Part shown: positions 1-64,000 of the stretch, one piece after another
Position numbering within the stretch: position 1 is the first letter of the stretch
How the letters are laid out: every line of letters starts with the position of its first letter
DNA from: Halanaerobium hydrogeniformans
Lineage (GTDB): Bacteria; Bacillota; Halanaerobiia; Halanaerobiales; Halanaerobiaceae
Length of the DNA: 64,000 nt
Reading direction: 5' to 3'
NCBI RefSeq assembly: GCF_000166415.1
Contig: NC_014654.1
Span: 186,001 to 250,000 of the forward strand
Position numbers and translations under genes: made by a program
The notes under the pieces: generated by a model
Seen by the model: the letters and a program-made list of their open reading frames with translations, nothing else
Databases searched by the model: none
What the model was told of the DNA's origin: nothing

Positions 1-442
1 AGAAGTTCCAGAAGAAGAATATCTGATTCCTTTTGGGCAAGCTGATATAAAAAGAGAGGGTAGTGATGTTACCTTAGTTGCAAATTCCTATTTATTACCG
101 AAAGCATTAAAAGCAGCAGAAATAATGGAAAAAGAAGAGGGGATAAATGTTGAAGTTATTGACCCATTAACTTTAGTACCTTTTGATGAAGAAACAATAA
201 TAAAGTCTGTGTCAAAAACCGGCAGGCTTATCGTTGTTCATGAGGCGGTTAAAAGGGGAGGGTTCGGTGCAGAAATAGCGGCTAAAATTTTTGAAAGCGA
301 TGCTTTTTATTATCTGGATGCACCTCTACAGAGAGTAGCTGGATTAGATGTACCAACTCCATATAATGAAAAATTAGAGAATTTTGCGATGCCAGACCTA
401 GAAAACATTAAAGAAGCAATTAAGAAGACTTGTTATTTATAA
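1..442 (+). CDS. 2-oxoacid dehydrogenase E1 component, beta subunit (C-terminal part)
   Basis: Thiamine-diphosphate-dependent E1 decarboxylates a 2-oxoacid (or acetoin) and passes the acyl group to the lipoyl arm of E2. The open frame runs from base 2 to a TAA at 440-442, so the start lies left of the window. The visible part matches the end of the E1-beta fold: an IPFG-x-A-D-I-K-R-EG-x-D-V-T-L-V stretch, then the C-terminal transketolase domain with EVIDPLTLVPFDEETI and a VVHEAVKRGGFGAEIAA segment. The E2 gene follows 23 bp later, so the two are co-transcribed; an E1-alpha gene is expected just upstream. Pyruvate, branched-chain 2-oxoacids and acetoin are all possible substrates and this fragment cannot decide between them. 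Confidence 0.9.
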   Translation, partial: EVPEEEYLIPFGQADIKREGSDVTLVANSYLLPKALKAAEIMEKEEGINVEVIDPLTLVPFDEETIIKSVSKTGRLIVVHEAVKRGGFGAEIAAKIFESDAFYYLDAPLQRVAGLDVPTPYNEKLENFAMPDLENIKEAIKKTCYL

Positions 443-465
443 ACTATATTAAAGAGGTGATTTAG

Positions 466-1773
466 TTGGCTTATGAGGTGAAAATGCCTAAATTTGGAGA
501 AACAATGACAGAGGGTACAATCTTTACTTGGTTCGTAGAAGAGGGTGATAGTGTAGAGTCAGGCGATCCTCTTTTTGAAGTAGAAACAGATAAAGCTAGT
601 TTGGAAGTTGAAGCAGAGCAAACAGGGGTATTGGCAAAAATTTTGATTAAAGAAAATGAAACTGCTCCAATAGGAGATGTTGTTGCTTTAATTGCTGAAG
701 AAGGTGAAGATATAGAATCACTCGATTTCGGTGCAGAAAGCAGTAAAGAAGCTGCTGAAGAAGAAAGCACAACAAAAGTAGAAAAAACAGCTGAGAAAAT
801 CGAGAAAGTAATCCGGGCAGAGGGCGAAAAAATTAAAGCTTCACCAGCGGCAAAAAGACTTGCAAAAGAGAAAAATATTGAATTAAATAAAGTTCAAGCA
901 GGTGATGGCAGAGAAGCGATTATAGAAGCTGATGTTAGAGATTACATAAATACAAATCTACCTTCAGCAACTCCAACAGCTGAAAAGAAAGCTGCAGCAC
1001 AAGGGATAGATTTAAGTAAACTCGAAGGAACAGGTGCTGGAGGAAGAATTCAGAGCAGTGATCTTGACAGCTATACTGTAGAGAAAACTGAAACTGATCA
1101 GGAGATTCCATTTACCGGGTTGAGAAAGGTCATTTCAAAGAGAATGAGCCAGAGTTTTCAGGAAGTACCACAGGTAACTACAACAGTAAAAGCTGATATG
1201 AAAGAAATTAAAGATTTAAGAGAAAAGATTAAAGAATTATCAGAAGAACATATTTCCTATACCGATATTTTGCTATTAATTGCTTCAAGGATGCTTAAGA
1301 AATATCCTAAGATAAATTCTCATATCAGTCAGGATAAAATGATAGTTAAAAGCAGTATAAATATTGGCATTGCAGTAGATGTTCCAGGTGGCTTAGTAGT
1401 ACCAGTAATTAAGAATGTTGGAAGAAAGAGTTTAGAAGAGATTGCAAAAGAAAGAAAAATTTTAGTTAAAAAAGCTAGAGAAGGTAAACTGAACAATGAC
1501 GATCTAAGTGGTGGAACCTTTACAATCACTAATCTTGGTGGATTTGAAACAGAGATATTTACACCAATTGTAAATCAACCAGAAGCAGCAATTTTGGGAG
1601 TAGGGCAGATTTCAGATGAAGTTGTTCCTGTTGATGGAGAAGTTACAATTAGACCTATGCTATGGTTAAGTATGGCTTATGACCATCGTGCAGTTGATGG
1701 GGCACCAGCTGCAGAATTTTTACAGAAGATTAAAAATGCTCTGGAAAATCCAGTTAGCTTATTATTATCATAA
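466..1773 (+). CDS. Dihydrolipoamide acyltransferase (E2) with two peripheral-subunit-binding domains
   Basis: E2 core of a 2-oxoacid (or acetoin) dehydrogenase complex; it moves the acyl group from lipoate to CoA in the cytoplasm. Start is TTG at 466, preceded by AGGTGA. Residues 1-78 are a lipoyl domain with the lipoylated lysine at about K43 in ETDKAS. A charged linker follows, then two separate E3/E1-binding domains, at about 124-160 (ASPAAKRLAKE) and 166-200 (TPTAEKKAAAQG ending GTGAGGRI). The catalytic domain ends with the DHRAVDG motif at 406-412 (H407, D411), which is intact. At 435 aa the length is normal for one lipoyl domain. The second binding domain is less usual. The matching E3 gene is at 14184, at the far end of the same island. 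Confidence 0.93.
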   Translation: MAYEVKMPKFGETMTEGTIFTWFVEEGDSVESGDPLFEVETDKASLEVEAEQTGVLAKILIKENETAPIGDVVALIAEEGEDIESLDFGAESSKEAAEEESTTKVEKTAEKIEKVIRAEGEKIKASPAAKRLAKEKNIELNKVQAGDGREAIIEADVRDYINTNLPSATPTAEKKAAAQGIDLSKLEGTGAGGRIQSSDLDSYTVEKTETDQEIPFTGLRKVISKRMSQSFQEVPQVTTTVKADMKEIKDLREKIKELSEEHISYTDILLLIASRMLKKYPKINSHISQDKMIVKSSINIGIAVDVPGGLVVPVIKNVGRKSLEEIAKERKILVKKAREGKLNNDDLSGGTFTITNLGGFETEIFTPIVNQPEAAILGVGQISDEVVPVDGEVTIRPMLWLSMAYDHRAVDGAPAAEFLQKIKNALENPVSLLLS

Positions 1774-1782
1774 TTATATAAA

Positions 1783-1805
1783 AATCATATCGGCAAAATA
1801 TGATT
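1783..1805 (+). other. Small hairpin between E2 and permease genes
   Basis: An 8-bp perfect inverted repeat (AATCATAT / ATATGATT) with a 7-nt loop lies 10 bp after the E2 stop. There is no T tract behind it, so it is more likely an mRNA-stability hairpin or operator than a terminator. Confidence 0.25.
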
Positions 1806-1857
1806 AATTATTTAGATAATAAGTTAAAAGAAGTATTACTACAGAGGGGGACAGGTA

Positions 1858-2838
1858 ATGAGTACTGGCAAATTGGGTAAATTTGACAAAGAGAGGGTAC
1901 TAGAGATAATTAAGGATCAAGGGATATTAATATTTTTTGCTTTATTATTATTTAGCGTTTCTTTGTTATCAGACCGTTTTTTAACTACGAGAAATATTAT
2001 CCTGGTTTTGAGGCAGGTTTCAATTACAGGGGTAATGGCCTGTGGAATAACATTTATCTTAATCAGTGGTAATTTTGATTTATCAATTGGTTCACTTTTA
2101 TCACTTACAACTGTTGTTGTAATTAACTTACATGATACTATTGGTCCGGTTCCAGCAATTATAATCACTTTAGCTGTAGGTGTTATAATAGGTATTATTA
2201 ATGGAACTCTAGTTGGTTATTTAAAACTAAATTCCATGATTGTTACTCTTGGAATGCTTACAGCTTTACAGGCGGTGACTTTGATTTATACGGGTGGTAC
2301 TTATTCTGCAATTTCGAGGCCAGATGAAGCCTGGTTTAGATTTTTTGGTAGAGGATATATATTAATGATCCCAACACCGGTTATCATTTTTGGGGGCCTG
2401 GTAATATTATTCCATATAATTCTCAATAAAACAGTCTATGGGAAATATTTGTTTGCATTAGGTGGAAGTAGAACTGCAAGTGAGTATACAGGTATAAACG
2501 AGAGTTTTATTACATTTATAACATATATAGTTGTTGGTTTAACAACTGCTTTAGCAGGTATTATGATGGGCTCAAGAATGATGGCAGCCCAAAACTATAT
2601 AGGTGAAGGTTATGAATTTACCGTTCTTACAGCTGTTGTTCTTGGTGGGACCAGTTTATTTGGAGGATCAGGTAGTGTTATAAAAACTTTAATTGGTGTT
2701 TTAATATTGGGTTTTCTTAGCAATGCATTTATTATGTTAGGTTTTCCCTATTATGTTCAATGGCTTGTTCAGTGGGGAATTATAATTGGCGCTGTCTGGA
2801 TGGACGTTGCCTCTAAAAGGGGGAAACTATGGGCATGA
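1858..2838 (+). CDS. Sugar ABC transporter permease (RbsC/BPD_transp_2 family)
   Basis: Inner-membrane permease of a CUT2-type (ribose/galactose/inositol class) ABC importer. The 326-residue protein is almost wholly hydrophobic, with about eight to ten membrane segments. It has the family hallmarks GNFDLSIGS near residue 80 and a C-terminal AVVLGGTSLFGGSGS loop that contacts the ATPase. Start is ATG at 1858 after a GGGGGACAGG ribosome site. The second permease overlaps its end by 10 bp, so the pair is translationally coupled and probably forms a heterodimeric channel. The ATPase and binding-protein genes follow. The Gfo/Idh and TIM-barrel genes downstream suggest a sugar, polyol or inositol-like substrate, but the protein itself does not reveal it. 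Confidence 0.9.
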   Translation: MSTGKLGKFDKERVLEIIKDQGILIFFALLLFSVSLLSDRFLTTRNIILVLRQVSITGVMACGITFILISGNFDLSIGSLLSLTTVVVINLHDTIGPVPAIIITLAVGVIIGIINGTLVGYLKLNSMIVTLGMLTALQAVTLIYTGGTYSAISRPDEAWFRFFGRGYILMIPTPVIIFGGLVILFHIILNKTVYGKYLFALGGSRTASEYTGINESFITFITYIVVGLTTALAGIMMGSRMMAAQNYIGEGYEFTVLTAVVLGGTSLFGGSGSVIKTLIGVLILGFLSNAFIMLGFPYYVQWLVQWGIIIGAVWMDVASKRGKLWA

Positions 2839-3773
2839 AAAAGCAAATAATAGATTTTATAAAAAACCAATCTATCTGGATCATATTAATTTTAAGTGTA
2901 AGCTTTTTTGGAGTTATGACAGCTAATTTTTTAACATTAAGAAATTTTCAGAATATATTGTTACAGATTTCAATTAATGGTTTAATGGCGATAGGAATGA
3001 CATATGTAATTATTAACGGAGAAATTGATCTTTCAATCGCTATGATATATGCCTTATGTGCTGCTCTTGTAATTGGGTTTCAACCACTTGGTATTTTACC
3101 CTCAGTCCTTATAGCAATGGCAACGGGAATAATTATCGGAGCTATAAATGGAATTTTTGTGGCAAAAGCAGAAATAAATTCTTTTATTGTTACTCTAGCT
3201 GCAATGATTGGGGTAAGAGGATTATTATTCATCTATACAGGTGAAAGGGCAATTCTTGGAACTGATTTACGATTTACCCTTCTTGCTTCATACAGGGTAG
3301 GAGGCCTTATCCCACTACCGGCAGTGATATTTATAGTATTCTTAGCAATTGGAGAATATGTGTTGAGAAATACATCTCATGGTAGAAATGCATATGCTAT
3401 TGGAGGGAATAAGGATGCTGCTGAAAAAGCTGGGATCGCAGTAAAGAAACATATAATAATTAATTTCATGTTATGTGGGGCTATGGCTGCAACAGCCGGT
3501 ATAATAGCTGCATCTAGAATGAATACTGCTACAACTACTTTAGGGACAATGAATCACCTCTGGGTAATTATTGCTGTGGTTCTTGGTGGTACAAACCTTA
3601 AAGGTGGATATGGTAATCTAGTTCGGACTCTCGGAGGTATTTTTGTTGTAGGGATCTTAGATAATGGTTTGAATCTGATGGGTGTTCACACATTTTATAA
3701 TATGCTTTTTATGGGGATCATCTTAATACTTGTAATTTATCTTGGCAAAAAATTAGAACCAGTTAAAACTTAA
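2829..3773 (+). CDS. Sugar ABC transporter permease, second subunit
   Basis: Second CUT2-type membrane permease, 314 residues, paralogous to the gene it overlaps by 10 bp. It shows the same GEIDLSIA motif in the first third and the IIAVVLGGTNLKGGYGN coupling loop near the C-terminus. ATG at 2829 has AGGGGG upstream; an in-frame ATG at 2835 is an alternative. CUT2 importers often use a single homodimeric permease, so two different permeases in tandem point to an obligate heterodimer. A 143-bp gap separates it from the binding-protein gene; no convincing terminator or riboswitch was seen in that gap. Confidence 0.9.
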   Translation: MGMKKQIIDFIKNQSIWIILILSVSFFGVMTANFLTLRNFQNILLQISINGLMAIGMTYVIINGEIDLSIAMIYALCAALVIGFQPLGILPSVLIAMATGIIIGAINGIFVAKAEINSFIVTLAAMIGVRGLLFIYTGERAILGTDLRFTLLASYRVGGLIPLPAVIFIVFLAIGEYVLRNTSHGRNAYAIGGNKDAAEKAGIAVKKHIIINFMLCGAMAATAGIIAASRMNTATTTLGTMNHLWVIIAVVLGGTNLKGGYGNLVRTLGGIFVVGILDNGLNLMGVHTFYNMLFMGIILILVIYLGKKLEPVKT

Positions 3774-3916
3774 ATGAACTTAGATTGTTAATTAGTAGCA
3801 ATTATAAGAATTGGGGGTGGTTCAATAAAATAGTGGGGAGAAAGGTTATTTGGATTTAGCTGCCGGGTATTAATAGCAAAGGGACAATCTTTAAAAATAA
3901 GAGGAGGCAAATTAAA

Positions 3917-4873
3917 TTGAAAAAATTATTTATAATATTAGCTTTAAGTTTGATTTTATTGGCAACTAGTGGTCTTGTTATGGCACAGGAAAATGAAGAT
4001 ATTGTAATCGGAATGACTGCTAATAATACTGGGGTAGACAGTTATCAAACTTTACATGATCAAGCATTTAGAGAGAAAGCTGATGAAATGGGCGTAGATT
4101 ATATAATTTTGGATGCACGTGGAGAACCAATGAGACAGGTAGATCAAATAATGGATTTAATGACACAAGATGTTGATGTAATTGTTGTATGGCCTGTATC
4201 TGGACAAGCTATAGTTCCAGTATTACAGCAGGTTGAGCAAGCAGGTATCCCAGTTTTAATTGCTAATTCAAAAGTTGATGAAAGTGGTTTTGATTTAGTT
4301 AAAGGATTTGCTGGCCCTGATAATATTACACAGGGAGAATATGCTGCTCAAATGATGGCAGAAGCACTAGATGGTGAAGGTAAAATAGTTGAAATAATGG
4401 GTGCTCCAGGTTATATCACAGCAGAAGAAAGATCACAAGGATTCCATGATGAAGTTGAAGCTAATTATCCTGGTTTAGAAATAATCGAAACTCAACCAGC
4501 AGACTGGAATAGAGAAAGAGCCCAAGAAGTTATGGAAAACTATTTAACCAAATATGATGACGGAGAAATTGATGGAGTTTATGTTGGTGATGACAACATG
4601 GGTGTAGGTGCGATTAATGCTATACAATCAGCAGGTAGAGGCGATAACTTAAAGATGACCAGTGCTACAATGTTTGCAGATGGTTATGATGCAATGCTCG
4701 AAGGCGATATTCTTTATGGAACTCTATATCAGTCACCAATTGATGATGCTAATTACACAGTAGAAATTGCAGTTAAATTGGCTAGAGGAGAAGAAGTGGA
4801 ATTCTTTAACTATTTCGAAACTCCAAAAGTTACCAGTGAAAACATCGACGAATTTGAAAGACCAACCTGGTAA
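3917..4873 (+). CDS. Periplasmic sugar-binding protein of ABC importer (RbsB-like)
   Basis: Substrate-binding protein of the importer encoded around it. TTG start at 3917 with GAGGAGG upstream. Residues 1-23 are a classical Sec signal peptide (KK, a hydrophobic LFIILALSLILLATSG core, then VMA before QENED). There is no lipobox cysteine, so it should be released into a periplasm, as expected in a two-membrane Firmicute. The rest is a peripla_BP_4 type-I fold: IVIGMTANNTGVDSY at the start, VDVIVVWPVSGQAI, and GVYVGDDNMGVGAINAIQSAGR in the second lobe. Length 318 aa is typical. It sits between the permeases and the ATPase, an unusual order, and is followed by an 18-bp hairpin that could raise its expression. 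Confidence 0.9.
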   Translation: MKKLFIILALSLILLATSGLVMAQENEDIVIGMTANNTGVDSYQTLHDQAFREKADEMGVDYIILDARGEPMRQVDQIMDLMTQDVDVIVVWPVSGQAIVPVLQQVEQAGIPVLIANSKVDESGFDLVKGFAGPDNITQGEYAAQMMAEALDGEGKIVEIMGAPGYITAEERSQGFHDEVEANYPGLEIIETQPADWNRERAQEVMENYLTKYDDGEIDGVYVGDDNMGVGAINAIQSAGRGDNLKMTSATMFADGYDAMLEGDILYGTLYQSPIDDANYTVEIAVKLARGEEVEFFNYFETPKVTSENIDEFERPTW

Positions 4874-4896
4874 ATATAATATAATTACCTAAAATC

Positions 4897-4938
4897 ATAT
4901 ATTCTACAGAAAGAGTTAAATCTTTCTGTAGAATATAT
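4897..4938 (+). terminator. 18-bp perfect hairpin after the binding-protein gene
   Basis: Positions 4897-4914 and 4921-4938 are exact inverted complements, with a 6-nt loop GTTAAA. The hairpin starts 24 bp after the stop of the binding-protein gene and is followed by a weak, A-interrupted T tract. In many ABC operons such a hairpin acts as a partial terminator or 3'-end stabiliser that keeps the binding protein more abundant than the ATPase; that role is inferred here. Confidence 0.6.
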
Positions 4939-4993
4939 TTAAAAACATTTTTTATCATTATTTGTAAATTGGTTTTATTTAAAAAGAAAGTAG

Positions 4994-6529
4994 GTGATTT
5001 CCATTAAAAACACAAAAGATAAAATCTTAGAGTTAAAAAATATTACTAAAGTTTTTCCCGGTGTAAAAGCTGTTGACGATGTTTCTTTTGAAGTAAATGC
5101 TGGAGAAGTTCATGCTTTAGTTGGTGAAAATGGTGCCGGGAAATCAACTTTAATGAAAGTAATGGCTGGTATTCATATTCCTGAAAAAGGAAATATTATT
5201 TACAATGGGGAAAAAGTTAAATTTAAAAATCCTCTGGATGCTAAGAAAAAAGGAATTATTTTAATTCACCAGGAACTGTCACTTGTTCCTAAGATGACCG
5301 TCGCTGAAAATATTCTTCTTGGAAGTTTACCAAACAAAAAAGGTGGTAGAATTGACTGGAAAGAACTGCACAAAAAGGCAGAGGAAGCTATAGAAAAGTT
5401 GGGCTGTCAGTTTAAACCTAAAGATTTAGTAGAAGATCTTACAATTGCTCACCAGCAAATGGTTGAGATAGCTAGAGCTATTTCTTATGATGCAAAAGTT
5501 GTAATTTTTGATGAGCCAACTGCATCTTTAACCCAGGAAGAAGTTGAAGTCCTCTATAAGAATATTGAATTACTAAAAGAGCAAGGGCTTGGAATAATTT
5601 ATATTTCACATAAATTAAATGAAATTTTTGAGGTCTCTGATAAGATAACAGTTTTAAGAGATGGTAAATTAGTTGATACATTAGATACAGATAAAACTGA
5701 TGAACCAGAAATTACTAAAAAAATGATTGGAAGAGATATTGAAGATTTTTTCGATTCTAAAAAAATAACAGAATATGGTGAAGAAGTTATAAGAGTTGAA
5801 AATTTAAGCAGAAAAGATGAATTTCAAAATATTAATTTTAATATAAAAAAAGGTGAAGTTTTAGGTCTTTACGGTTTGTTAGGTGCTGGTAGAACAGAAA
5901 TTGCAGAAACTATATTTGGTATAAATAAACCTGATTCTGGCAAGATATATTTTAAAGGTCAGGAAGCAAATATTAACAATTCAAAAAAAGCTGTTAAACT
6001 GGGAATTGGGTTAGTACCTGAAAGTCGAAAAGAACAGGGTTTAGTTCTTGGGATGAGCACTCTTGATAATATAAGCCTTGCTAAAATTCCTTATGCCCAC
6101 AATTATGGATTTATTAAAAATGCAGAGGTAAAAGCAATTTTTAATAAGTACAGAGATAGATTGTCGATCAGTACAACTGGACCTAAACAAAAGGTAATGA
6201 ATTTAAGTGGGGGAAATCAACAAAAGATAGTAATTGGAAAATGGTTATGTTTAAATCCAGATTTAATAATTCTTGATGAGCCGACCAGAGGAATAGATGT
6301 TGGTTCTAAAGCAGAAATTCATAATTTAATAGCTGAACTGGCAGAAACAGGTATGGCAGTTCTAGTAATATCTTCTGAAATACCAGAGATATTGGCTGTA
6401 AGTCATCGTATTATAACTATGCACCAGGGTGATCAAACAGATGTGTTTACTGATGAAGAGGTTACAGAAGAAAAGCTAATTAAATCCATAACAAGTCATG
6501 CCAAAACAGAAGAGATGTGCAAAGTATAA
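4994..6529 (+). CDS. Sugar ABC transporter ATP-binding protein, two nucleotide-binding domains (RbsA/MglA-like)
   Basis: Cytoplasmic ATPase of the CUT2 importer. The first domain has Walker A GENGAGKST at about 44-52, a Q-loop HQE and Walker B VVIFDEPTAS. The second domain has the family's degenerate Walker A GLLGAGRTE, signature LSGGNQQK and Walker B LIILDEPTRGID. Length 511 aa is typical for a fused pair. The start is uncertain. GTG at 4994 is in frame but has only a weak AAAGAAAG site before it. The strong site AGGTGA (4992-4997) instead points to codon 5003, which is ATT, a rare initiation codon. The ribose-type importer is complete with the genes at 1858, 2829 and 3917. Confidence 0.93.
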   Translation: MISIKNTKDKILELKNITKVFPGVKAVDDVSFEVNAGEVHALVGENGAGKSTLMKVMAGIHIPEKGNIIYNGEKVKFKNPLDAKKKGIILIHQELSLVPKMTVAENILLGSLPNKKGGRIDWKELHKKAEEAIEKLGCQFKPKDLVEDLTIAHQQMVEIARAISYDAKVVIFDEPTASLTQEEVEVLYKNIELLKEQGLGIIYISHKLNEIFEVSDKITVLRDGKLVDTLDTDKTDEPEITKKMIGRDIEDFFDSKKITEYGEEVIRVENLSRKDEFQNINFNIKKGEVLGLYGLLGAGRTEIAETIFGINKPDSGKIYFKGQEANINNSKKAVKLGIGLVPESRKEQGLVLGMSTLDNISLAKIPYAHNYGFIKNAEVKAIFNKYRDRLSISTTGPKQKVMNLSGGNQQKIVIGKWLCLNPDLIILDEPTRGIDVGSKAEIHNLIAELAETGMAVLVISSEIPEILAVSHRIITMHQGDQTDVFTDEEVTEEKLIKSITSHAKTEEMCKV

Positions 6530-6563
6530 GTCAGATTAAAATATTTTAAAGAGGAGAGCTATA

Positions 6564-7595
6564 ATGAAAAAAACTTTTAAAAGTGATAAAGAAAAAATTA
6601 AAGTTGCTGTTTTGGGGATGGGGAGACAGGGCCAGATTCATTCCAAAAATATAGCTTATAAAATTCCAGAAGCTGAGTTAGTCTGTGTCTCTGATATCTC
6701 CATAGAAAGAGCAGAAAAAGTTGGGATTGAAGGTGTAGAACTTTATGATGATTATAAAGAAATACTTGAACGCGATGATGTTGAAGCTGTAGTAATAGCA
6801 ACCTCTACTGATACACACGAACAGATAATTAAAGAAACAGCTAGAGCAGGGAAAGATATTTTTTGTGAAAAACCTATTGCATTATCTCTTGAAGCTATAG
6901 ATGAAGTTTTAGATATTGTAGATGAAAATGGAGTAAAATTCATGGTAGGTTTTAACAGACGTTTTGATCCAACATTTATGAGAGTTAAAGAACACCTAAG
7001 TAATGGTAATATTGGAGAACCACATATTGTAAATATTACCAGTAGGGATCCTAAGCCACCTCATTTGGAATATTTAAAAGTATGTGGAGGAATATTTTTT
7101 GATACCTCTGTTCATGACTTTGATATGGCTCGTTTTCTATCTGAAGAAGAGATTACAGAAGTTTATGCCACAGGTAGTGTTTTAGTTGATGAAAGAATCG
7201 GTGAACTTGGTGATTTAGATACAACTATGATCACCCTAAAATTTGCCAATGGAGCTGTTGGCTCTATCAATAATTCCAGAAAAACTGGTTACAGCTATGA
7301 TCAAAGAGTAGAGTTATTTGGATCAAATGGTTGTGCAATCGGAAATAATGAGAGACCAAATAGAGTGGAATTAACAGATCCTGAAGGGACCCATAAAGAT
7401 GTTCCACTTTATTTTAATATAGAGAGATATCCAGAAGCTTTTTTTGGAGAAGTAAATGCATTTATCCAGGCAGTATACAATGACGAAGAACCTCCTGTAA
7501 CAGGTAAAGATGGAAGAACAGCGGTAGTTTTATCAATTGCTGCCCAAAAATCTTATGAAGAAAATAGACCTGTTAAAGTTTCAGAAATTGGATAA
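6564..7595 (+). CDS. Gfo/Idh/MocA-family dehydrogenase (inositol 2-dehydrogenase-like)
   Basis: NAD(P)-dependent oxidoreductase, probably oxidising the imported sugar or cyclitol. The N-terminal Rossmann domain begins KVAVLGMGRQGQIHSKNI (GxGxxG), and the family's catalytic EKP motif is present in FCEKPIALS near residue 100. The C-terminal half has the expected HDFDMARFL segment, where a histidine takes part in catalysis in inositol dehydrogenases. Length 343 aa matches IolG-type enzymes. ATG at 6564 has GAGGAGAG before it. It lies 34 bp after the importer ATPase and 29 bp before a TIM-barrel isomerase, an arrangement common in inositol and rare-sugar operons. The substrate is not established; IolG itself would be one guess. 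Confidence 0.85.
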   Translation: MKKTFKSDKEKIKVAVLGMGRQGQIHSKNIAYKIPEAELVCVSDISIERAEKVGIEGVELYDDYKEILERDDVEAVVIATSTDTHEQIIKETARAGKDIFCEKPIALSLEAIDEVLDIVDENGVKFMVGFNRRFDPTFMRVKEHLSNGNIGEPHIVNITSRDPKPPHLEYLKVCGGIFFDTSVHDFDMARFLSEEEITEVYATGSVLVDERIGELGDLDTTMITLKFANGAVGSINNSRKTGYSYDQRVELFGSNGCAIGNNERPNRVELTDPEGTHKDVPLYFNIERYPEAFFGEVNAFIQAVYNDEEPPVTGKDGRTAVVLSIAAQKSYEENRPVKVSEIG

Positions 7596-7624
7596 TAAAA
7601 TTAATAAAAGGCAGGTGATGGTGG

Positions 7625-8434
7625 ATGGATAACAAAATTGGTATTTGCCATTGGTCTTTGCCAATGGAAGGACCATTGGGCTGCAGATTAGCAGCAATAA
7701 TAGGTTTAGACGGAATACAGTTAGATATCGGACACAGTTCTCGAGGTTTTATGCTTTCCCGTGATTTTGTTCAGGATGCTTATCTGGCTTTAGGTGCAAA
7801 ATATGGTATTTCATTTCCTTCAATAACAATTAGAGAATTGGATGAAGTTGCAATGACAGATCCAGAAGGAACAGAATCCAGGGAATTGATGAATGAAGCC
7901 TTAATTAAAACTATTGATGCAGCAGAAGCGATGAACATACCAATAGTAATGGTGCCAAGTTTTGTAGAAAGTGAAATTACCAATGAAGAAGAATTTCAAG
8001 AAGCTGTCAGTTATCTTCAGTATGGTTGTGATTATGCTCAGGGAAAAAGAATAACAATAGCAACTGAAAACACACTTTCTGTTGCAGAGATAAAAAGATT
8101 AATCAAAGAAGTTGATAGAGATAATATTAAATTATATTTCGATTCCCAGAATCATTTTTTGCATAAAGACTATAATATTGCAGAAATTCTAGAAGAATTA
8201 ATTGATTATGTTTGTCAGGTACATCTTAAAGATGGTAAGGATAAAGATTTAAGTGGTGCCTTATTGGGTGAAGGTGATACAGGCTTTTATGAAACGATGG
8301 AAGTTCTTAAAAAACATAACTATTCAGGTTGGTTAGTTTTTGAAAATTATTATGACCGTAAACCTCTCAGTCTTGAAAATGATAATCCTGTAGAACTTAT
8401 TAAAAAAGATCTACAGACAGTAAAAGAGGTTTAA
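7625..8434 (+). CDS. Sugar phosphate isomerase/epimerase family protein (AP endonuclease 2-like TIM barrel)
   Basis: Probably isomerises, epimerises or dehydrates the keto-sugar made by the dehydrogenase upstream. The 269-aa protein is a xylose-isomerase-like TIM barrel. Acidic and histidine metal-ligand candidates sit in the expected strands: TENTLS near the middle, YFDSQNHFLHKD, VHLKDGKD and LVFENYY near the end. Members include IolE, IolI, hydroxypyruvate isomerase and tagatose epimerases, and the sequence alone does not choose between them. Start ATG 7625 follows AGGTGATGGTGG. It belongs to the importer/dehydrogenase operon by strand and spacing. Confidence 0.78.
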   Translation: MDNKIGICHWSLPMEGPLGCRLAAIIGLDGIQLDIGHSSRGFMLSRDFVQDAYLALGAKYGISFPSITIRELDEVAMTDPEGTESRELMNEALIKTIDAAEAMNIPIVMVPSFVESEITNEEEFQEAVSYLQYGCDYAQGKRITIATENTLSVAEIKRLIKEVDRDNIKLYFDSQNHFLHKDYNIAEILEELIDYVCQVHLKDGKDKDLSGALLGEGDTGFYETMEVLKKHNYSGWLVFENYYDRKPLSLENDNPVELIKKDLQTVKEV

Positions 8435-8481
8435 AATAAATTTCCAAATAAATCATTAAAAAATCAAAAGGAGTGACTAAA

Positions 8482-9276
8482 ATGAGTGAATTTACAAGTG
8501 TTGAAGGTAAAGTTGCAATTGTTAATGGTTGTGCACAGGGTATTGGTGCTGGAGCAGCAAGAAAACTGGCAGAAGAAGGTTGTATTGTTGTAATGGGTGA
8601 TATTAAACCTAAGGTAAAAGATACATTTGAAGAAATTAAAAAAGATAACCCAGGTTTAAAAGGATTTGCTAAAGTCGTCGATGTATCTAAAGAAGAAGAA
8701 GTAAAAGCGATCGTAGAAGAAACAATTGAAAAATATGGAAAACTAGATATCATGTTTAATAATGCTGGAATTCATATCGAAACAGGTAATGTCTGGGAAA
8801 CTCCGGAAGAAACAATTGATAAAATTTTAGCAGTTAATTTTAAAGGTATGTTCTTTGGTTGTAAACATGCTGCAAAACAGATGAAAAAACAGGAAAGTGG
8901 TACTATTGTTAATACAGGCTCTTTCTTCGGTAAAGTAGGACATGCTGAATCAGCTACTTATGGTGCTTCAAAAGGTGCAGTTCATACAATGACCCAGTCA
9001 CTTTCATTAGAAATGGCTCCATACAATGTTAATGTTAATGCTTTATGTCCTGGTTTAGCAGCTTCAGAAATGCACTGGGCATTTGTTGAAGCAGATGCAG
9101 AAAAAAGAGGTATCACTTTTGAAGAAATGAAAGAGGTAGAATTAGAAGAAATTCCTTTAAGTAGATATGGTTATGGTAAAGATATGGCTGGAGCAATTGT
9201 TTGGTTAGCCAGTGAAGCAGGATCTTATGTAACTGGACAATTAATTAATGTTAATGGTGGCTTAGACTTTTCATAA
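8482..9276 (+). CDS. Short-chain dehydrogenase/reductase
   Basis: NAD(P)-dependent SDR acting on an alcohol or keto group, likely a step in the same catabolic route. It has the cofactor-binding glycine motif GCAQGIGAGAA, the NNAG motif, a catalytic serine in VNTGSFFG, and YGASK (Tyr and Lys) after it. The C-terminal ending SYVTGQLINVNGGLDFS is classical. The ATG at 8482 is preferred over an in-frame GTG at 8473 because AAAGGAG ends at 8473 and so serves the ATG. At 264 aa it is a normal classical SDR. A VDVSKEEEV stretch at the end of beta-3 suggests NAD or NADP use cannot be told apart here. Confidence 0.88.
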   Translation: MSEFTSVEGKVAIVNGCAQGIGAGAARKLAEEGCIVVMGDIKPKVKDTFEEIKKDNPGLKGFAKVVDVSKEEEVKAIVEETIEKYGKLDIMFNNAGIHIETGNVWETPEETIDKILAVNFKGMFFGCKHAAKQMKKQESGTIVNTGSFFGKVGHAESATYGASKGAVHTMTQSLSLEMAPYNVNVNALCPGLAASEMHWAFVEADAEKRGITFEEMKEVELEEIPLSRYGYGKDMAGAIVWLASEAGSYVTGQLINVNGGLDFS

Positions 9277-9321
9277 AAAGAAAGAATAATTTAAACTATT
9301 TGAACTATAGGAGGAAAATAA

Positions 9322-10533
9322 ATGACATATGGAACAATGGCAGTAGATCATGAAATGAGAGTTGACTATGCTAAATTAAGAAAAGATAGACTTCGCAAAG
9401 CAAGAGAACAGATGGAAAAAGATGGAGTAGGAGCAATGCTCGTCTATGATCCAGATAATATAAGATATATCACCAGTACTAAAGTAGGTGAGTGGTCAAG
9501 AGATAAGCTTGGTAGATATGCACTTTTACCAAAAGGACATGAACCAATTTTATTTGAAATCGGTAGTGCAGTTCCTACTAAAAAACTGATGACTCCCTGG
9601 TTAAAAAATGAAAATATCAGACCAGCAAGAACCGATATGAGAGGTACAATTCCCGGTGGTGGAGCTGAAGCCGGTATCAAAGAAATCTATGAAATCCTCA
9701 AAGACCTTGGACTTGAAAAAGAACCGGTTGGAGTAGATGTGCTTACCGTACCGATGATGCAGGCATTTATGAAGTTTAATATGAACATTGTAGATGGTCA
9801 GCAGACAATGCTTGATGCACAAACAATCAAAACTGATGAAGAACTTCAACTTATTGAAATGTCAGCTGCAATGGTGGATGGAGCTTATGCAGATATAGTT
9901 GAATTCTGTAAACCAGGAGTTAAAGAAAATGAACTTGTTGCATTAATGAGATACCGTCTGCATGAACTTGGTGCAGAAAATGTACTTAATGTTAATGCAA
10001 TTTCTGGAGACAGAGCATTCCCACACCCCCATGATGCATCAGACAGAATTATCAGACCTGGTGACTTAGTATTTATGGATGTTGTAAATGACTTTAATGG
10101 ATATAAAACTTGTTATTACAGAACTTTCTCCTGTGGAGAACCAACAGAACAGCAGAAAGAGATTTATCAAAAATGTTCAGATCTTGTTAATGCTGCTATT
10201 GATAGAATTAAGCCTGGCGCAACAACAGATCAGGTTGCAGGATGTTGGCCTGACTGGAAAGAAATGGGCTTAGATAACAAATATGAAGGTTTAGCCTTAC
10301 AGTTAGGACATGGAATTGGTATTTCTCACTGGTCAAAACCAACAATTACAGTTGGCCATTCCCATGAAAATCCTGTAGAGATTAAGAAAAACATGCATTT
10401 TGCTGTTGAAACTTATTATGGAGAAGAAGGTAATGCTGCTAGAATTGAAGAGCAAGTAATTGTAACAGATGATGGCTGTAAAGTAATTACTAAATTCCCA
10501 TCTGATAGATTGATCAACTGTTGGGATTACTAA
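9322..10533 (+). CDS. M24 (creatinase/aminopeptidase P fold) family hydrolase with altered metal site
   Basis: Member of the pita-bread fold family that includes Xaa-Pro peptidases, creatinase and the DMSP lyase DddP. N-terminal creatinase-like domain to about residue 170 (GVGAMLVYDPDNIRYIT), then the catalytic domain. Of the five usual metal ligands, Asp (D253 in FMDVV), His (GHGIG) and two Glu (AVETYYG; RIEEQVIV) are recognisable. The second Asp, normally 11 residues after the first, is Cys264 (GYKTCYYRTF). That makes a standard two-metal peptidase unlikely and a dedicated small-molecule hydrolase or lyase more likely. ATG 9322 follows AGGAGG. It is placed between the SDR and an acylating aldehyde dehydrogenase, so it may cleave the pathway intermediate. 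The reaction is unknown. Confidence 0.8.
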   Translation: MTYGTMAVDHEMRVDYAKLRKDRLRKAREQMEKDGVGAMLVYDPDNIRYITSTKVGEWSRDKLGRYALLPKGHEPILFEIGSAVPTKKLMTPWLKNENIRPARTDMRGTIPGGGAEAGIKEIYEILKDLGLEKEPVGVDVLTVPMMQAFMKFNMNIVDGQQTMLDAQTIKTDEELQLIEMSAAMVDGAYADIVEFCKPGVKENELVALMRYRLHELGAENVLNVNAISGDRAFPHPHDASDRIIRPGDLVFMDVVNDFNGYKTCYYRTFSCGEPTEQQKEIYQKCSDLVNAAIDRIKPGATTDQVAGCWPDWKEMGLDNKYEGLALQLGHGIGISHWSKPTITVGHSHENPVEIKKNMHFAVETYYGEEGNAARIEEQVIVTDDGCKVITKFPSDRLINCWDY

Positions 10534-10559
10534 AGACTAGAATATTATAAGAAAAAAAT

Positions 10560-10614
10560 AATCCCCTCGATCTCAGAACTCGATTATAGCGAAGAGTTTG
10601 AGGGGATTTAATCT
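10560..10614 (+). terminator. Hairpin after the M24 gene
   Basis: AATCCCCTC (10560-10568) pairs exactly with GAGGGGATT (10600-10608), with further pairing inside (AACTC / GAGTT). A short T-rich stretch TTTAATCTTTT follows. It probably ends or attenuates transcription before the aldehyde dehydrogenase gene. A tandem TTAACAG TTAACAG repeat lies just after it at 10621-10634. Confidence 0.6.
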
Positions 10615-10669
10615 TTTATGTTAACAGTTAACAGTTAAATTAGCACAAAAACAGAAAGGGGTAAATTTT

Positions 10670-12031
10670 ATGAGTACTACTATTCAAGCAATGGTAGAAA
10701 AATCTAAAAAAGCACAAAAGGAATTTGAAAATAACTTCGGGCAGGAAGAAGTAGATCAAATAATTAAAGATATCACAAAATTAGTATATGACAGAGCAGA
10801 AGAATTTGCGAAAATGATTCATGAAGAAACCGGTATGGGTGTTTATGAAGATAAAGTTAAAAAACATTTAGGAAAATCTAAAATCATGTGGAAAGGTCTT
10901 AAAGGAAGAAAATCGATGGGGATAATCGAAAGAGATGAAGAAAAGGGAACAGTTACTTTCGCCAAACCTGTTGGGGTTGTTGCCTCACTTAGTCCGGTAA
11001 CTAATCCTGTTGTAACTGCGATGAACAATATCGTGAATGCAATTAAAGGCAAAAATTCCATTATTGTTTCTTCTCACCCTGCTTCTTTAAATTCCGTTGT
11101 TTATTCAATTGATCTTTTTAATGATATTTTAAGCAGCTATAATGCACCTGAAAATCTAGTGCAAATTATTAAAGAACCTTCTATAGAGAAAACCAATGAA
11201 CTGATGGCAGCCTGTGATGTTGTTGTAGCAACTGGTGGTCATGCTATGGTTAAAGCTGCTTATGGTAGTGGTAGACCATCTTATGGTGTAGGCCAGGGTA
11301 ATGTACAGTGTATTGTGGATAGAGATGCTGATCTTAATGAAGCTGTTAAAACTATTATAAAGGGAAGAATATTTGATAATGGGATCATCTGTTCTGGAGA
11401 ACAGACTTCTATTCTCCCTGCCGAAATGTATAATGAAGCAATTGAAATATTTAAAGAAAATGATGTTTATTATGTAGAAGATGATGAAGAAAAAGCTAAA
11501 TTAACTGAACTTTTATTCCCTGAAGGTCATCTTAATAAAAAAATGGTTGGTCAGCCTGCCAAAGATATAGCAGCAGAAGTAGGAATTGATGTTCCCGAAG
11601 ATACTGTAATGCTCTTAATTAAGGGAGATAAAGAAGATAAAGAAGATCTATTAAGAAAAGAGAAAATTTTCCCTGTAAATGTTGCTTATAGCTATGATGA
11701 TTTAGATGAAGCAATCGATATAGCCCAAACTAACCTTGCAATAGAAGGTATAGGGCACAGTGTATCTGTTCATTCACACAATGAGGAAAATATAGAAAAA
11801 ATTGCAGCAGCAGTTAAAGTTTCAAGAGTAATTGTTAATGCAGCCTGTTCACTTACAGTTGGAGGTAGCTTTACAAACGGTTTAGAACCTACTACTACAC
11901 TTGGTTGTGGAACCTGGGGTAATAACAGTATATCAGAGAACTTTTATTTCAAACATCTCTTAAATACAACTAAAATAGCTTATTTACTTGAAGATGTAGA
12001 AGTTCCAACAGATGAAGAGTTCTGGGCATAA
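10670..12031 (+). CDS. CoA-acylating aldehyde dehydrogenase
   Basis: Converts an aldehyde plus CoA and NAD to an acyl-CoA. The family (EutE/PduP, the AdhE N-domain, succinate-semialdehyde and sulfoacetaldehyde acylating enzymes) is recognised by VGVVASLSPVTNP, the GGHAMVKAAY loop, the catalytic cysteine in FDNGIICSGEQ near residue 243, and a C-terminal TTTLGCGTWGNNSISEN motif. Length 453 aa fits a stand-alone enzyme without an alcohol dehydrogenase domain. ATG 10670 follows AAAGGGG. The SucCD-like ligase begins 30 bp downstream, so the acyl-CoA made here can be turned into acid and ATP. Acetaldehyde, succinate semialdehyde and sulfoacetaldehyde are all possible; none is proven by the sequence. 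Confidence 0.88.
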   Translation: MSTTIQAMVEKSKKAQKEFENNFGQEEVDQIIKDITKLVYDRAEEFAKMIHEETGMGVYEDKVKKHLGKSKIMWKGLKGRKSMGIIERDEEKGTVTFAKPVGVVASLSPVTNPVVTAMNNIVNAIKGKNSIIVSSHPASLNSVVYSIDLFNDILSSYNAPENLVQIIKEPSIEKTNELMAACDVVVATGGHAMVKAAYGSGRPSYGVGQGNVQCIVDRDADLNEAVKTIIKGRIFDNGIICSGEQTSILPAEMYNEAIEIFKENDVYYVEDDEEKAKLTELLFPEGHLNKKMVGQPAKDIAAEVGIDVPEDTVMLLIKGDKEDKEDLLRKEKIFPVNVAYSYDDLDEAIDIAQTNLAIEGIGHSVSVHSHNEENIEKIAAAVKVSRVIVNAACSLTVGGSFTNGLEPTTTLGCGTWGNNSISENFYFKHLLNTTKIAYLLEDVEVPTDEEFWA

Positions 12032-12061
12032 ATATATTATTTATAGAAAGGAAGTGTTAGA

Positions 12062-13243
12062 TTGAAACTATTAGAATATAAATCAATGGAATTGTTCTAT
12101 GATTATAATATTCCTTCAAATAAGGGAGTTGTTATTGATTCCCTTGCAGATTTAGATAATACACAACAGGATGATGAACCTACTCGAGGTAGTAATGTTG
12201 GTGCAGAAATTGAAAATTATCCTGTAGTTGTAAAGGCCCAGGTGCAGACCGGTGGCCGAGGTAAAGCTGGAGGAATTAAATTTGCAGATAATGCTGAAGA
12301 GGTAAAACAAATCAGCAAAGATTTACTTGGTAGTGAAATTAAAGGCTTAGAAATTAAAAAACTTTTTGTTGTAGATATGATTGATGTAAAAAAAGAATGG
12401 TATTTAAGTATAACCCTTGACCGCAAAACAAAAACTCCTTTACTTATCTTTAGTACCGAAGGTGGAGTAGATATCGAGGAAACCGCTCACGAAACACCAG
12501 AAAAAATCGCAAAAATACCGATAAATCCAATGATGGGTATTAAAGCATATATGTTGAGATATCTGATCAATTATTTTGATGTTGATCCAAAATATTTAAA
12601 AGAGCTTACTGAGTTAGTAGAAAATCTCTATAAATTATTTAGAGAATATGATTGTCTGCTTGCAGAAATAAATCCACTTGTAATCACCGAAAATGAAGAA
12701 CTTTTAGCACTAGACGGTAAAATTGATATTGATGATAATTCACTCTTCAGACATGATGATATTTTGAAGTTTAGAGATGAACTTACTGAAGATGCAAAAG
12801 TAATTGAAGCAAGAGAATATGATTTTCTCTATATACCGATCAGGGATACTGGAAACATAGGTGTTATAAGTAATGGTTCTGGTATGATAATGTCATCTAT
12901 GGATTTAATTTCTCAAAGAGGTATGGAAGTAACCTGTGCACTCGACCTTGGTGGGGGAGCAACAGCAGAAAGAGTTAAAGAAGCGATTAAAATTGTGCTC
13001 TCAAATGATGATGTAGAAGTGCTGTTAATAAATATTTTTGGTGGAATTACCCGCTGTGATGAAATTGCTAATGGATTAAAGATGGCAGCTGATGCAGTAG
13101 GAGACAAAAAGGTAATTATTAGAGTTGAAGGAACTAACAAAGAAGCAGGACTAGATATAATTCATGGTATGAAGGATACTGTTGTTTCTGCTGACAGCAT
13201 ACTGGAAGGAGTGGAGAAATTATATGAGCATTTTAGTGGATGA
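12062..13243 (+). CDS. ADP-forming CoA ligase, beta subunit (SucC-like)
   Basis: ATP-grasp subunit of an acyl-CoA synthetase (ADP/GDP-forming), which makes ATP from acyl-CoA, phosphate and ADP in fermentation. The start is TTG 12062 behind GGAAGTG. It has the ATP-grasp stretch VVKAQVQTGGRGKAGGIKF, the metal-binding AEINPLVIT, and the C-terminal ligase_CoA part NIGVISNGSGMIM ... LDLGGGAT ... LLINIFGGITRCDEIA. At 393 aa it matches SucC. It overlaps the alpha-subunit gene by 20 bp. Its location after an acylating aldehyde dehydrogenase, not in a TCA-cycle cluster, argues that the real substrate is the product of that enzyme and may not be succinyl-CoA. Confidence 0.88.
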   Translation: MKLLEYKSMELFYDYNIPSNKGVVIDSLADLDNTQQDDEPTRGSNVGAEIENYPVVVKAQVQTGGRGKAGGIKFADNAEEVKQISKDLLGSEIKGLEIKKLFVVDMIDVKKEWYLSITLDRKTKTPLLIFSTEGGVDIEETAHETPEKIAKIPINPMMGIKAYMLRYLINYFDVDPKYLKELTELVENLYKLFREYDCLLAEINPLVITENEELLALDGKIDIDDNSLFRHDDILKFRDELTEDAKVIEAREYDFLYIPIRDTGNIGVISNGSGMIMSSMDLISQRGMEVTCALDLGGGATAERVKEAIKIVLSNDDVEVLLINIFGGITRCDEIANGLKMAADAVGDKKVIIRVEGTNKEAGLDIIHGMKDTVVSADSILEGVEKLYEHFSG

Positions 13244-14093
13244 TAATACGAGATTAATTGTTCAGGGAATTACAGGAAGAGAAGGGAAATTCCACGCCGA
13301 GCAGATGCTTGAATATGGGACCAATGTAGTAGCCGGGGTTACACCTGGTAAAGGTGGTCAGGAAGTCCTGGGAGTACCTGTTTATGATACAGTAGCAGAA
13401 GCAGTCGAAAAACATGATGCAAATGCAACAGTATTATTTGTACCACCCAGATTTACAAAAGAGGGTGCTTTTGAAGCAATGGATGCCGGACTTAAATTAG
13501 TGATTACAATTGCTGAAGGGGTACCTGTACATGATATGTTAGAAGTGTATCATCATTCTAAAAAGTATGGTGCTACAGTTATTGGACCAAACTCTTTTGG
13601 AGTTATTTCTCCCGGGAAATCAAAAGCTGGCTTTATGGCACACAGAATCTTTTCTCCAGGCAAAGTTGCAGTTTTATCTAGAAGTGCAACTAACTGTTAT
13701 GAGACAGTATTTATGATGAGCAACCGAGGAATCGGTCAGTCTACCGCAATAGGTATTGGTGGAGATATGATACCTGGCTCACCTTTCGTTGAGATGCTGC
13801 CTCTGCTAGAAGAAGATCCTGACACAGAAGTTATAGTTCTGATCGGGGAAATTGGAGGTAGTGATGAAGAAATTGCTGCAGAATATATAAAAGAAAATGT
13901 CAGCAAACCTGTGGTTGCTTTAATTGCCGGTAAAAATGCTCCTAAAGATACAAGTATGGGTCATGCTGGAGCAATTGTAGCACCTGATGGTACAGGTAGT
14001 GCAGAAAATAAAGAGAAAGTACTCAAAGAAGCTGGAGCATATATAGCAGAAAGTACTGAGGGTATAGTTGATATATTAGAAGAAATTCTTTAA
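13224..14093 (+). CDS. ADP-forming CoA ligase, alpha subunit (SucD-like)
   Basis: CoA-binding and phosphohistidine subunit paired with the beta subunit it overlaps. ATG 13224 lies behind GGAGTGGAG. The N-terminal CoA-binding domain reads TRLIVQGITGREGKFHAEQM, and the active-site histidine is in the SMGHAGAIVA motif near residue 245. Two usually conserved stretches differ from succinyl-CoA synthetase: GPNCPG is GPNSFG, and the SGTLTYE loop is SATNCYE. Both lie around the acyl/CoA site, so substrate choice has probably changed (inference). Length 289 aa is normal. The gene ends the aldehyde-to-acid segment; E3 follows after 90 bp. Confidence 0.87.
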   Translation: MSILVDDNTRLIVQGITGREGKFHAEQMLEYGTNVVAGVTPGKGGQEVLGVPVYDTVAEAVEKHDANATVLFVPPRFTKEGAFEAMDAGLKLVITIAEGVPVHDMLEVYHHSKKYGATVIGPNSFGVISPGKSKAGFMAHRIFSPGKVAVLSRSATNCYETVFMMSNRGIGQSTAIGIGGDMIPGSPFVEMLPLLEEDPDTEVIVLIGEIGGSDEEIAAEYIKENVSKPVVALIAGKNAPKDTSMGHAGAIVAPDGTGSAENKEKVLKEAGAYIAESTEGIVDILEEIL

Positions 14094-14183
14094 AAAGCCA
14101 CAAAAATAGCAAATCAAAGAAATTCTGAGTTTAAAATGGGCAGATAAATTTGGCTTAATTGATAATGCTGGAGGTTAAAGATA

Positions 14184-15554
14184 ATGGAAAAATATGATAT
14201 AGGAATATTAGGAGGTGGCCCTGGCGGATATGTTGCTGCAATAAGAGCCGCTCAGTTAGGGCTCAAAACTGCAGTCATCGAAAAAGATGTAGTCGGAGGT
14301 ACCTGTTTAAATCGGGGTTGTATACCAACAAAAGCTTATCTAAAACATACAGAACTAATCCATGAGTTAAAAAGAATGGATGAGTTTGGAATAATGGTAG
14401 ACGGATACAGCCTTGATTGGAAAAAGATGAGAGAACGCAAAAATAAAGTTGTTAGCAAATTAACCGGTGGTATCAGAGGCCTCTTCAAAAAAAATGGTGT
14501 AGATTTAATCAAAGGCATGGGAGAAGTAATAAATGAGCATGAAATCAAAATAACTGGTGAAAAGGATAGTAAAATTTGGGTTGAAAATATAATAATTGCT
14601 ACAGGCTCAGCTCCCATTATGCCAGGATTAAAAGGTATAGATCTTCCTGATGTTATAAGTAGTAAAGAGGCTCTTGATTTAGATGAGCTTCCAGAAAGAA
14701 TTGTAATCATCGGGGGAGGGGTTATTGGGGTTGAAATGGCTTCAATCTATTCCAGTCTGGAAGTAGATGTTACTATAGTTGAAATTTTGGATGATATATT
14801 GATTAATTTCGATAAAGAAATGGTTAAAATCCTTAAGAAAAGTCTAAAAAAACATGGAGTTAAATTAATGACCAGTTCTAAAGTAACTGAAATTGCTGAA
14901 CAGGATGATGAGCTTATAGTAAAAATTGAGTCTGAAAAAGCAGATCAGATAGCTACTGACAAAGTACTGGCAGCTGTTGGACGCAAACCTGTATTTTCCG
15001 GTATAGAAAATTTGAACTTAGAAAGAGAAAATGGTTTTATCAAAGTTGATGCTCACATGGAAACAAGTACTGCTGGTATTTATGCGGTCGGAGATGTAAC
15101 AGGTGGAATGCTTTTAGCTCATGAGGCCTCTGCTGAGGGTATTGTTGCTGTAAAAAATATAGTAGGTGAGCAGGAATTGAGAGATAATTTAATTCCAAAC
15201 TGTGTTTACTCACTGCCAGAAATAGCGAGTGTTGGCATGACTGAAGCTGAAGCGAAAAAAGAGGGTTATGAAATAAAGGTTGGACGTTTTCCATTTATGG
15301 CCAGTGGAAAGGCAATTGCAATAGGTTCAGAAGAAGGTTTTGTAAAAATTATAGCAGATAAAAAATGGGATCAAATCCTGGGAGCACAGATAATTGGACC
15401 ACATGCAACAGATTTAATTGCAGAAGCAGCAATTGCAATAAAACTGGAATCAACAGCAGAAATATTGGCCAATACAATCCATGCCCATCCCACACTTTCA
15501 GAATCAGTAATGGAAGCTGCTGAAGATGTAAATGATCTTGCAGTACATTTTTAA
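14184..15554 (+). CDS. lpdA: Dihydrolipoyl dehydrogenase (E3)
   Basis: FAD enzyme that reoxidises dihydrolipoyl groups of the E2 arm with NAD. The N-terminal FAD site is YDIGILGGGPGGYVAA, and the redox disulfide is GGTCLNRGCIP at about residues 38-48. A second Rossmann motif is IVIIGGGVIGVEMAS; the dimer-interface His-Glu pair is in HAHPTLSESVMEAAE. Length 456 aa is standard, with no fused lipoyl domain. ATG 14184 follows GGAGG. It is the partner of the E1/E2 genes at the left end of the window, so the intervening import and sugar genes and the dehydrogenase complex form one unit. Confidence 0.95.
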   Translation: MEKYDIGILGGGPGGYVAAIRAAQLGLKTAVIEKDVVGGTCLNRGCIPTKAYLKHTELIHELKRMDEFGIMVDGYSLDWKKMRERKNKVVSKLTGGIRGLFKKNGVDLIKGMGEVINEHEIKITGEKDSKIWVENIIIATGSAPIMPGLKGIDLPDVISSKEALDLDELPERIVIIGGGVIGVEMASIYSSLEVDVTIVEILDDILINFDKEMVKILKKSLKKHGVKLMTSSKVTEIAEQDDELIVKIESEKADQIATDKVLAAVGRKPVFSGIENLNLERENGFIKVDAHMETSTAGIYAVGDVTGGMLLAHEASAEGIVAVKNIVGEQELRDNLIPNCVYSLPEIASVGMTEAEAKKEGYEIKVGRFPFMASGKAIAIGSEEGFVKIIADKKWDQILGAQIIGPHATDLIAEAAIAIKLESTAEILANTIHAHPTLSESVMEAAEDVNDLAVHF

Positions 15555-15584
15555 TTAATGATATAAAAATAAGTAGATTATTAA

Positions 15585-15649
15585 AGCTGAATAATAATAT
15601 TCGTTTTATCGGGGGAGAGGAGTAAGTCTTTGTTTATTATTATTCAGCT
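15585..15649 (+). other. 15-bp inverted repeat with purine-rich loop
   Basis: AGCTGAATAATAATA (15585-15599) is the exact complement of 15635-15649. The 35-nt loop contains GGGGGAGAGGAG, a long anti-16S-like purine run with no gene start behind it. No T tract follows. It may end the lpdA transcript, or be an operator or a decoy/structured leader for the malic enzyme genes. Confidence 0.4.
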
Positions 15650-15677
15650 GCTTACTACTTTACTTATACTATAAAAT

Positions 15678-15705
15678 TTGCTTCTACAATATAATATATT
15701 ATAAT
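15678..15705 (+). promoter_or_regulatory. Likely sigma-A promoter of first malic enzyme
   Basis: TTGCTT (15678-15683) and TATAAT (15700-15705) are separated by 16 bp, about 50 bp before the ATG at 15755. The same TTGCTT element occurs as the -35 of the two ncRNA promoters in this window. Confidence 0.45.
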
Positions 15706-15754
15706 AGTTTAGAAGGAAAAATCATCTGTAAAATTAAAAGGAGATGTAAAATAT

Positions 15755-16981
15755 ATGAACTTAAAAGAAGAAGCCCTAAAAATGCATAAAGATAATCAAG
15801 GTAAATTAATGGTTCAAACAAAGGTTGCAGTTAATGATGAGCATGACCTTTCTTTAGCTTATTCTCCGGGAGTTGCCGAACCCTGTTTAGAAATAGAAAG
15901 AAATCCAAATACTATTTTTGATTATACAAATAAAGCAAATTTTGTTGCTGTAGTCACCGATGGTAGTGCAGTTTTGGGATTAGGAGATATTGGAGCTGCA
16001 GCATCAATGCCTGTCATGGAAGGTAAGGCAGTATTGTTTAAAGAATTCGGTGGAGTAGATGCCTTCCCGATCTGTCTTGATGAATCTGATCCAGATAAAC
16101 TGATAGAGATAGTTAAAAAGATGGAATCTGTCTGGGGTGGAATCAACTTAGAAGATATAAAAGCACCAAAGTGTTTCTATATTGAAGAAAGGTTAAAAGA
16201 AGAACTTGATATTCCCGTATTTCATGATGACCAGCACGGTACAGCAATTATTACACTGGCCGGGCTTATCAATTCATTGAAGATAGTTGATAAGAAAATT
16301 GAGGATATCAAGGTAGTAGTTAATGGAGCTGGAGCTGCAGGAGTAAGTATTATTGATCTTCTTATTGCTGAAGGGGTAGAAGATATTATAGCACTTGATA
16401 GTAAAGGTGCGATTTATGAAGGCAGAGATAGATTAAATGACAGCAAAAAAGAGCTGGCTAAAATAACCAATAAAAACAATAAATCAGGGGACCTTGCAGA
16501 GATAATGAAAGGGACAGATGTCTTTATTGGAGTTTCAATAGCGAACCTTGTTTCAAAAGAGATGGTAAGATCAATGAATACAGATCCGATAATTTTTGCA
16601 ATGGCAAATCCAGTTCCAGAAATAATGCCGGAAGATGCATTTGAAGCCGGAGCAAAGATAGTAGGTACAGGAAGATCAGATTATCCCAATCAGGTAAACA
16701 ATGTATTGGCATTTCCGGGTATTTTTAGGGGAGCACTGGATGTAAGGGCTAGAGAAATTAATAGAAAGATGAAGCAGGCGGCTGCTTATGCATTAGCAGA
16801 CTTAATTGCTGAAGATGAGTTAGAAGCAGATTATGTAATACCAAAACCATTTGATCCGAGAGTTGGACCATATGTGGCAGCAGCAGTAGCCCAGGCAGCA
16901 ATAGATACAAATGCTGCAAGAATAAAGTTGAGTTATGAAGAGGAATTAGAAAAAGCCAAAAAGATAATGAAGAAAAAATAA
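15755..16981 (+). CDS. NAD(P)-dependent malic enzyme (copy 1)
   Basis: Oxidatively decarboxylates malate to pyruvate. The malic-domain motifs are present: AYSPGVAEPCLEI with the catalytic Tyr, GKAVLFKEFGGVDAFPI with the catalytic Lys, and HDDQHGTAI with metal-binding acids. A Rossmann motif NGAGAAGVSI follows, with S/IALDSKGAIYEGR at the end of beta-2. At 408 aa it is the short bacterial form without a phosphotransacetylase domain. ATG 15755 lies behind AAAAGGAG. A close paralogue follows 125 bp later. With the LarA-type racemase and pyruvate phosphate dikinase downstream, it fits a malate-to-PEP route. Confidence 0.93.
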   Translation: MNLKEEALKMHKDNQGKLMVQTKVAVNDEHDLSLAYSPGVAEPCLEIERNPNTIFDYTNKANFVAVVTDGSAVLGLGDIGAAASMPVMEGKAVLFKEFGGVDAFPICLDESDPDKLIEIVKKMESVWGGINLEDIKAPKCFYIEERLKEELDIPVFHDDQHGTAIITLAGLINSLKIVDKKIEDIKVVVNGAGAAGVSIIDLLIAEGVEDIIALDSKGAIYEGRDRLNDSKKELAKITNKNNKSGDLAEIMKGTDVFIGVSIANLVSKEMVRSMNTDPIIFAMANPVPEIMPEDAFEAGAKIVGTGRSDYPNQVNNVLAFPGIFRGALDVRAREINRKMKQAAAYALADLIAEDELEADYVIPKPFDPRVGPYVAAAVAQAAIDTNAARIKLSYEEELEKAKKIMKKK

Positions 16982-17106
16982 TTAAATAGAATATCTAGCT
17001 TTAAAAAATATCCAGGCTAAAAATATATTTAAGTAGGCTTTTGGGCAGAGCAATTTTAATAAAAGATTTAAAATTCTATATTTAAACTTTGAGAGGATGT
17101 AAGGCA

Positions 17107-18339
17107 ATGAATTTAAAAGAAGAAGCATTAAAACTGCATAAAGACAATCTGGGGAAATTGATGATTAAATCAAAGGTAGAAGTAAAAGATGAACATGATC
17201 TTTCTCTGGCCTATTCTCCGGGAGTAGCTGAACCCTGTTTAGAAATAGAAAAAGATCAAAATAAAATATACGAATACACAAACAAATCTAATTTTGTCGC
17301 TGTTGTTACTGATGGCAGTGCAGTTTTGGGATTAGGCAATATTGGAGCACCAGCTTCTTTACCGGTAATGGAAGGTAAAGCAGTATTATTTAAAGAATTT
17401 GCAGGTGTTGATGCTTTCCCAATCTGTTTTAATGAATCAGATCCCGATAAACTGATCTCATATGTTAAAAAAATAGCTCCTGTTTTTGGTGGTGTAAATT
17501 TAGAAGATATTAAATCACCTGAATGTTTTTATATTGAAGACAGGTTAAAAGAAGAACTTGATATTCCTGTATTTCACGATGACCAGCATGGAACAGCCAT
17601 AATTACACTTGCAGCTTTAATTAATTCTTTAATACTATTAAAGAAAAATATTGAGGATATTAAGGTAATAGTAAATGGGGCTGGTGCTGCTGGAGCAAGT
17701 ATTATTAAACTGCTGCACTCCGAAGGGGTCGAAGAAATTATTGCCCTTGATATTAAGGGAGCGATATATGAAGGAAGAGATAGCCTTGATGAAAGCACAA
17801 AAGAAATTGCAAAAATAACAAATAAAGACAACAAAAAAGGCGATCTGGCGGAAATGATAAAAGGAGCTGATGTATTTATTGGAGTATCAGCTGCCAATCT
17901 ACTTTATAAAGAAATGGTCAGAACCATGGCAGATGATCCGATAATTTTTGCAATGGCAAACCCCGAACCTGAGATATGGCCTGAAGATGCTTTAAAAGCT
18001 GGAGCAAAAATTGTTGGAACTGGAAGATCAGATTATCCTAATCAGGTTAATAATGTACTTGCTTTTCCAGGCTTATTCAGAGGAGCACTTGATGTGAGGG
18101 CAAAAGAAATCAATGAAGAAATGAAAAAAGCAGCAGCATATGCCCTGGCCAACTTGATCGATGAAAATGAATTAGCTCCTGATTATGTTATTCCAAAGCC
18201 ATTTGATCCCCGAGTTGGACCACATGTAGCTGCAGCTGTAGCTCAGGCAGCAGTTAAAACCGGAGTAGCTAGAATTGAAATAGATTATGAGGCTGAGTTA
18301 GAAAAAGCAAAAAATATAATGAAAAAGATTAATAAATAA
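17107..18339 (+). CDS. NAD(P)-dependent malic enzyme (copy 2)
   Basis: Tandem paralogue of the malic enzyme at 15755, nearly colinear throughout. It keeps the same catalytic motifs (AYSPGVAEP, GKAVLFKEFAGVDAFPI, HDDQHGTA, NGAGAAGASI). ATG 17107 is chosen over an upstream in-frame TTG because the paralogue begins with the same MNLKEEAL sequence. Coding DNA has drifted much more than protein, mostly at third positions, so the duplication is old and both copies appear under selection. The two differ most around residues 205-240 and 275-290, and the residue two after the cofactor ALD differs (S versus I), which might alter NAD/NADP preference. That is only a possibility. Confidence 0.92.
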   Translation: MNLKEEALKLHKDNLGKLMIKSKVEVKDEHDLSLAYSPGVAEPCLEIEKDQNKIYEYTNKSNFVAVVTDGSAVLGLGNIGAPASLPVMEGKAVLFKEFAGVDAFPICFNESDPDKLISYVKKIAPVFGGVNLEDIKSPECFYIEDRLKEELDIPVFHDDQHGTAIITLAALINSLILLKKNIEDIKVIVNGAGAAGASIIKLLHSEGVEEIIALDIKGAIYEGRDSLDESTKEIAKITNKDNKKGDLAEMIKGADVFIGVSAANLLYKEMVRTMADDPIIFAMANPEPEIWPEDALKAGAKIVGTGRSDYPNQVNNVLAFPGLFRGALDVRAKEINEEMKKAAAYALANLIDENELAPDYVIPKPFDPRVGPHVAAAVAQAAVKTGVARIEIDYEAELEKAKNIMKKINK

Positions 18340-18498
18340 ATTTCATCTTAATTTTTATCTATTGCAAATTGTAAATCCAATGATTTTTTGTTTTAAGCCA
18401 GGTAAGGTAATGTCAAAAAAACTATGGAAAAGTGATATGAGATTAAAGTTTGTTTGCATAATATATAAACTTGCACCAGGCAAGTGAGGAGTGAAAAA

Positions 18499-18963
18499 AT
18501 GAAAACTTTAGAAGAAAAAATTAAAGAGATTACCGAGGCTGATTTTGATGTTCATCATATTTTTAAAAAGATTGTTAACAAACAAACTGGGTTTACTGAA
18601 AATGAAGAGATCGTAAATCTTGTTTTTGTTAAAAGAAAACATTTAGATGATAGAGATAAATCTTCATCTATAATATCACCGGCTAAACTTATTGTAGCAA
18701 CAACACAGGGTATAATATTTGTCGAAGAGGGTTTTGAAGAAATAAGCGAAAATTACTTAGGTTACAAAATAAAGCATATTTATTATGATAAGATTAGCAG
18801 TTTTGAATTGGATATTTGTTTGCTTGAAGCTAAATTTATGGTAGTAGCAAATTCTGCAAAAGATCCAGAAATATATATTAATTTTAATACAGCTCTTTAT
18901 TACAAAAAATTCGAGAAATTTGTAGATGTTGCCAGACAATGTAGAATTAAATGTAGTGACTAA
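18499..18963 (+). CDS. Bacterial PH-domain-like protein
   Basis: A 154-residue soluble protein of unknown role. ATG 18499 has GAGGAG directly upstream; an earlier in-frame GTG (18484) would place that site inside the gene. The middle and C-terminal part resembles the bacterial pleckstrin-homology (bPH_3/YvbH-like) fold: SSIISPAKLIVATTQGIIFVE, then HIYYDKISSFELDICLLEAKFMVVAN and a final helix YYKKFEKFVDVARQC. The N-terminal 50 residues are a charged helix (LEEKIKEIT). A short hairpin (CTTGC/GCAAG) sits just before its ribosome site. It is alone between metabolic genes, with no signal peptide or membrane segment. Function is unknown. Confidence 0.7.
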   Translation: MKTLEEKIKEITEADFDVHHIFKKIVNKQTGFTENEEIVNLVFVKRKHLDDRDKSSSIISPAKLIVATTQGIIFVEEGFEEISENYLGYKIKHIYYDKISSFELDICLLEAKFMVVANSAKDPEIYINFNTALYYKKFEKFVDVARQCRIKCSD

Positions 18964-19075
18964 ATAATTCTCACCATAATGGCAGTTTTTTTCTATTTTA
19001 GTAGTTTTGTAGAATTAAGCAATACTATTATTAATTTTTGAGTACAGGGGTATTTTAAATAAGGAAGTGAAAAAA

Positions 19076-20329
19076 ATGTTATTAAAATATGGTAGAAAAA
19101 AGTTATCACTTGATTTACCCAAAGAAAATTTACTGAAAGTTTTAAAAGCAGCTGAAAAAAAAGGACTCAAAGACCCTTTAAAAGAGGTTGAGCATTCACT
19201 TGCAAACCCCATTGCTTCTAAACCACTTTTGGAGTTGTTAAAGGCAAAAAAGATAGAAGATCTGGTTATAGTTGTTAATGATGTAAGCAGATATACTCCC
19301 TATGAATATATGCTGCCCCCCATTTTAGATACCATAAAAAAGGCAGGATTAAAAAAAGAACAGATTACTTTTATTGTTGCAACAGGAGTCCATGCTGCTC
19401 ATTCTGAGGCCCAGAACAGGGAGATTTTCGGTGATGAAATTCATGAGAACTATTCTTTTCATCATCATGACTGTGATGGAGAGCTTGTAGAATTGGGAAC
19501 TTTAAGTACCGGCAATAAAGTGAAAATAAATAAAAAAGCAGTAGAAGCTGATTTTGTGATCACAACAGGAGTAATATTACCCCATTATATGGCAGGTTTT
19601 TCAGGTGGTAGAAAATCAATCCTGCCTGGTATAGCAGGTAGAGAAACGATAGAAAAAAACCATTCTCATATGGTTCATGTGATGGCAGAAAACCCTCCTT
19701 TAGCCGAAAATCCGATCAACCAGGAGTTATTTGCTGGAGCAGAACTTTTGGGTGTTGATTTTATAGTCAATGTTGTCACTAACAGTAATCGCGAGATAGT
19801 AAAGGTTGTTTCAGGTGATCTACGGGAAGCCTGGTCAGCAGGAATAGAGAGTTCAGCTGAGATGTATGAGGTAGAGATTGCAGAAAAAGCAGATGTGGCA
19901 GTAGTTAGTTCAGGTGGATTTCCTAGAGATATAAATGTTTATCAGGCCCAAAAGGCCCTTGACCATGCAGACCATGCGGTAAAAAAAGGTGGAACGATAA
20001 TCTGGGTTGCAGAATGTACAGAGGGTTTAGGAGAAGAACGTTTTGAACGCTGGATGGATGAAGCCGAAAAACCAGAAGATAATATAGAGAGAATAAAAGA
20101 GAAATTTTTAATCGGTGGTCATAAGGCATTTGCTATCTCTAAGGTGGTAAAGGACAAAGAGGTTATTCTGATATCTGATTTATCTAAGGCTCAAAGTGAG
20201 AATATGTTTCTTAAAAAGATGAGAAGTTTAGCAGAAGCTACAAATTATCTTGAAAATAAATATGAGGGCAATTATAAGGCATATGTTATGCCACAGGGCA
20301 GTTTAACAGTTCCAATTGTGAAAAAGTAA
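19076..20329 (+). CDS. larA: LarA-family nickel-dependent 2-hydroxyacid racemase
   Basis: Belongs to the lactate racemase superfamily, which uses the nickel-pincer (NPN) cofactor to racemise or epimerise 2-hydroxyacids. Visible hallmarks: VVNDVSRYTP near residue 65, THGVHAAHSE-like TGVHAAHSEAQNREIFG, the HHHD segment, and GFSGGRKSILPG with the cofactor-anchoring Lys, followed 16 residues later by the NHSHM histidine, the same spacing as K184/H200 of the characterised lactate racemase. Length 417 aa is typical. ATG 19076 behind AAGGAAG. No larB, larC or larE is in this window. Flanking malic enzymes and pyruvate phosphate dikinase suggest malate rather than lactate as substrate; that is inference, although malate racemases are known in this superfamily. 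Confidence 0.88.
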   Translation: MLLKYGRKKLSLDLPKENLLKVLKAAEKKGLKDPLKEVEHSLANPIASKPLLELLKAKKIEDLVIVVNDVSRYTPYEYMLPPILDTIKKAGLKKEQITFIVATGVHAAHSEAQNREIFGDEIHENYSFHHHDCDGELVELGTLSTGNKVKINKKAVEADFVITTGVILPHYMAGFSGGRKSILPGIAGRETIEKNHSHMVHVMAENPPLAENPINQELFAGAELLGVDFIVNVVTNSNREIVKVVSGDLREAWSAGIESSAEMYEVEIAEKADVAVVSSGGFPRDINVYQAQKALDHADHAVKKGGTIIWVAECTEGLGEERFERWMDEAEKPEDNIERIKEKFLIGGHKAFAISKVVKDKEVILISDLSKAQSENMFLKKMRSLAEATNYLENKYEGNYKAYVMPQGSLTVPIVKK

Positions 20330-20373
20330 AAGTCAATTTTCGATGACTTATATTAATAAACGGAGGGTTTTTA

Positions 20374-22995
20374 TTGCAAAAATTTATCTATAATTTTCAA
20401 GAAGGAAAAACAGAAATGAAGGCACTATTAGGTGGTAAAGGTGCCAATCTGGCTGAAATGAACAAGATTGGATTACCAGTTCCTCCAGGATTTACAATTA
20501 CAACTGAAGCCTGTATTAGATACCTTGAAATGGGTGAAAAGTTAGATGAAAATCTTCAAAAAAGTATTTTTGAGTATTTAGAAGAATTGGAGAAGGAAAA
20601 TAATAAAAAATTTGGTGATCTAAAAGATCCATTATTACTTTCAGTAAGGTCAGGAGCAGTAACCTCAATGCCCGGGATGATGGACACGATTTTAAACCTG
20701 GGCTTAAATGATAAAAGTGTTAAAGGATTAGCTAAAAAAGCATCAAATCCAAGGTTTGCTTATGACAGTTACAGGCGTTTGATCCAGATGTTTGCTAATG
20801 TAGTCTTGGATATACCGGGTTATGAATTTGATAATTTGTTGGAAAAGAAAAAAGAGAAAAATGATTATAATAATGATACTGAACTAAATGTTGATGACTT
20901 AAAAGAGATAATTGAAGAGTATAAAAGTTTAATTAAAGAACGAGAGCAGATAGAGTTTCCGCAAAAACCTGGGGAACAACTTTTAATGGCGGTTAAAGCT
21001 GTTTTTAGTTCCTGGAATAATCCAAGGGCCAGATCATACAGAAATATAAATGATATACCCCATGATTTAGGGACAGCAGTAACTGTGCAGACTATGGTTT
21101 TTGGTAATATAGGTGAAAATTCTGGCACAGGTGTTGCCTTCACCAGAAACCCGGCAACCGGGGAAAATAAAGTCTTTGGAGAATTTTTGCTTAATGCGCA
21201 GGGAGAAGATGTAGTTGCCGGGATAAGAACCCCTAAAGATATCAATGAGCTTGAAAAATTCCTGCCCGAGGTATATACTGAGTTGATGGAGATTACCAGA
21301 ATATTAGAAAAACATTATGAAGATATGCAGGATATAGAGTTTACAATACAGGAGGGTAATCTATACCTATTACAAACTAGAACCGGCAAAAGAACTGCAG
21401 ATGCAGCGGTTAAAATAGCAGTTGATATGAAAGATGAAGGCTTAATCGATAAAAAAACCGCGATTTTAAGAGTAGATCCAGAAGATATAAATCAGCTGCT
21501 TCATCCTAATTTTAAGGAAGATGAACTTAAAAAAGCTGATCTTCTTGCCATAGGACTTGCAGCTTCACCAGGTGCGGCCACAGGTAAAATATATTTTAGA
21601 TCTGAAGATGCGGTTCAGGCTGTTACAGATGGTGAAGATGTTATTCTGGTCCGTAAAGAGACCTCACCTGAGGATATTGAGGGTATGGCAAAAACTAATG
21701 GAGTATTAACTTCTAGAGGTGGGATGACTTCTCATGCAGCTGTTGTAGCTAGAGGGATGGGCAAATGCTGTGTTGCAGGAGTTGGAGATATTAAAGTTGA
21801 TGAAGCTGCAAAGAAATTCTATATAGATGATAGGGTATTTAAAGAAGGTGATTATATTTCTCTTAATGGTAGTTTAGGAGAAGTTTATGCTGGTATTGTT
21901 GAAACCACAGATGCACATCTAAGTGATAATTTCAAGAAGTTGATGCAGTGGTCAGATCAATATAGAAAACTTAAGATTTATACAAATGCAGATAACCAAA
22001 AAGATGCTGTAATAGCCCTTAACTTTGGGGCAGAAGGAATTGGTTTATGTAGAACTGAGCATATGTTTTTTGATAGTTCCAGGATTAATTCTGTCCGGGA
22101 GATGATAGTTGCAAATACCAGTAAAAAACGCAAAAAAGCTTTAGATAAGTTATTTCCCTATCAAAAAGATGATTTTAAGGAACTCTTTAAAGTAATGGAA
22201 GCTAAAGATCTTACGATTAGGCTTTTAGACCCACCATTACATGAGTTTTTACCCCAGGAAGAAAGTGAGATTAAATCACTGGCAGATGAGCTTTCAATCT
22301 CAATTCAAGAACTTAAAACAATAACTGAAGAGCTTGCAGAAGTAAATCCAATGTTAGGTCACAGGGGCTGCCGATTGGGTATCAGCTATCCTGAAATATA
22401 CAAGATGCAGGTCAAAGCAATTATTTCTGCCGCTCTAGAGGTCAAAGCAGAAAAAGGTTATGATGTTAAAGCAGACATAATGATTCCACTAATTGGTACC
22501 GAAAAAGAACTTGCCATCTTAAGAGAACAGACCTTAGAGCTTGCCGAAGAATTAATTGCCAAGTCAGATGCTGAGCTTAACTATAGTATTGGTACTATGA
22601 TAGAAATTCCAAGAGCTGCATTGCTGGCTGATGAAATTGCTAAACATGCGGACTTTTTCTCATTTGGAACCAATGATCTTACACAGATGACCTATGGATT
22701 TTCTCGTGATGATTCCGGTAGATTTATTAATCATTACTTAGAACAGGAAATATTTAAAAAAGATCCATTTACCGTTTTAGATCAAAGTGGTGTAGGTAAA
22801 TTGCTAAAGATGGGTGTTGAATTAGGCAGAAAAACAAAAGAGGACCTTAAAATTGGTATCTGTGGTGAACATGGTGGGGAGCCAGCTTCTATAGATTTCT
22901 GTCATAAAATAGCTTTAGATTATGTTTCCTGCTCACCATATCGAGTACCGATCGCCCGTCTTGCTGCTGCTCAATCTGCAATAAAAAATGATTAA
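20374..22995 (+). CDS. ppdK: Pyruvate, phosphate dikinase
   Basis: Interconverts pyruvate + ATP + Pi and PEP + AMP + PPi. TTG 20374 follows GGAGGG. Three parts are visible: an N-terminal ATP-grasp (GGKGANLAEMNKIGLPVPPGFTI, SVRSGAVTSMPGMMDTILNLG), a central phosphohistidine domain with H454 in GGMTSHAAVVARG, and a C-terminal PEP/pyruvate TIM barrel with catalytic C830 in GICGEHGGEP. The 873-aa length and both catalytic positions match characterised enzymes closely. It follows a LarA homologue and precedes an FAH-family gene; a pyrophosphatase lies 1.7 kb downstream and would pull the reaction towards PEP. Confidence 0.97.
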   Translation: MQKFIYNFQEGKTEMKALLGGKGANLAEMNKIGLPVPPGFTITTEACIRYLEMGEKLDENLQKSIFEYLEELEKENNKKFGDLKDPLLLSVRSGAVTSMPGMMDTILNLGLNDKSVKGLAKKASNPRFAYDSYRRLIQMFANVVLDIPGYEFDNLLEKKKEKNDYNNDTELNVDDLKEIIEEYKSLIKEREQIEFPQKPGEQLLMAVKAVFSSWNNPRARSYRNINDIPHDLGTAVTVQTMVFGNIGENSGTGVAFTRNPATGENKVFGEFLLNAQGEDVVAGIRTPKDINELEKFLPEVYTELMEITRILEKHYEDMQDIEFTIQEGNLYLLQTRTGKRTADAAVKIAVDMKDEGLIDKKTAILRVDPEDINQLLHPNFKEDELKKADLLAIGLAASPGAATGKIYFRSEDAVQAVTDGEDVILVRKETSPEDIEGMAKTNGVLTSRGGMTSHAAVVARGMGKCCVAGVGDIKVDEAAKKFYIDDRVFKEGDYISLNGSLGEVYAGIVETTDAHLSDNFKKLMQWSDQYRKLKIYTNADNQKDAVIALNFGAEGIGLCRTEHMFFDSSRINSVREMIVANTSKKRKKALDKLFPYQKDDFKELFKVMEAKDLTIRLLDPPLHEFLPQEESEIKSLADELSISIQELKTITEELAEVNPMLGHRGCRLGISYPEIYKMQVKAIISAALEVKAEKGYDVKADIMIPLIGTEKELAILREQTLELAEELIAKSDAELNYSIGTMIEIPRAALLADEIAKHADFFSFGTNDLTQMTYGFSRDDSGRFINHYLEQEIFKKDPFTVLDQSGVGKLLKMGVELGRKTKEDLKIGICGEHGGEPASIDFCHKIALDYVSCSPYRVPIARLAAAQSAIKND

Positions 22996-23036
22996 AAAGC
23001 AAATTAAAAAAATATAAAAGAGAGAGGTGAAAGTTA

Positions 23037-23825
23037 TTGAAAATTATTAGATATAAAAAAAATGAGGAAATAAAGCATGGTATCTTGAAGGGGAATGACA
23101 TTTTTTCAATCAAAGGAGATATATTTAAAGATTTTGAGATCGGAGAAAAAATTGCTAAATTAAGCGAGGTAGAACTTAAAGCACCAATAGAGCCTCCAAA
23201 TATTATTGCAATAGGTCTTAATTATCGCAAACATGCTGAAGAGAGTGGCCTGAGAATTCCTGATAAACCGATTATCTTTATAAAGGCCACCAATAGCTTA
23301 ACTGGACCAGATTCAGAAATTATATTGCCTAAATTAGCTCCAGATGAAGTTGACTATGAAGCCGAACTTGCTGTAATAATAGCAAAAGAAGCGAAAAATG
23401 TTGAAGCAGTATCCAGCCAGGACTATATACTGGGTTATAGTTGTGCCAATGATGTTAGTGCAAGAGATTGCCAAATCCGAAAAGATAAGCAATGGGCAAG
23501 AGCAAAATCTTTTGATACATTCTGCCCACTTGGTCCGGTAATAGAAACTGAACTAGAAGCAGATAATTGCAAAATAAGCTCTATTTTAAATGGAGAAGTA
23601 ATGCAGCAGTCAAACACCTCTTATATGATATTTTCTATAGACTGGTTAATAAGCTATTTATCCCATAATATGACCTTAAAACCCGGGACAGTTATTTTAA
23701 CCGGGACTCCAGAAGGGGTAGGTTTTGCCAGAGAAGAAGCTGTTTTTTTACGAGAAGGGGATGAAATTGAAATCCAAATAGAAGGTATTGGTAGTTTGAA
23801 AAATAAAGTTGTTAAAGAAAAATAG
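23037..23825 (+). CDS. Fumarylacetoacetate hydrolase (FAH) family enzyme
   Basis: FAH-fold enzyme of the HpaG/acylpyruvase/oxaloacetate-decarboxylase group. TTG 23037 follows GAGAGAGGTG. The N-terminal about 55 residues are a short cap; the catalytic core has AIGLNYRKHAEESG, metal-ligand Glu in DYEAELAVII, Asp in CANDVSARDCQ, and the terminal GDEIEIQIEGIGSLKNKV. Length 262 aa is usual. Substrates in this family are acylpyruvates, 2-hydroxydienedioates or oxaloacetate. Its place 41 bp after pyruvate phosphate dikinase makes oxaloacetate decarboxylation or keto-enol conversion attractive (inference). A terminator follows at once, so it ends the operon. Confidence 0.85.
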   Translation: MKIIRYKKNEEIKHGILKGNDIFSIKGDIFKDFEIGEKIAKLSEVELKAPIEPPNIIAIGLNYRKHAEESGLRIPDKPIIFIKATNSLTGPDSEIILPKLAPDEVDYEAELAVIIAKEAKNVEAVSSQDYILGYSCANDVSARDCQIRKDKQWARAKSFDTFCPLGPVIETELEADNCKISSILNGEVMQQSNTSYMIFSIDWLISYLSHNMTLKPGTVILTGTPEGVGFAREEAVFLREGDEIEIQIEGIGSLKNKVVKEK

Positions 23826-23847
23826 AATATAAGTTGTTGGAAAAAAT

Positions 23848-23888
23848 GCTCTCCTTTCAAAATAGCCTATTTTAAAAGGAGGGCTTTT
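23848..23888 (+). terminator. Rho-independent terminator after the FAH gene
   Basis: GCTCTCCTTT pairs with AAAGGAGGGC (one G-T pair), the arms extended by AAAATA/TATTTT on the inside, followed by TTTTC. It lies 23 bp after the stop. Confidence 0.75.
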
Positions 23889-23950
23889 CAAATATAAACT
23901 TTTTTAATTATGCAGTTGACGAATTTATTACCGAATTATCGCCAAGAAAG

Positions 23951-23973
23951 CCTTGCTCTTGAAAAGGGCGGGG
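23951..23973 (+). other. GU-rich hairpin upstream of uspA
   Basis: CCTTGCTCTT and AAGGGCGGGG can pair over ten positions as RNA (several G-U pairs) around a 3-nt loop GAA. G-U pairs hold on the + strand RNA only, which hints at a transcribed leader for the stress-protein gene 85 bp on. No known riboswitch was recognised. Confidence 0.3.
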
Positions 23974-24057
23974 AGTATGTCAAAAAAAAGGATTTTTATA
24001 AATAATTAAGAATTATATATATAGGAGTAGAAAAGTAAATAGAGGAGGGGATTTCTA

Positions 24058-24486
24058 ATGAAGAAGATTCTTGTGGCTGTTGATGGTTCTGAAAGTTCTA
24101 AGAAGGCTGCTAAAGAAGCTGCTGATTTTGCTGATCCTGGCTCTCATATTTTTTTAATTAATGTTGTTACTGGTTTGGTAGAAATCCCAGAAAAAACCAA
24201 TCCGACAGTAAAAGAAATAATGGAAAAAAACAAAGAAGAGTTAATCAAAAAATCTCAGAAAATATTGGATGAAGCTGCTGGACTTTTTGCAGAAAAAGAT
24301 TTAAAAGTAGAGAAGAAGATAAAAGATGGTAATCCAGCAGATATTATTTGTGAATTCGCAGAAAAAGAAGATTGCGATATTATTGTGCTTGCTGATAAAG
24401 GTAAAGGAATTAAAAGATTTTTGCTCGGTAGTGTCAGTGATAAGGTTGTGCGCCATGCTAAAAAAACGGTGATGGTTGTCAAATAA
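24058..24486 (+). CDS. Universal stress protein, UspA family
   Basis: Small cytoplasmic nucleotide-binding stress protein, 142 aa. Begins KKILVAVDGSESSKKAAKEA and ends with the ATP-binding-type GSVSDKVVRHAKKTVMVVK; the G-2x-G-9x-G(S/T) pattern of ATP-binding Usp proteins is visible as ADKGKGIKRFLLGSVS. ATG 24058 behind GAGGAGGGG. It is monocistronic, with terminators before and after. No partner can be inferred from position. Confidence 0.92.
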   Translation: MKKILVAVDGSESSKKAAKEAADFADPGSHIFLINVVTGLVEIPEKTNPTVKEIMEKNKEELIKKSQKILDEAAGLFAEKDLKVEKKIKDGNPADIICEFAEKEDCDIIVLADKGKGIKRFLLGSVSDKVVRHAKKTVMVVK

Positions 24487-24513
24487 TATAACTTTAAAAT
24501 CATTAAGATCTTT

Positions 24514-24540
24514 AATCCACCTTTGGGTGGGTTTCTTTTT
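24514..24540 (+). terminator. Rho-independent terminator after uspA
   Basis: AATCCACC / GGTGGGTT stem with a 3-4-nt loop followed by TTCTTTTT. Confidence 0.85.
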
Positions 24541-24678
24541 AGGTAGTCACAACAAAGGAATTAAGCTCAGTTTATAGAATATGTATATAATAGCCATCAA
24601 TTTACAAGTCTCAGGTGAGCTTTAATTTACTCTGGATACTTTTAATGTCACTAAGCATATTATATGAGGAGGATTAAA

Positions 24679-25164
24679 ATGAGTAAGAATATAATCGATG
24701 TTTTGATTGAAATTCCCAAAGGTAGTAACAACAAGTATGAGTATGACAAGGAAAAAGGTGCTTTTAGGCTTGACAGAGTAATGTTTTCCCCTGTCTATTA
24801 TCCGGCTGATTATGGTTTTATAGAAAACACTCTTGCAGATGATGGTGATGCATTAGATGCAATGGTGCTTACTACTTTCCCAACATTTCCAGGCTGTATT
24901 ATTACAGCAAAAGTAATTGGGATGTTTATAATGGAAGATGAAAAAGGTATGGATGAGAAGATTATGGCGGTTTCTGAGTATGATCCCAGATATGAAAACG
25001 TAAACACACTCTATGATTTAGAGGAACATATTTTAAGAGAATATAAACATTTCTTTTCTGTATATAAAGATTTAGAAGAGAAGAAGGTTGATATTCACGG
25101 TTGGGCTGGTATAGAGGATGCACTAAAAGTAATAGAGTCAGCCAAAAAAGCATATGATGGCTAA
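24679..25164 (+). CDS. ppa: Inorganic pyrophosphatase, family I
   Basis: Hydrolyses PPi to phosphate. The 161-aa protein has the family I signature DDGDALDAMVL with its metal-binding aspartates, the SPVYYPADYGFIENT strand and an IPKGSNNKYEYDKE start. ATG 24679 is preferred because AGGAGG lies at 24666-24671; the in-frame ATG at 24664 would precede that site. It is monocistronic. Removal of PPi would favour biosynthetic reactions and the PEP-forming direction of the pyruvate phosphate dikinase encoded nearby. Confidence 0.93.
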   Translation: MSKNIIDVLIEIPKGSNNKYEYDKEKGAFRLDRVMFSPVYYPADYGFIENTLADDGDALDAMVLTTFPTFPGCIITAKVIGMFIMEDEKGMDEKIMAVSEYDPRYENVNTLYDLEEHILREYKHFFSVYKDLEEKKVDIHGWAGIEDALKVIESAKKAYDG

Positions 25165-25288
25165 TAAGTATAAAATAATTAAATTAACTATTTGTAAATA
25201 CTGAACTTAACTTAAGCAAGCAAATGTGTTAAACTTAAATTTAGTTCAATGAGAAATCTATATTTTTAAATAAACGGAGGTTTTTAAA

Positions 25289-25708
25289 ATGTCAAATGTA
25301 ATTAAAAAAGCAGAACAATTGGGAGATGCACTAGTAGAGTCGGAACAGTTTCAGGAAATGGTTCAAGCTGAAAACACTTTAGATGCAGATAAAGAAGCAT
25401 CTAAATTAGTAGAAGAGGTAGAAAGACTTCAGCATATGATTGATACAGATAGAGGGAACGATGAGCTAAAAAAAGAAATGGCTGAACTACAGAAAAAAAT
25501 CTGGAGTACTCCTACAACTAAAAACTATTTGCAAAAACAGCAAAAATTTAGCCAATTAATGAAAAAGGTTAATGATGTACTTATGAACGCTATGCAGCCT
25601 GAACATTCTCACGAAGGCCATGACCATGATCATGCTGGACATGGGCACTCTCATAATCACGATCATGGTGATCATGGTTGTTGTTCTGGTGGCGGAGGTT
25701 GCTGTTAG
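25289..25708 (+). CDS. YlbF/YmcA-family protein with His-rich and Cys-rich C-terminal tail
   Basis: The first about 100 residues are the helical Com_YlbF fold (VIKKAEQLGDALVESEQFQEM ... FSQLMKKVNDVLMNAM). In Bacillus, YlbF (RicF) and YmcA (RicA) form an iron-sulfur-containing complex with YaaT that affects RNase Y processing, competence and biofilm. Here the last 35 residues are extraordinary: about a dozen His interleaved with Asp and Gly (residues about 105-130), then CCSGGGGCC at the very end. The tail should bind transition metals or an iron-sulfur cluster. ATG 25289 behind CGGAGG. Single gene with its own terminator. A YmcA or YaaT partner is not in this window. Confidence 0.85.
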   Translation: MSNVIKKAEQLGDALVESEQFQEMVQAENTLDADKEASKLVEEVERLQHMIDTDRGNDELKKEMAELQKKIWSTPTTKNYLQKQQKFSQLMKKVNDVLMNAMQPEHSHEGHDHDHAGHGHSHNHDHGDHGCCSGGGGCC

Positions 25709-25756
25709 TTTCTAAAACTCACAAAGATTAATATAAATATATATTCCGAGTTATTA

Positions 25757-25809
25757 GACCTGCCAATTTGAACTGACTCTTGTCAATCAATTAGGTGGGT
25801 CTTTTTTTT
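25757..25809 (+). terminator. Rho-independent terminator after the YlbF-family gene
   Basis: GACCTGCC pairs with GGTGGGTC (two G-T pairs), with AATT/AATT pairing inside, followed by eight T. Confidence 0.8.
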
Positions 25810-25927
25810 GTCGATTAATAAATTAATATTAGATTTTTTGTATAATAATTGATATAATAATTATATAATTTATCCAATTTTTACATTCTTCTATAATTAA
25901 ATATAATTTTGGGGAGGACTATATTTA

Positions 25928-28828
25928 ATGAAAAAAATAAGCAAACAAAAGGCCTGGCATAATTTAATAAATTTACCTTTTATGGTAATTTTATTAAATG
26001 AAAAAGGTGATATAGAAGCTATAAATAAAGACTGCAGCACTTTTTTAAATAAAATTTACAATAAAAACAGCTTAGATTGGATATTAAATTTGTCGGCAGA
26101 AGATTTTTTGCTTAAATTGAAAGTTGTTAGTTCTTTTAATAGTCATAATTTTGACATTTTTAATTCTGAGTTTAAGAAAGTACTTAATAAGGAAAAAGAT
26201 TTATTTAAGGCAGAAGTGATTTTAGATAAATTGGAAGAAAATATATATTTAAGTATGAAAATAAAATCATTTACAGAAGGCAGTTTGATTATATTTGAAG
26301 ATATTACGCAAAGAAAAGAAGCAGAACTTTTATTAAAAAAAGAGAAAAATTCATATTTAAATTTAATTAACGGTCAAAAAGAAATGGTCTGCAGATTTGA
26401 AGAGGATACAAGCCTTAGCTTTGTTAATGATTCCTATGCTGAAAATATAGGTATGGCCAAAGAAGAATTAATAGGTAAAAAATTTATTGAATTTGTTCCT
26501 TATGAGGATAAAGAAATAATATATAATATTCTATCTAAAATAAAAAAAGGTGACTTCTCAGAAGAATATGAACATAAGGTTATCAATAATAAAGGTGAGC
26601 TTAGATATCATAAATGGAAAGATTATTCATTATTTAATAAAGAATCTCAAAAGAGGTTCTTTCAGGCAGTTGGACGGGATATAACTCAAGAGAAGTTGAA
26701 AACTAAATTTGCTGAAGCTTTGTTTGAGAACAGTTCTTCTGCTATTGTAATGCTCAATAATAAGCATCAAATAATGAAAGTTAACAAAATATTTGAAAAG
26801 AAATTTGGTTTTAAATCAGAAGAAATTATTGGGGTAAATTTAGATGATCTGCTTGAAAAAAATAAATCTGGTATTTCTGATAGAGCCTTATCAGAAAAAG
26901 TCATTTCAGGCGAAAAGGTAATCACAAAAGCTATCAGGTATGACAGCTCAGGGAAAGCTAGAAAATTTTTGATCAAAGCAATACCAATCAAAATAGAAGG
27001 TGATATAAAAGGTGTTTATGTAATATATGATGATATCAGTAAACAGGAAAAAACTAGAAAAGAGCTGGAAGATACCAAAAAAGAACTAGAAAGCATCTTA
27101 GAAAGTATTGAGGATGGAATAAGTGTATTAAATTCTGATCTAACAATAAATTATACCAATCCCAAAATGCAGCAATGGTATGCTGAGAATAGACCCCTAA
27201 AAGGCAAAAAATGTTATGAGGTATACCATAACAGCCATCAACCCTGTGATAATTGCCCAACGATTAGAAGTTTAAAGAGTGGGAATGTAGAAAGTGAAAT
27301 CGTTAGAGGCCTTAATGGTAAAAGCCAAAAATATTTAGAACTCTATACATATCCAATTATTAATGATGACAGTGGTGAAATTGAAGGTGTTGTCGAGTTC
27401 GTTAGAGATATCACCCAGAAAAAGCAATTAGAAAATAAACTAAAAATAAGAGAAGAACAGTATAGAAAAATATTTCATAAGTCACCGATCGGTATGATGC
27501 TTGAAGACTCAGAAGGGAATATTTTAGAGGTTAATGACAGCCTTTATGAGGTAACTGGTTTTAAAAAACAAGAATTAGAGGGCAGTAGTATTTTTGACAA
27601 ATTGGTTCCTCCAGATCATCAACAAACTGCCAGAGAGAATATAGAAACAATACTTAATAATGAAGAATTTGAGTTTATTACAGAAAATAGAAAACCTAAT
27701 GGAGAAGCATATCATCTTAAACTTAAGGAAACAAAAATAAGTTTAGCAGATCAAAAAGAGGGTATTTTATCGATGCAGTTGGATATAACTGATATAATAA
27801 ACAAAGAAAAAAAATTAGAATATTTAAGCTACCATGATGACTTAACCGGTTTATATAACCGTAATTTTTTTGAAGAAGAACTGCAGAGGTTAGATACAAA
27901 AAGACAGCTACCTTTAACATTAATTTTGGTAGATGCTAATGGTTTGAAATTAATTAATGATACCTATGGTCATTCTACAGGAGATCAATTTTTAATTAAA
28001 ATTGCAGAAGTTTTAAATTCGGTTATGAGAGAAGAAGATATAATAGCCAGGTTGGGTGGAGATGAATTTGTTGTTATTTTACCTAAAACCGATGAAAAAG
28101 ATGCTCAACAAATAGTTAACAGAATATTGGCTACAAGTAGAGAAAAATATATAGAGGATGTTAATCTATCTATTGGTATTGGAACAGCAGTAAAAACAGA
28201 TTGTAATCAGGATATATATGATATTCTCAACCAGGCTGATAAAAAAATGTATCAGGATAAATTAACCAATGGAAGAAGCGAAAAAAACAAATTAATTCAA
28301 AACTTATTAGAAACTCTCGGTGCAAAAAGTAATGAAAGTCGAGAACATGCCGAAAGAATGGCGGAGTTAGCTCTAAAATTGGGAGAAGAATTGAATTTAA
28401 ACAATGAAGATTTAAAAAATCTAATTTTACTGGCGACCATCCATGATATAGGGAAGGTAACAATTCCAGAAAAAATATTAAAGAAAACTGAGAAATTGAA
28501 TAAAAAAGAATGGGAAGAAATAAAGACCCATCCCGAAAAAGGTTATAGAATAGCTCAGGCTACAGATGAGTTTTCTGTAATTGCAAAATTGATTCTTCAT
28601 CATCATGAAAGATGGGACGGTACAGGTTATCCTGGTGGACTTAAAGGCAAAGAAATACCACTTTTAGCAAGGATAATAACTATTATAGATGCCTATGATG
28701 TGATGACAAATGACAGAAGCTATCAAAAATCTATCAGTAAAAAAGAGGCTCTAGCAGAAATCAAAAGATGTTCTGGCACACAATTCGATCCCGAATTAAG
28801 CAAAACCTTTTTGTCGATGATGTTATAG
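25928..28828 (+). CDS. Multi-PAS GGDEF and HD-GYP domain protein (c-di-GMP turnover)
   Basis: Soluble sensor of 966 aa that could both make and break c-di-GMP. ATG 25928 behind GGGGAGGA. From the N-terminus: a PAS-like region to about 125, then at least four PAS domains (about 135-255, 265-375, 385-500, 510-625). The third carries a C-x2-C-P motif (PCDNCPT). A GGDEF domain follows with intact GGDEF near 710 and the inhibitory RxxD site (REED) five residues before it. The C-terminal HD-GYP domain has HDIGK near 839 and HHERWDGTGYPGGLKG. No membrane segment or signal peptide. The same GGDEF/HD-GYP linker (NETxEHAxRM type) recurs in three other proteins here, so they are paralogues. The stop codon lies inside a palindromic repeat. 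Confidence 0.93.
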   Translation: MKKISKQKAWHNLINLPFMVILLNEKGDIEAINKDCSTFLNKIYNKNSLDWILNLSAEDFLLKLKVVSSFNSHNFDIFNSEFKKVLNKEKDLFKAEVILDKLEENIYLSMKIKSFTEGSLIIFEDITQRKEAELLLKKEKNSYLNLINGQKEMVCRFEEDTSLSFVNDSYAENIGMAKEELIGKKFIEFVPYEDKEIIYNILSKIKKGDFSEEYEHKVINNKGELRYHKWKDYSLFNKESQKRFFQAVGRDITQEKLKTKFAEALFENSSSAIVMLNNKHQIMKVNKIFEKKFGFKSEEIIGVNLDDLLEKNKSGISDRALSEKVISGEKVITKAIRYDSSGKARKFLIKAIPIKIEGDIKGVYVIYDDISKQEKTRKELEDTKKELESILESIEDGISVLNSDLTINYTNPKMQQWYAENRPLKGKKCYEVYHNSHQPCDNCPTIRSLKSGNVESEIVRGLNGKSQKYLELYTYPIINDDSGEIEGVVEFVRDITQKKQLENKLKIREEQYRKIFHKSPIGMMLEDSEGNILEVNDSLYEVTGFKKQELEGSSIFDKLVPPDHQQTARENIETILNNEEFEFITENRKPNGEAYHLKLKETKISLADQKEGILSMQLDITDIINKEKKLEYLSYHDDLTGLYNRNFFEEELQRLDTKRQLPLTLILVDANGLKLINDTYGHSTGDQFLIKIAEVLNSVMREEDIIARLGGDEFVVILPKTDEKDAQQIVNRILATSREKYIEDVNLSIGIGTAVKTDCNQDIYDILNQADKKMYQDKLTNGRSEKNKLIQNLLETLGAKSNESREHAERMAELALKLGEELNLNNEDLKNLILLATIHDIGKVTIPEKILKKTEKLNKKEWEEIKTHPEKGYRIAQATDEFSVIAKLILHHHERWDGTGYPGGLKGKEIPLLARIITIIDAYDVMTNDRSYQKSISKKEALAEIKRCSGTQFDPELSKTFLSMML

Positions 28829-28870
28829 GTACCTGGTACCAATGCACCAGGTACCTATGTTGCATTGGTA
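28825..28870 (+). repeat. Nested palindrome with loop complementary to downstream arm
   Basis: ATAGGTACCTGG (28825-28836) and 28847-28858 are exact inverted complements. The 10-nt loop TACCAATGCA is itself exactly complementary to TGCATTGGTA at 28861-28870. The RNA could form a pseudoknot or switch between two hairpins. No T tract follows. The TAG stop of the upstream gene (28826-28828) is inside the left arm. It looks like a small palindromic repeat of the REP/MITE kind; only one copy is in the window. Confidence 0.7.
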
Positions 28871-28893
28871 ACAGGTTTGGGTGAATAAAAATG

Positions 28894-28922
28894 TTGACAA
28901 TCTAAAATAAATCATATATAAT
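28894..28922 (+). promoter_or_regulatory. Consensus sigma-A promoter of the HPr gene
   Basis: Perfect TTGACA (28894-28899), 17-bp spacer and perfect TATAAT (28917-28922). Transcription should start near 28929, which rules out the in-frame ATG at 28928 as the HPr start. Confidence 0.85.
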
Positions 28923-28975
28923 CCTAAATGAAAACAAACAAGCAGAAACAAACAAAAACTATTAAAGAAGGGATG

Positions 28976-29260
28976 ATGCTTTTGTCACATGAAAAGTCTG
29001 TAGAAGTCAAAAATAGAACAGGTTTACATGCTAGACCTGCGGCTCAGTTGGTTGAAATGGCTGGTAAGTATGATTCTAAAATTAACATTATTCATGAAAA
29101 TAGAGAAGTCAATGCGAAAAGTATTATGGGTGTGATGAGCCTTGGTCTTGTTAGGGGAAGCAAATTTACTATTAAAGCTGAGGGCGAAGATTCTGAGCAG
29201 GCAGTAAAAGAATTGGTTGACTTTGTTGAAGTTGAATTGATGAAAGAAGATGAAGAGTGA
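28976..29260 (+). CDS. ptsH: Phosphocarrier protein HPr
   Basis: Phosphocarrier of the PEP-sugar phosphotransferase system and of carbon regulation. The active-site histidine is in NRTGLHARPAAQLV (about position 17), and the HPr-kinase serine is in AKSIMGVMSLG, so this is a regulatory-competent HPr rather than Crh. ATG 28976 or TTG 28982 is the likely start: AAGAAGGG lies at 28965-28972, and the perfect promoter upstream excludes earlier starts. About 94 aa. It stands alone, without ptsI, between signalling genes, with its own promoter and terminator. Confidence 0.93.
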   Translation: MLLSHEKSVEVKNRTGLHARPAAQLVEMAGKYDSKINIIHENREVNAKSIMGVMSLGLVRGSKFTIKAEGEDSEQAVKELVDFVEVELMKEDEE

Positions 29261-29301
29261 TTTGATATATTGAATCGGAGAATCTTTAATAATTAAAATT
29301 G

Positions 29302-29326
29302 GGCCTGCCTCTGGTAGGTCTTTTTT
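29302..29326 (+). terminator. Rho-independent terminator after HPr
   Basis: GGCCTGCC / GGTAGGTC stem with loop TCT, followed by six T. Confidence 0.85.
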
Positions 29327-29483
29327 AATTAATTGTGAATTAAAGCTGTTTCCAGAATATGTGCTAATATATTTGTAATAAATTAGTAGATATAATATAA
29401 TTAAGGTATAATATCTACTTTTGAGGTTTTAAGTCGATTTTTTAGTTATTCCAGCTATTTACTCACAAAAAGGGGGCATAACA

Positions 29484-32180
29484 ATGAAACTGCAGGCGAA
29501 AAATATTGAAGTTCCAAAAAAAACACTAAAAAGATGGCAAAAAGTTGTAGATATCATGGCTTCCTTACTGGATGTTCCTGCAGCATTAATAATGAAGGTT
29601 GAAGCTCCCTATATTAAAGTTCTTCTGTCAAGCCAGAATCAGGCTAATCCCTATCTGGCCGGAGAAAAAGAAGAAATGGATGGTTTGTACTGTGAACATG
29701 TGATAAAAACGGGTAAAAAGCTGGAGATAGCAAATGCACTTAAAGATCGAAGATGGCAGGACAATCCTGATCTTGATTTAGGAATGATAGCCTATCATGG
29801 CAGGCCAGTATACTGGCCTGATGAACAGATATTTGGTACCATCTGTATTTTGGACAAAGAAGAAAATGAATTCTCAGAAGAAGTAGATAGCTTAGTGTTA
29901 AGCTTTAAAGAACTTATTGAATCCAATCTAGAAATCATCTATATCCAGAAAAAAATGGAGAATCTAAAAAATAAATTTTTTACAACTCTTTATTCAATCG
30001 GAGATGGGGTAATTACAACAGACCTACAGGGTAAAATAACCATGATAAATGCAGCAGCAGAGAAAATGACCGGTTGGAAGTTCAAAGAAGCTGCAGAAAA
30101 AGATCTAACTGAAGTTTTTAAAATCAGAAGTGCGGATAACGGAAATATCGTAGAAAACCCTGTTAATAAAGTTCTTGAGCAAGGTAAAACTGTTGGTTTG
30201 GCAAATGATACAACCCTGATTTCTAAAAATGGTAATACCCTACAGATTGCTGATACGGCAGCACCTATAAAAGACGATAAAGGTGAAATGAAAGGAGTTA
30301 TTTTAGTTTTCTCTGATGTAACTTCAGAATATGAATATAAAAATGAGCTGTTAAAATCTCGCAATTTAATAAACTCAACCCTGGATTCTCTTTCTGCACA
30401 TATATGTGTATTAAATGTAAATGGCGAAATTACTTATGCAAATAAATCCTGGTATGATTTTCTTGAAGAAAATAATTTTGAGCAGAAAAAATTAACTGAA
30501 GGTAACAACTTTATCGATAACTTCCAGATTGCATTGGAAAAAAAAGATGGAGTATCCCAAAATTTTATAGACGGGGTTAAATCTGTAATCAGTGGTGATA
30601 GAGAAAAATTCACCATGGAAATTTCCCGCGATTCAACAGAAGAAAAAAACTATTATTTTGTGAGAACAACTTCACTCTGTAATTTTGATGATGATTTTAA
30701 AAATTGTGGTGCGGTAATCGCAATTGAAAATATAACAGAACGTAAATCAGCAGAAAATAGACTTATTAAAGAAAAAGAATGGTTAAAATCAATCTTTGAC
30801 TCAGGTATTGATTCAATGGTCCGGGTAGATAATAAACATCGAATTATCGATGTAAACGATAGATTTGAAGAAGTATTTAAATATAAATTAGAAGAAATTA
30901 AAGGTTTAAATCTTGATGAAGTAATGGATCAGGGAAAATCTAATACAGCTGATAAAGAACTCACCTGTAATTTTTTGGAAGGCAAAGAAGTACATGCGGA
31001 ATCAACCCGCTATGATAAGTATGGTAATCCCATTCAATGTCTTGTTAGGGGGATACCTGTTATTGCTGACGGAGAATTTTTAGGTGGTTTTGCAATTTAT
31101 ATAGACATTACTGAAAGAAAAGAAAAAGAGAAAAAAATTACTCATATGAGTTTTCATGATAGATTAACCGGTTTATATAACCGCCTTTATTTAGAAGAAG
31201 CTTTTGAAAGGTTTAATACAGGTCGGCAGCTTCCAATCAGTATTATCATGTTTGATTTAAATGGTTTAAAGATAATAAATGACAGTTATGGTCATAAAGT
31301 TGGAGATCAAATGTTGATTAAAGCAGCCCATGTTTTTAAAGAATCTTTCCGCCAGGAGGATATAATTTCTCGTTGGGGTGGAGATGAATTTGTGATTTTG
31401 CTGCCTAAAACCACTAAGGAGGAAGCTGAACAAATCTATCAACGCTTTAAAGAGGTGGAGATAGAAATAGAGGTAGGCAAAAATGAATATATTCCGGTTT
31501 CGATTGCAGGTGGAATAAGTACAAAGTATAAATTGGATAATGATATTTACAATGTACTACAAAAAGCAGAAGATAAGATGTATAAAAATAAGCTACTCAA
31601 AAAACAGAGTGGCCAAAACAAAATGGTAAAATCGATGCTCACAACCCTGCAGGAAAAAAGTCAAGAAAGCGATTTGCATGCTCAACGGATGGAAAAATTA
31701 GCGCTTTTATTGGGCGAAAAGCTGGGTTTGTCTATTGATGAGCAGAACCGACTTTCACTCCTTACCACCCTGCATGACATCGGGAAAATTACCATTCCGG
31801 AAAGTATATTGCAGAAACCAACTAAGCTTAGTCCGAAAGAATGGGAAATCATAAAAAAACATCCGGGAATAGGTTTTAGACTCTGTTCCGCTATAGAAGA
31901 TTTTTCTCATATTGCATATGATGTTTTTTCCCATCATGAAAATTGGGATGGCAACGGTTATCCCAGGGCTATTAAGGGTAAGCAAATACCGCTTTTAGCC
32001 AGAATACTTGCAATTGTTGACAGTTATGATGTGATGAGAAATGGTAGACCATATAAAAAAGCATTGAGTAAAAAAGTAGCACTGGTGGAAATAGAAAAAA
32101 ATGCCGGAACTCAGTTTGACCCTGAATTGGCATCAAAATTTGTAGAAATGATGAGAGAAAAAAACGATTTAAATTTCTAA
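29484..32180 (+). CDS. GAF-PAS-GGDEF-HD-GYP protein (c-di-GMP turnover)
   Basis: 898-aa cytoplasmic sensor. Residues about 15-150 form a GAF domain (DVPAALIMKVE ... YCEHVIKTGKKLEIANAL ... FGTICILDKEENEF). Three PAS domains follow (about 165-280, 290-420, 430-550). GGDEF is intact near 632 (SRWGGDEFVILL) with RQED five residues before it, an RxxD-type inhibitory site. The HD-GYP domain has HDIGK near 763 and HHENWDGNGYP, so both synthesis and breakdown of c-di-GMP are possible. ATG 29484 behind AAAGGGGG. The GAF could read a small molecule or redox state; the ligand is not evident. A strong terminator ends it, and the next gene is convergent. Confidence 0.92.
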   Translation: MKLQAKNIEVPKKTLKRWQKVVDIMASLLDVPAALIMKVEAPYIKVLLSSQNQANPYLAGEKEEMDGLYCEHVIKTGKKLEIANALKDRRWQDNPDLDLGMIAYHGRPVYWPDEQIFGTICILDKEENEFSEEVDSLVLSFKELIESNLEIIYIQKKMENLKNKFFTTLYSIGDGVITTDLQGKITMINAAAEKMTGWKFKEAAEKDLTEVFKIRSADNGNIVENPVNKVLEQGKTVGLANDTTLISKNGNTLQIADTAAPIKDDKGEMKGVILVFSDVTSEYEYKNELLKSRNLINSTLDSLSAHICVLNVNGEITYANKSWYDFLEENNFEQKKLTEGNNFIDNFQIALEKKDGVSQNFIDGVKSVISGDREKFTMEISRDSTEEKNYYFVRTTSLCNFDDDFKNCGAVIAIENITERKSAENRLIKEKEWLKSIFDSGIDSMVRVDNKHRIIDVNDRFEEVFKYKLEEIKGLNLDEVMDQGKSNTADKELTCNFLEGKEVHAESTRYDKYGNPIQCLVRGIPVIADGEFLGGFAIYIDITERKEKEKKITHMSFHDRLTGLYNRLYLEEAFERFNTGRQLPISIIMFDLNGLKIINDSYGHKVGDQMLIKAAHVFKESFRQEDIISRWGGDEFVILLPKTTKEEAEQIYQRFKEVEIEIEVGKNEYIPVSIAGGISTKYKLDNDIYNVLQKAEDKMYKNKLLKKQSGQNKMVKSMLTTLQEKSQESDLHAQRMEKLALLLGEKLGLSIDEQNRLSLLTTLHDIGKITIPESILQKPTKLSPKEWEIIKKHPGIGFRLCSAIEDFSHIAYDVFSHHENWDGNGYPRAIKGKQIPLLARILAIVDSYDVMRNGRPYKKALSKKVALVEIEKNAGTQFDPELASKFVEMMREKNDLNF

Positions 32181-32223
32181 ACTTAAAAGCAAAAATAAGA
32201 CTTTCCAAATCAATAAGATTGTC

Positions 32224-32279
32224 CCCCTCCTGCTGCGCAGATTAAATGTTATAATCTGTTTTTCCAGAAGGGGTTTTTT
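32224..32279 (+). terminator. Compound hairpin terminator
   Basis: Outer stem CCCCT-x-CTG / CAG-x-AGGGG with an inner perfect CAGATTA/TAATCTG stem, then seven T on the + strand. It ends the GAF-PAS-GGDEF-HD-GYP gene just before the convergent comFB stop. Confidence 0.75.
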
Positions 32280-32281
32280 AT

Positions 32282-32587
32282 CTAATTATTATTTTGGTCT
32301 TCACTTACGACTTTAATCGCTTTTGTTACAACAGATAGTATATCTACAGAATGCTGCTGCTCTAATTCTTCCGTTTTTGTGTAAACTTCTCCTTTTTCTG
32401 TAGCAACATATTTAGGAGCTAATCTATTTAAGGCATAAGTTGCCATATCTAGCAAAGCCTCTTCCGAATCTGAAACATTACTGAATTCCTCTCTTTTTAG
32501 TAAATCTTTTAAGGTCTGCATCACTATATCTTCTGTGTGATTATGTAGTCTAGATTTTAGTTTATTAATTTTTTTATCATCTAACAC
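32282..32587 (-). CDS. ComFB-family (late competence) protein
   Basis: Small 101-aa protein on the minus strand with the ComFB signature: an N-terminal helical region LHNHTEDIVMQTLKDLL, then DMATYALNRLAPKYVATEKGEVYTKTEELEQQHSVDILSVVTKAIKVV. The LNRLPPKYV-type motif is characteristic of the family. ComFB-domain proteins have recently been reported as cyclic-dinucleotide receptors, which fits its position between two c-di-GMP turnover genes on the opposite strand. It has no com operon partners here (ComFA and ComFC are absent). Start ATG at 32587 with AGGGGGAA upstream on its own strand. Confidence 0.85.
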   Translation of the reverse strand: MLDDKKINKLKSRLHNHTEDIVMQTLKDLLKREEFSNVSDSEEALLDMATYALNRLAPKYVATEKGEVYTKTEELEQQHSVDILSVVTKAIKVVSEDQNNN

Positions 32588-32756
32588 AGTAATTCCCCCT
32601 CTATTATAAAATATTATTTCTATTTAATTCATATTTCTTTATTGATTTTAAAAAACCTGCTTTTACCAAAAAATAAAACTCGAATAATATTATTTAATGT
32701 TATATTTTGTCATATTAATAAAAATATTACTAAATAATAAAGGAGAAATAGACTTA

Positions 32757-35360
32757 GTGTACAAATTACTAAATAGGAAGCATTATTATCAGATAATTAA
32801 AAGAAAGGAATGGCAAATAGTGAGAAATAAGAGGCAGACTAAAATTAAGGAATATGAAAAAGTGTTCGGTAAATTTCCTGCTGCTGTTGCCCATCATAAA
32901 GTTATATATGATAAAAATAATAAGGCAGTTGATTATATCTTTTTAAAAGCGAATAAACAATTTGAAGAAATGACAGGTTTAAAAATAACAGAAATAATAA
33001 ATAAAAAAGTCAGCCAGGTTTTAAAAGGTATAAAAAAATCTAAGTTTAACTGGATAGAGTTTTATGGTCAGATAGCACTTAGTGGAGAAGAAAAAAGTTT
33101 TGAACAGTATTCTGAGCCATTAGACAGGTGGTATGAGGTAACAGTTTTTAGCCATAAAAAAGGTTATTTTACAACAATTTTTTACGAGATTAGTGAAAGA
33201 AAAAGAAAAGAAAAAGCATTAGAAGATAAGCAAGAAAAACTGGAATTATTATTAGACACTATAGATACCCAGGTCTGGTATTTGAAAGATGAAGTTACTT
33301 ATGGAAGGCTTAATCAAGCCCATGCTGATTTTATGGGGGTAGAAAAAGAAGTGTTAAAAAACCAAAAATTGAGTAATTTTCTCACCCCCGCAGAGGTTGA
33401 GTCCTGTCGTAAAAGCAATCAAAAGGTGTTTAAAGAAAAAGAAAAGCTAATTACAGAAGAATGGGTATATAGTGGTCAGAAAGAAAAAAGGCTGCTTTCT
33501 ATAACAAAAAACCCCAGGCTTAATGAGGCAGGAGAAGTAGAATATGTAGTTTGTTCTGCTGATGATATAACTGATAACAGGCGTAAGGATCAGAAACTAA
33601 GTCATGCCCTTAGCTTTTCAAAAATGGGTTTTTGGGAATATGATATTGCAACTACAGCTCTTAAATGGTCTCCGGAATGTGAGCAAATTTTTGGCTTAAA
33701 ACCGGGAGAATTTGAAGGTCGATTTGAAGATTTCCTAAAAAGGGTGGCTCCTGAAGATCGAGTTTATGTGAGGAGAATGAATAGTCCTATTATCGACATG
33801 AAAAAAGGCATTCCTTTAGAATATGAGCACAGAATAATAAAAAAGAATGGAGAAAAATGCTGGGTTAAAGAATCAGCTAATTTAAATGATGACAATAAAA
33901 TTATTGGTCTGGTCATTAATATAACAGAACAGAAAAACATCGAAGCAGAGCTTAAAACAAATAGAGAAAAACTTGAACATCTGATTTCAGAAACTACAGC
34001 TGTAATTTATTCTTATCAAGTTATCGCTAACAGTCATAAAATACTGTATATAAATAAAAATGTTAAAAATGTACTCGGCTTTAGTGCAGATGAATTTATA
34101 GATAATGAAGAATTTCATTTAAACTGTGTTCATCCTGATGATAGAGAGATAGTAAAAGCAAAGATGATGAATGTCAAAAAAACAGATAGCTCTGTAGATG
34201 AATATAGATTTAAAGATAAAGAAGGTAAATATCACTGGCTTTATGATCAGCAAAAAGTTAGCCGTAGAGAAAATGGAGTGATTACGGTTGTTGGATCCTG
34301 GTGGGATGTTACGGAACAGCGCCGTGAACAAAAAGAAGAAGTAAGTAATTTATTGGACAAAGATAATTTAACAGGACTTTATAACAGAAGATATTTTAAA
34401 AATATTATGACAAATTTTGATTTAAAAAACAGTCTACCTACAAGTATGATTATTGCTGATATAAATGGTTTAAAGATAGTTAATGACAGTTATGGCTTTG
34501 AAAAAGGGGATCAACTGTTAAAACAAACTGCAAATATTCTGGAAGATATTATCAGAGAAAAAGATCTTTTAGCCCGCTGGGGAGGCGATGAATTTATAAT
34601 CCTGTTACCAGGCTGCAATATGGCTCAAGCATTAAATATTATAAGTAGCTTAAAATCTCATTTTGCAGAAAGTAAAAAATTGGATCTTCCGATCTCAATT
34701 TCTTTTGGAGCAGCGACAGCAGAAAAAAAGTCTGATCAACTTTCAGAAGTATTAAAGGTAGCTGAAAAAAATATGGATCAGAACAAATTACTTGAGAGCA
34801 GCAGTGCTAAAAGTAAAATTGTAGAAAATATTTTGAGTACCCTGGGAGCTAAAAGTAATGAGACAAAAGAACATGCTTTAAGGATGAGCAAGCTTGCCGG
34901 TGAACTCGGTAAAAGGGTGGGTCTTTCCAACTATGACTTAAATAGGTTGTCACTGCTGGCAAGATTACATGATATAGGTAAAACAACCATTTCTGAGGCC
35001 ATCTTAACAAAGCCCGGGCGTTTGAGCAATGAAGAATGGCAGATTATGCAGGGCCATCCTCAAAAGGGATTTGAGATAGCTTCAGCTTCAGCAGAGTTTG
35101 CGGTGATTGCAGAAGAAATTTTATCTCATCATGAACACTGGGATGGCAATGGTTATCCCCGGGGATTAAAAGGCAAAGAAATCCCTTTGCTGGCCAGGAT
35201 AATTTCTATTATTGATGCCTATGATGTAATTACAAATGATAGACCATATACCAGTGCACAGCCTCCGGAAAAAGCCCTGGCAGAAATAAAAAGGTGTGCA
35301 GGTTCTCAGTTTGATCCACATCTTGCTCAAGAATTTTTGCAAATGATGGAAGGAAAATAG
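32757..35360 (+). CDS. Multi-PAS GGDEF and HD-GYP domain protein
   Basis: 867-aa soluble sensor. GTG 32757 is preferred because AGGAG lies at 32741-32745; an in-frame ATG 60 bp upstream lacks a site. The N-terminal domain (GKFPAAVAHHKVIYD ... EQYSEPLDRWYEVTVFS) is a PAS type also found first in the hybrid kinase at 38914. Three further PAS domains follow, two with the C-terminal PAC pattern. GGDEF is intact near 609 (ARWGGDEFIILL) with REKD as the RxxD site. HD-GYP has HDIGK near 738 and HHEHWDGNGYPRGLKG. Both catalytic domains therefore look active. A terminator follows. Confidence 0.92.
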   Translation: MYKLLNRKHYYQIIKRKEWQIVRNKRQTKIKEYEKVFGKFPAAVAHHKVIYDKNNKAVDYIFLKANKQFEEMTGLKITEIINKKVSQVLKGIKKSKFNWIEFYGQIALSGEEKSFEQYSEPLDRWYEVTVFSHKKGYFTTIFYEISERKRKEKALEDKQEKLELLLDTIDTQVWYLKDEVTYGRLNQAHADFMGVEKEVLKNQKLSNFLTPAEVESCRKSNQKVFKEKEKLITEEWVYSGQKEKRLLSITKNPRLNEAGEVEYVVCSADDITDNRRKDQKLSHALSFSKMGFWEYDIATTALKWSPECEQIFGLKPGEFEGRFEDFLKRVAPEDRVYVRRMNSPIIDMKKGIPLEYEHRIIKKNGEKCWVKESANLNDDNKIIGLVINITEQKNIEAELKTNREKLEHLISETTAVIYSYQVIANSHKILYINKNVKNVLGFSADEFIDNEEFHLNCVHPDDREIVKAKMMNVKKTDSSVDEYRFKDKEGKYHWLYDQQKVSRRENGVITVVGSWWDVTEQRREQKEEVSNLLDKDNLTGLYNRRYFKNIMTNFDLKNSLPTSMIIADINGLKIVNDSYGFEKGDQLLKQTANILEDIIREKDLLARWGGDEFIILLPGCNMAQALNIISSLKSHFAESKKLDLPISISFGAATAEKKSDQLSEVLKVAEKNMDQNKLLESSSAKSKIVENILSTLGAKSNETKEHALRMSKLAGELGKRVGLSNYDLNRLSLLARLHDIGKTTISEAILTKPGRLSNEEWQIMQGHPQKGFEIASASAEFAVIAEEILSHHEHWDGNGYPRGLKGKEIPLLARIISIIDAYDVITNDRPYTSAQPPEKALAEIKRCAGSQFDPHLAQEFLQMMEGK

Positions 35361-35391
35361 CATATTTAGCAAAAAGAACGAATATTTTTTT

Positions 35392-35428
35392 AACAGCTTT
35401 CTAAGTATTTTAGGAGGCTGTTTTTTTA
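35392..35428 (+). terminator. Rho-independent terminator
   Basis: AACAGCTTTCTAA and TTAGGAGGCTGTT pair over 13 positions (with G-U), loop GTAT, then seven T. It ends the GGDEF-HD-GYP gene at 32757. Confidence 0.85.
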
Positions 35429-35460
35429 TTTGTAAAAGAAATTTCAAAAAGATGGCATAT

Positions 35461-35467
35461 TGTCGAA
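35461..35467 (+). promoter_or_regulatory. Match to Spo0A box
   Basis: TGTCGAA, the consensus Spo0A-binding heptamer, lies in the non-coding stretch before the chemoreceptor gene; another is at 43636-43642 before the cobalamin sensor. Seven bases can match by chance, so this is a weak call. Confidence 0.2.
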
Positions 35468-35535
35468 AAATAGAGTTTTAAAGCATATAAGGTGGCTAAA
35501 ATAATTTAATCAGCTATCAGAACTTTTAATTATTT

Positions 35536-35561
35536 TAAAATTTAGATAAAAGTGACGATAA
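35536..35561 (+). promoter_or_regulatory. Possible sigma-D/sigma-28 promoter of the chemoreceptor gene
   Basis: TAAA (35536-35539), 14 bp, then GACGATAA (35554-35561), one base from the flagellar sigma factor -10 GCCGATAA. It lies about 145 bp before the chemoreceptor start, a typical target class. Confidence 0.45.
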
Positions 35562-35706
35562 TAACTATTGAAGAAGATATTTAGTAAAACTTCAAAAATA
35601 ACAATAAGTGAATATAAAGAAAATCAAATCTGATAGGGGGTATTGCGCAAAAATAAAAACTTAAAAGCTTTATTTAAAGGATAGTTTAAAAAAAGGGGGA
35701 AAATTA

Positions 35707-37773
35707 ATGTTTTCAAAAAAAGAAAATAAAAACAATAAAATAAAAACCAAAGGTTTAAGTTTTTCTTTTAAATTAATAGCTGTCTGTTTATTGATTAGCA
35801 TTATTCCTGCCCTGGTGATTGGATTTTTAAGTTTAAATAACTCATCAGAAGCATTAGAAGAACAGGCTTTTAACAATTTAAGGGCTGTTAGAGAGATTAA
35901 AGCTAACCAAATAGATGCTTTTTTTGCTGAAAGATTAGGTGATGTAGAAATATTAAGTGCTTCTATGGATGTTCAGTCGGCAATGAATACTATTCCAGAG
36001 CTTTATGAAGCTGGTGGTCTAGAAGGAAGTTTATATGAGACCGTGATAGAGCGTTTTGATGGTTATTTTAACAACTACATAGAAGAATATGGTTACTATG
36101 ATTTGTTCTTAATTAATAATGATGGAGAAGTGGTCTATACTGTTGCCCAAGAGGATGATCTCGGGACAAATCTCATGAATGGGCCTTACAGTGATAGTAA
36201 TCTTGCTGAAGCATTTAGAGAAGGAAGAGATAATACTACCCTGGTAGACTATGAACATTATGAACCATCAGATGAACCAGCTATCTTCATTTCCAGCCCG
36301 ATTATGGAGAATGGTAATCTTCTGGGAGTTTTAGCATTACAGGTAGCTGATGAAGATATCAATGCAATTATGAATGAGCGAACAGGACTTGGTGAAAGTG
36401 GAGAAACCTATCTTGTTGGATCTGATAAATTGATGAGATCTAATTCACGCTTTTCTCAGACAGCAACAATATTAGAACAGAGTATTGATACAGATGCAGT
36501 TAATGAATCATTAGCAGGGATGGAAGACAGTAAGGTGATTGAAGATTACAGAGGTGTTAATGTTTTGAGTTCCTATACTCCTATAGAAACAGCTGGATTT
36601 AATTGGGCTTTAATAGCAGAGATCGATGAAAATGAAGCTTTTGCTGCTGTTGATCGCTTAAGAACATTTTTGATGTGGATAATACTAGTAGTAGTAATTT
36701 TATCTGCTTTAACTGCATATTTCTTTTCTAAAAGTGTGACTAATCCGATCTCAAAAGCGGTTAGTTTTGCCAATAATATCGCTGAAGGTAATTTAAAAAC
36801 TTCTAATTTAAATATCAATCGCAAAGATGAAATTGGAGTACTGGCAAATTCCTTAAATAAAATGAAAGATGATTTAAACAAAGTTATAAGAAAAGTAGCT
36901 GATATTTCCAGTAATCTTTCCGCTTCAAGTGAAGAATTAACAGCTTCCGGTGAAGAAGTAGCTACAGCAGCTCAACAGGTAGGCGATTCTATCCAACAGG
37001 TTGCTTCAGGAGCTGAAGAACAGTCAGCCCAGGTAGAAGAAACAAATTCTAAAATTAATGAACTAATAACTGAGATAGAAGAAGTGACAGGTATGTCTGA
37101 AGAAATGGATCAGCAGGCTGATAAGGTTATGAATAATATAGAAGCTGGTAATGATTCAATAAATAATTCTGTTAATCAGATCGAAGATGTGAAAAATAAT
37201 TCGAAAGATGTAGCTTTTACGATCAACAATTTAGGTGATCTTTCGAATAAAATAGGTGAAATTGTGCAGATGATCAATGATATAGCCTCTCAGACAAATC
37301 TCTTGGCCTTAAATGCAGCTATCGAAGCAGCCAGAGCAGGAGAAGCAGGAAGAGGATTTTCGGTTGTTGCAGATGAGATTAGGGAGCTTTCTGAACAGTC
37401 CGCTTCTGCTACAGAAGAGATTACAAAGTTGATCAATTCTATTCAAAAAGATGTAGAAAAAGCTGTTAGCAATATGGATGAAAACAAAGGAGCGGTAGAA
37501 GAAAGTGTTGGTGCAATCAAACTTACTGCCAACTCCTTTGAAGAGATAACAGAACAGGCTTCAGAGCTTGAAAAACTAATTAACAATATTAAAGCTCAGG
37601 TTTCTAAGATGAACAAAAACAGCCAGAATGTAGAAAAAGCTGTTAAAGAAATAGCTGCTGTAAGTCGACAATCAGTATCTAATGCAGAAGAAGTTGCAGC
37701 ATCAAGTGAAGAACAGGCAGGGGTTGTAAATCGCCTGAATAAAATAGTCAATAATTTTCAATTGCAGAATTAA
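35707..37773 (+). CDS. Methyl-accepting chemotaxis protein with dCache sensor
   Basis: 688-aa transmembrane chemoreceptor. Residues about 18-40 are the first membrane helix ([21 protein letters not shown]), followed by a double-Cache extracytoplasmic domain to about 315 ([18 protein letters not shown], a typical ligand-binding strand). The second membrane helix is at about 322-342, then a HAMP domain. The cytoplasmic hairpin tip is intact ([36 protein letters not shown]), with methylation-helix Glu/Gln clusters on both sides. No C-terminal CheR-binding pentapeptide is seen. ATG 35707 behind AAAAAGGGGG. A sigma-28-like promoter lies upstream. Probable ligands of dCache domains are amino acids or organic acids; not decided here. 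Confidence 0.95.
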
Positions 37774-38677
37774 AAAGTTAATATAATCTCTGAGCCATTG
37801 GGATAAAAAGAGATTCTGGGCAGCATCTTTTTTGCTATCTGATAATCAAATAATCTTTCTGTATGGTGCATGATATATTCAAGGGCTTCATGGGTCGGCA
37901 TCTTATCCCTGTAAACCCTGCTGCTGGTAAGGGCATCAAAAACATCTGCAATAGCAGCTATTCTGATAATTTTTTAGGTTTCTTCTCCTTTTAATCCTCT
38001 TGGGTAGCCGCTGCCATCCCACCTTTCATGGTGAGAAAAGACCATGATTCTAGAGAGGGGGCTTATGCTATCCAATTTTTATAGGTATTCAAAGCCAAGT
38101 TCAGAATGTTTTTAACAATCTCATATTCAGAATCACTTAAAGAACCCTTTTTTTGGAGTATTTTTCCCGTGATTATTGTTTTACCAGTATCATGGAGCAG
38201 TCCTCCCATACCCAGCTTAAATATATCATTTTGGTTATAGCCTAAAATTTTTCCGATAGCTATACAGATCACACCAACATTTAAAGAATGTTCATAGGTA
38301 TAATCACTTGTTTTTTTAAGGCTGTGCAGGTTGAGCAGCACCTCATCATTTAAGATGATTTCTGAACTTATCTCATCTACTAAATTCTTTAAAGCTTTGA
38401 TTTCTACCTCACCTAATCCATCAGATATTTTGTCCAGGGTATTTTTAACGATCTTTTTACCCTGGCGTCTGGTCTGATCTTTGATCACTTGATCTATTTC
38501 TATTTCAGCTGAATATTTATCTTCAACATATAGATGATCTATCCCCAGTTCCAGCAGCCTTTCTTTATAATGGCTTAAGTTTTCTACTCCCTGATTGAGA
38601 AGTATACTACCATTGTCATAGATTGCTTTTGCTAATTTCATATTTTCTGTAATATCTTCTGTTAATATCAGGCGCAT
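37770..38677 (-). pseudogene. HD-GYP phosphodiesterase gene, broken
   Basis: On the minus strand, ATG 38677 opens a frame coding an HD-GYP protein: a short N-terminal domain, then DYTYEHSLNVGVICIAIGKIL and LLHDTGKTIITGKIL. The frame ends early at 38063 after a one-base loss near 38111. The rest is readable in the next frame: ELGFEYL, then stop, then SRIMVFSHHERWDGSGYPRGLKGEE, a second stop near 37972, then IIRIAAIADVFDALTSSRVYRDKMP, ending at 37770. One frameshift and two nonsense codons mean no full-length product. The end overlaps the last bases of the chemoreceptor gene. It is the only stand-alone HD-GYP gene of the region; without it the c-di-GMP balance would lean on the fused enzymes. 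Confidence 0.85.
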
Positions 38678-38710
38678 AATTTATGTCCTTTCCATTGATT
38701 TAATGCTTTA

Positions 38711-38743
38711 ATTATTAACATTATTTCTTCTAATGTTAATAAT
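38711..38743. repeat. 13-bp inverted repeat in divergent intergenic region
   Basis: ATTATTAACATTA (38711-38723) and its exact complement (38731-38743) around a 7-nt loop. It is 34 bp before the broken HD-GYP gene, where an operator or leader hairpin would lie. Confidence 0.5.
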
Positions 38744-38810
38744 TCTACAAAAACAGTTTAAAACCTTTAAATTCAAGTCGAAGAAAAAAGGTATTTATCA
38801 TTTATTGTAG

Positions 38811-38837
38811 AATAAATAATAAAGGTTATTATTTATT
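38811..38837. repeat. 12-bp inverted repeat with 3-nt centre
   Basis: AATAAATAATAA and its exact complement flank AGG. It lies 77 bp before the hybrid kinase start. With the repeat at 38711 it makes this divergent region a plausible regulator-binding site, though AT-only arms can arise by chance. Confidence 0.4.
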
Positions 38838-38913
38838 ATAAGAAATGTAATTTTCAAGCAAAATAATGTATAATAAAAAGAGATTAATGCATTAAAGGAA
38901 GGAAAGATGTTTG

Positions 38914-41900
38914 ATGGAAGAACTCGATTATAAAAAGCTATTTACTCAATCACCTACAGCAATTGCCTATCATAAAATTATTTTAGATGGAGAAAATCGC
39001 CCCTGTGATTATGAGTTTTTAGAGGTCAATTCAAGTTTTGAAAAATTAACAGGCCTAGAAAAAGAAAATATAGTTAATAAAAAGGTTAGAGAAGTATTTC
39101 CCGAGGTTGAAAGCGGAGAATTTGACTGGATAGCTTTTTATGGAGATATTGCCCTCAATGGTGGTAGAAGAGAATTTGAGGCGTTTTTTAAACCTTTGAA
39201 CAGCTGGTTGAGGGTGAGCGTTCATTCTCCACAGCAGGGTTATTTTATCACCCATCTGAGAGAGCTTGATAAAAACAGGTTGGCTGATACCACTGAGGTT
39301 GATCATTCACTTGATATAGATATAAAAAGGCTTGATTATCAGATGATCACTGATAGGGTAAAAGAGCTTTCCGGGGCCAAATATGTGGCCTGTAACATCT
39401 ATGATAAAGAAGAAAAAATTTATGAAACGAGGGCTATCTCTGGTGATGAGCAAAAGATCCAGGAGGGTCTTTCTATGCTGGGAATAGATCTTTTTAACTG
39501 GAAGTGGTCTGCTGAAGATTTTGGAGATTTCAAGGAAAAAGACGAGCAAATCATCTCTTATCAGAGCCTTAATGAACTGGTTGAAGGGCTTATCCCAAAA
39601 AAGATTATTTTAAAACTTCAACAGCTTTTCGGACTGGGTAATAGCTATTTCTTTAAAATCATTAGAGATGATTTTTTAAGCGGCTACTTTGTTATAATGA
39701 TGCCAGAAGATAAAGATTTAGAAAATAGAGAGCTTTTAAAGCTCTATTCAAGACAGCTAACGTTATTGATTGAGAGCAGAGAAAACAAAAAACTTCTCAG
39801 TCAGGCCAATCAAAGATTAAAGCTGGCTATGGAAGCTGCAGAACACACTTTCTGGGAGTGGAACCTCGAAAATAATAAAGCCTATTTTAGTCCTAACTTT
39901 TATAAAATGCTCGGTTATAAAGATGATCAACTACAGATAGATATTGATAGTGCTTTTAAAATAATCCATCCCGAAGATAAAAAAGAGACTTTAAAAATCA
40001 TCGAAAAGGCTGTTGAGGAACTTGAGCCTTTTGCTGAAGAATTAAGGGTTAAATGTAAAAATGGTGGGTGGAAATGGGTCGAGGTCAGGGGAAAAAGTTA
40101 TCAACTTGATCCGCGAGGTAAAGCAAAACGGATTTTAGGAATCAACATCGATATAGACCAAAAGAAAAAACAGGAAGAAGCACTTAAAAAAAGTAGAGAA
40201 AAATTCAGCCGCTTGTCTGAAGAGGCGCCGATCGGGATTTTAAGTGCTGATCGAAATGGTAATATTGATTATGCAAATTCCAAGATGATCGAGATACTTG
40301 GTTCACCAGGTCTAATTGAAACCAAAAAGATCAATCTACTTAAGTTTCCTCTACTGATAGAAAGAGGATTTTCTCAAAAAATAGAAAAATGCATGACAGA
40401 AAATGAGCCTGCCACCTATGAGCTTAATTATAGTACAAAATGGGGTAAAAATATCTGGTTGCGGGTCCATCTTACCCCCCGCCATGAAGATGACAAAGTG
40501 ACAGGGGTTCAGCTGATCGTTGATGAAATAACCGAAAAGAAAGAAATTCAAGACAGGCTTAAATTAAGCGAGAGAAATTTTAGAACCTTTTTTGAATCGA
40601 TGGATGATATGATATTCATCTCTGATTACAGGGGAGAGATCTCCCATACCAATCACCTTACTATAGAAAAGCTTGGCTACAGCAAAGAAGAATTGGCAGC
40701 TATGAGTTTTGCCGATATATATATTCAAAAAGAGGGTAAAGAGATCCAGCAGCTTTTGGCCGATATGGCTGCCGGAAAAATAATGTCTTTAGAAAGCAAA
40801 GATGGGCGTTTAATTCCATCAGAAACCAGGATCTGGTTTGGAAAGTGGAACGGAAAAGAGGTAATCTTTGCGATTGCCAAAGATGTAAGTCGACAGCAGG
40901 AAGCTCTCCAGAAATTTAACAAACTTTTCAACAATAATCCTGCTCTGATGACCGTCAATACCCTTGTTGATTTTAGTTTTATCGAAGTTAATAGTTCTTT
41001 TTTAAGTAAAATGGGTTATTCTAAAGAAGAGATAATCGGTAGAAATTGCCGAGAATTAGAACTATTTGCAGATAAAGCAAAGCGCAGGAAAATAATCAAA
41101 AAGATTATTAAAGAAGGCAGTGTAAATAATATAGAGCTAAAACTCTTAAATAAAAGAGACGAGGTACTGGAGCTGCTGTTTTCCGGTGAGATCATCGAAA
41201 GCCAGGGCCAGCAATTTATTTTAACCGTAATGACAGATATTACAGTCCAAAAAAGAGTCGAAGAAGAACTAGTAAAAACAAACCAAAAATTGCAAGAATC
41301 GATGGATAAAGCAAACAAAATGGCTGTTAAGGCAGAAAAAGCCAATGAACTTAAAAGTCAGTTTTTAGCGAATATGAGCCATGAGATCAGAACCCCACTC
41401 AATATAATAATGGGATATACCGAACTTTTAGCCAAAGACCTAGAAGAAGATAATTATAAGCGCTATATAAAATCTATTCGCTCGGCCGGAGATAGCCTTT
41501 TAGATCAGGTCAATGATATTCTGGACATGTCTAAAATTGAGGCAGGAATAATAGAGATAAATTATGAATATATAGATCTGGCAGCATTGCTTGAAAATAT
41601 TACCGCTATCTTTGCCGATAAGGTTAAAGCAAAAGGTCTAGATTTTCAGCTTAAGATGGATAACCTGCCACCCCTGGTCAAAATGGATGAGTTCAGATTC
41701 AGACAGATCATGATCAATCTCCTTGATAATGCAGTTAAATTTACAAAGAGTGGTCATATCTTCATCGGTGTTTACTGCCGTCCTGTTTCAGGAAAAGGTA
41801 ACAACAATATCAAGCTGCGGATAATAGTTCAGGATACTGGGATCGGAATCAAAGCAGAAAAACAGGAAGAAATATTTAAGGCTTTTTCTCAAGAAAACGC

Positions 41901-42474
41901 AGAAAGCACCAGGGAGTTTGGTGGTACAGGACTTGGGCTTTCTATCACCAGGCGTTTGGTCGACATGATGGATGGGCAGATTTCACTTCAGAGTACAGCA
42001 GGAAAGGGAAGTGTTTTTAAAATAGAATTTTCTTCTCTAGAATCTGCGAGTGGAAATGAGATTAAGCTTTCAGAAAATAAACCGCATTTTGAAAAACAGT
42101 TTAGAAATGCTACTGTGCTTGTTGTTGATGATGAGAAATTAAACAGGGAGCTGCTTAAAGATCGCCTTAACAGAAAAGGTATTAATGTTATCGAGGCTGC
42201 ACATGGTAAAGAAGCCTATCAGCTCAGCAGAGATAAAGAATTTGATTTAATCATCATGGATTTAAAGATGCCGGTTATGGATGGCTATCAGGCCTTAGCC
42301 AGGATACAGGAAGATCAGAGTATTAAAGATTTACCGGTGGTGGCTTTAACCGCTGCTGCTACGGAAGAGGAGCAGAAGAATGCCAATCAGGCAGGTTTTG
42401 ATGATTTTATCTGCAAACCACTTTTAGAAGAGGATCTGCTTAAGATAATCAACAACTTTTTAGAGGAAAATTAA
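38914..42474 (+). CDS. PAS-rich hybrid sensor histidine kinase with receiver domain
   Basis: 1186-aa soluble hybrid kinase. ATG 38914 behind AAGGAAGGAAAG. The N-terminal PAS (YKKLFTQSPTAIAYHKIILD) matches the first domain of the protein at 32757. A GAF-like region (about 135-290) follows, then four PAS domains (about 300-420, 430-550, 555-670, 675-795). HisKA has the phospho-acceptor H823 in MSHEIRTPLN. HATPase_c shows NLLDNAVKFT (N box), DTGIGI (G1) and FGGTGLGLSI (G2). The C-terminal receiver has VVDDE, phospho-acceptor D1116 in MDLKMPVMDG, and a conserved lysine in CKPL. No output domain, so it must signal by phosphotransfer or protein contact. No cognate regulator adjoins; the B12-sensor cluster is next downstream. 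Confidence 0.94.
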   Translation: MEELDYKKLFTQSPTAIAYHKIILDGENRPCDYEFLEVNSSFEKLTGLEKENIVNKKVREVFPEVESGEFDWIAFYGDIALNGGRREFEAFFKPLNSWLRVSVHSPQQGYFITHLRELDKNRLADTTEVDHSLDIDIKRLDYQMITDRVKELSGAKYVACNIYDKEEKIYETRAISGDEQKIQEGLSMLGIDLFNWKWSAEDFGDFKEKDEQIISYQSLNELVEGLIPKKIILKLQQLFGLGNSYFFKIIRDDFLSGYFVIMMPEDKDLENRELLKLYSRQLTLLIESRENKKLLSQANQRLKLAMEAAEHTFWEWNLENNKAYFSPNFYKMLGYKDDQLQIDIDSAFKIIHPEDKKETLKIIEKAVEELEPFAEELRVKCKNGGWKWVEVRGKSYQLDPRGKAKRILGINIDIDQKKKQEEALKKSREKFSRLSEEAPIGILSADRNGNIDYANSKMIEILGSPGLIETKKINLLKFPLLIERGFSQKIEKCMTENEPATYELNYSTKWGKNIWLRVHLTPRHEDDKVTGVQLIVDEITEKKEIQDRLKLSERNFRTFFESMDDMIFISDYRGEISHTNHLTIEKLGYSKEELAAMSFADIYIQKEGKEIQQLLADMAAGKIMSLESKDGRLIPSETRIWFGKWNGKEVIFAIAKDVSRQQEALQKFNKLFNNNPALMTVNTLVDFSFIEVNSSFLSKMGYSKEEIIGRNCRELELFADKAKRRKIIKKIIKEGSVNNIELKLLNKRDEVLELLFSGEIIESQGQQFILTVMTDITVQKRVEEELVKTNQKLQESMDKANKMAVKAEKANELKSQFLANMSHEIRTPLNIIMGYTELLAKDLEEDNYKRYIKSIRSAGDSLLDQVNDILDMSKIEAGIIEINYEYIDLAALLENITAIFADKVKAKGLDFQLKMDNLPPLVKMDEFRFRQIMINLLDNAVKFTKSGHIFIGVYCRPVSGKGNNNIKLRIIVQDTGIGIKAEKQEEIFKAFSQENAESTREFGGTGLGLSITRRLVDMMDGQISLQSTAGKGSVFKIEFSSLESASGNEIKLSENKPHFEKQFRNATVLVVDDEKLNRELLKDRLNRKGINVIEAAHGKEAYQLSRDKEFDLIIMDLKMPVMDGYQALARIQEDQSIKDLPVVALTAAATEEEQKNANQAGFDDFICKPLLEEDLLKIINNFLEEN

Positions 42475-42497
42475 AAGAAAATTTAAACTGAATATAG

Positions 42498-42521
42498 AAC
42501 AGCCTCTTTGAGGCTGTTTTG
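42498..42521 (+). terminator. Rho-independent terminator after the hybrid kinase
   Basis: AACAGCCTC / GAGGCTGTT perfect 9-bp stem, loop TTT, followed by TTGCC. The T tract is short. Confidence 0.7.
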
Positions 42522-42576
42522 CCTTTCAAATCATTTAATTAATTTGAAGATCAAACAAAGAAAGAAGGTGTGCTTT

Positions 42577-43605
42577 ATGAATTTAGATAAAATACTGGCA
42601 GAAGGCTGGCTGCCCGATTTTCTACTCCGCTATTCGATCAGGAAACTTTTAGCACATAAAATCAAAAATCAGCAGATTACCGATGTAGAAAAGCGTTCTA
42701 CAAAACTGAATGAATTTATTGCAGAACTCAAAGAACAGCCGATCGCAGTTCAAACTGATGCTGCCAATGAACAGCATTATGAACTACCACCCGCTTTTTT
42801 CGGGAAAATTCTGGGAGATAATCTAAAATATAGCTGTTGTTATTGGGAAGATTTTAAAAAAAGCACTTTAGAAGACTCAGAACTGGCCATGTTAGAGTTG
42901 AGCACTAAAAGGGCAGAGATAGAAAATGGGCAGGAGATCATGGATCTCGGCTGTGGCTGGGGTTCATTGAGCTTCTATATCGCCGAAAATTATCCAGACT
43001 GCAGTGTTACAGCAGTTTCTAATTCCCAGCTGCAGATCGATTATATTCAAAAAAAGGCCAGGGCCAGAAAATTAAAGAACCTAAGAGCCCTAAAAGCAGA
43101 TATCAATAATTTTCAGCCGGAAAGAGAATATGACAGGGTTCTTTCTATAGAGATGTTCGAACATATGCGTAACTACCAGCTGCTCTTCGATAAGGTCAGC
43201 GACTTTTTAAAAACAGATGGCAAATTATTTGTTCACATCTTTTCCCACCACACCTATCCCTATCTTTATGAAGACAGGGGAAGTATGAGCTGGATGGCCC
43301 GCCATTTTTTCTCTGGTGGGACAATGCCCAGCCAGGACCTGCTCCACTACTTCTGTGGTAATTTAAGTTTAGAGAAACAGTGGGCGGTTTCCGGAAGCCA
43401 CTATCAAAAAACACTGCTCAGCTGGCTGCAAAAGATGGATGAGCAGAAAGAAGAAATCAGAAAAATTTTCGAGCAAACCTATGGTGCTGAACAGGCCGAA
43501 AAATGGTGGAACTTCTGGCGGACCTTTTTCATATCCTCTGCAGAGTTTTTCGGTTATAATGATGGTAATGAATGGTTTATAAGCCACTACCTATTTAAAA
43601 AATGA
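42577..43605 (+). CDS. SAM-dependent methyltransferase of the CFA synthase / coclaurine N-methyltransferase group
   Basis: 342-aa cytoplasmic methyltransferase. ATG 42577 behind AAGAAGG; an upstream in-frame ATG at 42508 lies inside a terminator and is discounted. The start of the catalytic domain, NEQHYELPPAFFGKILGDN, then YSCCYW and TLEDSELAMLELSTKRA, closely resembles plant coclaurine N-methyltransferases, which belong to the cyclopropane-fatty-acid synthase superfamily. The SAM site is IMDLGCGWGSLSFYIAE. Other conserved stretches are SIEMFEHMRNYQ and FFSGGTMPSQDLL. Such genes are frequent companions of CarH/LitR B12 photoreceptors in other bacteria, and here a B12-binding sensor is 118 bp downstream. 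Lipid cyclopropanation or N-methylation are both possible. Confidence 0.85.
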   Translation: MNLDKILAEGWLPDFLLRYSIRKLLAHKIKNQQITDVEKRSTKLNEFIAELKEQPIAVQTDAANEQHYELPPAFFGKILGDNLKYSCCYWEDFKKSTLEDSELAMLELSTKRAEIENGQEIMDLGCGWGSLSFYIAENYPDCSVTAVSNSQLQIDYIQKKARARKLKNLRALKADINNFQPEREYDRVLSIEMFEHMRNYQLLFDKVSDFLKTDGKLFVHIFSHHTYPYLYEDRGSMSWMARHFFSGGTMPSQDLLHYFCGNLSLEKQWAVSGSHYQKTLLSWLQKMDEQKEEIRKIFEQTYGAEQAEKWWNFWRTFFISSAEFFGYNDGNEWFISHYLFKK

Positions 43606-43723
43606 GCAAAACTCGGGCCATAAAAGCAAGTTTTATGTCGAATAAAGTAAAAAATGCAGGATTTTTAAGAGTTAAAGGGAAATTATATAAGTAGAGTACT
43701 TAAATTTATGAAGAGGTGATCAG

Positions 43724-44839
43724 ATGTCCGGAAATATTTACAATGAACTTGTCAACCTAGCAGAAATCACAGCAGCTGCAGCAGCAGAATACAGAGAAAA
43801 GAAAGAAATACTACGAGATGCGGTAAATAAGCAGTTAAGCAATCGAGATGATATTTATGAGCTGATTGGACATAATCCCATCTCTAAAATGCATAATAAT
43901 CATGATAATCATGCCAGATTTATGGCTAATGTTTTTAAGCTCAACAGCTATAAACTGCTTGTCAGAACGGTTATCTGGGTTTATATGACCTATTACAGTC
44001 ACGGCTTCAGCTTCGACTATTTTCCAGCAGAACTGAAAGCGTGGATTAAGGCAATCGAAGAGAAGCTCAGTTCTGAAAATGCAGAAGAGATAATCGAAAT
44101 CTATAATTTTATGCTGAATAATCATCAAAGATTTATTGAATTATCAAGAGAAATTGATAATGATCAGATAGATATTCCGGAAGATATGAAAACAGTATAT
44201 AATTTATTTTTTAAATATCTCCTCAATGGAAATCATCAAAGTGCTTTAAAACTTGCTAAAGAAGAGATCGAGCAAAAAGAAGATTTGCAGCGCTTTTTTA
44301 ATCATATAATTAAGCCGGCAATGTATGAAGTCGGCTTTTTGTGGCAGAAAGGTGCAATCTCGGAGGCTGAAGAACATTTAGCCACTTCGATTGTGGCCCG
44401 GGTAATCTCCGGTCTTTATATCTATGTGATCGATTTAGAAGAAGCTCTTAAAGGTAAGGCCGTTATCTCAGCTGCTGCCAATGAATACCATGAGATTGGT
44501 TCGCGGATCATCGCAGATTCTTTAGAAATGGATGGCTGGGATGTTGATCATCTGGGTGCTGATACGCCTATAGAGGCACTGATAGATTTTTTAAAAATGC
44601 AGCAGCCTTTTTTACTCGGCTTATCTGCTTCGATGGCCTTTAATATAGATAATTTGAATGATACGATCAAAAAAATTAAGGAAAATGAAAAATTGGCTGA
44701 TTTAAAAATCATGGTTGGTGGCAAAGTTTTTAATGAAAATCCTGAGCTCTGGAAAAAAACAGATGCTGATGCCTGTGCACAAAATGGAGAAGAGGCGGTA
44801 GAGATTGCAAAAAAATGGTGGGAAAACTGGGAGGGATAA
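43724..44839 (+). CDS. Cobalamin-binding sensor protein (CarH-like B12 module, no DNA-binding domain)
   Basis: 371 aa. ATG 43724 behind GAAGAGGTGA. Residues about 1-165 are a helical domain of unknown role with a His/Asn cluster (H57, H60, H63 in HNNHDNHARFM) and a YSHGFSFDYFPAEL motif. Residues about 170-245 are the four-helix B12 cap with the CarH-type Wx9EH motif (W207, E217-H218). Residues about 247-365 are the Rossmann B12 domain: the cobalt ligand His is H256 in EYHEIG (ExHxxG), with LGADTP, LSASM and IMVGGK around the nucleotide tail. There is no MerR-type helix-turn-helix and no methyltransferase neighbour. The PAS-GGDEF gene begins 3 nt after its stop, so it probably gates that enzyme by light or cobalamin state. 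Confidence 0.85.
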   Translation: MSGNIYNELVNLAEITAAAAAEYREKKEILRDAVNKQLSNRDDIYELIGHNPISKMHNNHDNHARFMANVFKLNSYKLLVRTVIWVYMTYYSHGFSFDYFPAELKAWIKAIEEKLSSENAEEIIEIYNFMLNNHQRFIELSREIDNDQIDIPEDMKTVYNLFFKYLLNGNHQSALKLAKEEIEQKEDLQRFFNHIIKPAMYEVGFLWQKGAISEAEEHLATSIVARVISGLYIYVIDLEEALKGKAVISAAANEYHEIGSRIIADSLEMDGWDVDHLGADTPIEALIDFLKMQQPFLLGLSASMAFNIDNLNDTIKKIKENEKLADLKIMVGGKVFNENPELWKKTDADACAQNGEEAVEIAKKWWENWEG

Positions 44840-44842
44840 ATT

Positions 44843-45793
44843 ATGTTCGATGATCTTTATTCGAAGTGTCCCTATCCTTTAGATTTATTTTTAGAAAAAA
44901 TTAGTTCTTATCTTCTGGTTAATTTTGATGAGGACTTATATATCAGGGGCTGTAATGAAAAATTTTTAAAAACGGTAAATATGGATAAGCAGGAGATAAA
45001 AAACAAAAAAATGGATGATATCTTTAGAGCTTCCAGCCTAAAAACTCTCGATTTTGATTCAAAAAGGAGCTATCAGAAGGTCAATCTCTGTTTTGAAGAA
45101 GATGTTATAATCGACAGGCTCTATAATCAGTATAATTCATACTTTTTTATTTTAGCAGATGGCTATTATTTGATAGCCAAAGAAAACGCTCCCGATCAGG
45201 GTGAGATAATAAATAAGATCAGTCGTTTAAATAATGAGCTGGCAAATAAGACCAGAGAATTGAGCAGGAAGAACGTTAAATTAGAGAAGGCAAATCAAAA
45301 AATAGAGGAATTACTAAAAACCGATAAGTTGACCGGTTTGAGCAACCGGAGACATTTTATGGAATACTTCGAAAAGATGATAGCCAATGCCAAAAGACAC
45401 TCACTTTCACTTTCGCTGGTGATGTGTGATCTGGACCATTTTAAAAAGATCAATGACAATTATGGGCATGGTGCAGGTGATAGAGTTTTAGAAGAAGTCG
45501 GTGAATTATTGTTAAATGAAACAAGGCAGGGAGATTTAGCCTCTAGAATAGGTGGAGAGGAATTTACGATCATCTTAAATGGGACTTCACTTAAAGAGGG
45601 AAAAAACTATGCAGAGCGGATCAGAAAAAAAGTCAGTAATTTGGAGTTTGCCGAAATCAATAAAAAAGTAACCATCAGCATGGGGATAACGGAGATACAG
45701 GCAGAAGATAATGCCGAAAGCTTTTTAAAAAGGGCAGATAGGGCTCTCTATAAAGCCAAAAATAATGGCAGAAACAGGGTGGAAACCCTTTAA
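44843..45793 (+). CDS. PAS-like plus GGDEF diguanylate cyclase coupled to the B12 sensor
   Basis: 316-aa protein whose ATG lies 3 nt after the stop of the cobalamin sensor and whose ribosome site GGGAGG is inside that gene, a sign of translational coupling. The N-terminal 120 residues look like a divergent PAS (LVNFDEDLYIRGCNEKFLKTVNMDKQ). A coiled coil follows (about 130-155, KISRLNNELANKTREL), then a GGDEF domain with the active GGEEF variant near 238. The usual RxxD inhibitory site is present as RQGD five residues before it. No membrane helix. The coiled coil between sensor and cyclase is the usual dimer-control element, so the B12 protein may act on it directly (inference). Confidence 0.9.
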   Translation: MFDDLYSKCPYPLDLFLEKISSYLLVNFDEDLYIRGCNEKFLKTVNMDKQEIKNKKMDDIFRASSLKTLDFDSKRSYQKVNLCFEEDVIIDRLYNQYNSYFFILADGYYLIAKENAPDQGEIINKISRLNNELANKTRELSRKNVKLEKANQKIEELLKTDKLTGLSNRRHFMEYFEKMIANAKRHSLSLSLVMCDLDHFKKINDNYGHGAGDRVLEEVGELLLNETRQGDLASRIGGEEFTIILNGTSLKEGKNYAERIRKKVSNLEFAEINKKVTISMGITEIQAEDNAESFLKRADRALYKAKNNGRNRVETL

Positions 45794-46441
45794 ATAAAAT
45801 ATTGAATAGAGTCGATTAAAAAGGAAACCCCAAAATATATTAAAAACAGAGAAAAAACTATTATCAATTTATGATAGATGCTGTCATTTAAAAATTTTCT
45901 TCCCTTTGAGATAAAAAAGGCGATCAGGGCATACCAGGCAAAATCGGCAGAAATATGGCCCATAAAAAAGGAAGCAGTAGCCGTATTTCCGTACTGGGAT
46001 GCATTTGCCAGATAGGTCATTCCGATCGTTGCCCACCAGATCGTCCAGTATGGATTGGCGATGCTGATCAGTGCCCCTGGCAGGATCAAAGCTCTTAATT
46101 TTTCTTCCCCGTCTGAGTCTTTTTCTAAAGCTTTTTCGAATGATATCTTTTTACTTAGGGCAGATTTTATCATATCAGCTGCCATCAGGATTAAAACTAA
46201 CCCCCCGACTATTTTGATTACAGCAGCAAATAGTGGGCTGGCAAAAAGGTCTATTCATCTCGGAAAGAAGCAGTACAACCAGAATAAGCTCCAGGATGGC
46301 ATGGCCGGTGATGATCAGTGGACCAGCTATAAAGCCTTTTTGTAGACTGCCGTTGATCACATAGGTTAAAAGCGGACCCGGCATCATGGCTCCAGAAAGC
46401 CCTATTATAAATGAGGAAAAAGCAAGTTCTAATTCAACCAT
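45790..46441 (-). pseudogene. LysE/RhtB-family exporter gene, frameshifted
   Basis: Minus-strand gene for an amino-acid or small-molecule exporter. ATG 46441 opens MVELELAFSSFIIGLSGAMMPGPLLTYV, with the family's GAMMPGP motif in the first helix, but the frame turns into unrelated residues after LLLSEMNRPF near 46250. From there the +1 frame continues as LFASPLFAAVIKIVGG and MAADMIKSAL to the normal C-terminus ending at 45790. One extra C near 46243 would explain it. Both halves keep good membrane segments, so the lesion is recent or a sequencing error. Its tail overlaps the GGDEF gene by 4 bp. Confidence 0.8.
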
Positions 46442-46608
46442 TATCTTCAGCTCCAGAGTAATTTTTTTTGCATAATTTGAACACTTTTATTTATTGTACA
46501 ACGAAGAATTGATTTCGTCAAAAAAATAGTGAAAATTTTAAGCAGGAATATTAAAGCTAACATATAAAGTATAATACAGCATTAATATATTTGAGGAGGA
46601 GAGCAGTT

Positions 46609-49600
46609 ATGCCAAAACGAGAAGATATTAAGAAGGTGTTAATAATTGGGTCAGGCCCAATTGTTATAGGACAGGCCTGTGAATTCGATTATTCAGGTAC
46701 ACAAGCATGTAAAGCATTGATGGAAGAAGGATATGAGATAGTCTTGGTTAATTCGAATCCGGCAACTATTATGACAGACCCGGAGATGGCAGATAGAACA
46801 TATATTGAACCGTTGAATGTAAGCAGTTTAGAGAGGATAATAGAAAAGGAAAAACCAGATGCCCTACTTTCTAATCTGGGTGGACAGACAGCTTTAAACC
46901 TATCATCAGAACTTTATGAAGCAGGAATACTGGAAGAACACGGTGTGGAAATCATCGGTATTCAACCAGAAGCGATCAAAAGGGGAGAAGATAGAATTTC
47001 CTTTAAAGAGGAGATGGAAAAACTGGATGTTCCCATGCCCCGCAGTCTTCCTGCCTATTCTGTAGATGAGGCCGAAAAAATAGCCCATGATCTCGGTTAC
47101 CCGGTTGTGGTTAGACCTGCCTATACGATGGGTGGAACCGGTGGTGGACTTGTCTATAATGTAGAAGAACTGAGAAATATAGCTGAAAATGGACTTGCAG
47201 CCAGCATGATCAATCAGGTTCTGATCGAAGAGGCGGTAATCGGCTGGCAGGAATTAGAATTAGAGCTGGTTAGGGATGATAATGGCAAAAAAATATCGAT
47301 CTGTTTTATAGAAAATGTAGATCCGATGGGTGTACATACAGGTGACAGTTTTTGTGTAGCTCCGATGCTGACGGTTTCTCAGGATGTACAGGATAGAATA
47401 GAAGAATACAGTTACAAAATAGCAGATGCTATTGGAGTAATCGGTGGAGCTAACTTTCAGTTCGGATATAATCCGGAAGAAGACAGGATGGTTGTAATCG
47501 AGATGAACCCCAGGACCTCGAGATCTTCGGCTCTAGCTTCAAAAGCAACCGGTTTTCCTATTGCCAGGATTTCTACCAAACTTTCGGTAGGTATCACCCT
47601 GGACGAACTTCCCTACTGGAAAGAGGGAACCCTTGATAAATATGAACCAAGTGGAGATTATGTAGTTGTTAAATATGCCCGCTGGTCTTTTGAGAAATTC
47701 CCAGGTGCAGAAGATAAGCTGGGAACCCAGATGAAAGCTGTAGGTGAAGCGATGAGCATCGGTAAGAACTTTGCTGAAGCCATGCAGAAAGCAATCCGTT
47801 CTCTGGAAATAGGGAGATATGGGTTGGGTAATGTAGCTGAGCTGCAGAACTTGAGTACCGAAGAGATAAAAGAAAGATTGCGTACTCCTTCCAGTGAAAG
47901 ATTCTTCTTGATCTATCAGGGAATGCTGAAGGGAATTACCATTGATGAGATCTATGAGATCACCTATGTTGATAGATGGTTTTTAACTGAGATGAAAAAA
48001 CTTGTTGAGCTGGAAAAAGAAATCAGAGAATATACAGGAGAAAAACTTCCCGAAAAACTTTTAATAAAGGCAAAAGAAAATGGTTTTTCAGATAGATATA
48101 TAGCCGAGATAACCCAGGCTGAAGAAGTAGAACTTAGAAATGAGCGGCTTAAAGCCGGCAAAAAAGGCAACTTTGATATCGTTCCCGTAAGTGGAGCAGA
48201 TGGAGAATATTATTACTCCTCATATAATATGGAAGCTAGCCCGGTTGGTTCTACAGATAACAAAAAGGTAATGATCCTCGGTGGTGGGCCAAACAGGATC
48301 GGCCAGGGAATAGAATTCGACTATGCCTGTGTTCACGCAGCCTTTACCTTAGATGATCTTGGCTACGAATCGGTTATGGTCAACTGTAATCCTGAAACTG
48401 TTTCAACCGATTATGATATTTCAAATAAACTATATTTTGAACCTTTAACCACAGAAGATGTATTGAGAATTTACGAAAAAGAACAACCGGATGGGATGAT
48501 AGTTCAGTTTGGGGGTCAGACACCGCTGAATATCGCCGCAGAATTAGAAGAGGCTGGTGTCAATATTCTGGGAACCTCACCGGCAAGCATCGATTTTGCT
48601 GAAAACAGAGAAGAGTTCAGAGCTTTAATGAATAAATTAGATATTCCCCAACCAGAAAGCGATATTGCAAAATCTGTTGAAGAAGCATATGCAATTGCGG
48701 AAAGTATTGGCTATCCGCTGATGCTGAGGCCTTCTTATGTACTTGGTGGTAGGGGAATGGAGATCGTCTATGATGAAAAAAGTCTGACTAAATATATCAA
48801 TACTGCAGTAGCAGAAGTATCAGCAGAACACCCTATCTTGATCGATAAATTTTTAGAAGATGCCTTAGAAGCAGAAGTTGATGCTCTAACAGATGGTAAA
48901 GAGACATTTGTTGCAGCAGTGATGGAACATATAGAAGAAGCCGGTATCCACTCCGGTGATAGTGCCTGTGCGATTCCTTCTATTAATATTACAGATGAGC
49001 AGCTGGAGACCATTAAGGACTATAGTGCCAAAATAGCCGAGGGATTAGATGTGGTCGGTCTGATGAACATCCAGTTTGCCATTTATGAAGGAAAAGTATA
49101 TATTATCGAGGCAAACCCAAGGGCATCCAGAACGGTACCCCTGGTGAGTAAGGTGACAGGAATTAATATGGCCCGTCTGGCAACCAGGTTGATGTTAGGA
49201 GAACCACTTGCAAATCTGAATCTTAAAGACAAAATAATACCCTATACAGGTGTTAAAGAGGCGGTATTCCCCTTTGATAAGTTCGATAATATTGATCCTG
49301 TCTTAGGACCGGAGATGAAGGCAACCGGTGAGGTAATGGGTATCGCGGAGAGTTATTCCCATGCTTTTTACAAGGCTCAGACGGCAGCAGGTTTAGAACT
49401 ACCGCTTTCAGGTAAGGTATTAATTACCGTCAATGACAATGATAAGCCGAAAATAATATCTACTGCTAGAAAACTCGTAGAGCTGGGTTTTGAGATAAAA
49501 GCAACTCAGGGAACCCATCAGTTCTTAAAAGGCAGTGGTATAGAAAGCAGTGTAATCAACAAATTGAACAAGGGCAGACCAAATATTATCGATGCCATTA

Positions 49601-49815
49601 AAAATGGCGATCTGCAGCTGATCATTAATACCCCGATCGGTAAAGAGGGTATAGAAGATGACAGCTATATTCGTTCTGGAGCTATTAAGTATAAGATACC
49701 ATATATCACGACAACCACAGCTGCTAAAGCAAGTGTTGATGGTATAGAAGCAGCAATCAAAAGTGATTACAAAATTAAAGCAATTCAGGATTATCACAAA
49801 CTGCTTAAAGAATAG
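46609..49815 (+). CDS. carB: Carbamoyl-phosphate synthase large subunit
   Basis: Makes carbamoyl phosphate from bicarbonate, two ATP and ammonia delivered by CarA, for arginine and pyrimidines. ATG 46609 behind GGAGGAG. The 1068-aa protein has the two ATP-grasp halves in tandem: KKVLIIGSGPIVIGQACEFDYSG at the N-terminus and KKVMILGGGPNRIGQGIEFDYA near 550, with EMNPRTSRSSALASKATGFPIA and EANPRASRTVPLVSKVTG at the ends of each half. The C-terminal MGS-like allosteric domain is present (VLITVNDNDKPKI to the end). The unusual point is that carA is not adjacent: upstream is a minus-strand gene and downstream a terminator. No pyrimidine or arginine genes are in the window. Confidence 0.96.
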   Translation: MPKREDIKKVLIIGSGPIVIGQACEFDYSGTQACKALMEEGYEIVLVNSNPATIMTDPEMADRTYIEPLNVSSLERIIEKEKPDALLSNLGGQTALNLSSELYEAGILEEHGVEIIGIQPEAIKRGEDRISFKEEMEKLDVPMPRSLPAYSVDEAEKIAHDLGYPVVVRPAYTMGGTGGGLVYNVEELRNIAENGLAASMINQVLIEEAVIGWQELELELVRDDNGKKISICFIENVDPMGVHTGDSFCVAPMLTVSQDVQDRIEEYSYKIADAIGVIGGANFQFGYNPEEDRMVVIEMNPRTSRSSALASKATGFPIARISTKLSVGITLDELPYWKEGTLDKYEPSGDYVVVKYARWSFEKFPGAEDKLGTQMKAVGEAMSIGKNFAEAMQKAIRSLEIGRYGLGNVAELQNLSTEEIKERLRTPSSERFFLIYQGMLKGITIDEIYEITYVDRWFLTEMKKLVELEKEIREYTGEKLPEKLLIKAKENGFSDRYIAEITQAEEVELRNERLKAGKKGNFDIVPVSGADGEYYYSSYNMEASPVGSTDNKKVMILGGGPNRIGQGIEFDYACVHAAFTLDDLGYESVMVNCNPETVSTDYDISNKLYFEPLTTEDVLRIYEKEQPDGMIVQFGGQTPLNIAAELEEAGVNILGTSPASIDFAENREEFRALMNKLDIPQPESDIAKSVEEAYAIAESIGYPLMLRPSYVLGGRGMEIVYDEKSLTKYINTAVAEVSAEHPILIDKFLEDALEAEVDALTDGKETFVAAVMEHIEEAGIHSGDSACAIPSINITDEQLETIKDYSAKIAEGLDVVGLMNIQFAIYEGKVYIIEANPRASRTVPLVSKVTGINMARLATRLMLGEPLANLNLKDKIIPYTGVKEAVFPFDKFDNIDPVLGPEMKATGEVMGIAESYSHAFYKAQTAAGLELPLSGKVLITVNDNDKPKIISTARKLVELGFEIKATQGTHQFLKGSGIESSVINKLNKGRPNIIDAIKNGDLQLIINTPIGKEGIEDDSYIRSGAIKYKIPYITTTTAAKASVDGIEAAIKSDYKIKAIQDYHKLLKE

Positions 49816-49865
49816 TTGATAAAAAAATATAACAATTGAATAAAGTAATAGAGTAGTGAATATAA

Positions 49866-49896
49866 AAATGCCCCTTAATAGGGGCATTTATTTTTT
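49866..49896 (+). terminator. Rho-independent terminator after carB
   Basis: AAATGCCCC / GGGGCATTT perfect stem with loop TTAATA, followed by a T-rich run ATTTTTT. Confidence 0.9.
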
Positions 49897-49923
49897 CTCA
49901 GCAATAATTTAATTAAAATTAGA

Positions 49924-50212
49924 CAAAAAATAACAAGGTTCTGACGAATCTTCTTCGATTTCCTGTTTGTAGTTTGTTTTTTTACTCTTCTTATTTTTTC
50001 TTTTTCTTTTTGATTTAGCCCTCCATTACTAATTTTGATTTCCTTAAAGTTTATTATTAAAGAAGGCTATCCCTTAATAATTACTTTTTGGTCTTCTCTG
50101 TTAGTAATTTCTTCGGCTTTGATCTTACTAAATCGCCAGGAAATTTACTTAAATAAGAATTTCAAAATACTACTTGCAAACATTCAATCTTAGGACTTCC
50201 TCAGAACCTTGT
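49924..50212 (-). ncRNA. Candidate structured non-coding RNA, copy 1
   Basis: A roughly 285-nt minus-strand transcript is predicted. It starts 7 nt after a TATAAT box (50219-50224) with ACAAGGUUCUGA and ends with the exact complement UCAGAACCUUGU followed by UAUUUUUU, so the two ends form a closing stem and terminator. Inside that, UGUUU-GUAGU near the 5' end can pair with ACUAC-AAACA near the 3' end. A local UUAUUAA/UUAAUAA hairpin is also possible. A second copy lies at 52969-53260. The ends (about 105 and 70 nt) are nearly identical between copies while the middle has diverged, yet total length is kept (280 and 283 nt between stem ends). No open frame of note. It matches no RNA family I recognise. 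Confidence 0.6.
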
Positions 50213-50218
50213 ATAAGT

Positions 50219-50247
50219 ATTATATGCTTAAAGTGATAGAAAAGCAA
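50219..50247 (-). promoter_or_regulatory. Promoter of ncRNA copy 1
   Basis: On the minus strand, TTGCTT (50242-50247), 17-bp spacer and TATAAT (50219-50224). Both boxes and the spacer length are conserved at copy 2 although the spacer sequence differs. Confidence 0.6.
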
Positions 50248-50471
50248 AACCCTTCAGCAACCATTATTGTTGATTAAAGTCTATTAGAATCAATTAAAAA
50301 ACAGATACTCCTAATATTATAAATTTTCAGAATTTAACAAATTATATTACGATGAGCTTTTTTTGTTCTAGAAAAAATAATTTTCTTGCAGGATAATAAA
50401 AATATTACTTGAATTATAATTATTAAGCATAGATGGTAATTTTAGTTAAAAATATAATAGTGGTGATAAAA
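50248..50471 (+). other. Leader between ncRNA copy 1 and the PAS-GGDEF gene
   Basis: AT-rich non-coding stretch. It has patchy similarity to 53296-53551 in front of the next GGDEF gene (for example AATATTAT-x-AA-x-TTTTCAGAA), suggesting that the whole ncRNA-leader-gene unit was duplicated. No clear promoter for the + strand gene was recognised; TATAAT-like boxes occur at 50415. Confidence 0.35.
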
Positions 50472-52961
50472 ATGGATAAAATTAAGTCATACAGCAAAAT
50501 ATTCGATAAGTTGAAATTAGGGCTCGCTGTACTTGACCAGGAGGGCAATTTTCTTTTCATAAACAAAACTGCAGTCGAGATAATAGGTTACAGCAAAAAA
50601 GAACTAGGTCATATAGAAGAGTGGCTTGAACTTGCCTATCCAGATGAGAAAATAAGAAGCAGAACCAGTCAGAGATTCTATAGAGAGATAGAATCGGGTG
50701 TTTACAGCAACCTGACCAAAATTAGATGTAAGAACGATCAGGAGAAATATGTAGAATTGAGAGTTAATCAACTAGAAGATGGTCTTCTTTTAGTAAATCT
50801 GCTTGATAGAACTGAAAACCATAATTTAAACAAAAAATTAGCAGATAAGACTAAGTACTTAAATAAAATAGTTTCTAATATACCTGAAGTAATAATTTTA
50901 CTTGATGAAAAGCAGAGGTTTTTAGATATTTGGTCAGGTTTAGAAAAAGAATTGTACAGAAAAAAAGATGAGATTATCGGTAAGCAGATATCAGAAATAT
51001 TCTCGGGTGAGCTACTTAAAAAGCTGCGGGATAATTTAAAACTGGCAGAACAAACAAATCAAGTGCAAAATTTTGAATATCAGTTGGAGATGGAAGAAGG
51101 TCTGGAAGATTATGCCGGCAGATTGCTTAAAATTGAAAAAACAAAAGGAAATGAATTTTTACTTGTCAGCAGGAATATCACCCACAGGGTTAAAAAAGAA
51201 AAAGAATTAGCCGAAATTAAAGAAAGGCTCGAGTTGGCTGTAGATGCTGCTAACCTGGGTATTTGGGACTGGAATTTAAAAAGCGATCAGATTAAAAACA
51301 ATGACAATTTTAAAGAAATGGTCGGCCTGGAAGCAGAAAAAATAGCTAAAGAAGATTTTTCTTTTGCAGACTGGGAGTCTTTAGTCCATCCTGATGACAG
51401 GGAAAAGGTTAAGTATTTAATTGCTGAACATCTTCAGGGTAAAACGGATTTCTATCAAAGTGAACACAGGATTAAAACTGTTTCTGGTAAGTGGAAGTGG
51501 ATTAAAGATCGAGCCAGGGTAAGTGAGTGGGATGCCGAGGGTAACCCGGTACGTATGGTAGGGATCGATATAGATATCGATAAGCGCAAAAGAGAAGAGC
51601 AAGAAAACATTTATTTAAGTGCAGCCATGAAAAATATTTCTGATGCTGTTTTCCTACAGAATAAAGATTTTGAGATAATTTTTATGAACAAAAAGGCCGA
51701 AGAATTATCAGGCTATAGTTTAGAAGAACTTAAAAACAAAACGGCTATACAGCTTATAGCAGGTGAAAATGCAGCTGAGATCCAGCAGAAAATCCAGCAA
51801 AAAGTTGCTAAAGGTGAGCTGTATTCAGGTGAACTAAAAAACAAAAGAAAAGATGGGAGTACCTTTGATGGCGAATTAAAAATTACTCCAATCTGCACCA
51901 AAAACTCAAAATGTAATTATGTAAGTATCTTAAGGGATATCTCAGCCAGAAAAATGCGGATAAAAAAGCTTAAATTTCAATATCGATTGGAAAATTTAAT
52001 TTCTAAAATTTCAACTAAATTTGTAGGAGCTGATCAACAAAGTTTAAAAGAGGCTTTAAACTACAGCCTGGAAAAGTTAAGCTTATTTTTAGCTGCTGAT
52101 CGAAGCTATATCTATAGATTTGAAGATTTCAGCACAAATATTTCTAAGTTGGGAGAATGGAGACAAAAGCAAACAATAGCTCAGTTAGAAAAAAGAAAGG
52201 TTGAGCAGCTTTTTACAAGCAGTAATCTGCTTGAAGCAATATTAGATAAAGGCTATTTTTATGTTTCTGAAGTTGAGAAATTATCAAATCGGCGCCAAAA
52301 AAAGTTTTTTCAAGAAGAATCTATCAAATCAAGTATTTATTTAGGGTTATTTGAAGACCAGAAACTATTAGGGTTTATAGCTTTTGATTTTTTAAGGGCA
52401 GAGAAAGATTTAACAGACGGTTATCTTAAAACACTTGATATAGCAGCACCTATTATTTCAAATGCGATAATTAAAAATGAAAAAGAAAGAAAAATTAAGA
52501 ACTTGACTTTCCGGGACAATTTAACCGGACTTTATAATAGAACATTTTTAGCTGAAGAGATAAAGAGACTTGATAGGGAAAGACAGCTGCCGATCAGTGT
52601 TCTGATCTCTGATATCAATGGCTTAAAAGAGGTTAATGATAAATTTGGCCATACTGTTGGTGATAAGTTAATAGTCAAGATGGCAGAAATATTAAAATCG
52701 GTCTTTAGAGAAGAGGATATTATAGCCAGGTGGGGTGGAGATGAGTTTATTATTTTCCTTCCTCGAACAGCAAAATCTGAAGTAGAAAAAATGGCAGAAA
52801 GATTGGAATTAGAACTTAAACGAACCGAGCAGGATGAACTGAGCGTATCAGCAGGGATAGGTACTGCGGTTAAAGAAAACCCAGAAGAAGATATTGATCT
52901 TTTAATCAATAGGGCGGATAAGGCCATGTATGAAGATAAAGCACAAAAGAAGTTAGACTAA
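50472..52961 (+). CDS. PAS-GAF-GGDEF diguanylate cyclase
   Basis: 829-aa soluble cyclase. ATG 50472 behind GTGGTGA; an earlier in-frame ATG has no ribosome site. Four PAS domains are visible (about 5-110, 125-235, 250-380, 390-495), the third with a PAC-type KWKWIKDRARVSEWDAEGNPVRMVGIDID. A GAF domain follows (about 505-665; LFLAADRSYIYRF). GGDEF is intact near 755 (ARWGGDEFIIFL) with REED as the RxxD inhibitory site. Unlike its neighbours it ends after GGDEF, with no HD-GYP, so it should only synthesise c-di-GMP. It is bracketed by the two ncRNA copies; copy 2 ends 8 bp after its stop on the other strand. Confidence 0.92.
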   Translation: MDKIKSYSKIFDKLKLGLAVLDQEGNFLFINKTAVEIIGYSKKELGHIEEWLELAYPDEKIRSRTSQRFYREIESGVYSNLTKIRCKNDQEKYVELRVNQLEDGLLLVNLLDRTENHNLNKKLADKTKYLNKIVSNIPEVIILLDEKQRFLDIWSGLEKELYRKKDEIIGKQISEIFSGELLKKLRDNLKLAEQTNQVQNFEYQLEMEEGLEDYAGRLLKIEKTKGNEFLLVSRNITHRVKKEKELAEIKERLELAVDAANLGIWDWNLKSDQIKNNDNFKEMVGLEAEKIAKEDFSFADWESLVHPDDREKVKYLIAEHLQGKTDFYQSEHRIKTVSGKWKWIKDRARVSEWDAEGNPVRMVGIDIDIDKRKREEQENIYLSAAMKNISDAVFLQNKDFEIIFMNKKAEELSGYSLEELKNKTAIQLIAGENAAEIQQKIQQKVAKGELYSGELKNKRKDGSTFDGELKITPICTKNSKCNYVSILRDISARKMRIKKLKFQYRLENLISKISTKFVGADQQSLKEALNYSLEKLSLFLAADRSYIYRFEDFSTNISKLGEWRQKQTIAQLEKRKVEQLFTSSNLLEAILDKGYFYVSEVEKLSNRRQKKFFQEESIKSSIYLGLFEDQKLLGFIAFDFLRAEKDLTDGYLKTLDIAAPIISNAIIKNEKERKIKNLTFRDNLTGLYNRTFLAEEIKRLDRERQLPISVLISDINGLKEVNDKFGHTVGDKLIVKMAEILKSVFREEDIIARWGGDEFIIFLPRTAKSEVEKMAERLELELKRTEQDELSVSAGIGTAVKENPEEDIDLLINRADKAMYEDKAQKKLD

Positions 52962-52968
52962 AAAAAAC

Positions 52969-53260
52969 AAAAAAATAACAAGGTTCTGACGAATCTTCTT
53001 CGATTTCCTGTTTGTAGTTTGTTTTTTTACTCTTCTTATTTTTTCTTTTTGTTTTTGATTTAGTCCTCCATTACTATCTTTAACTTCCTCAAAGATTATT
53101 ATTAAAGAAGACTATTCCCTAATAATATCTTTTCAGTTATCTTAAATAGTAACTTCACTGGTTTTAAGCTTGCGCCTAAATCTCAAACAAACTTACTCGA
53201 ATAAGAATTTCAAAATACTACTTACAAACATTTAATCTTAGGAGTTCCTCAGAACCTTGT
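52969..53260 (-). ncRNA. Candidate structured non-coding RNA, copy 2
   Basis: Second copy of the element at 49924-50212 in the same orientation. Transcription should start at 53260 with ACAAGGUUCUGA and end after UCAGAACCUUGU with a long U tract (UAUUUUUUUU). Terminal segments match copy 1 almost base for base. The middle differs, but the long-range UGUUU-GUAGU/ACUAC-AAACA pairing is intact, and the local hairpin is kept with changed bases (AUUAUUA/UAAUAAU in place of UUAUUAA/UUAAUAA). That pattern favours a selected RNA structure over a passive repeat. The 3' end faces the end of the PAS-GGDEF gene, so it could also act as that gene's terminator region. Confidence 0.6.
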
Positions 53261-53266
53261 ATAAGT

Positions 53267-53295
53267 ATTATATGCTTCTTAAATAGAAAAAGCAA
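53267..53295 (-). promoter_or_regulatory. Promoter of ncRNA copy 2
   Basis: Minus strand TTGCTT (53290-53295), 17-bp spacer, TATAAT (53267-53272), then 6 nt to the predicted start, exactly as in copy 1. Confidence 0.6.
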
Positions 53296-53551
53296 AGCCA
53301 TTCAGGGGTCAAAATAAGTTATCATGGCTATTTAAGTCTTTATATGTCGATATTACTTTAAATATTATCAACTTTCAGAAAATTAAGTTATATATTGTGA
53401 AGAAAAACTTAAAGGGAATTCTTTTTTTATCTGTGAGTATCTGATATAATAAATTCAAAGTATAACAATAATTTCTAAAACTTTAAATTAACTCTAATTC
53501 TTAAACGATAAATGTTAAGTATTATAATCGGAAGCTAGAGGAGGAATAATC
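53296..53551 (+). other. Leader between ncRNA copy 2 and the PAS-GGDEF-HD-GYP gene
   Basis: AT-rich non-coding stretch with patchy similarity to 50248-50471. A weak sigma-28-like pair, TAAA at 53484 and AACGATAA at 53504 with a 16-bp spacer, lies 40 bp before the gene start. Nothing else was recognised. Confidence 0.3.
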
Positions 53552-55000
53552 TTGGCTGAACAGCAAATGATCATCGATAGATTTTATAAGACTATAATTG
53601 ATAGTGTTTATGACATGATTTTTCTGCATGATCTAGAGGGCAATATCCTCGATGTTAACAAGAAAGCAACGAATACAATGGCTTATTCCAGAGAAGAGTT
53701 ACGTGGAATGCAGGTTTTTGATCTCCATCCTGATGATTCAAACGAAGATTTCTATAATCCGAAAAAAGTAAAAAAGCAGTGGCAGAACTGCCCGGTAGGT
53801 TCTTCAATCCATTTTGAACTGGAGCATGTAAACAAGGATGGGAGTAAAACCCCGGTAGAAATTAGTGCAGGTAAGGTAGAAAATGATGGTGAGCAATATT
53901 TTTTAGCTTTCGTGAGAGATATTTCTGAACGGAAGGAAAAAGAGGCTAAAATAAAATATCTCAGTCTTCATGACCATCTGACTGGTTTACATAATAGGCG
54001 CTATTTTGAGCAGAAGTTAAATCAGATAGATAAATCCATGCTGCCTTTGAGTATCTTGATGGCTGATTTGAACGGTTTAAAAATTGTTAACAGCAGTTAT
54101 GGGCATACAATGGGTGATAAGGTTTTAATAAAAGCAGCTGAACTACTGGAGAAGAGCATTCCTGAATCTGCTGTTTTGGCCCGTTATGGTGGGGATGAGT
54201 TTATTATTTTAATTCCTAACTGTGATTCAGAAAGGGCCCATAAGTTTCTTTATGAGATTAAAGAACGTTTTAAAAAGACAAAACTAGCAGGAATCCCCCT
54301 TTCTATCGGGATGGGTCTTGCAGTAATGGAAAATATAAGTCGGGCGATAAGAGATGTCATAAAAATTGCCGATAAGGATATGAACCATAATAAGCTCTTA
54401 GAAACCAATAGTGCCAATAATAAAATAGTTAAGGGGTTGCTCAGTGCTTTAAGTGCTAAGAGTGATGAGACCGTCGAACATACAGAACGGATGACTGAAT
54501 TAGCTATCTGTGTTGGTAGAAGATTGGGTATTCAAAACTCGCAATTAAACCGTTTATCTTTATTGGCTGCTCTACATGATATCGGAAAAACATCTATCCC
54601 GGGAGAGATATTAACCAAACCGGGAAAATTAAATGAAGAGGAGTGGGAGATCTTAAAAGCCAATCCATCCAGAGGTTATAAGATTGCTTCAGCCACCAGT
54701 GAATTTTCCGTAGTAGCAGAGGAAATACTATCTCATCATGAAAGATGGGATGGCAAAGGTTATCCCAGGGGATTAAAGGGTAAAGAAATACCCTATCTGG
54801 CCAGGATAATTTCTTTGGTAGATTCATATGATGTGATGAGAAGTGGGAGACCATATAAAAAAGCGATGAGCAAAAAAGCAGCTCTAGATGAGATTGAAAG
54901 ATGTAAAGGCACCCAATTCGACCCTTATTTAGCAGAAGAATTTATCAAGATAATCAAGGAAGAAAGCTTTGTTTATCAGAAGGAAAAATCTATTGGTTAA
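53552..55000 (+). CDS. PAS-GGDEF-HD-GYP protein (c-di-GMP turnover)
   Basis: Compact 482-aa member of the region's GGDEF/HD-GYP paralogues. TTG 53552 behind AGGAGGAA. One PAS domain (about 10-130, FLHDLEGNILDVNKKATNTM), GGDEF intact near 213 (ARYGGDEFIILI), then HD-GYP with HDIGK near 343 and HHERWDGKGYPRGLKG. The RxxD inhibitory site is missing: the matching position reads PESA, so product inhibition of the cyclase may be lost. It overlaps the next gene by 8 bp. It follows ncRNA copy 2 in the same arrangement as the PAS-GAF-GGDEF gene follows copy 1. Confidence 0.92.
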   Translation: MAEQQMIIDRFYKTIIDSVYDMIFLHDLEGNILDVNKKATNTMAYSREELRGMQVFDLHPDDSNEDFYNPKKVKKQWQNCPVGSSIHFELEHVNKDGSKTPVEISAGKVENDGEQYFLAFVRDISERKEKEAKIKYLSLHDHLTGLHNRRYFEQKLNQIDKSMLPLSILMADLNGLKIVNSSYGHTMGDKVLIKAAELLEKSIPESAVLARYGGDEFIILIPNCDSERAHKFLYEIKERFKKTKLAGIPLSIGMGLAVMENISRAIRDVIKIADKDMNHNKLLETNSANNKIVKGLLSALSAKSDETVEHTERMTELAICVGRRLGIQNSQLNRLSLLAALHDIGKTSIPGEILTKPGKLNEEEWEILKANPSRGYKIASATSEFSVVAEEILSHHERWDGKGYPRGLKGKEIPYLARIISLVDSYDVMRSGRPYKKAMSKKAALDEIERCKGTQFDPYLAEEFIKIIKEESFVYQKEKSIG

Positions 55001-55313
55001 AGAAATTAAATATAACAAACTTATAAGGGATAAGATTCCGGAGATAATAGAAGCAGCCGGTAAGGACTATGAACTTCACAGGGCTGATGATGCAGAATAT
55101 CTGCAGAGTTTGTTTGCAAAAGTTAGAGAGGAACTGCAGGAATTTGAACAGGAGCCTTCACTGGAAGAAATGGCCGATATTTTAGAGGTCCTGGCTGCTA
55201 TAATTGATTATTTTGATTTCGATAGGAAGAAAATAAGGGAGTATCAGGAGAAAAAAAGAGAAGAACGAGGAGCCTTTAAAAAAAGATTGATCTTAGATAA
55301 GGTCATAGAATAA
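54993..55313 (+). CDS. MazG-like (phosphoribosyl-ATP pyrophosphohydrolase-like) small protein
   Basis: 106-aa protein related to the all-alpha NTP pyrophosphohydrolases. TTG 54993 lies behind AAGGA and inside the end of the preceding gene, so the two are coupled. The pattern YNKLIRDKIPEIIEAAG, then VREELQEFEQEPSLEEMADILEVLAAIIDYF, gives the EExxE and ExxD metal-binding arrangement. It is typical of a stand-alone house-cleaning family often annotated as phosphoribosyl-ATP pyrophosphohydrolase; no his operon is present, so a role in histidine synthesis is unlikely. Coupling to a c-di-GMP enzyme may be incidental. Confidence 0.75.
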   Translation: MVKEIKYNKLIRDKIPEIIEAAGKDYELHRADDAEYLQSLFAKVREELQEFEQEPSLEEMADILEVLAAIIDYFDFDRKKIREYQEKKREERGAFKKRLILDKVIE

Positions 55314-55326
55314 GATATTATATTTG

Positions 55327-55355
55327 CTGAGGTCTGAAAAGACTTCAGTTTTTTT
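55327..55355 (+). terminator. Rho-independent terminator
   Basis: CTGAGGTCT / AGACTTCAG stem (one G-T pair), GAAA loop, then seven T. Confidence 0.88.
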
Positions 55356-55359
55356 ATTT

Positions 55360-55382
55360 AAAACATTGGTTCGTGACAGTAA
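55360..55382 (+). repeat. 23-bp motif repeated behind another terminator
   Basis: AAAACATT-G-GTTCG-T-GACA-G-TAA directly after a terminator T tract. The same motif, differing at three positions, is at 63901-63923 after the structured element that ends the amine operon. Confidence 0.5.
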
Positions 55383-55393
55383 AATATTATCTG

Positions 55394-55456
55394 AAAAACC
55401 TTTTTGAACTAAGCAGTTGTATTTTTTTGCTTAGGGATAAAAGGTTTTTGTCTTTT
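55394..55456 (+). terminator. Second, compound hairpin before the amine operon
   Basis: AAAAACCTTTT pairs with AAAAGGTTTTT, with an inner perfect CTAAGCA/TGCTTAG stem, followed by GTCTTTTTT. It isolates the downstream operon from read-through. Confidence 0.7.
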
Positions 55457-55499
55457 TTAGCAAATATAATTGGATACAATTATATTAAATTTTAAGTGC

Positions 55500-55528
55500 T
55501 TGTATTTAGATTGATAAAGAAATATAAT
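55500..55528 (+). promoter_or_regulatory. Likely promoter of the amine/N-methylglutamate-like operon
   Basis: TTGTAT (55500-55505), 17-bp spacer, TATAAT (55523-55528), 55 bp before the first gene. Confidence 0.5.
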
Positions 55529-55583
55529 CGGATTAATTAAAATAGCTGACATCAAGATGACATTAGATTAGAAAGGAGTAAAA

Positions 55584-56957
55584 ATGACACAATTAACTAA
55601 ACAGACAAGTGGATATCCAAGAATTTCTGAACGCTATATTAAATATAGGCTTAAAGAAGAGAATATCAAGATGATTAGAGTAGAGTACACCGATCTCAAT
55701 GGAGTAAATAGGAGCAAACTGCTGCCTGTTGATATGATCGACCATGTTTTTGAAGAAGGAATATCTTTTTGTACAGCTATTATGTCGATGTCTTTTGACA
55801 ACAAAATCGCAGAGGTTGATTATATTGAGGAAAACAACTACGATGATTTTAAAATATTTGCAGATCCATCTACATTTAAAATCCTGCCACATATCGATAA
55901 TACCGCCTTATTATTAGGTGATCTCTATCATAATGGAGAAAAAATGAAACAGTCACCACGCTGGTTTTTAAAGAGGATGATAAGAGAATATCAAAAATTA
56001 GGCTATAATCCTATCTCTGCTAATGAGTTGGAATTCTTTTTGTTCAACAGAAAAAAAGATGGAGGTTTTGTTCCCTATACAAATAAGGCTGGTAACTGCT
56101 ATACAAGTGATTACAGGATAGATCCCAATCAATTTTTAGGTAAGATGACAGAAACCTTTAAAGAGATGGATTTTCAGGTCTTATATATGAACCACGAGTT
56201 TTATCCAGGTCAGTACGAATACAACTGGAAACATGGCTCGGTATTAAGGAATGCAGATGAAGGGGTTCTATTTAAAGGTATTAGCAAAGAGATAGCCCAT
56301 CAAAATAATCTCTTCATAACCTATATGGCTAAACCCCTTGATGATAATGGGGGTAGTGGAGGCCATTTTCATTTTTCAATTGAAGATATTGTTTCAGGAG
56401 AAAATCTATTTTATGACAGGGATAAAGAAGATGGGATGTCAGAGTTGATGCACAATTTTGCGGCAGGAATATTAAAACATGCTAAAGCTTTAACAGCTTT
56501 TTTAGCTCCCACAATCAACTGTTACAAAAGGTTTCAGCCCAATTCTTTTGCCCCCTATTATATCGGCTGGGGTTATGATAATAGGACCGCCTTTTTGCGG
56601 GTTCCTAAAGAAAGAGGTGGGGCAACCCGACTTGAGGTTAGGGCAGGTAGTGCTGCTGCAAATCCATATCTGGCTCTGGCTTCCATTCTAGCGGCAGGTT
56701 TAGATGGAATTAAAAATGAATTAGAGCCTGAGCCTATTTCTGAAGAAGACCTCTATTATCAGGATATTGATGAACGGGAAAGAGTACCAAAAAGTTTAGA
56801 GCTTGCTTTAGCTGCTCTAAAAAAAGATCAGTGGCTTAAAGAATGTGCAGGCCATGATTTAGTCGACAATTTCGTTAAACTAAAAGAATTGGAAGTTAAT
56901 AAATTTTTTAATTCGGTTACAGACTGGGAATGGGATTTTTATGCTTATCATGTTTAG
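55584..56957 (+). CDS. Glutamine synthetase-family ligase (gamma-glutamylmethylamide synthetase-like)
   Basis: 457-aa type I-fold ligase that joins glutamate with ammonia or an amine using ATP. ATG 55584 behind AAAGGAG. N-terminal beta-grasp region (MIRVEYTDLNGVNRSKLLPV), then the catalytic domain with the first Glu pair in ISANELEFFLF, NHEFYPGQYEYN, GSGGHFHFSI (the ATP-site His and Gly) and KERGGATRLEVRAGSAAANPYLAL. The GlnA adenylylation tyrosine loop is not seen. Its neighbours are the three subunits of an N-methylglutamate-synthase-like enzyme, which in methylotrophs sit beside gamma-glutamylmethylamide synthetase; that context, more than the sequence, suggests an amine substrate rather than ammonia. 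Confidence 0.82.
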   Translation: MTQLTKQTSGYPRISERYIKYRLKEENIKMIRVEYTDLNGVNRSKLLPVDMIDHVFEEGISFCTAIMSMSFDNKIAEVDYIEENNYDDFKIFADPSTFKILPHIDNTALLLGDLYHNGEKMKQSPRWFLKRMIREYQKLGYNPISANELEFFLFNRKKDGGFVPYTNKAGNCYTSDYRIDPNQFLGKMTETFKEMDFQVLYMNHEFYPGQYEYNWKHGSVLRNADEGVLFKGISKEIAHQNNLFITYMAKPLDDNGGSGGHFHFSIEDIVSGENLFYDRDKEDGMSELMHNFAAGILKHAKALTAFLAPTINCYKRFQPNSFAPYYIGWGYDNRTAFLRVPKERGGATRLEVRAGSAAANPYLALASILAAGLDGIKNELEPEPISEEDLYYQDIDERERVPKSLELALAALKKDQWLKECAGHDLVDNFVKLKELEVNKFFNSVTDWEWDFYAYHV

Positions 56958-56983
56958 CAGTCACTTTTAGAGGAGGAAAAATA

Positions 56984-57889
56984 GTGTGTGGAATAGCAGG
57001 AATTATCGACAAAAACGAATCTAAACTATCGGATACTATAATAGATATCCTATCATTGATTCAGCACCGGGGACCTGATGCTACCGGGATAGCTTTTTAT
57101 GACCGGGATGATCAGCAGCAAGAAAAGTCCTTAAGGCTTAGTTTAACTGACAGCAAAGCCAGGTTAAAGCTGAATGATATTATTAATGAATATGGAGGCC
57201 AGGTGAGCAAAGAAAGTTCTGAGATCAATAAAAATTTCAGTTTTTTAGATATGAAGCTTAAATTAGCCGAAGAGAATATTAGCGGTCTTCACAAAGCGAT
57301 CAATCAAACTGAAGCCCTTTATGTTCATTCTATCGGCAAAAAATGCAGAGTATATAAGGATAGTGGAACCGCAGTTGAGCTTTGTAAAAATCATCAGATC
57401 GAAGAAAAATCAGCCAGCCATGGAATCGGGCATGTAAGGATGGCTACAGAGAGTGCAGAAGATATTAATGCAGCTCATCCCTTTGTTTCACCATTTTATT
57501 CCGACTTAACGATAGTTCATAATGGCCAGCTGACAAATTATTTTAATTTAAGAAGAGAACTGGAAAGCAAAGGAGCTATCTTTAAAACCATGAATGACTC
57601 TGAAGCTGCCAGTCATTTAATTTCCTACAGAATGAAAGAAAATGGTGGGGACTTAGAGGATGCCCTCCATTATAGCCTGGAAAAATTAGATGGTATTTTC
57701 TGTATAATAGCAGCAAGTTCTGATCAGATGGGATTTGTAAAAGACAAGATGGGCGTTAAACCTTTATTAGTTTTTGAAAAAGACGGGGTCATATTAATGG
57801 GTTCAGAACAGATAGAATTCACCCCAATTTTTGAGGATATATATGCAAGAGAAATGGAACCATCTGAGGTGAAAGTATGGAGTATCTAG
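56984..57889 (+). CDS. Class II glutamine amidotransferase subunit (MgsA-like)
   Basis: 301-aa Ntn-type glutaminase. The GTG start at 56984 is decisive: it follows AGAGGAGG by the right distance and puts Cys at position 2 (MCGIAGI), the N-terminal nucleophile after Met removal. Further motifs are LIQHRGPDATGIA, GIGHVRMATES, IVHNGQLTNYFNLR and NDSEAASHLI. In glutamate synthase this is the first domain of GltB; here it is separate, as in archaeal-type glutamate synthase and the N-methylglutamate synthase subunit MgsA. It should release the amine from glutamine or gamma-glutamylmethylamide and hand it to the FMN subunit. It overlaps the next gene by 13 bp. Confidence 0.87.
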   Translation: MCGIAGIIDKNESKLSDTIIDILSLIQHRGPDATGIAFYDRDDQQQEKSLRLSLTDSKARLKLNDIINEYGGQVSKESSEINKNFSFLDMKLKLAEENISGLHKAINQTEALYVHSIGKKCRVYKDSGTAVELCKNHQIEEKSASHGIGHVRMATESAEDINAAHPFVSPFYSDLTIVHNGQLTNYFNLRRELESKGAIFKTMNDSEAASHLISYRMKENGGDLEDALHYSLEKLDGIFCIIAASSDQMGFVKDKMGVKPLLVFEKDGVILMGSEQIEFTPIFEDIYAREMEPSEVKVWSI

Positions 57890-58608
57890 ATGCAGCTCAG
57901 CTGGGGAGCAGAAAGATCAATGCTCTGCTTAAAGAAAAATTTAAAAGTGAAAAGAAGATTAAAGTTAAAAATCCTCATTCACTGCATAATATTGCAGTTG
58001 GTTTAGAGGCAGGAGAGCTTATCATTGCAGGTAATACAGGTTTTTATGCAGGTGGCTTTCTTGATGGTGCCAGTTTGACTATTGAAGGTAATGCCGGCTG
58101 GTATACCGGTGACAATATGATGGATGGAGAAATAATAATCAAAAAAAATGCCGGTTGCAACCTTGGTGTATATCAGGGTGGAGGCACTATAGTAGTATAT
58201 GGAAATGTAGGCAGCCGGGTGGCTTATGGTATGAAAGGTGGTACCACCATAGTCTGTGGCTCAGCCGGAATGTGGGCCGGGAAGATGATATTAGGTGGTA
58301 GGTTAATTATACTCGGTGAGATCGGCAGAGAGGTAGGAGAGTCGATGTATAAAGGAGTAATCTATCTAAAAGATAAAGCGGCCGAATCTAAACTGGGAGG
58401 TAATGTTTTTATCGATGATTTAAAAGCAGCGGAAATAACTGAAATAAATCAGCTTTTTGCCAGCTATGATATAGATGCTGAAGCATCAGAATTAAAGGCT
58501 CTAAGACCATTGACCTCAGGTAGACATCAATATCAACTTTTTGAGCCTGATTTAAAAGCAGAAGCTGCCAGAAAATACTGCAGCAAATCTCTGGAGGAAT
58601 TGTTATGA
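57877..58608 (+). CDS. GXGXG-domain synthase subunit (MgsB-like)
   Basis: 243-aa right-handed beta-helix protein equal to the C-terminal GXGXG domain of glutamate synthase large subunit. Repeats are visible as GNTGFYAGGF, GNAGWYTGDNM, NAGCNLGVYQGGG, GNVGSRVAYGMKGG and GSAGMWAGKMILGG. It is structural, holding the amidotransferase and FMN domains in line; no catalytic residues are expected. Overlaps on both sides (13 bp before, 4 bp after) show that the three subunits are made in fixed ratio. Its size fits MgsB of the N-methylglutamate pathway. Confidence 0.87.
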   Translation: MEYLDAAQLGSRKINALLKEKFKSEKKIKVKNPHSLHNIAVGLEAGELIIAGNTGFYAGGFLDGASLTIEGNAGWYTGDNMMDGEIIIKKNAGCNLGVYQGGGTIVVYGNVGSRVAYGMKGGTTIVCGSAGMWAGKMILGGRLIILGEIGREVGESMYKGVIYLKDKAAESKLGGNVFIDDLKAAEITEINQLFASYDIDAEASELKALRPLTSGRHQYQLFEPDLKAEAARKYCSKSLEELL

Positions 58609-59885
58609 AAACAAAAAGAGCAAAAGATGTGCAGCGGGGAATCTGGAATAAAGAAACCCTTTCTGCAATAGATAATAAAGCAACTAGTGGTAAACACCGG
58701 ATTAGAGGCTGTGGTTCAACCAGGAAGATGCCTAATTTTGATGATATAGTTGTTCTTCCTTCACAGTTAAGCAGGATGTCTATCGATACCTATAGGGAAA
58801 AATGTGAAACCAGAACTGTTTTAGGAAAACGCAATGCTAAAAAACCTCTGGTGATAGAAACACCGATTATGATAGCGGGGATGTCTTATGGAGCATTAAG
58901 TAAAGAGGCAAAGATAGCTCTGGCGAAGGCAACTGCCAGCACGGGAACCGTGATCAGCAATGGAGAAGGTGGGTTGTTAAAAGAAGAGCTGCAGAATTCA
59001 TATCGGCAGTCTATACAGATTTTACCAAGCCGATTTGGCTTTAGTAAAGATAACCTTGATGTCGCAGATATGCTGGAATTCCTGGTCGGTATAGGTGCTA
59101 AGCCCGGTCTTTCCGGGCATTTGATGGGAGAAAAAATAACCGAGGAGATCGCAGAATATAGGCAGCTGCCGGTCGGAATAGACCTGCACAGCCATCCCAG
59201 GCATGGTGATGCCTTCGGGGCAGATGATATGGTAATCAAGATGGAACAACTCAGAGAGTTGACCAATGATGAGGTACCAATTTTTATGAAAATAGCGGCA
59301 GGTAGGGTTAAAGATGATGTAAAAATAGCTGCCAAAGTTGGTGTTGATGGAATCATAATAGATGGTGCTCAAGGTGGAACAGGTGCTGCCCCGGTTATGG
59401 CCTCAGACCATCTTGGTATACCAACCATGCCGGCTCTGGTTCAGGCGGTTAAAACATTAGAGGAAGCAAATTTAAAACAGGAGATCGATATAATCATCTC
59501 CGGAGGGATAAAAGATGGAGCTGATCTGGCAAAAGCGATTGCTATGGGAGCTGATGCAGTAGCTATCGGTACTGCTGCCATGGTAGCAATGGGCTGCAGG
59601 GTTTGCCTGCAGTGTCATCTGGGTAGATGTACATTTGGAATTGGAACCCAGGATGAAAAACAGCGAGAAAACTTAAATATAGAGCAGGCAGCTCAAAAAG
59701 TAGCCAATTTCATCAAAGGAATGACCCATGAAGCGGTGCTGCTGGCAAAGGCAGCAGGTAAAAGCAAACTGAAAAATTTAGAAAGAGAAGACCTGAGAGC
59801 AATTAATACAGAAGCTTCTGCTGTGACCGGCATACCATTGATAGGAACTGATTATGTGGTTTCAGAAAGCTTCGGCTATTTTTAA
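58605..59885 (+). CDS. FMN-binding glutamate synthase-type subunit (MgsC-like)
   Basis: 426-aa central synthase domain. The ATG overlaps the previous stop (ATGA). It has the FMN barrel pattern IMIAGMSYGALSKEAKIALAKA, GLSGHLMGEKIT, FMKIAAGRVKDDVKIAAKVGVDGIIIDGAQGGTGAAP and IDIIISGGIKDGADLAKAIAMGADAVAIGTAA. The cysteine set CRVCLQCHLGRC fits the 3Fe-4S site of glutamate synthase. It would reduce the imine made from 2-oxoglutarate (or a similar keto acid) and the released ammonia or methylamine, giving glutamate or N-methylglutamate. The electron donor subunit GltD is absent, which separates this set from an ordinary glutamate synthase. Confidence 0.88.
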   Translation: MKTKRAKDVQRGIWNKETLSAIDNKATSGKHRIRGCGSTRKMPNFDDIVVLPSQLSRMSIDTYREKCETRTVLGKRNAKKPLVIETPIMIAGMSYGALSKEAKIALAKATASTGTVISNGEGGLLKEELQNSYRQSIQILPSRFGFSKDNLDVADMLEFLVGIGAKPGLSGHLMGEKITEEIAEYRQLPVGIDLHSHPRHGDAFGADDMVIKMEQLRELTNDEVPIFMKIAAGRVKDDVKIAAKVGVDGIIIDGAQGGTGAAPVMASDHLGIPTMPALVQAVKTLEEANLKQEIDIIISGGIKDGADLAKAIAMGADAVAIGTAAMVAMGCRVCLQCHLGRCTFGIGTQDEKQRENLNIEQAAQKVANFIKGMTHEAVLLAKAAGKSKLKNLEREDLRAINTEASAVTGIPLIGTDYVVSESFGYF

Positions 59886-59912
59886 ATAATTATCTGAAAG
59901 GAGTTCGAAGAG

Positions 59913-60242
59913 GTGCGCATAAAAAATCATCCAATTATAGAAGACTTCAAAAAAGAAAAGTTAGTTGAATTTAAATTTGATAACAAAGTACTCAAAGGAT
60001 ACTCAGGAGAGAGCATAGCTGCAGCCTTAAAAGCAAATGGGATAATGGTCCACCGCTATACCAGAAAAAAGTCAAAGCCTAGAGGAATTTTTTGTGCTAT
60101 CGGAAGATGTACTGATTGTGTAATGATCGTTGATGGTAAGTTCAATGTAAGAACCTGTGTTGAACCTCTTAAAGCAGGCATGGTTGTAGAAACCCAATAT
60201 GGATTATCCAGGAAGGGCGATAATGACAATGAAAAGATATGA
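59913..60242 (+). CDS. [2Fe-2S] small subunit of amine/opine dehydrogenase (HcnA / SoxA N-domain-like)
   Basis: 109-aa iron-sulfur protein. GTG 59913 behind AAAGGAG. It has the Fer2_4 layout of HcnA and of the N-terminus of sarcosine-oxidase alpha: FKFDNKVLKGYSGESIAAALKANGIMVHRYT, then cysteines in FCAIGRCTDCVMIVDG and RTCVEPLKAGM. It should pass electrons from the FAD subunits. It overlaps the alpha-subunit gene by 20 bp. Confidence 0.85.
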   Translation: MRIKNHPIIEDFKKEKLVEFKFDNKVLKGYSGESIAAALKANGIMVHRYTRKKSKPRGIFCAIGRCTDCVMIVDGKFNVRTCVEPLKAGMVVETQYGLSRKGDNDNEKI

Positions 60243-61806
60243 GCTAATAATTATAGGAGCAGGCCCGGCTGGATTATCAGCTGCAATAGAAGCAGCAGCT
60301 GAAGGAATGCAGGTAATAGTTTTTGATGAGAACCAGAGACCAGGTGGTCAATTATTTAAACAGATCCATAAGTTTTTTGGTTCTAAACAACATCGTGCCA
60401 GAGAGAGAGGCTTTAAAATAGGTGAAGATCTCCTCAAACAGGCAGAAGATTATGGGGTAGAGGTCAAATTAAATGCAACCGTAATAGGACTTTTTGAAAA
60501 TAAAACCATCTCTGTCAAAATAGCCAACAGGATCGAACATTATTCAGCTTATAATATTATTGTTGCAGCAGGTGCCTCGGAAAAAATGATTCCTTTTCCT
60601 GGCTGGACACTTCCCGGGGTGATAGGGGCAGGTGCAGCCCAGACCATGATGAACATAGAAGGTGTTAAACCTGGTAACGAGGTTCTAATGGTCGGTTCAG
60701 GTAATGTAGGGCTGGTAGTAGGTTATCAGCTCATCCAGGCCGGCTGTAATCTTAAGGCGGTGGTCGATGCTTCTCCCAAGATTGGTGGTTATGGTGTTCA
60801 TGCCTCAAAACTGAGTAGGACCGGTGTCCCTTTTTATACCTCCCATACAATTAAAATGGTAAAGGGAGATAAAAAAGTAGAAAAAGCTTTAATATCTGAA
60901 GTAGATGAGAACTGGCAGCATATTGCTGGAAGCGAAAAAGAATTGAATGTTGATACAGTCTGTCTGGCTGTAGGACTTTCTCCGATGGCTAAACTTTTAG
61001 AGATGGCAGGCTGCCAGATGGAAAGCTCGGCTGGAAATCTGATTCCTGTCTGTGATGAATATGGGAAAACATCTGTTGAGGGGATTTATGCTGCTGGAGA
61101 TGTCGCCGGTATAGAAGAAGCCAGTGCTGCCATGATCGAAGGTAAAATAGCAGCAGTTTCAATACTTAAAAAGCTCTGCTATCTTGAGCAAGTAGAATTC
61201 GAAACAAGATTTCCTGCTTATAAAGATTCCTTAGAAGAGCTAAGACAGGGTATGTTCGGAATCGGAGAAGGGAGCTGGGATTATCCATCTCAAAGCAGAG
61301 AAGGTTATCCCTTATCAAAAAGCTTGCTTAAAAAAGGTTATCTTGAAACAGAGGAAATCAAACAATTTCCCGGGGTGGTTAAAGAAAAAAGTGCTGGGGT
61401 AGTACCTGTTGTGGAATGCACCCAGAATATTCCCTGTAATCCCTGTCAGGATATCTGTCCTAATGATTGTATCAAGGTAGAGGGAGATATAGTCACTTTG
61501 CCTGAGCTAGATAAAGACCTTAACTGTTCTGGCTGTGAACTTTGTGTTTCAGGCTGTCCAGGCCAGGCCGTATTTTTAATCGATCCGGATTTCAGTTCTG
61601 ATCATAGTGCTGTTTCTTTTCCTTATGAATTTTCCCCTTTACCTGAGCTAGGCAGTAAAGGTAAGGCATTAGATAGATCCGGAAAAATCGTTGGTGAAGC
61701 AGAGATAATCAGAATCAATAAAGCTAAAATAAATGATAAAACAGCTGTTTTAACGATCAAAGTTAAAGATGAAATTGTGGATCAGGCCAGATTTTTTAAA
61801 GAGTAG
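60223..61806 (+). CDS. FAD/NAD(P)-dependent alpha subunit of amine dehydrogenase with two 4Fe-4S motifs
   Basis: 527-aa flavoprotein. ATG 60223 behind AGGAAGGG. The first Rossmann motif is LIIIGAGPAGLSAAIEAAAEG, the second is MVGSGNVGLVVGYQLIQAG, with the C-terminal FAD contact EGIYAAGDVAG near 300. It matches HcnB and the middle of sarcosine-oxidase alpha. After about residue 395 it departs from those relatives: C-x5-C-x2-C-x3-C-P and C-x2-C-x2-C-x3-C-P sets (CTQNIPCNPCQDICP; CSGCELCVSGCPG) make a ferredoxin-like 2[4Fe-4S] segment. No GcvT (folate-binding) domain follows. Electrons may therefore go to ferredoxin or another anaerobic carrier and not to oxygen. It is the core of the dehydrogenase with the genes at 59913, 61857 and 62222. 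Confidence 0.87.
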   Translation: MTMKRYELIIIGAGPAGLSAAIEAAAEGMQVIVFDENQRPGGQLFKQIHKFFGSKQHRARERGFKIGEDLLKQAEDYGVEVKLNATVIGLFENKTISVKIANRIEHYSAYNIIVAAGASEKMIPFPGWTLPGVIGAGAAQTMMNIEGVKPGNEVLMVGSGNVGLVVGYQLIQAGCNLKAVVDASPKIGGYGVHASKLSRTGVPFYTSHTIKMVKGDKKVEKALISEVDENWQHIAGSEKELNVDTVCLAVGLSPMAKLLEMAGCQMESSAGNLIPVCDEYGKTSVEGIYAAGDVAGIEEASAAMIEGKIAAVSILKKLCYLEQVEFETRFPAYKDSLEELRQGMFGIGEGSWDYPSQSREGYPLSKSLLKKGYLETEEIKQFPGVVKEKSAGVVPVVECTQNIPCNPCQDICPNDCIKVEGDIVTLPELDKDLNCSGCELCVSGCPGQAVFLIDPDFSSDHSAVSFPYEFSPLPELGSKGKALDRSGKIVGEAEIIRINKAKINDKTAVLTIKVKDEIVDQARFFKE

Positions 61807-61856
61807 AAAAGTAAAATTTAGCTTAAAGATATTTTAAGCAGGGGGAGGGTTGAAAC

Positions 61857-62189
61857 ATGGATAAAAGGCTTGTCCGCAGCTTCAAAAAAGAAGCTTTTAT
61901 TAAAAAAGATGATGACCAGATGATAATTTGCCGTTGTGAGGAGATCACAAAAGGAGAGATAAGAAAGGCTATTCATCAGGGAATGCTCAAAATTGATGAA
62001 CTTAAAAAGTATTTAAGAACAGGGATGGGATTATGTCAGGGGAGAACCTGTACAAAGCTTATTAAAAGGATAATGGCAGAAGAATTAAAGGTAGCAGCTG
62101 ATGAATTTAAAGATATTACAGCAAGGGCACCTCTGCGTCCGATTAAGATGGAGGTATATGCCAATGATGACCTTAATAATTGTGGTTAA
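61857..62189 (+). CDS. BFD-like [2Fe-2S] subunit
   Basis: 110-aa protein with a bacterioferritin-associated-ferredoxin-like domain: IICRCEEITKGEIRKAIHQG then YLRTGMGLCQGRTC. The four cysteines (CxC and CxxxxC) bind a 2Fe-2S cluster. In HcnB and related alpha subunits this domain is usually fused at the C-terminus; here it is a separate gene, its place in the alpha subunit being taken by the 4Fe-4S segment. ATG 61857 behind GGGGGAGGG. The C-terminal RAPLRPIKMEVY tail is typical of the family (APxRPV). Confidence 0.85.
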   Translation: MDKRLVRSFKKEAFIKKDDDQMIICRCEEITKGEIRKAIHQGMLKIDELKKYLRTGMGLCQGRTCTKLIKRIMAEELKVAADEFKDITARAPLRPIKMEVYANDDLNNCG

Positions 62190-62221
62190 AAAATGTAATT
62201 AAATAAAGGCAGGTAATTTAA

Positions 62222-63343
62222 GTGAAAAAATATGATGTAATAATTGTGGGAGCAGGTGTTATAGGTTCTGCTATAGCTTATAATCTAGCAGAAAAAAATT
62301 TAAAAGTTTTAGTTTTAGAAAAAGAAGAGATCGGGATAGGTGGTTCAAGCAGAAATGGGGGTGGGGTTCGTCAATCTGCTCGTAAAATAGAAGAACTTCC
62401 CCTGGCTATGTATGCTGTAAATAATATCTGGCCAACTCTTGATCAAAAATTGGGTGTTAATATCGAATATCATCAGGAGGGCAATCTGCGCCTGGGAAAA
62501 ACAGAAGCTCATCGCAAAATACTAGAAAAAATAGTGGCTGAAGGTAAAAAACAGAGCTTAGAATTGGATTTACTTGATAAAGACGAGGTCAAAAAAATAT
62601 GCCCATATATTTCTGATGAGGTTAAATATGCCAGTTATTGTCCCACGGATGGTCATGCAAATCCAATGAAAACAACCCTGGGCTATTATAAAAAGGCACT
62701 AGAACTAGGAGTCAGTTTTATTACCGGGGAAGAAGTTGAATCAGTTTTGATAGAAAAAGCTAAGATCGCAGGGGTTAAAACAAAAGATAATTCTTATTAT
62801 AGCAGCAAGGTGATTTTAGCTGCTGGTTATGAGTCTAAGTATATTGCAGCTTCTGTGGGGGTTAATATTCCGATGCGCAAGCTTTTGGTAGAGGTTATGG
62901 TAACAGAGCCCAGAGAATTAATGTTTGATCAGATGATAGGAACAGCGGGTTCTGATTTTTACGGACATCAGAGTGAACATGGTTCATTTGTTTTTGGTGG
63001 AATGACCGGTAATGAACCCTATAAATTTGATCAAAAAAGACGGGTCACTTTAGAAAGAACAGCACCATCAATTTCACGGGCTATTTTAAATTATTTTCCA
63101 GTTTTGAAGGACTTAAATGTGATCAGAACCTGGTCAGGTTTTCTTGATCAAACTCCTGATCACCTCCCAATCTTAAGTAAAGTAGAGGCAATTGATAATT
63201 TTTATTTAGCCTGTGGATTTAGCGGCCATGGTTTTGGTATTTCTCCAGCTGTTGGAGAATTGATGGCTGACCTGGTAGTTGAAGAAGAACCTGCATTAGA
63301 TCTGGCTAATTTCAAATATGATCGTTTTCATCCTAAGTCTTAA
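62222..63343 (+). CDS. FAD-dependent amine/amino-acid dehydrogenase beta subunit (DAO family; SoxB/HcnC-like)
   Basis: 373-aa flavoprotein that carries the substrate-oxidising site. GTG 62222 behind GGCAGG. FAD motif KYDVIIVGAGVIGSAIAYNLAE, then GGSSRNGGGVRQS (a GGxS-R-x-G-G-G-x-R pattern shared with sarcosine oxidase beta, HcnC and N-methylglutamate dehydrogenase), and a C-terminal CGFSGHGFGISPAVGELMADLV. Substrates in this family are secondary amines or N-alkyl amino acids such as sarcosine, N-methylglutamate, opines or D-hydroxyproline; oxidation gives an imine. The gene follows the iron-sulfur and alpha subunits by 32 bp and completes the complex. Confidence 0.88.
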   Translation: MKKYDVIIVGAGVIGSAIAYNLAEKNLKVLVLEKEEIGIGGSSRNGGGVRQSARKIEELPLAMYAVNNIWPTLDQKLGVNIEYHQEGNLRLGKTEAHRKILEKIVAEGKKQSLELDLLDKDEVKKICPYISDEVKYASYCPTDGHANPMKTTLGYYKKALELGVSFITGEEVESVLIEKAKIAGVKTKDNSYYSSKVILAAGYESKYIAASVGVNIPMRKLLVEVMVTEPRELMFDQMIGTAGSDFYGHQSEHGSFVFGGMTGNEPYKFDQKRRVTLERTAPSISRAILNYFPVLKDLNVIRTWSGFLDQTPDHLPILSKVEAIDNFYLACGFSGHGFGISPAVGELMADLVVEEEPALDLANFKYDRFHPKS

Positions 63344-63368
63344 TTTAGAAAACAAGGAGGTTATTAAA

Positions 63369-63764
63369 ATGGATTTCAAAAGAGAAAATTTTTCTTCCGG
63401 GGCACCATTAGAAGAAAAGGTTGGTTACAGCAGGGTGGTAAAGGTAGGACCTTTGGTTCATGTTGGTGGAACAACGTCTGTACAGTCAGATGGCAGTGTT
63501 TTTGGAGTAGATGATGGTTATGCTCAGACCAAATTTATTTTAGAAAAAATAGAAGATAATTTAAATAAAGCCGGGGCAGGCTTAAAAGATGTAACCAAAG
63601 TAAAAATGTATGCTGTCGATATGGGTAGAAGTTCTGAATACATAAAAGCCTATTCTGAATTCTTCAAAGAAATTAAACCCTTGTTTACCCTGGTTGGAAT
63701 TAAAGAATTGAACCGTGAAACACAGCTGCTTGAAATAGAGGTTGATGCTTTTATTAATGCTTAA
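63369..63764 (+). CDS. Rid (YjgF/YER057c/UK114) family protein
   Basis: 131-aa member of the Rid family. ATG 63369 behind AAGGAGG; an earlier in-frame ATG overlaps the previous gene and has no ribosome site. N-terminal YSRVVKVGPLVHVGGTTSV and C-terminal LLEIEVDAFI fit the trimeric fold. RidA hydrolyses reactive imines and enamines, so a place after an amine dehydrogenase makes sense. However, the position of the catalytic Arg (in the PARSAVE-type strand) reads PLFTLVG here, without Arg, so imine deaminase activity may be lost or changed. It ends the operon. Confidence 0.85.
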   Translation: MDFKRENFSSGAPLEEKVGYSRVVKVGPLVHVGGTTSVQSDGSVFGVDDGYAQTKFILEKIEDNLNKAGAGLKDVTKVKMYAVDMGRSSEYIKAYSEFFKEIKPLFTLVGIKELNRETQLLEIEVDAFINA

Positions 63765-63786
63765 ATTTAATAATTTAATTATTTTT

Positions 63787-63896
63787 AGTCCTGAAGATCT
63801 TCTTTTAACTTGCTGGGGCAAACTGCTAATTTGCAAACTCTACTATCTCATCCCCACCCTTCTCAAAGTTAATTGCAGATTTTCAGGACTTTTTTA
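63787..63896 (+). terminator. Long nested hairpin closing the amine operon
   Basis: 63787-63800 pairs with 63877-63890 (14 positions, AGTCCTGAAGATCT with its near-complement). Inside are TTAACTT/AAGTTAA (63805-63811 with 63866-63872), TGGGG/CCCCA, and a GCAAA/TTTGC hairpin. Five T follow. It is much larger than a normal terminator and may be a structured 3' region or small RNA. Confidence 0.55.
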
Positions 63897-63900
63897 TTTT

Positions 63901-63923
63901 AAAAACATTAGTTCGCGACAATA
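63901..63923 (+). repeat. Second copy of the 23-bp post-terminator motif
   Basis: Matches 55360-55382 at 20 of 23 positions, again right after a terminator. It contains the palindromic core TTCGCGA. Confidence 0.5.
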
Positions 63924-64000
63924 AGGTGTCATAGTCTTGTGATATAATCACATCTGTAATACAATATAAGTAGTGCAGATATTCTGGGGGTGGAAAGCTT
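63924..64000 (+). other. Non-coding end of the window
   Basis: A near-palindrome GTGAT-ATA-ATCAC (63939-63951) contains a TATAAT box. The window ends in GGGGGTGG, which could be the ribosome site of a gene starting outside. No gene is visible. Confidence 0.3.

Follow-up and report, generated by a model that had tools for sequence, protein, structure and literature searches.

A two-gene pairing of a photocobilin-like cobalamin protein with a PAS-GGDEF diguanylate cyclase in Halanaerobium hydrogeniformans and other, mainly anaerobic, hosts

Control of a cyclase by B12 and light has been known since 2024 (PMC10979010). In AbDPcob from an Acidimicrobiaceae bacterium (PDB 8J2Y), a photocobilin with fused B12, globin and cyclase parts, AdoCbl lowers cyclase activity and light lifts turnover more than 10-fold; isolated photocobilin domains also alter the rate of a separate cyclase in trans, via protein contact (PMC10979010). 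In another photocobilin, AbPcob, a histidine occupies the position of the bilin-contact aspartate and bilin is bound weakly (PMC10979010). The W-x9-EH motif is the signature of light-responsive cobalamin domains, and the pocket that carries it has been tied to the light response in CarH, CtMerR and photocobilins (PMC11796333). A 2022 census of c-di-GMP stimuli leaves cobalamin and B12 unmentioned (PMC8846402).

The locus described here lies in a 64,000-nucleotide stretch of Halanaerobium hydrogeniformans DNA (NC_014654.1, 186,001–250,000, forward strand), which we refer to as the window. The organism, a non-motile isolate from Soap Lake, has a genome of 2,613,117 bases and 2,391 protein genes (PMC4237134). 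Two adjoining genes at window positions 43724–45793, termed A and B, have the following features (all coordinates are those of the window).

43712..43719, + strand: ribosome site of gene A (AGAGGTGA), read from the sequence
43724..44839, + strand: gene A, predicted cobalamin sensor protein, 371 aa, ATG start, intact (AlphaFold2 model, mean pLDDT 94.4, pTM 0.88)
43766..44167, + strand: N-terminal all-helical NHxNH domain, most likely divergent photoglobin-like, residues 15–148 (model, hhalign)
43898..43912, + strand: N59-H60-D61-N62-H63 motif (alignments, conservation)
44207..44410, + strand: four-helix cap, residues 162–229, B12-binding_2 PF02607 (Pfam E 6e-13)
44342..44377, + strand: W207-x9-E217H218, adenosyl-pocket signature (sequence and family alignment)
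44456..44806, + strand: Rossmann B12-binding domain PF02310, residues 245–361 (Pfam E 3e-19)
44483..44500, + strand: E254-x-H256-xx-G259, predicted lower axial His ligand motif (sequence and family alignment)
44830..44835, + strand: ribosome site of gene B, GGAGGG, within the last codons of gene A, read from the sequence
44843..45793, + strand: gene B, PAS-helix-GGDEF diguanylate cyclase, 316 aa, ATG start, intact
44843..45196, + strand: PAS-like sensor or docking domain, residues 1–118 (PAS_9 E 0.0035, model)
45197..45319, + strand: linker helix, residues 119–159 (LNNELANKTRELSRKN), a single 41-residue helix in the AlphaFold2 model
45320..45778, + strand: GGDEF domain (Pfam E 3e-49)
45524–45535, + strand: RQGD inhibitory site
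45551–45565, + strand: GGEEF motif

The stop codon of gene A is separated from the start of gene B by 3 nt, and the GGAGGG site lies 7 nt upstream of the gene B ATG. A preliminary description of this DNA had placed the end of gene A 3 nt before gene B and the ribosome site of gene B within gene A, and both were exact when the coordinates were re-read. Translational coupling of the two genes is supported by this layout and by its conservation in relatives (below). On the 5′ side the pair is flanked by a cyclopropane-fatty-acid-synthase-like gene and on the 3′ side by a convergent LysE-like gene, the latter named from sequence alone. The upstream gene is not shared by a more distant relative (locus L008), and the operon therefore probably consists of genes A and B alone. 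A promoter scan around the pair gave no more matches than shuffled sequences did, Rfam found neither a B12 riboswitch nor any other riboswitch within the window, and identity as a defence system was rejected for want of a PADLOC match. The LysE-type transporter gene itself (45790–46441, − strand) appears to be split into two overlapping frames of 131 and 88 aa; the corresponding gene in a relative (L007) is a single longer open frame of 181 aa that runs off the end of the locus.

The cobalamin-binding part of protein A has both of the motifs that had been described for it, W207-x9-E217H218 and E254-x-H256-xx-G259. In an alignment of the family (38 rows, of which 24 are members fused to a B12 module), W207, E217, H256 and G259 are invariant across the 24 fused members and H218 is kept in 23. 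Position 208 is glutamine in protein A and glutamate in 21 of the 24 fused relatives. Of the SignatureFinder elements, GxxW, EH and GxxxP are present in protein A and GxxH is not, the glycine being replaced by Asn253. Judged by sequence, the pocket is of the light-sensing type. Two other B12 proteins of the same genome that were read (L001 and L003) are of the methyltransferase-corrinoid type and lack W-x9-EH.

Comparison of the AlphaFold2 model with known structures pointed in the same direction. The best VIA match for the cap and Rossmann domains together was SasPcob (8j2w; Z 27.5, rmsd 1.7 over 208 residues), followed by AbPcob (26.2), a methylamine corrinoid protein (23.3), CtMerR (23.3), AppA SCHIC (21.3), AerR (20.7) and CarH (20.2); AbPcob and SasPcob were also among the best phmmer matches of protein A. 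As modelled, the B12 module is thus closer to photocobilins (Z 27.5) than to CarH (Z around 20). The protein had been called CarH-like, which holds for the pocket motifs and the lower histidine but not for the rest: it has no MerR domain, the residue required for bis-His ligation is replaced by Gln208, and the photocobilin fold is the closer one. Membership of CarH itself was rejected, as there is no DNA-binding domain and the NCBIfam CarH model aligns with residues 164–314 only, scoring 47 bits where the cut-off is 400.

The N-terminus of protein A had been presented as a novel His-rich helical domain standing where a DNA-binding domain would be. It indeed carries no HTH or MerR family, and no Pfam family matched the first ∼150 residues in any of the 38 family members. 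The claim of novelty needs qualifying, since profile comparison suggests a remote relationship to photoglobins and phycobiliprotein-like globins. The domain is helical throughout in the AlphaFold2 model (helices 17–25, 27–39, 53–73, 76–92, 99–114, 117–132 and 134–142) and occurs as a single copy in the H. hydrogeniformans genome. N59, H60, N62 and H63 are each found in 37 of the 38 members, a figure to be read with the motif itself having been the search seed. Stand-alone copies of the domain in Desulfobacterota carry NNRNF at this place, so the histidines of NHxNH are not universal. N59 aligns with the bilin-contact aspartate of photocobilins (D270 in SasPcob), and M56 with the bilin cysteine position.

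Aligned by hhalign with N-terminal photoglobin-type domains, the NHxNH domain matched across 101 columns with E 9.3e-6 and a probability of 83%. In the shuffle control for the hhalign score of 36.8, the maximum was 21.2 for 60 column shuffles and 18.9 for 60 block shuffles, and the reversed profile gave 12.0; combining the photoglobin profiles into one brought the score to 38.8. Aligned directly with the solved photocobilin globins, the match was weak (E 0.0075, probability 5%). Related proteins from other Halanaerobiales and from Azospirillum bear a different N-terminal domain, which matched the photocobilin globins strongly (hhalign E 8.8e-12, probability 97.5%; hmmsearch 5e-8 for SasPcob and 2e-5 for allophycocyanin) and which, on these profile matches, is a photoglobin. 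The NHxNH domain is most likely a divergent photoglobin relative, ‘globin-like’ here resting on profile comparison and helix layout. A weak PDB sequence match to LH1 beta (E 0.048) was taken as chance.

The product of gene B is a PAS-GGDEF protein, as had been proposed. The GGDEF domain is identified strongly, while the PAS domain is weak in Pfam yet PAS-like in the AlphaFold2 model. The metal- and guanine-binding and I-site residues are complete (GGEEF, D196, N204, D213 and R228xxD231), and the catalytic, substrate and I-site residues are invariant in 18 partner proteins, save E239 and F241 in one each. The fold matches PAS-GGDEF-EAL proteins, phytochrome-cyclases, LOV-cyclases and SiaD. The PAS part is the least conserved region of the partners (22% mean pairwise identity), with Pfam PAS_8 matched in 9 of 16 of them. 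The linker helix (LNNELANKTREL), by comparison, shows 44% mean pairwise identity, against 49% for the GGDEF domain, and none of the other five GGDEF proteins in the window has it. Because it is well conserved and absent from those proteins, we consider the linker helix a candidate signal stalk or docking site.

We looked for the adjacency in other genomes, as the preliminary description had suggested, with a genome-wide scan seeded by the N-domain rather than by its neighbours. This gave 39 loci, mainly in anaerobes: Halanaerobiales, delta-proteobacterial sulfate reducers and syntrophs, Thermodesulfovibrio, an Atribacteria MAG, Ca. Sabulitectum, a gamma symbiont, the phototroph Thiococcus, Bacteroidales and Riflebacteria. 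In Ilyobacter the pair is located on a plasmid. The next gene was counted at the non-redundant B12-fused loci with readable downstream DNA, 29 in number and from several phyla (L029 and L030 come from the same MAG, and the L048 DNA is too short to judge). The PAS and linker-helix layout of the partner was present in the next gene at all 29. Twenty-four of these genes encode GGDEF proteins, two histidine kinases (L043 and L044) and two short PAS proteins (L046 and L047), and the remaining one (L080) is truncated ahead of the output domain. At nearly all 29 loci the two genes overlap or are at most 13 nt apart; at L047 the distance is 99 nt. The base rate in H. hydrogeniformans is 28 GGDEF places among 2,391 protein-coding genes (gene count from PMC4237134), or ∼1.2%. 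The pairing of a B12-fused gene with a PAS-output gene is not a matter of chance.

Three separate, adjoining genes encode a W..EH protein, a PAS protein and a stand-alone copy of the domain in Bacteroidota, Riflebacteria and some of the Desulfobacterota (L054, L056, L060, L062–L064, L085 and L086). That the three modules are fused in some genomes and adjacent in others argues that they work together. The distances of genes A and B among relatives are correlated (r 0.915), which is not taken as proof because shared ancestry confounds the comparison. Two further arrangements were seen. The short PAS proteins (L046, 5989–6660; L047, 6117–6626) consist of PAS and linker helix followed by a short Cys-containing C-terminal domain (IIPICxYCKxIR...SHGICPxC) and have no enzyme. 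At L050 (1183–2183) and L059, from Desulfonatronum and a Desulfovibrionales MAG, a stand-alone NHxNH gene overlaps an EVE/thymocyte-nuclear-type-like gene by 4 nt and has no adjoining B12 gene.

Six GGDEF proteins are encoded within the 64-kb window, between positions 25928 and 55000, compared with 28 places in the whole 2.6-Mb genome; large PAS-GGDEF genes are thus densely clustered here. An HD-GYP-like protein of 204 aa (38063–38677, − strand) seems to be shortened past the HD motif region and is possibly a decayed c-di-GMP phosphodiesterase. No PilZ effector was found in the genome. Three c-di-GMP-I riboswitches were found: one precedes a gene for a long secreted-looking protein (L066), one is near insertion-sequence transposase genes (L067) and one precedes a PAS-GGDEF gene (L068).

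The light-type pocket, the intact cyclase and the gene order kept in every readable relative together make a two-protein switch, from AdoCbl or light to c-di-GMP, the best-supported reading, as the preliminary description had it. We think it rather probable that the two genes form such a switch, probably light-responsive and bilin-independent, in which the cobalamin protein gates the cyclase by protein contact. In favour of it, too, the genome has two adenosyltransferases (PF01923 and PF02572) that could supply AdoCbl, no heme oxygenase was found in it, and photocobilins provide a precedent for cyclase control both in cis and in trans (PMC10979010). Protein A would bind AdoCbl base-off/His-on, with H256 as the lower ligand and with W207 and E217/H218 covering the adenosyl group, the arrangement known from CarH and photocobilins. 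The Co–C bond would break under green-to-near-UV light, or when the adenosyl ligand is lost, and the four-helix cap would move; the displaced cap helix, bearing E217/H218, would relay AdoCbl photolysis to the PAS domain and linker helix. As Gln208 stands in place of the second histidine of CarH (H132), and SasPcob has the same replacement (PMC11796333), no bis-His light state is expected, and the light state would be aquo- or hydroxocobalamin as in SasPcob. The cap shift would be passed on by contact with the separate PAS-helix-GGDEF partner, where the linker helix would set the register of the cyclase dimer, and the effect of light on the cyclase could be of either sign. The N-domain would pack against the B12 module as a structural, docking or other-ligand part rather than as a biliverdin antenna. 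The c-di-GMP produced would then be read by the three riboswitches of the genome. AdoCbl binding, photochemistry, contact between A and B and the direction of cyclase control are all inferred.

Several points count against this switch. Effective monomerisation of TtCarH requires oxygen (PMC11796333), which a strict anaerobe would lack, Asn253 departs, in sequence, from the signature glycine of GxxH, and the direct profile match of the N-domain to the solved photocobilin globins is weak. In addition, the record titles of several hosts suggest dark habitats, and the signal sensed could be the cobalamin status instead of light. Protein A would then report AdoCbl against other cobalamins and set c-di-GMP accordingly, its light-type pocket merely providing adenosyl specificity. 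Such a role would suit an obligate anaerobe that uses B12, that gives a higher 1,3-propanediol yield when supplied with it (PMC4237134) and whose genome has the two adenosyltransferases; many of the relatives are from sediment or subsurface anaerobes, again by record titles, and AdoCbl binding by itself lowers AbDPcob cyclase activity (PMC10979010). We nevertheless regard cobalamin-status sensing as unlikely, though worth keeping in mind, given that the W-x9-EH pocket is of the kind tied to light in CarH, CtMerR and photocobilins, that the phototroph Thiococcus has a relative, and that the window is without a B12 riboswitch.

The other readings are less probable still. A classical photocobilin with two chromophores, whose N-domain took up bilin from outside or by an unknown route and so added red-light sensitivity, would fit the photoglobin relationship of that domain and the occurrence of photocobilins with the AdoCbl domain at either terminus (PMC10979010). 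It is made very unlikely by Asn59 and Met56 at the bilin-contact Asp and Cys positions, and by the distribution of heme oxygenase, which is missing from H. hydrogeniformans and from 25 of the 26 other host genomes, many of them incomplete MAGs (26 of 27 in all); every HutW/ChuW match was also under the curated cut-off in the 27 genomes, as it was in most control genomes. Protein A could also be a methyltransferase-type corrinoid protein with the cyclase gene next to it incidentally, its best NCBIfam matches being MtbC and pyl_corrinoid and its fold similarity to such proteins being high (Z 23). Those matches are sub-threshold, however, at 60 bits against cut-offs of 215–370, and the only gene that might pass for an adjoining methyltransferase is the unrelated cyclopropane-synthase-like one. 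With the gene pair kept at 29 of 29 readable loci beside PAS-output genes, and W-x9-EH conserved, unlike in the genome's own corrinoid proteins L001 and L003, we see hardly any room for this reading, and identity as an MtaC/MtbC-type protein was rejected on the motif and the partner gene.

Returning to the bilin-independent switch, a more specific version would make NHxNH a distinct globin-like family, occurring in many anaerobes either fused or as a stand-alone third gene, its bilin site exchanged for that of another ligand or its role purely mechanical, and would make this domain, the B12 module and the PAS-output partner together an undescribed B12 photosensory system independent of oxygen and bilin. 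We put this forward tentatively, as possible rather than probable. Were the switch to operate as proposed, B12-based control of c-di-GMP by light or AdoCbl would reach strict anaerobes without heme oxygenase, raising the question of how AdoCbl photoswitching proceeds without oxygen. It would also be a modular sensor-effector pair of several phyla with swappable outputs (cyclase or histidine kinase), offering optogenetics a naturally split, two-component green-light cyclase. The NHxNH domain would also provide a defined protein family for ligand discovery.

The preliminary description had known of no characterised example of a switch of this kind. In substance this was wrong, given the precedent of AbDPcob, a light-activated B12-globin-cyclase, and the action of photocobilins in trans (PMC10979010). 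Within the searchable literature, the novel elements are the division of the system between two genes, its spread among anaerobes that lack heme oxygenase, and the NHxNH domain; some of these proteins may be included in the photoglobin paper (PMC8717448).

Among known systems, CarH/LitR (Thermus thermophilus, PDB 5C8D) shares the AdoCbl pocket motif and the lower His ligand; protein A differs in having no MerR DNA-binding domain, Gln208 for H132 and an enzyme as output. The BBAG-2 clusters (PMC10151467), in which a globin homolog gene lies beside a B12-binding protein, resemble the stand-alone Bacteroidota version. They bind biliverdin, have an RGMC motif and are accompanied by heme oxygenase or a bilin reductase, whereas the system here has an NHxNH motif and is without heme oxygenase. 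SasPcob (PDB 8J2W/8J2X) is nearest in the fold of the B12 module, with Gln after the pocket Trp in both and the same spacing (W61-E71H72 and W207-E217H218); its biliverdin-contact Asp270 is Asn59 in protein A, and SasPcob-like genes on Streptomyces plasmids stand beside STAS/PP2C genes, not PAS-GGDEF genes. One photocobilin-like gene on a Streptomyces plasmid (L074, 2986–6582) stands immediately upstream of a cluster of gas-vesicle genes. In SiaC-SiaD (Pseudomonas aeruginosa, PDB 7E6G), a diguanylate cyclase is likewise controlled in trans by the product of another gene, although SiaC is not a cobalamin protein and there is no PAS domain. AbDPcob likewise combines a B12 module bearing W-x9-EH and (E/D)xH with an additional globin-type domain and a GGDEF output. 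It does so in one polypeptide, in which the globin follows the B12 module; the present system has two coupled genes, its extra domain is N-terminal and remotely related, and the cyclase brings a PAS domain and a conserved linker helix of its own. The pair looks like a split version of AbDPcob with an altered extra domain.
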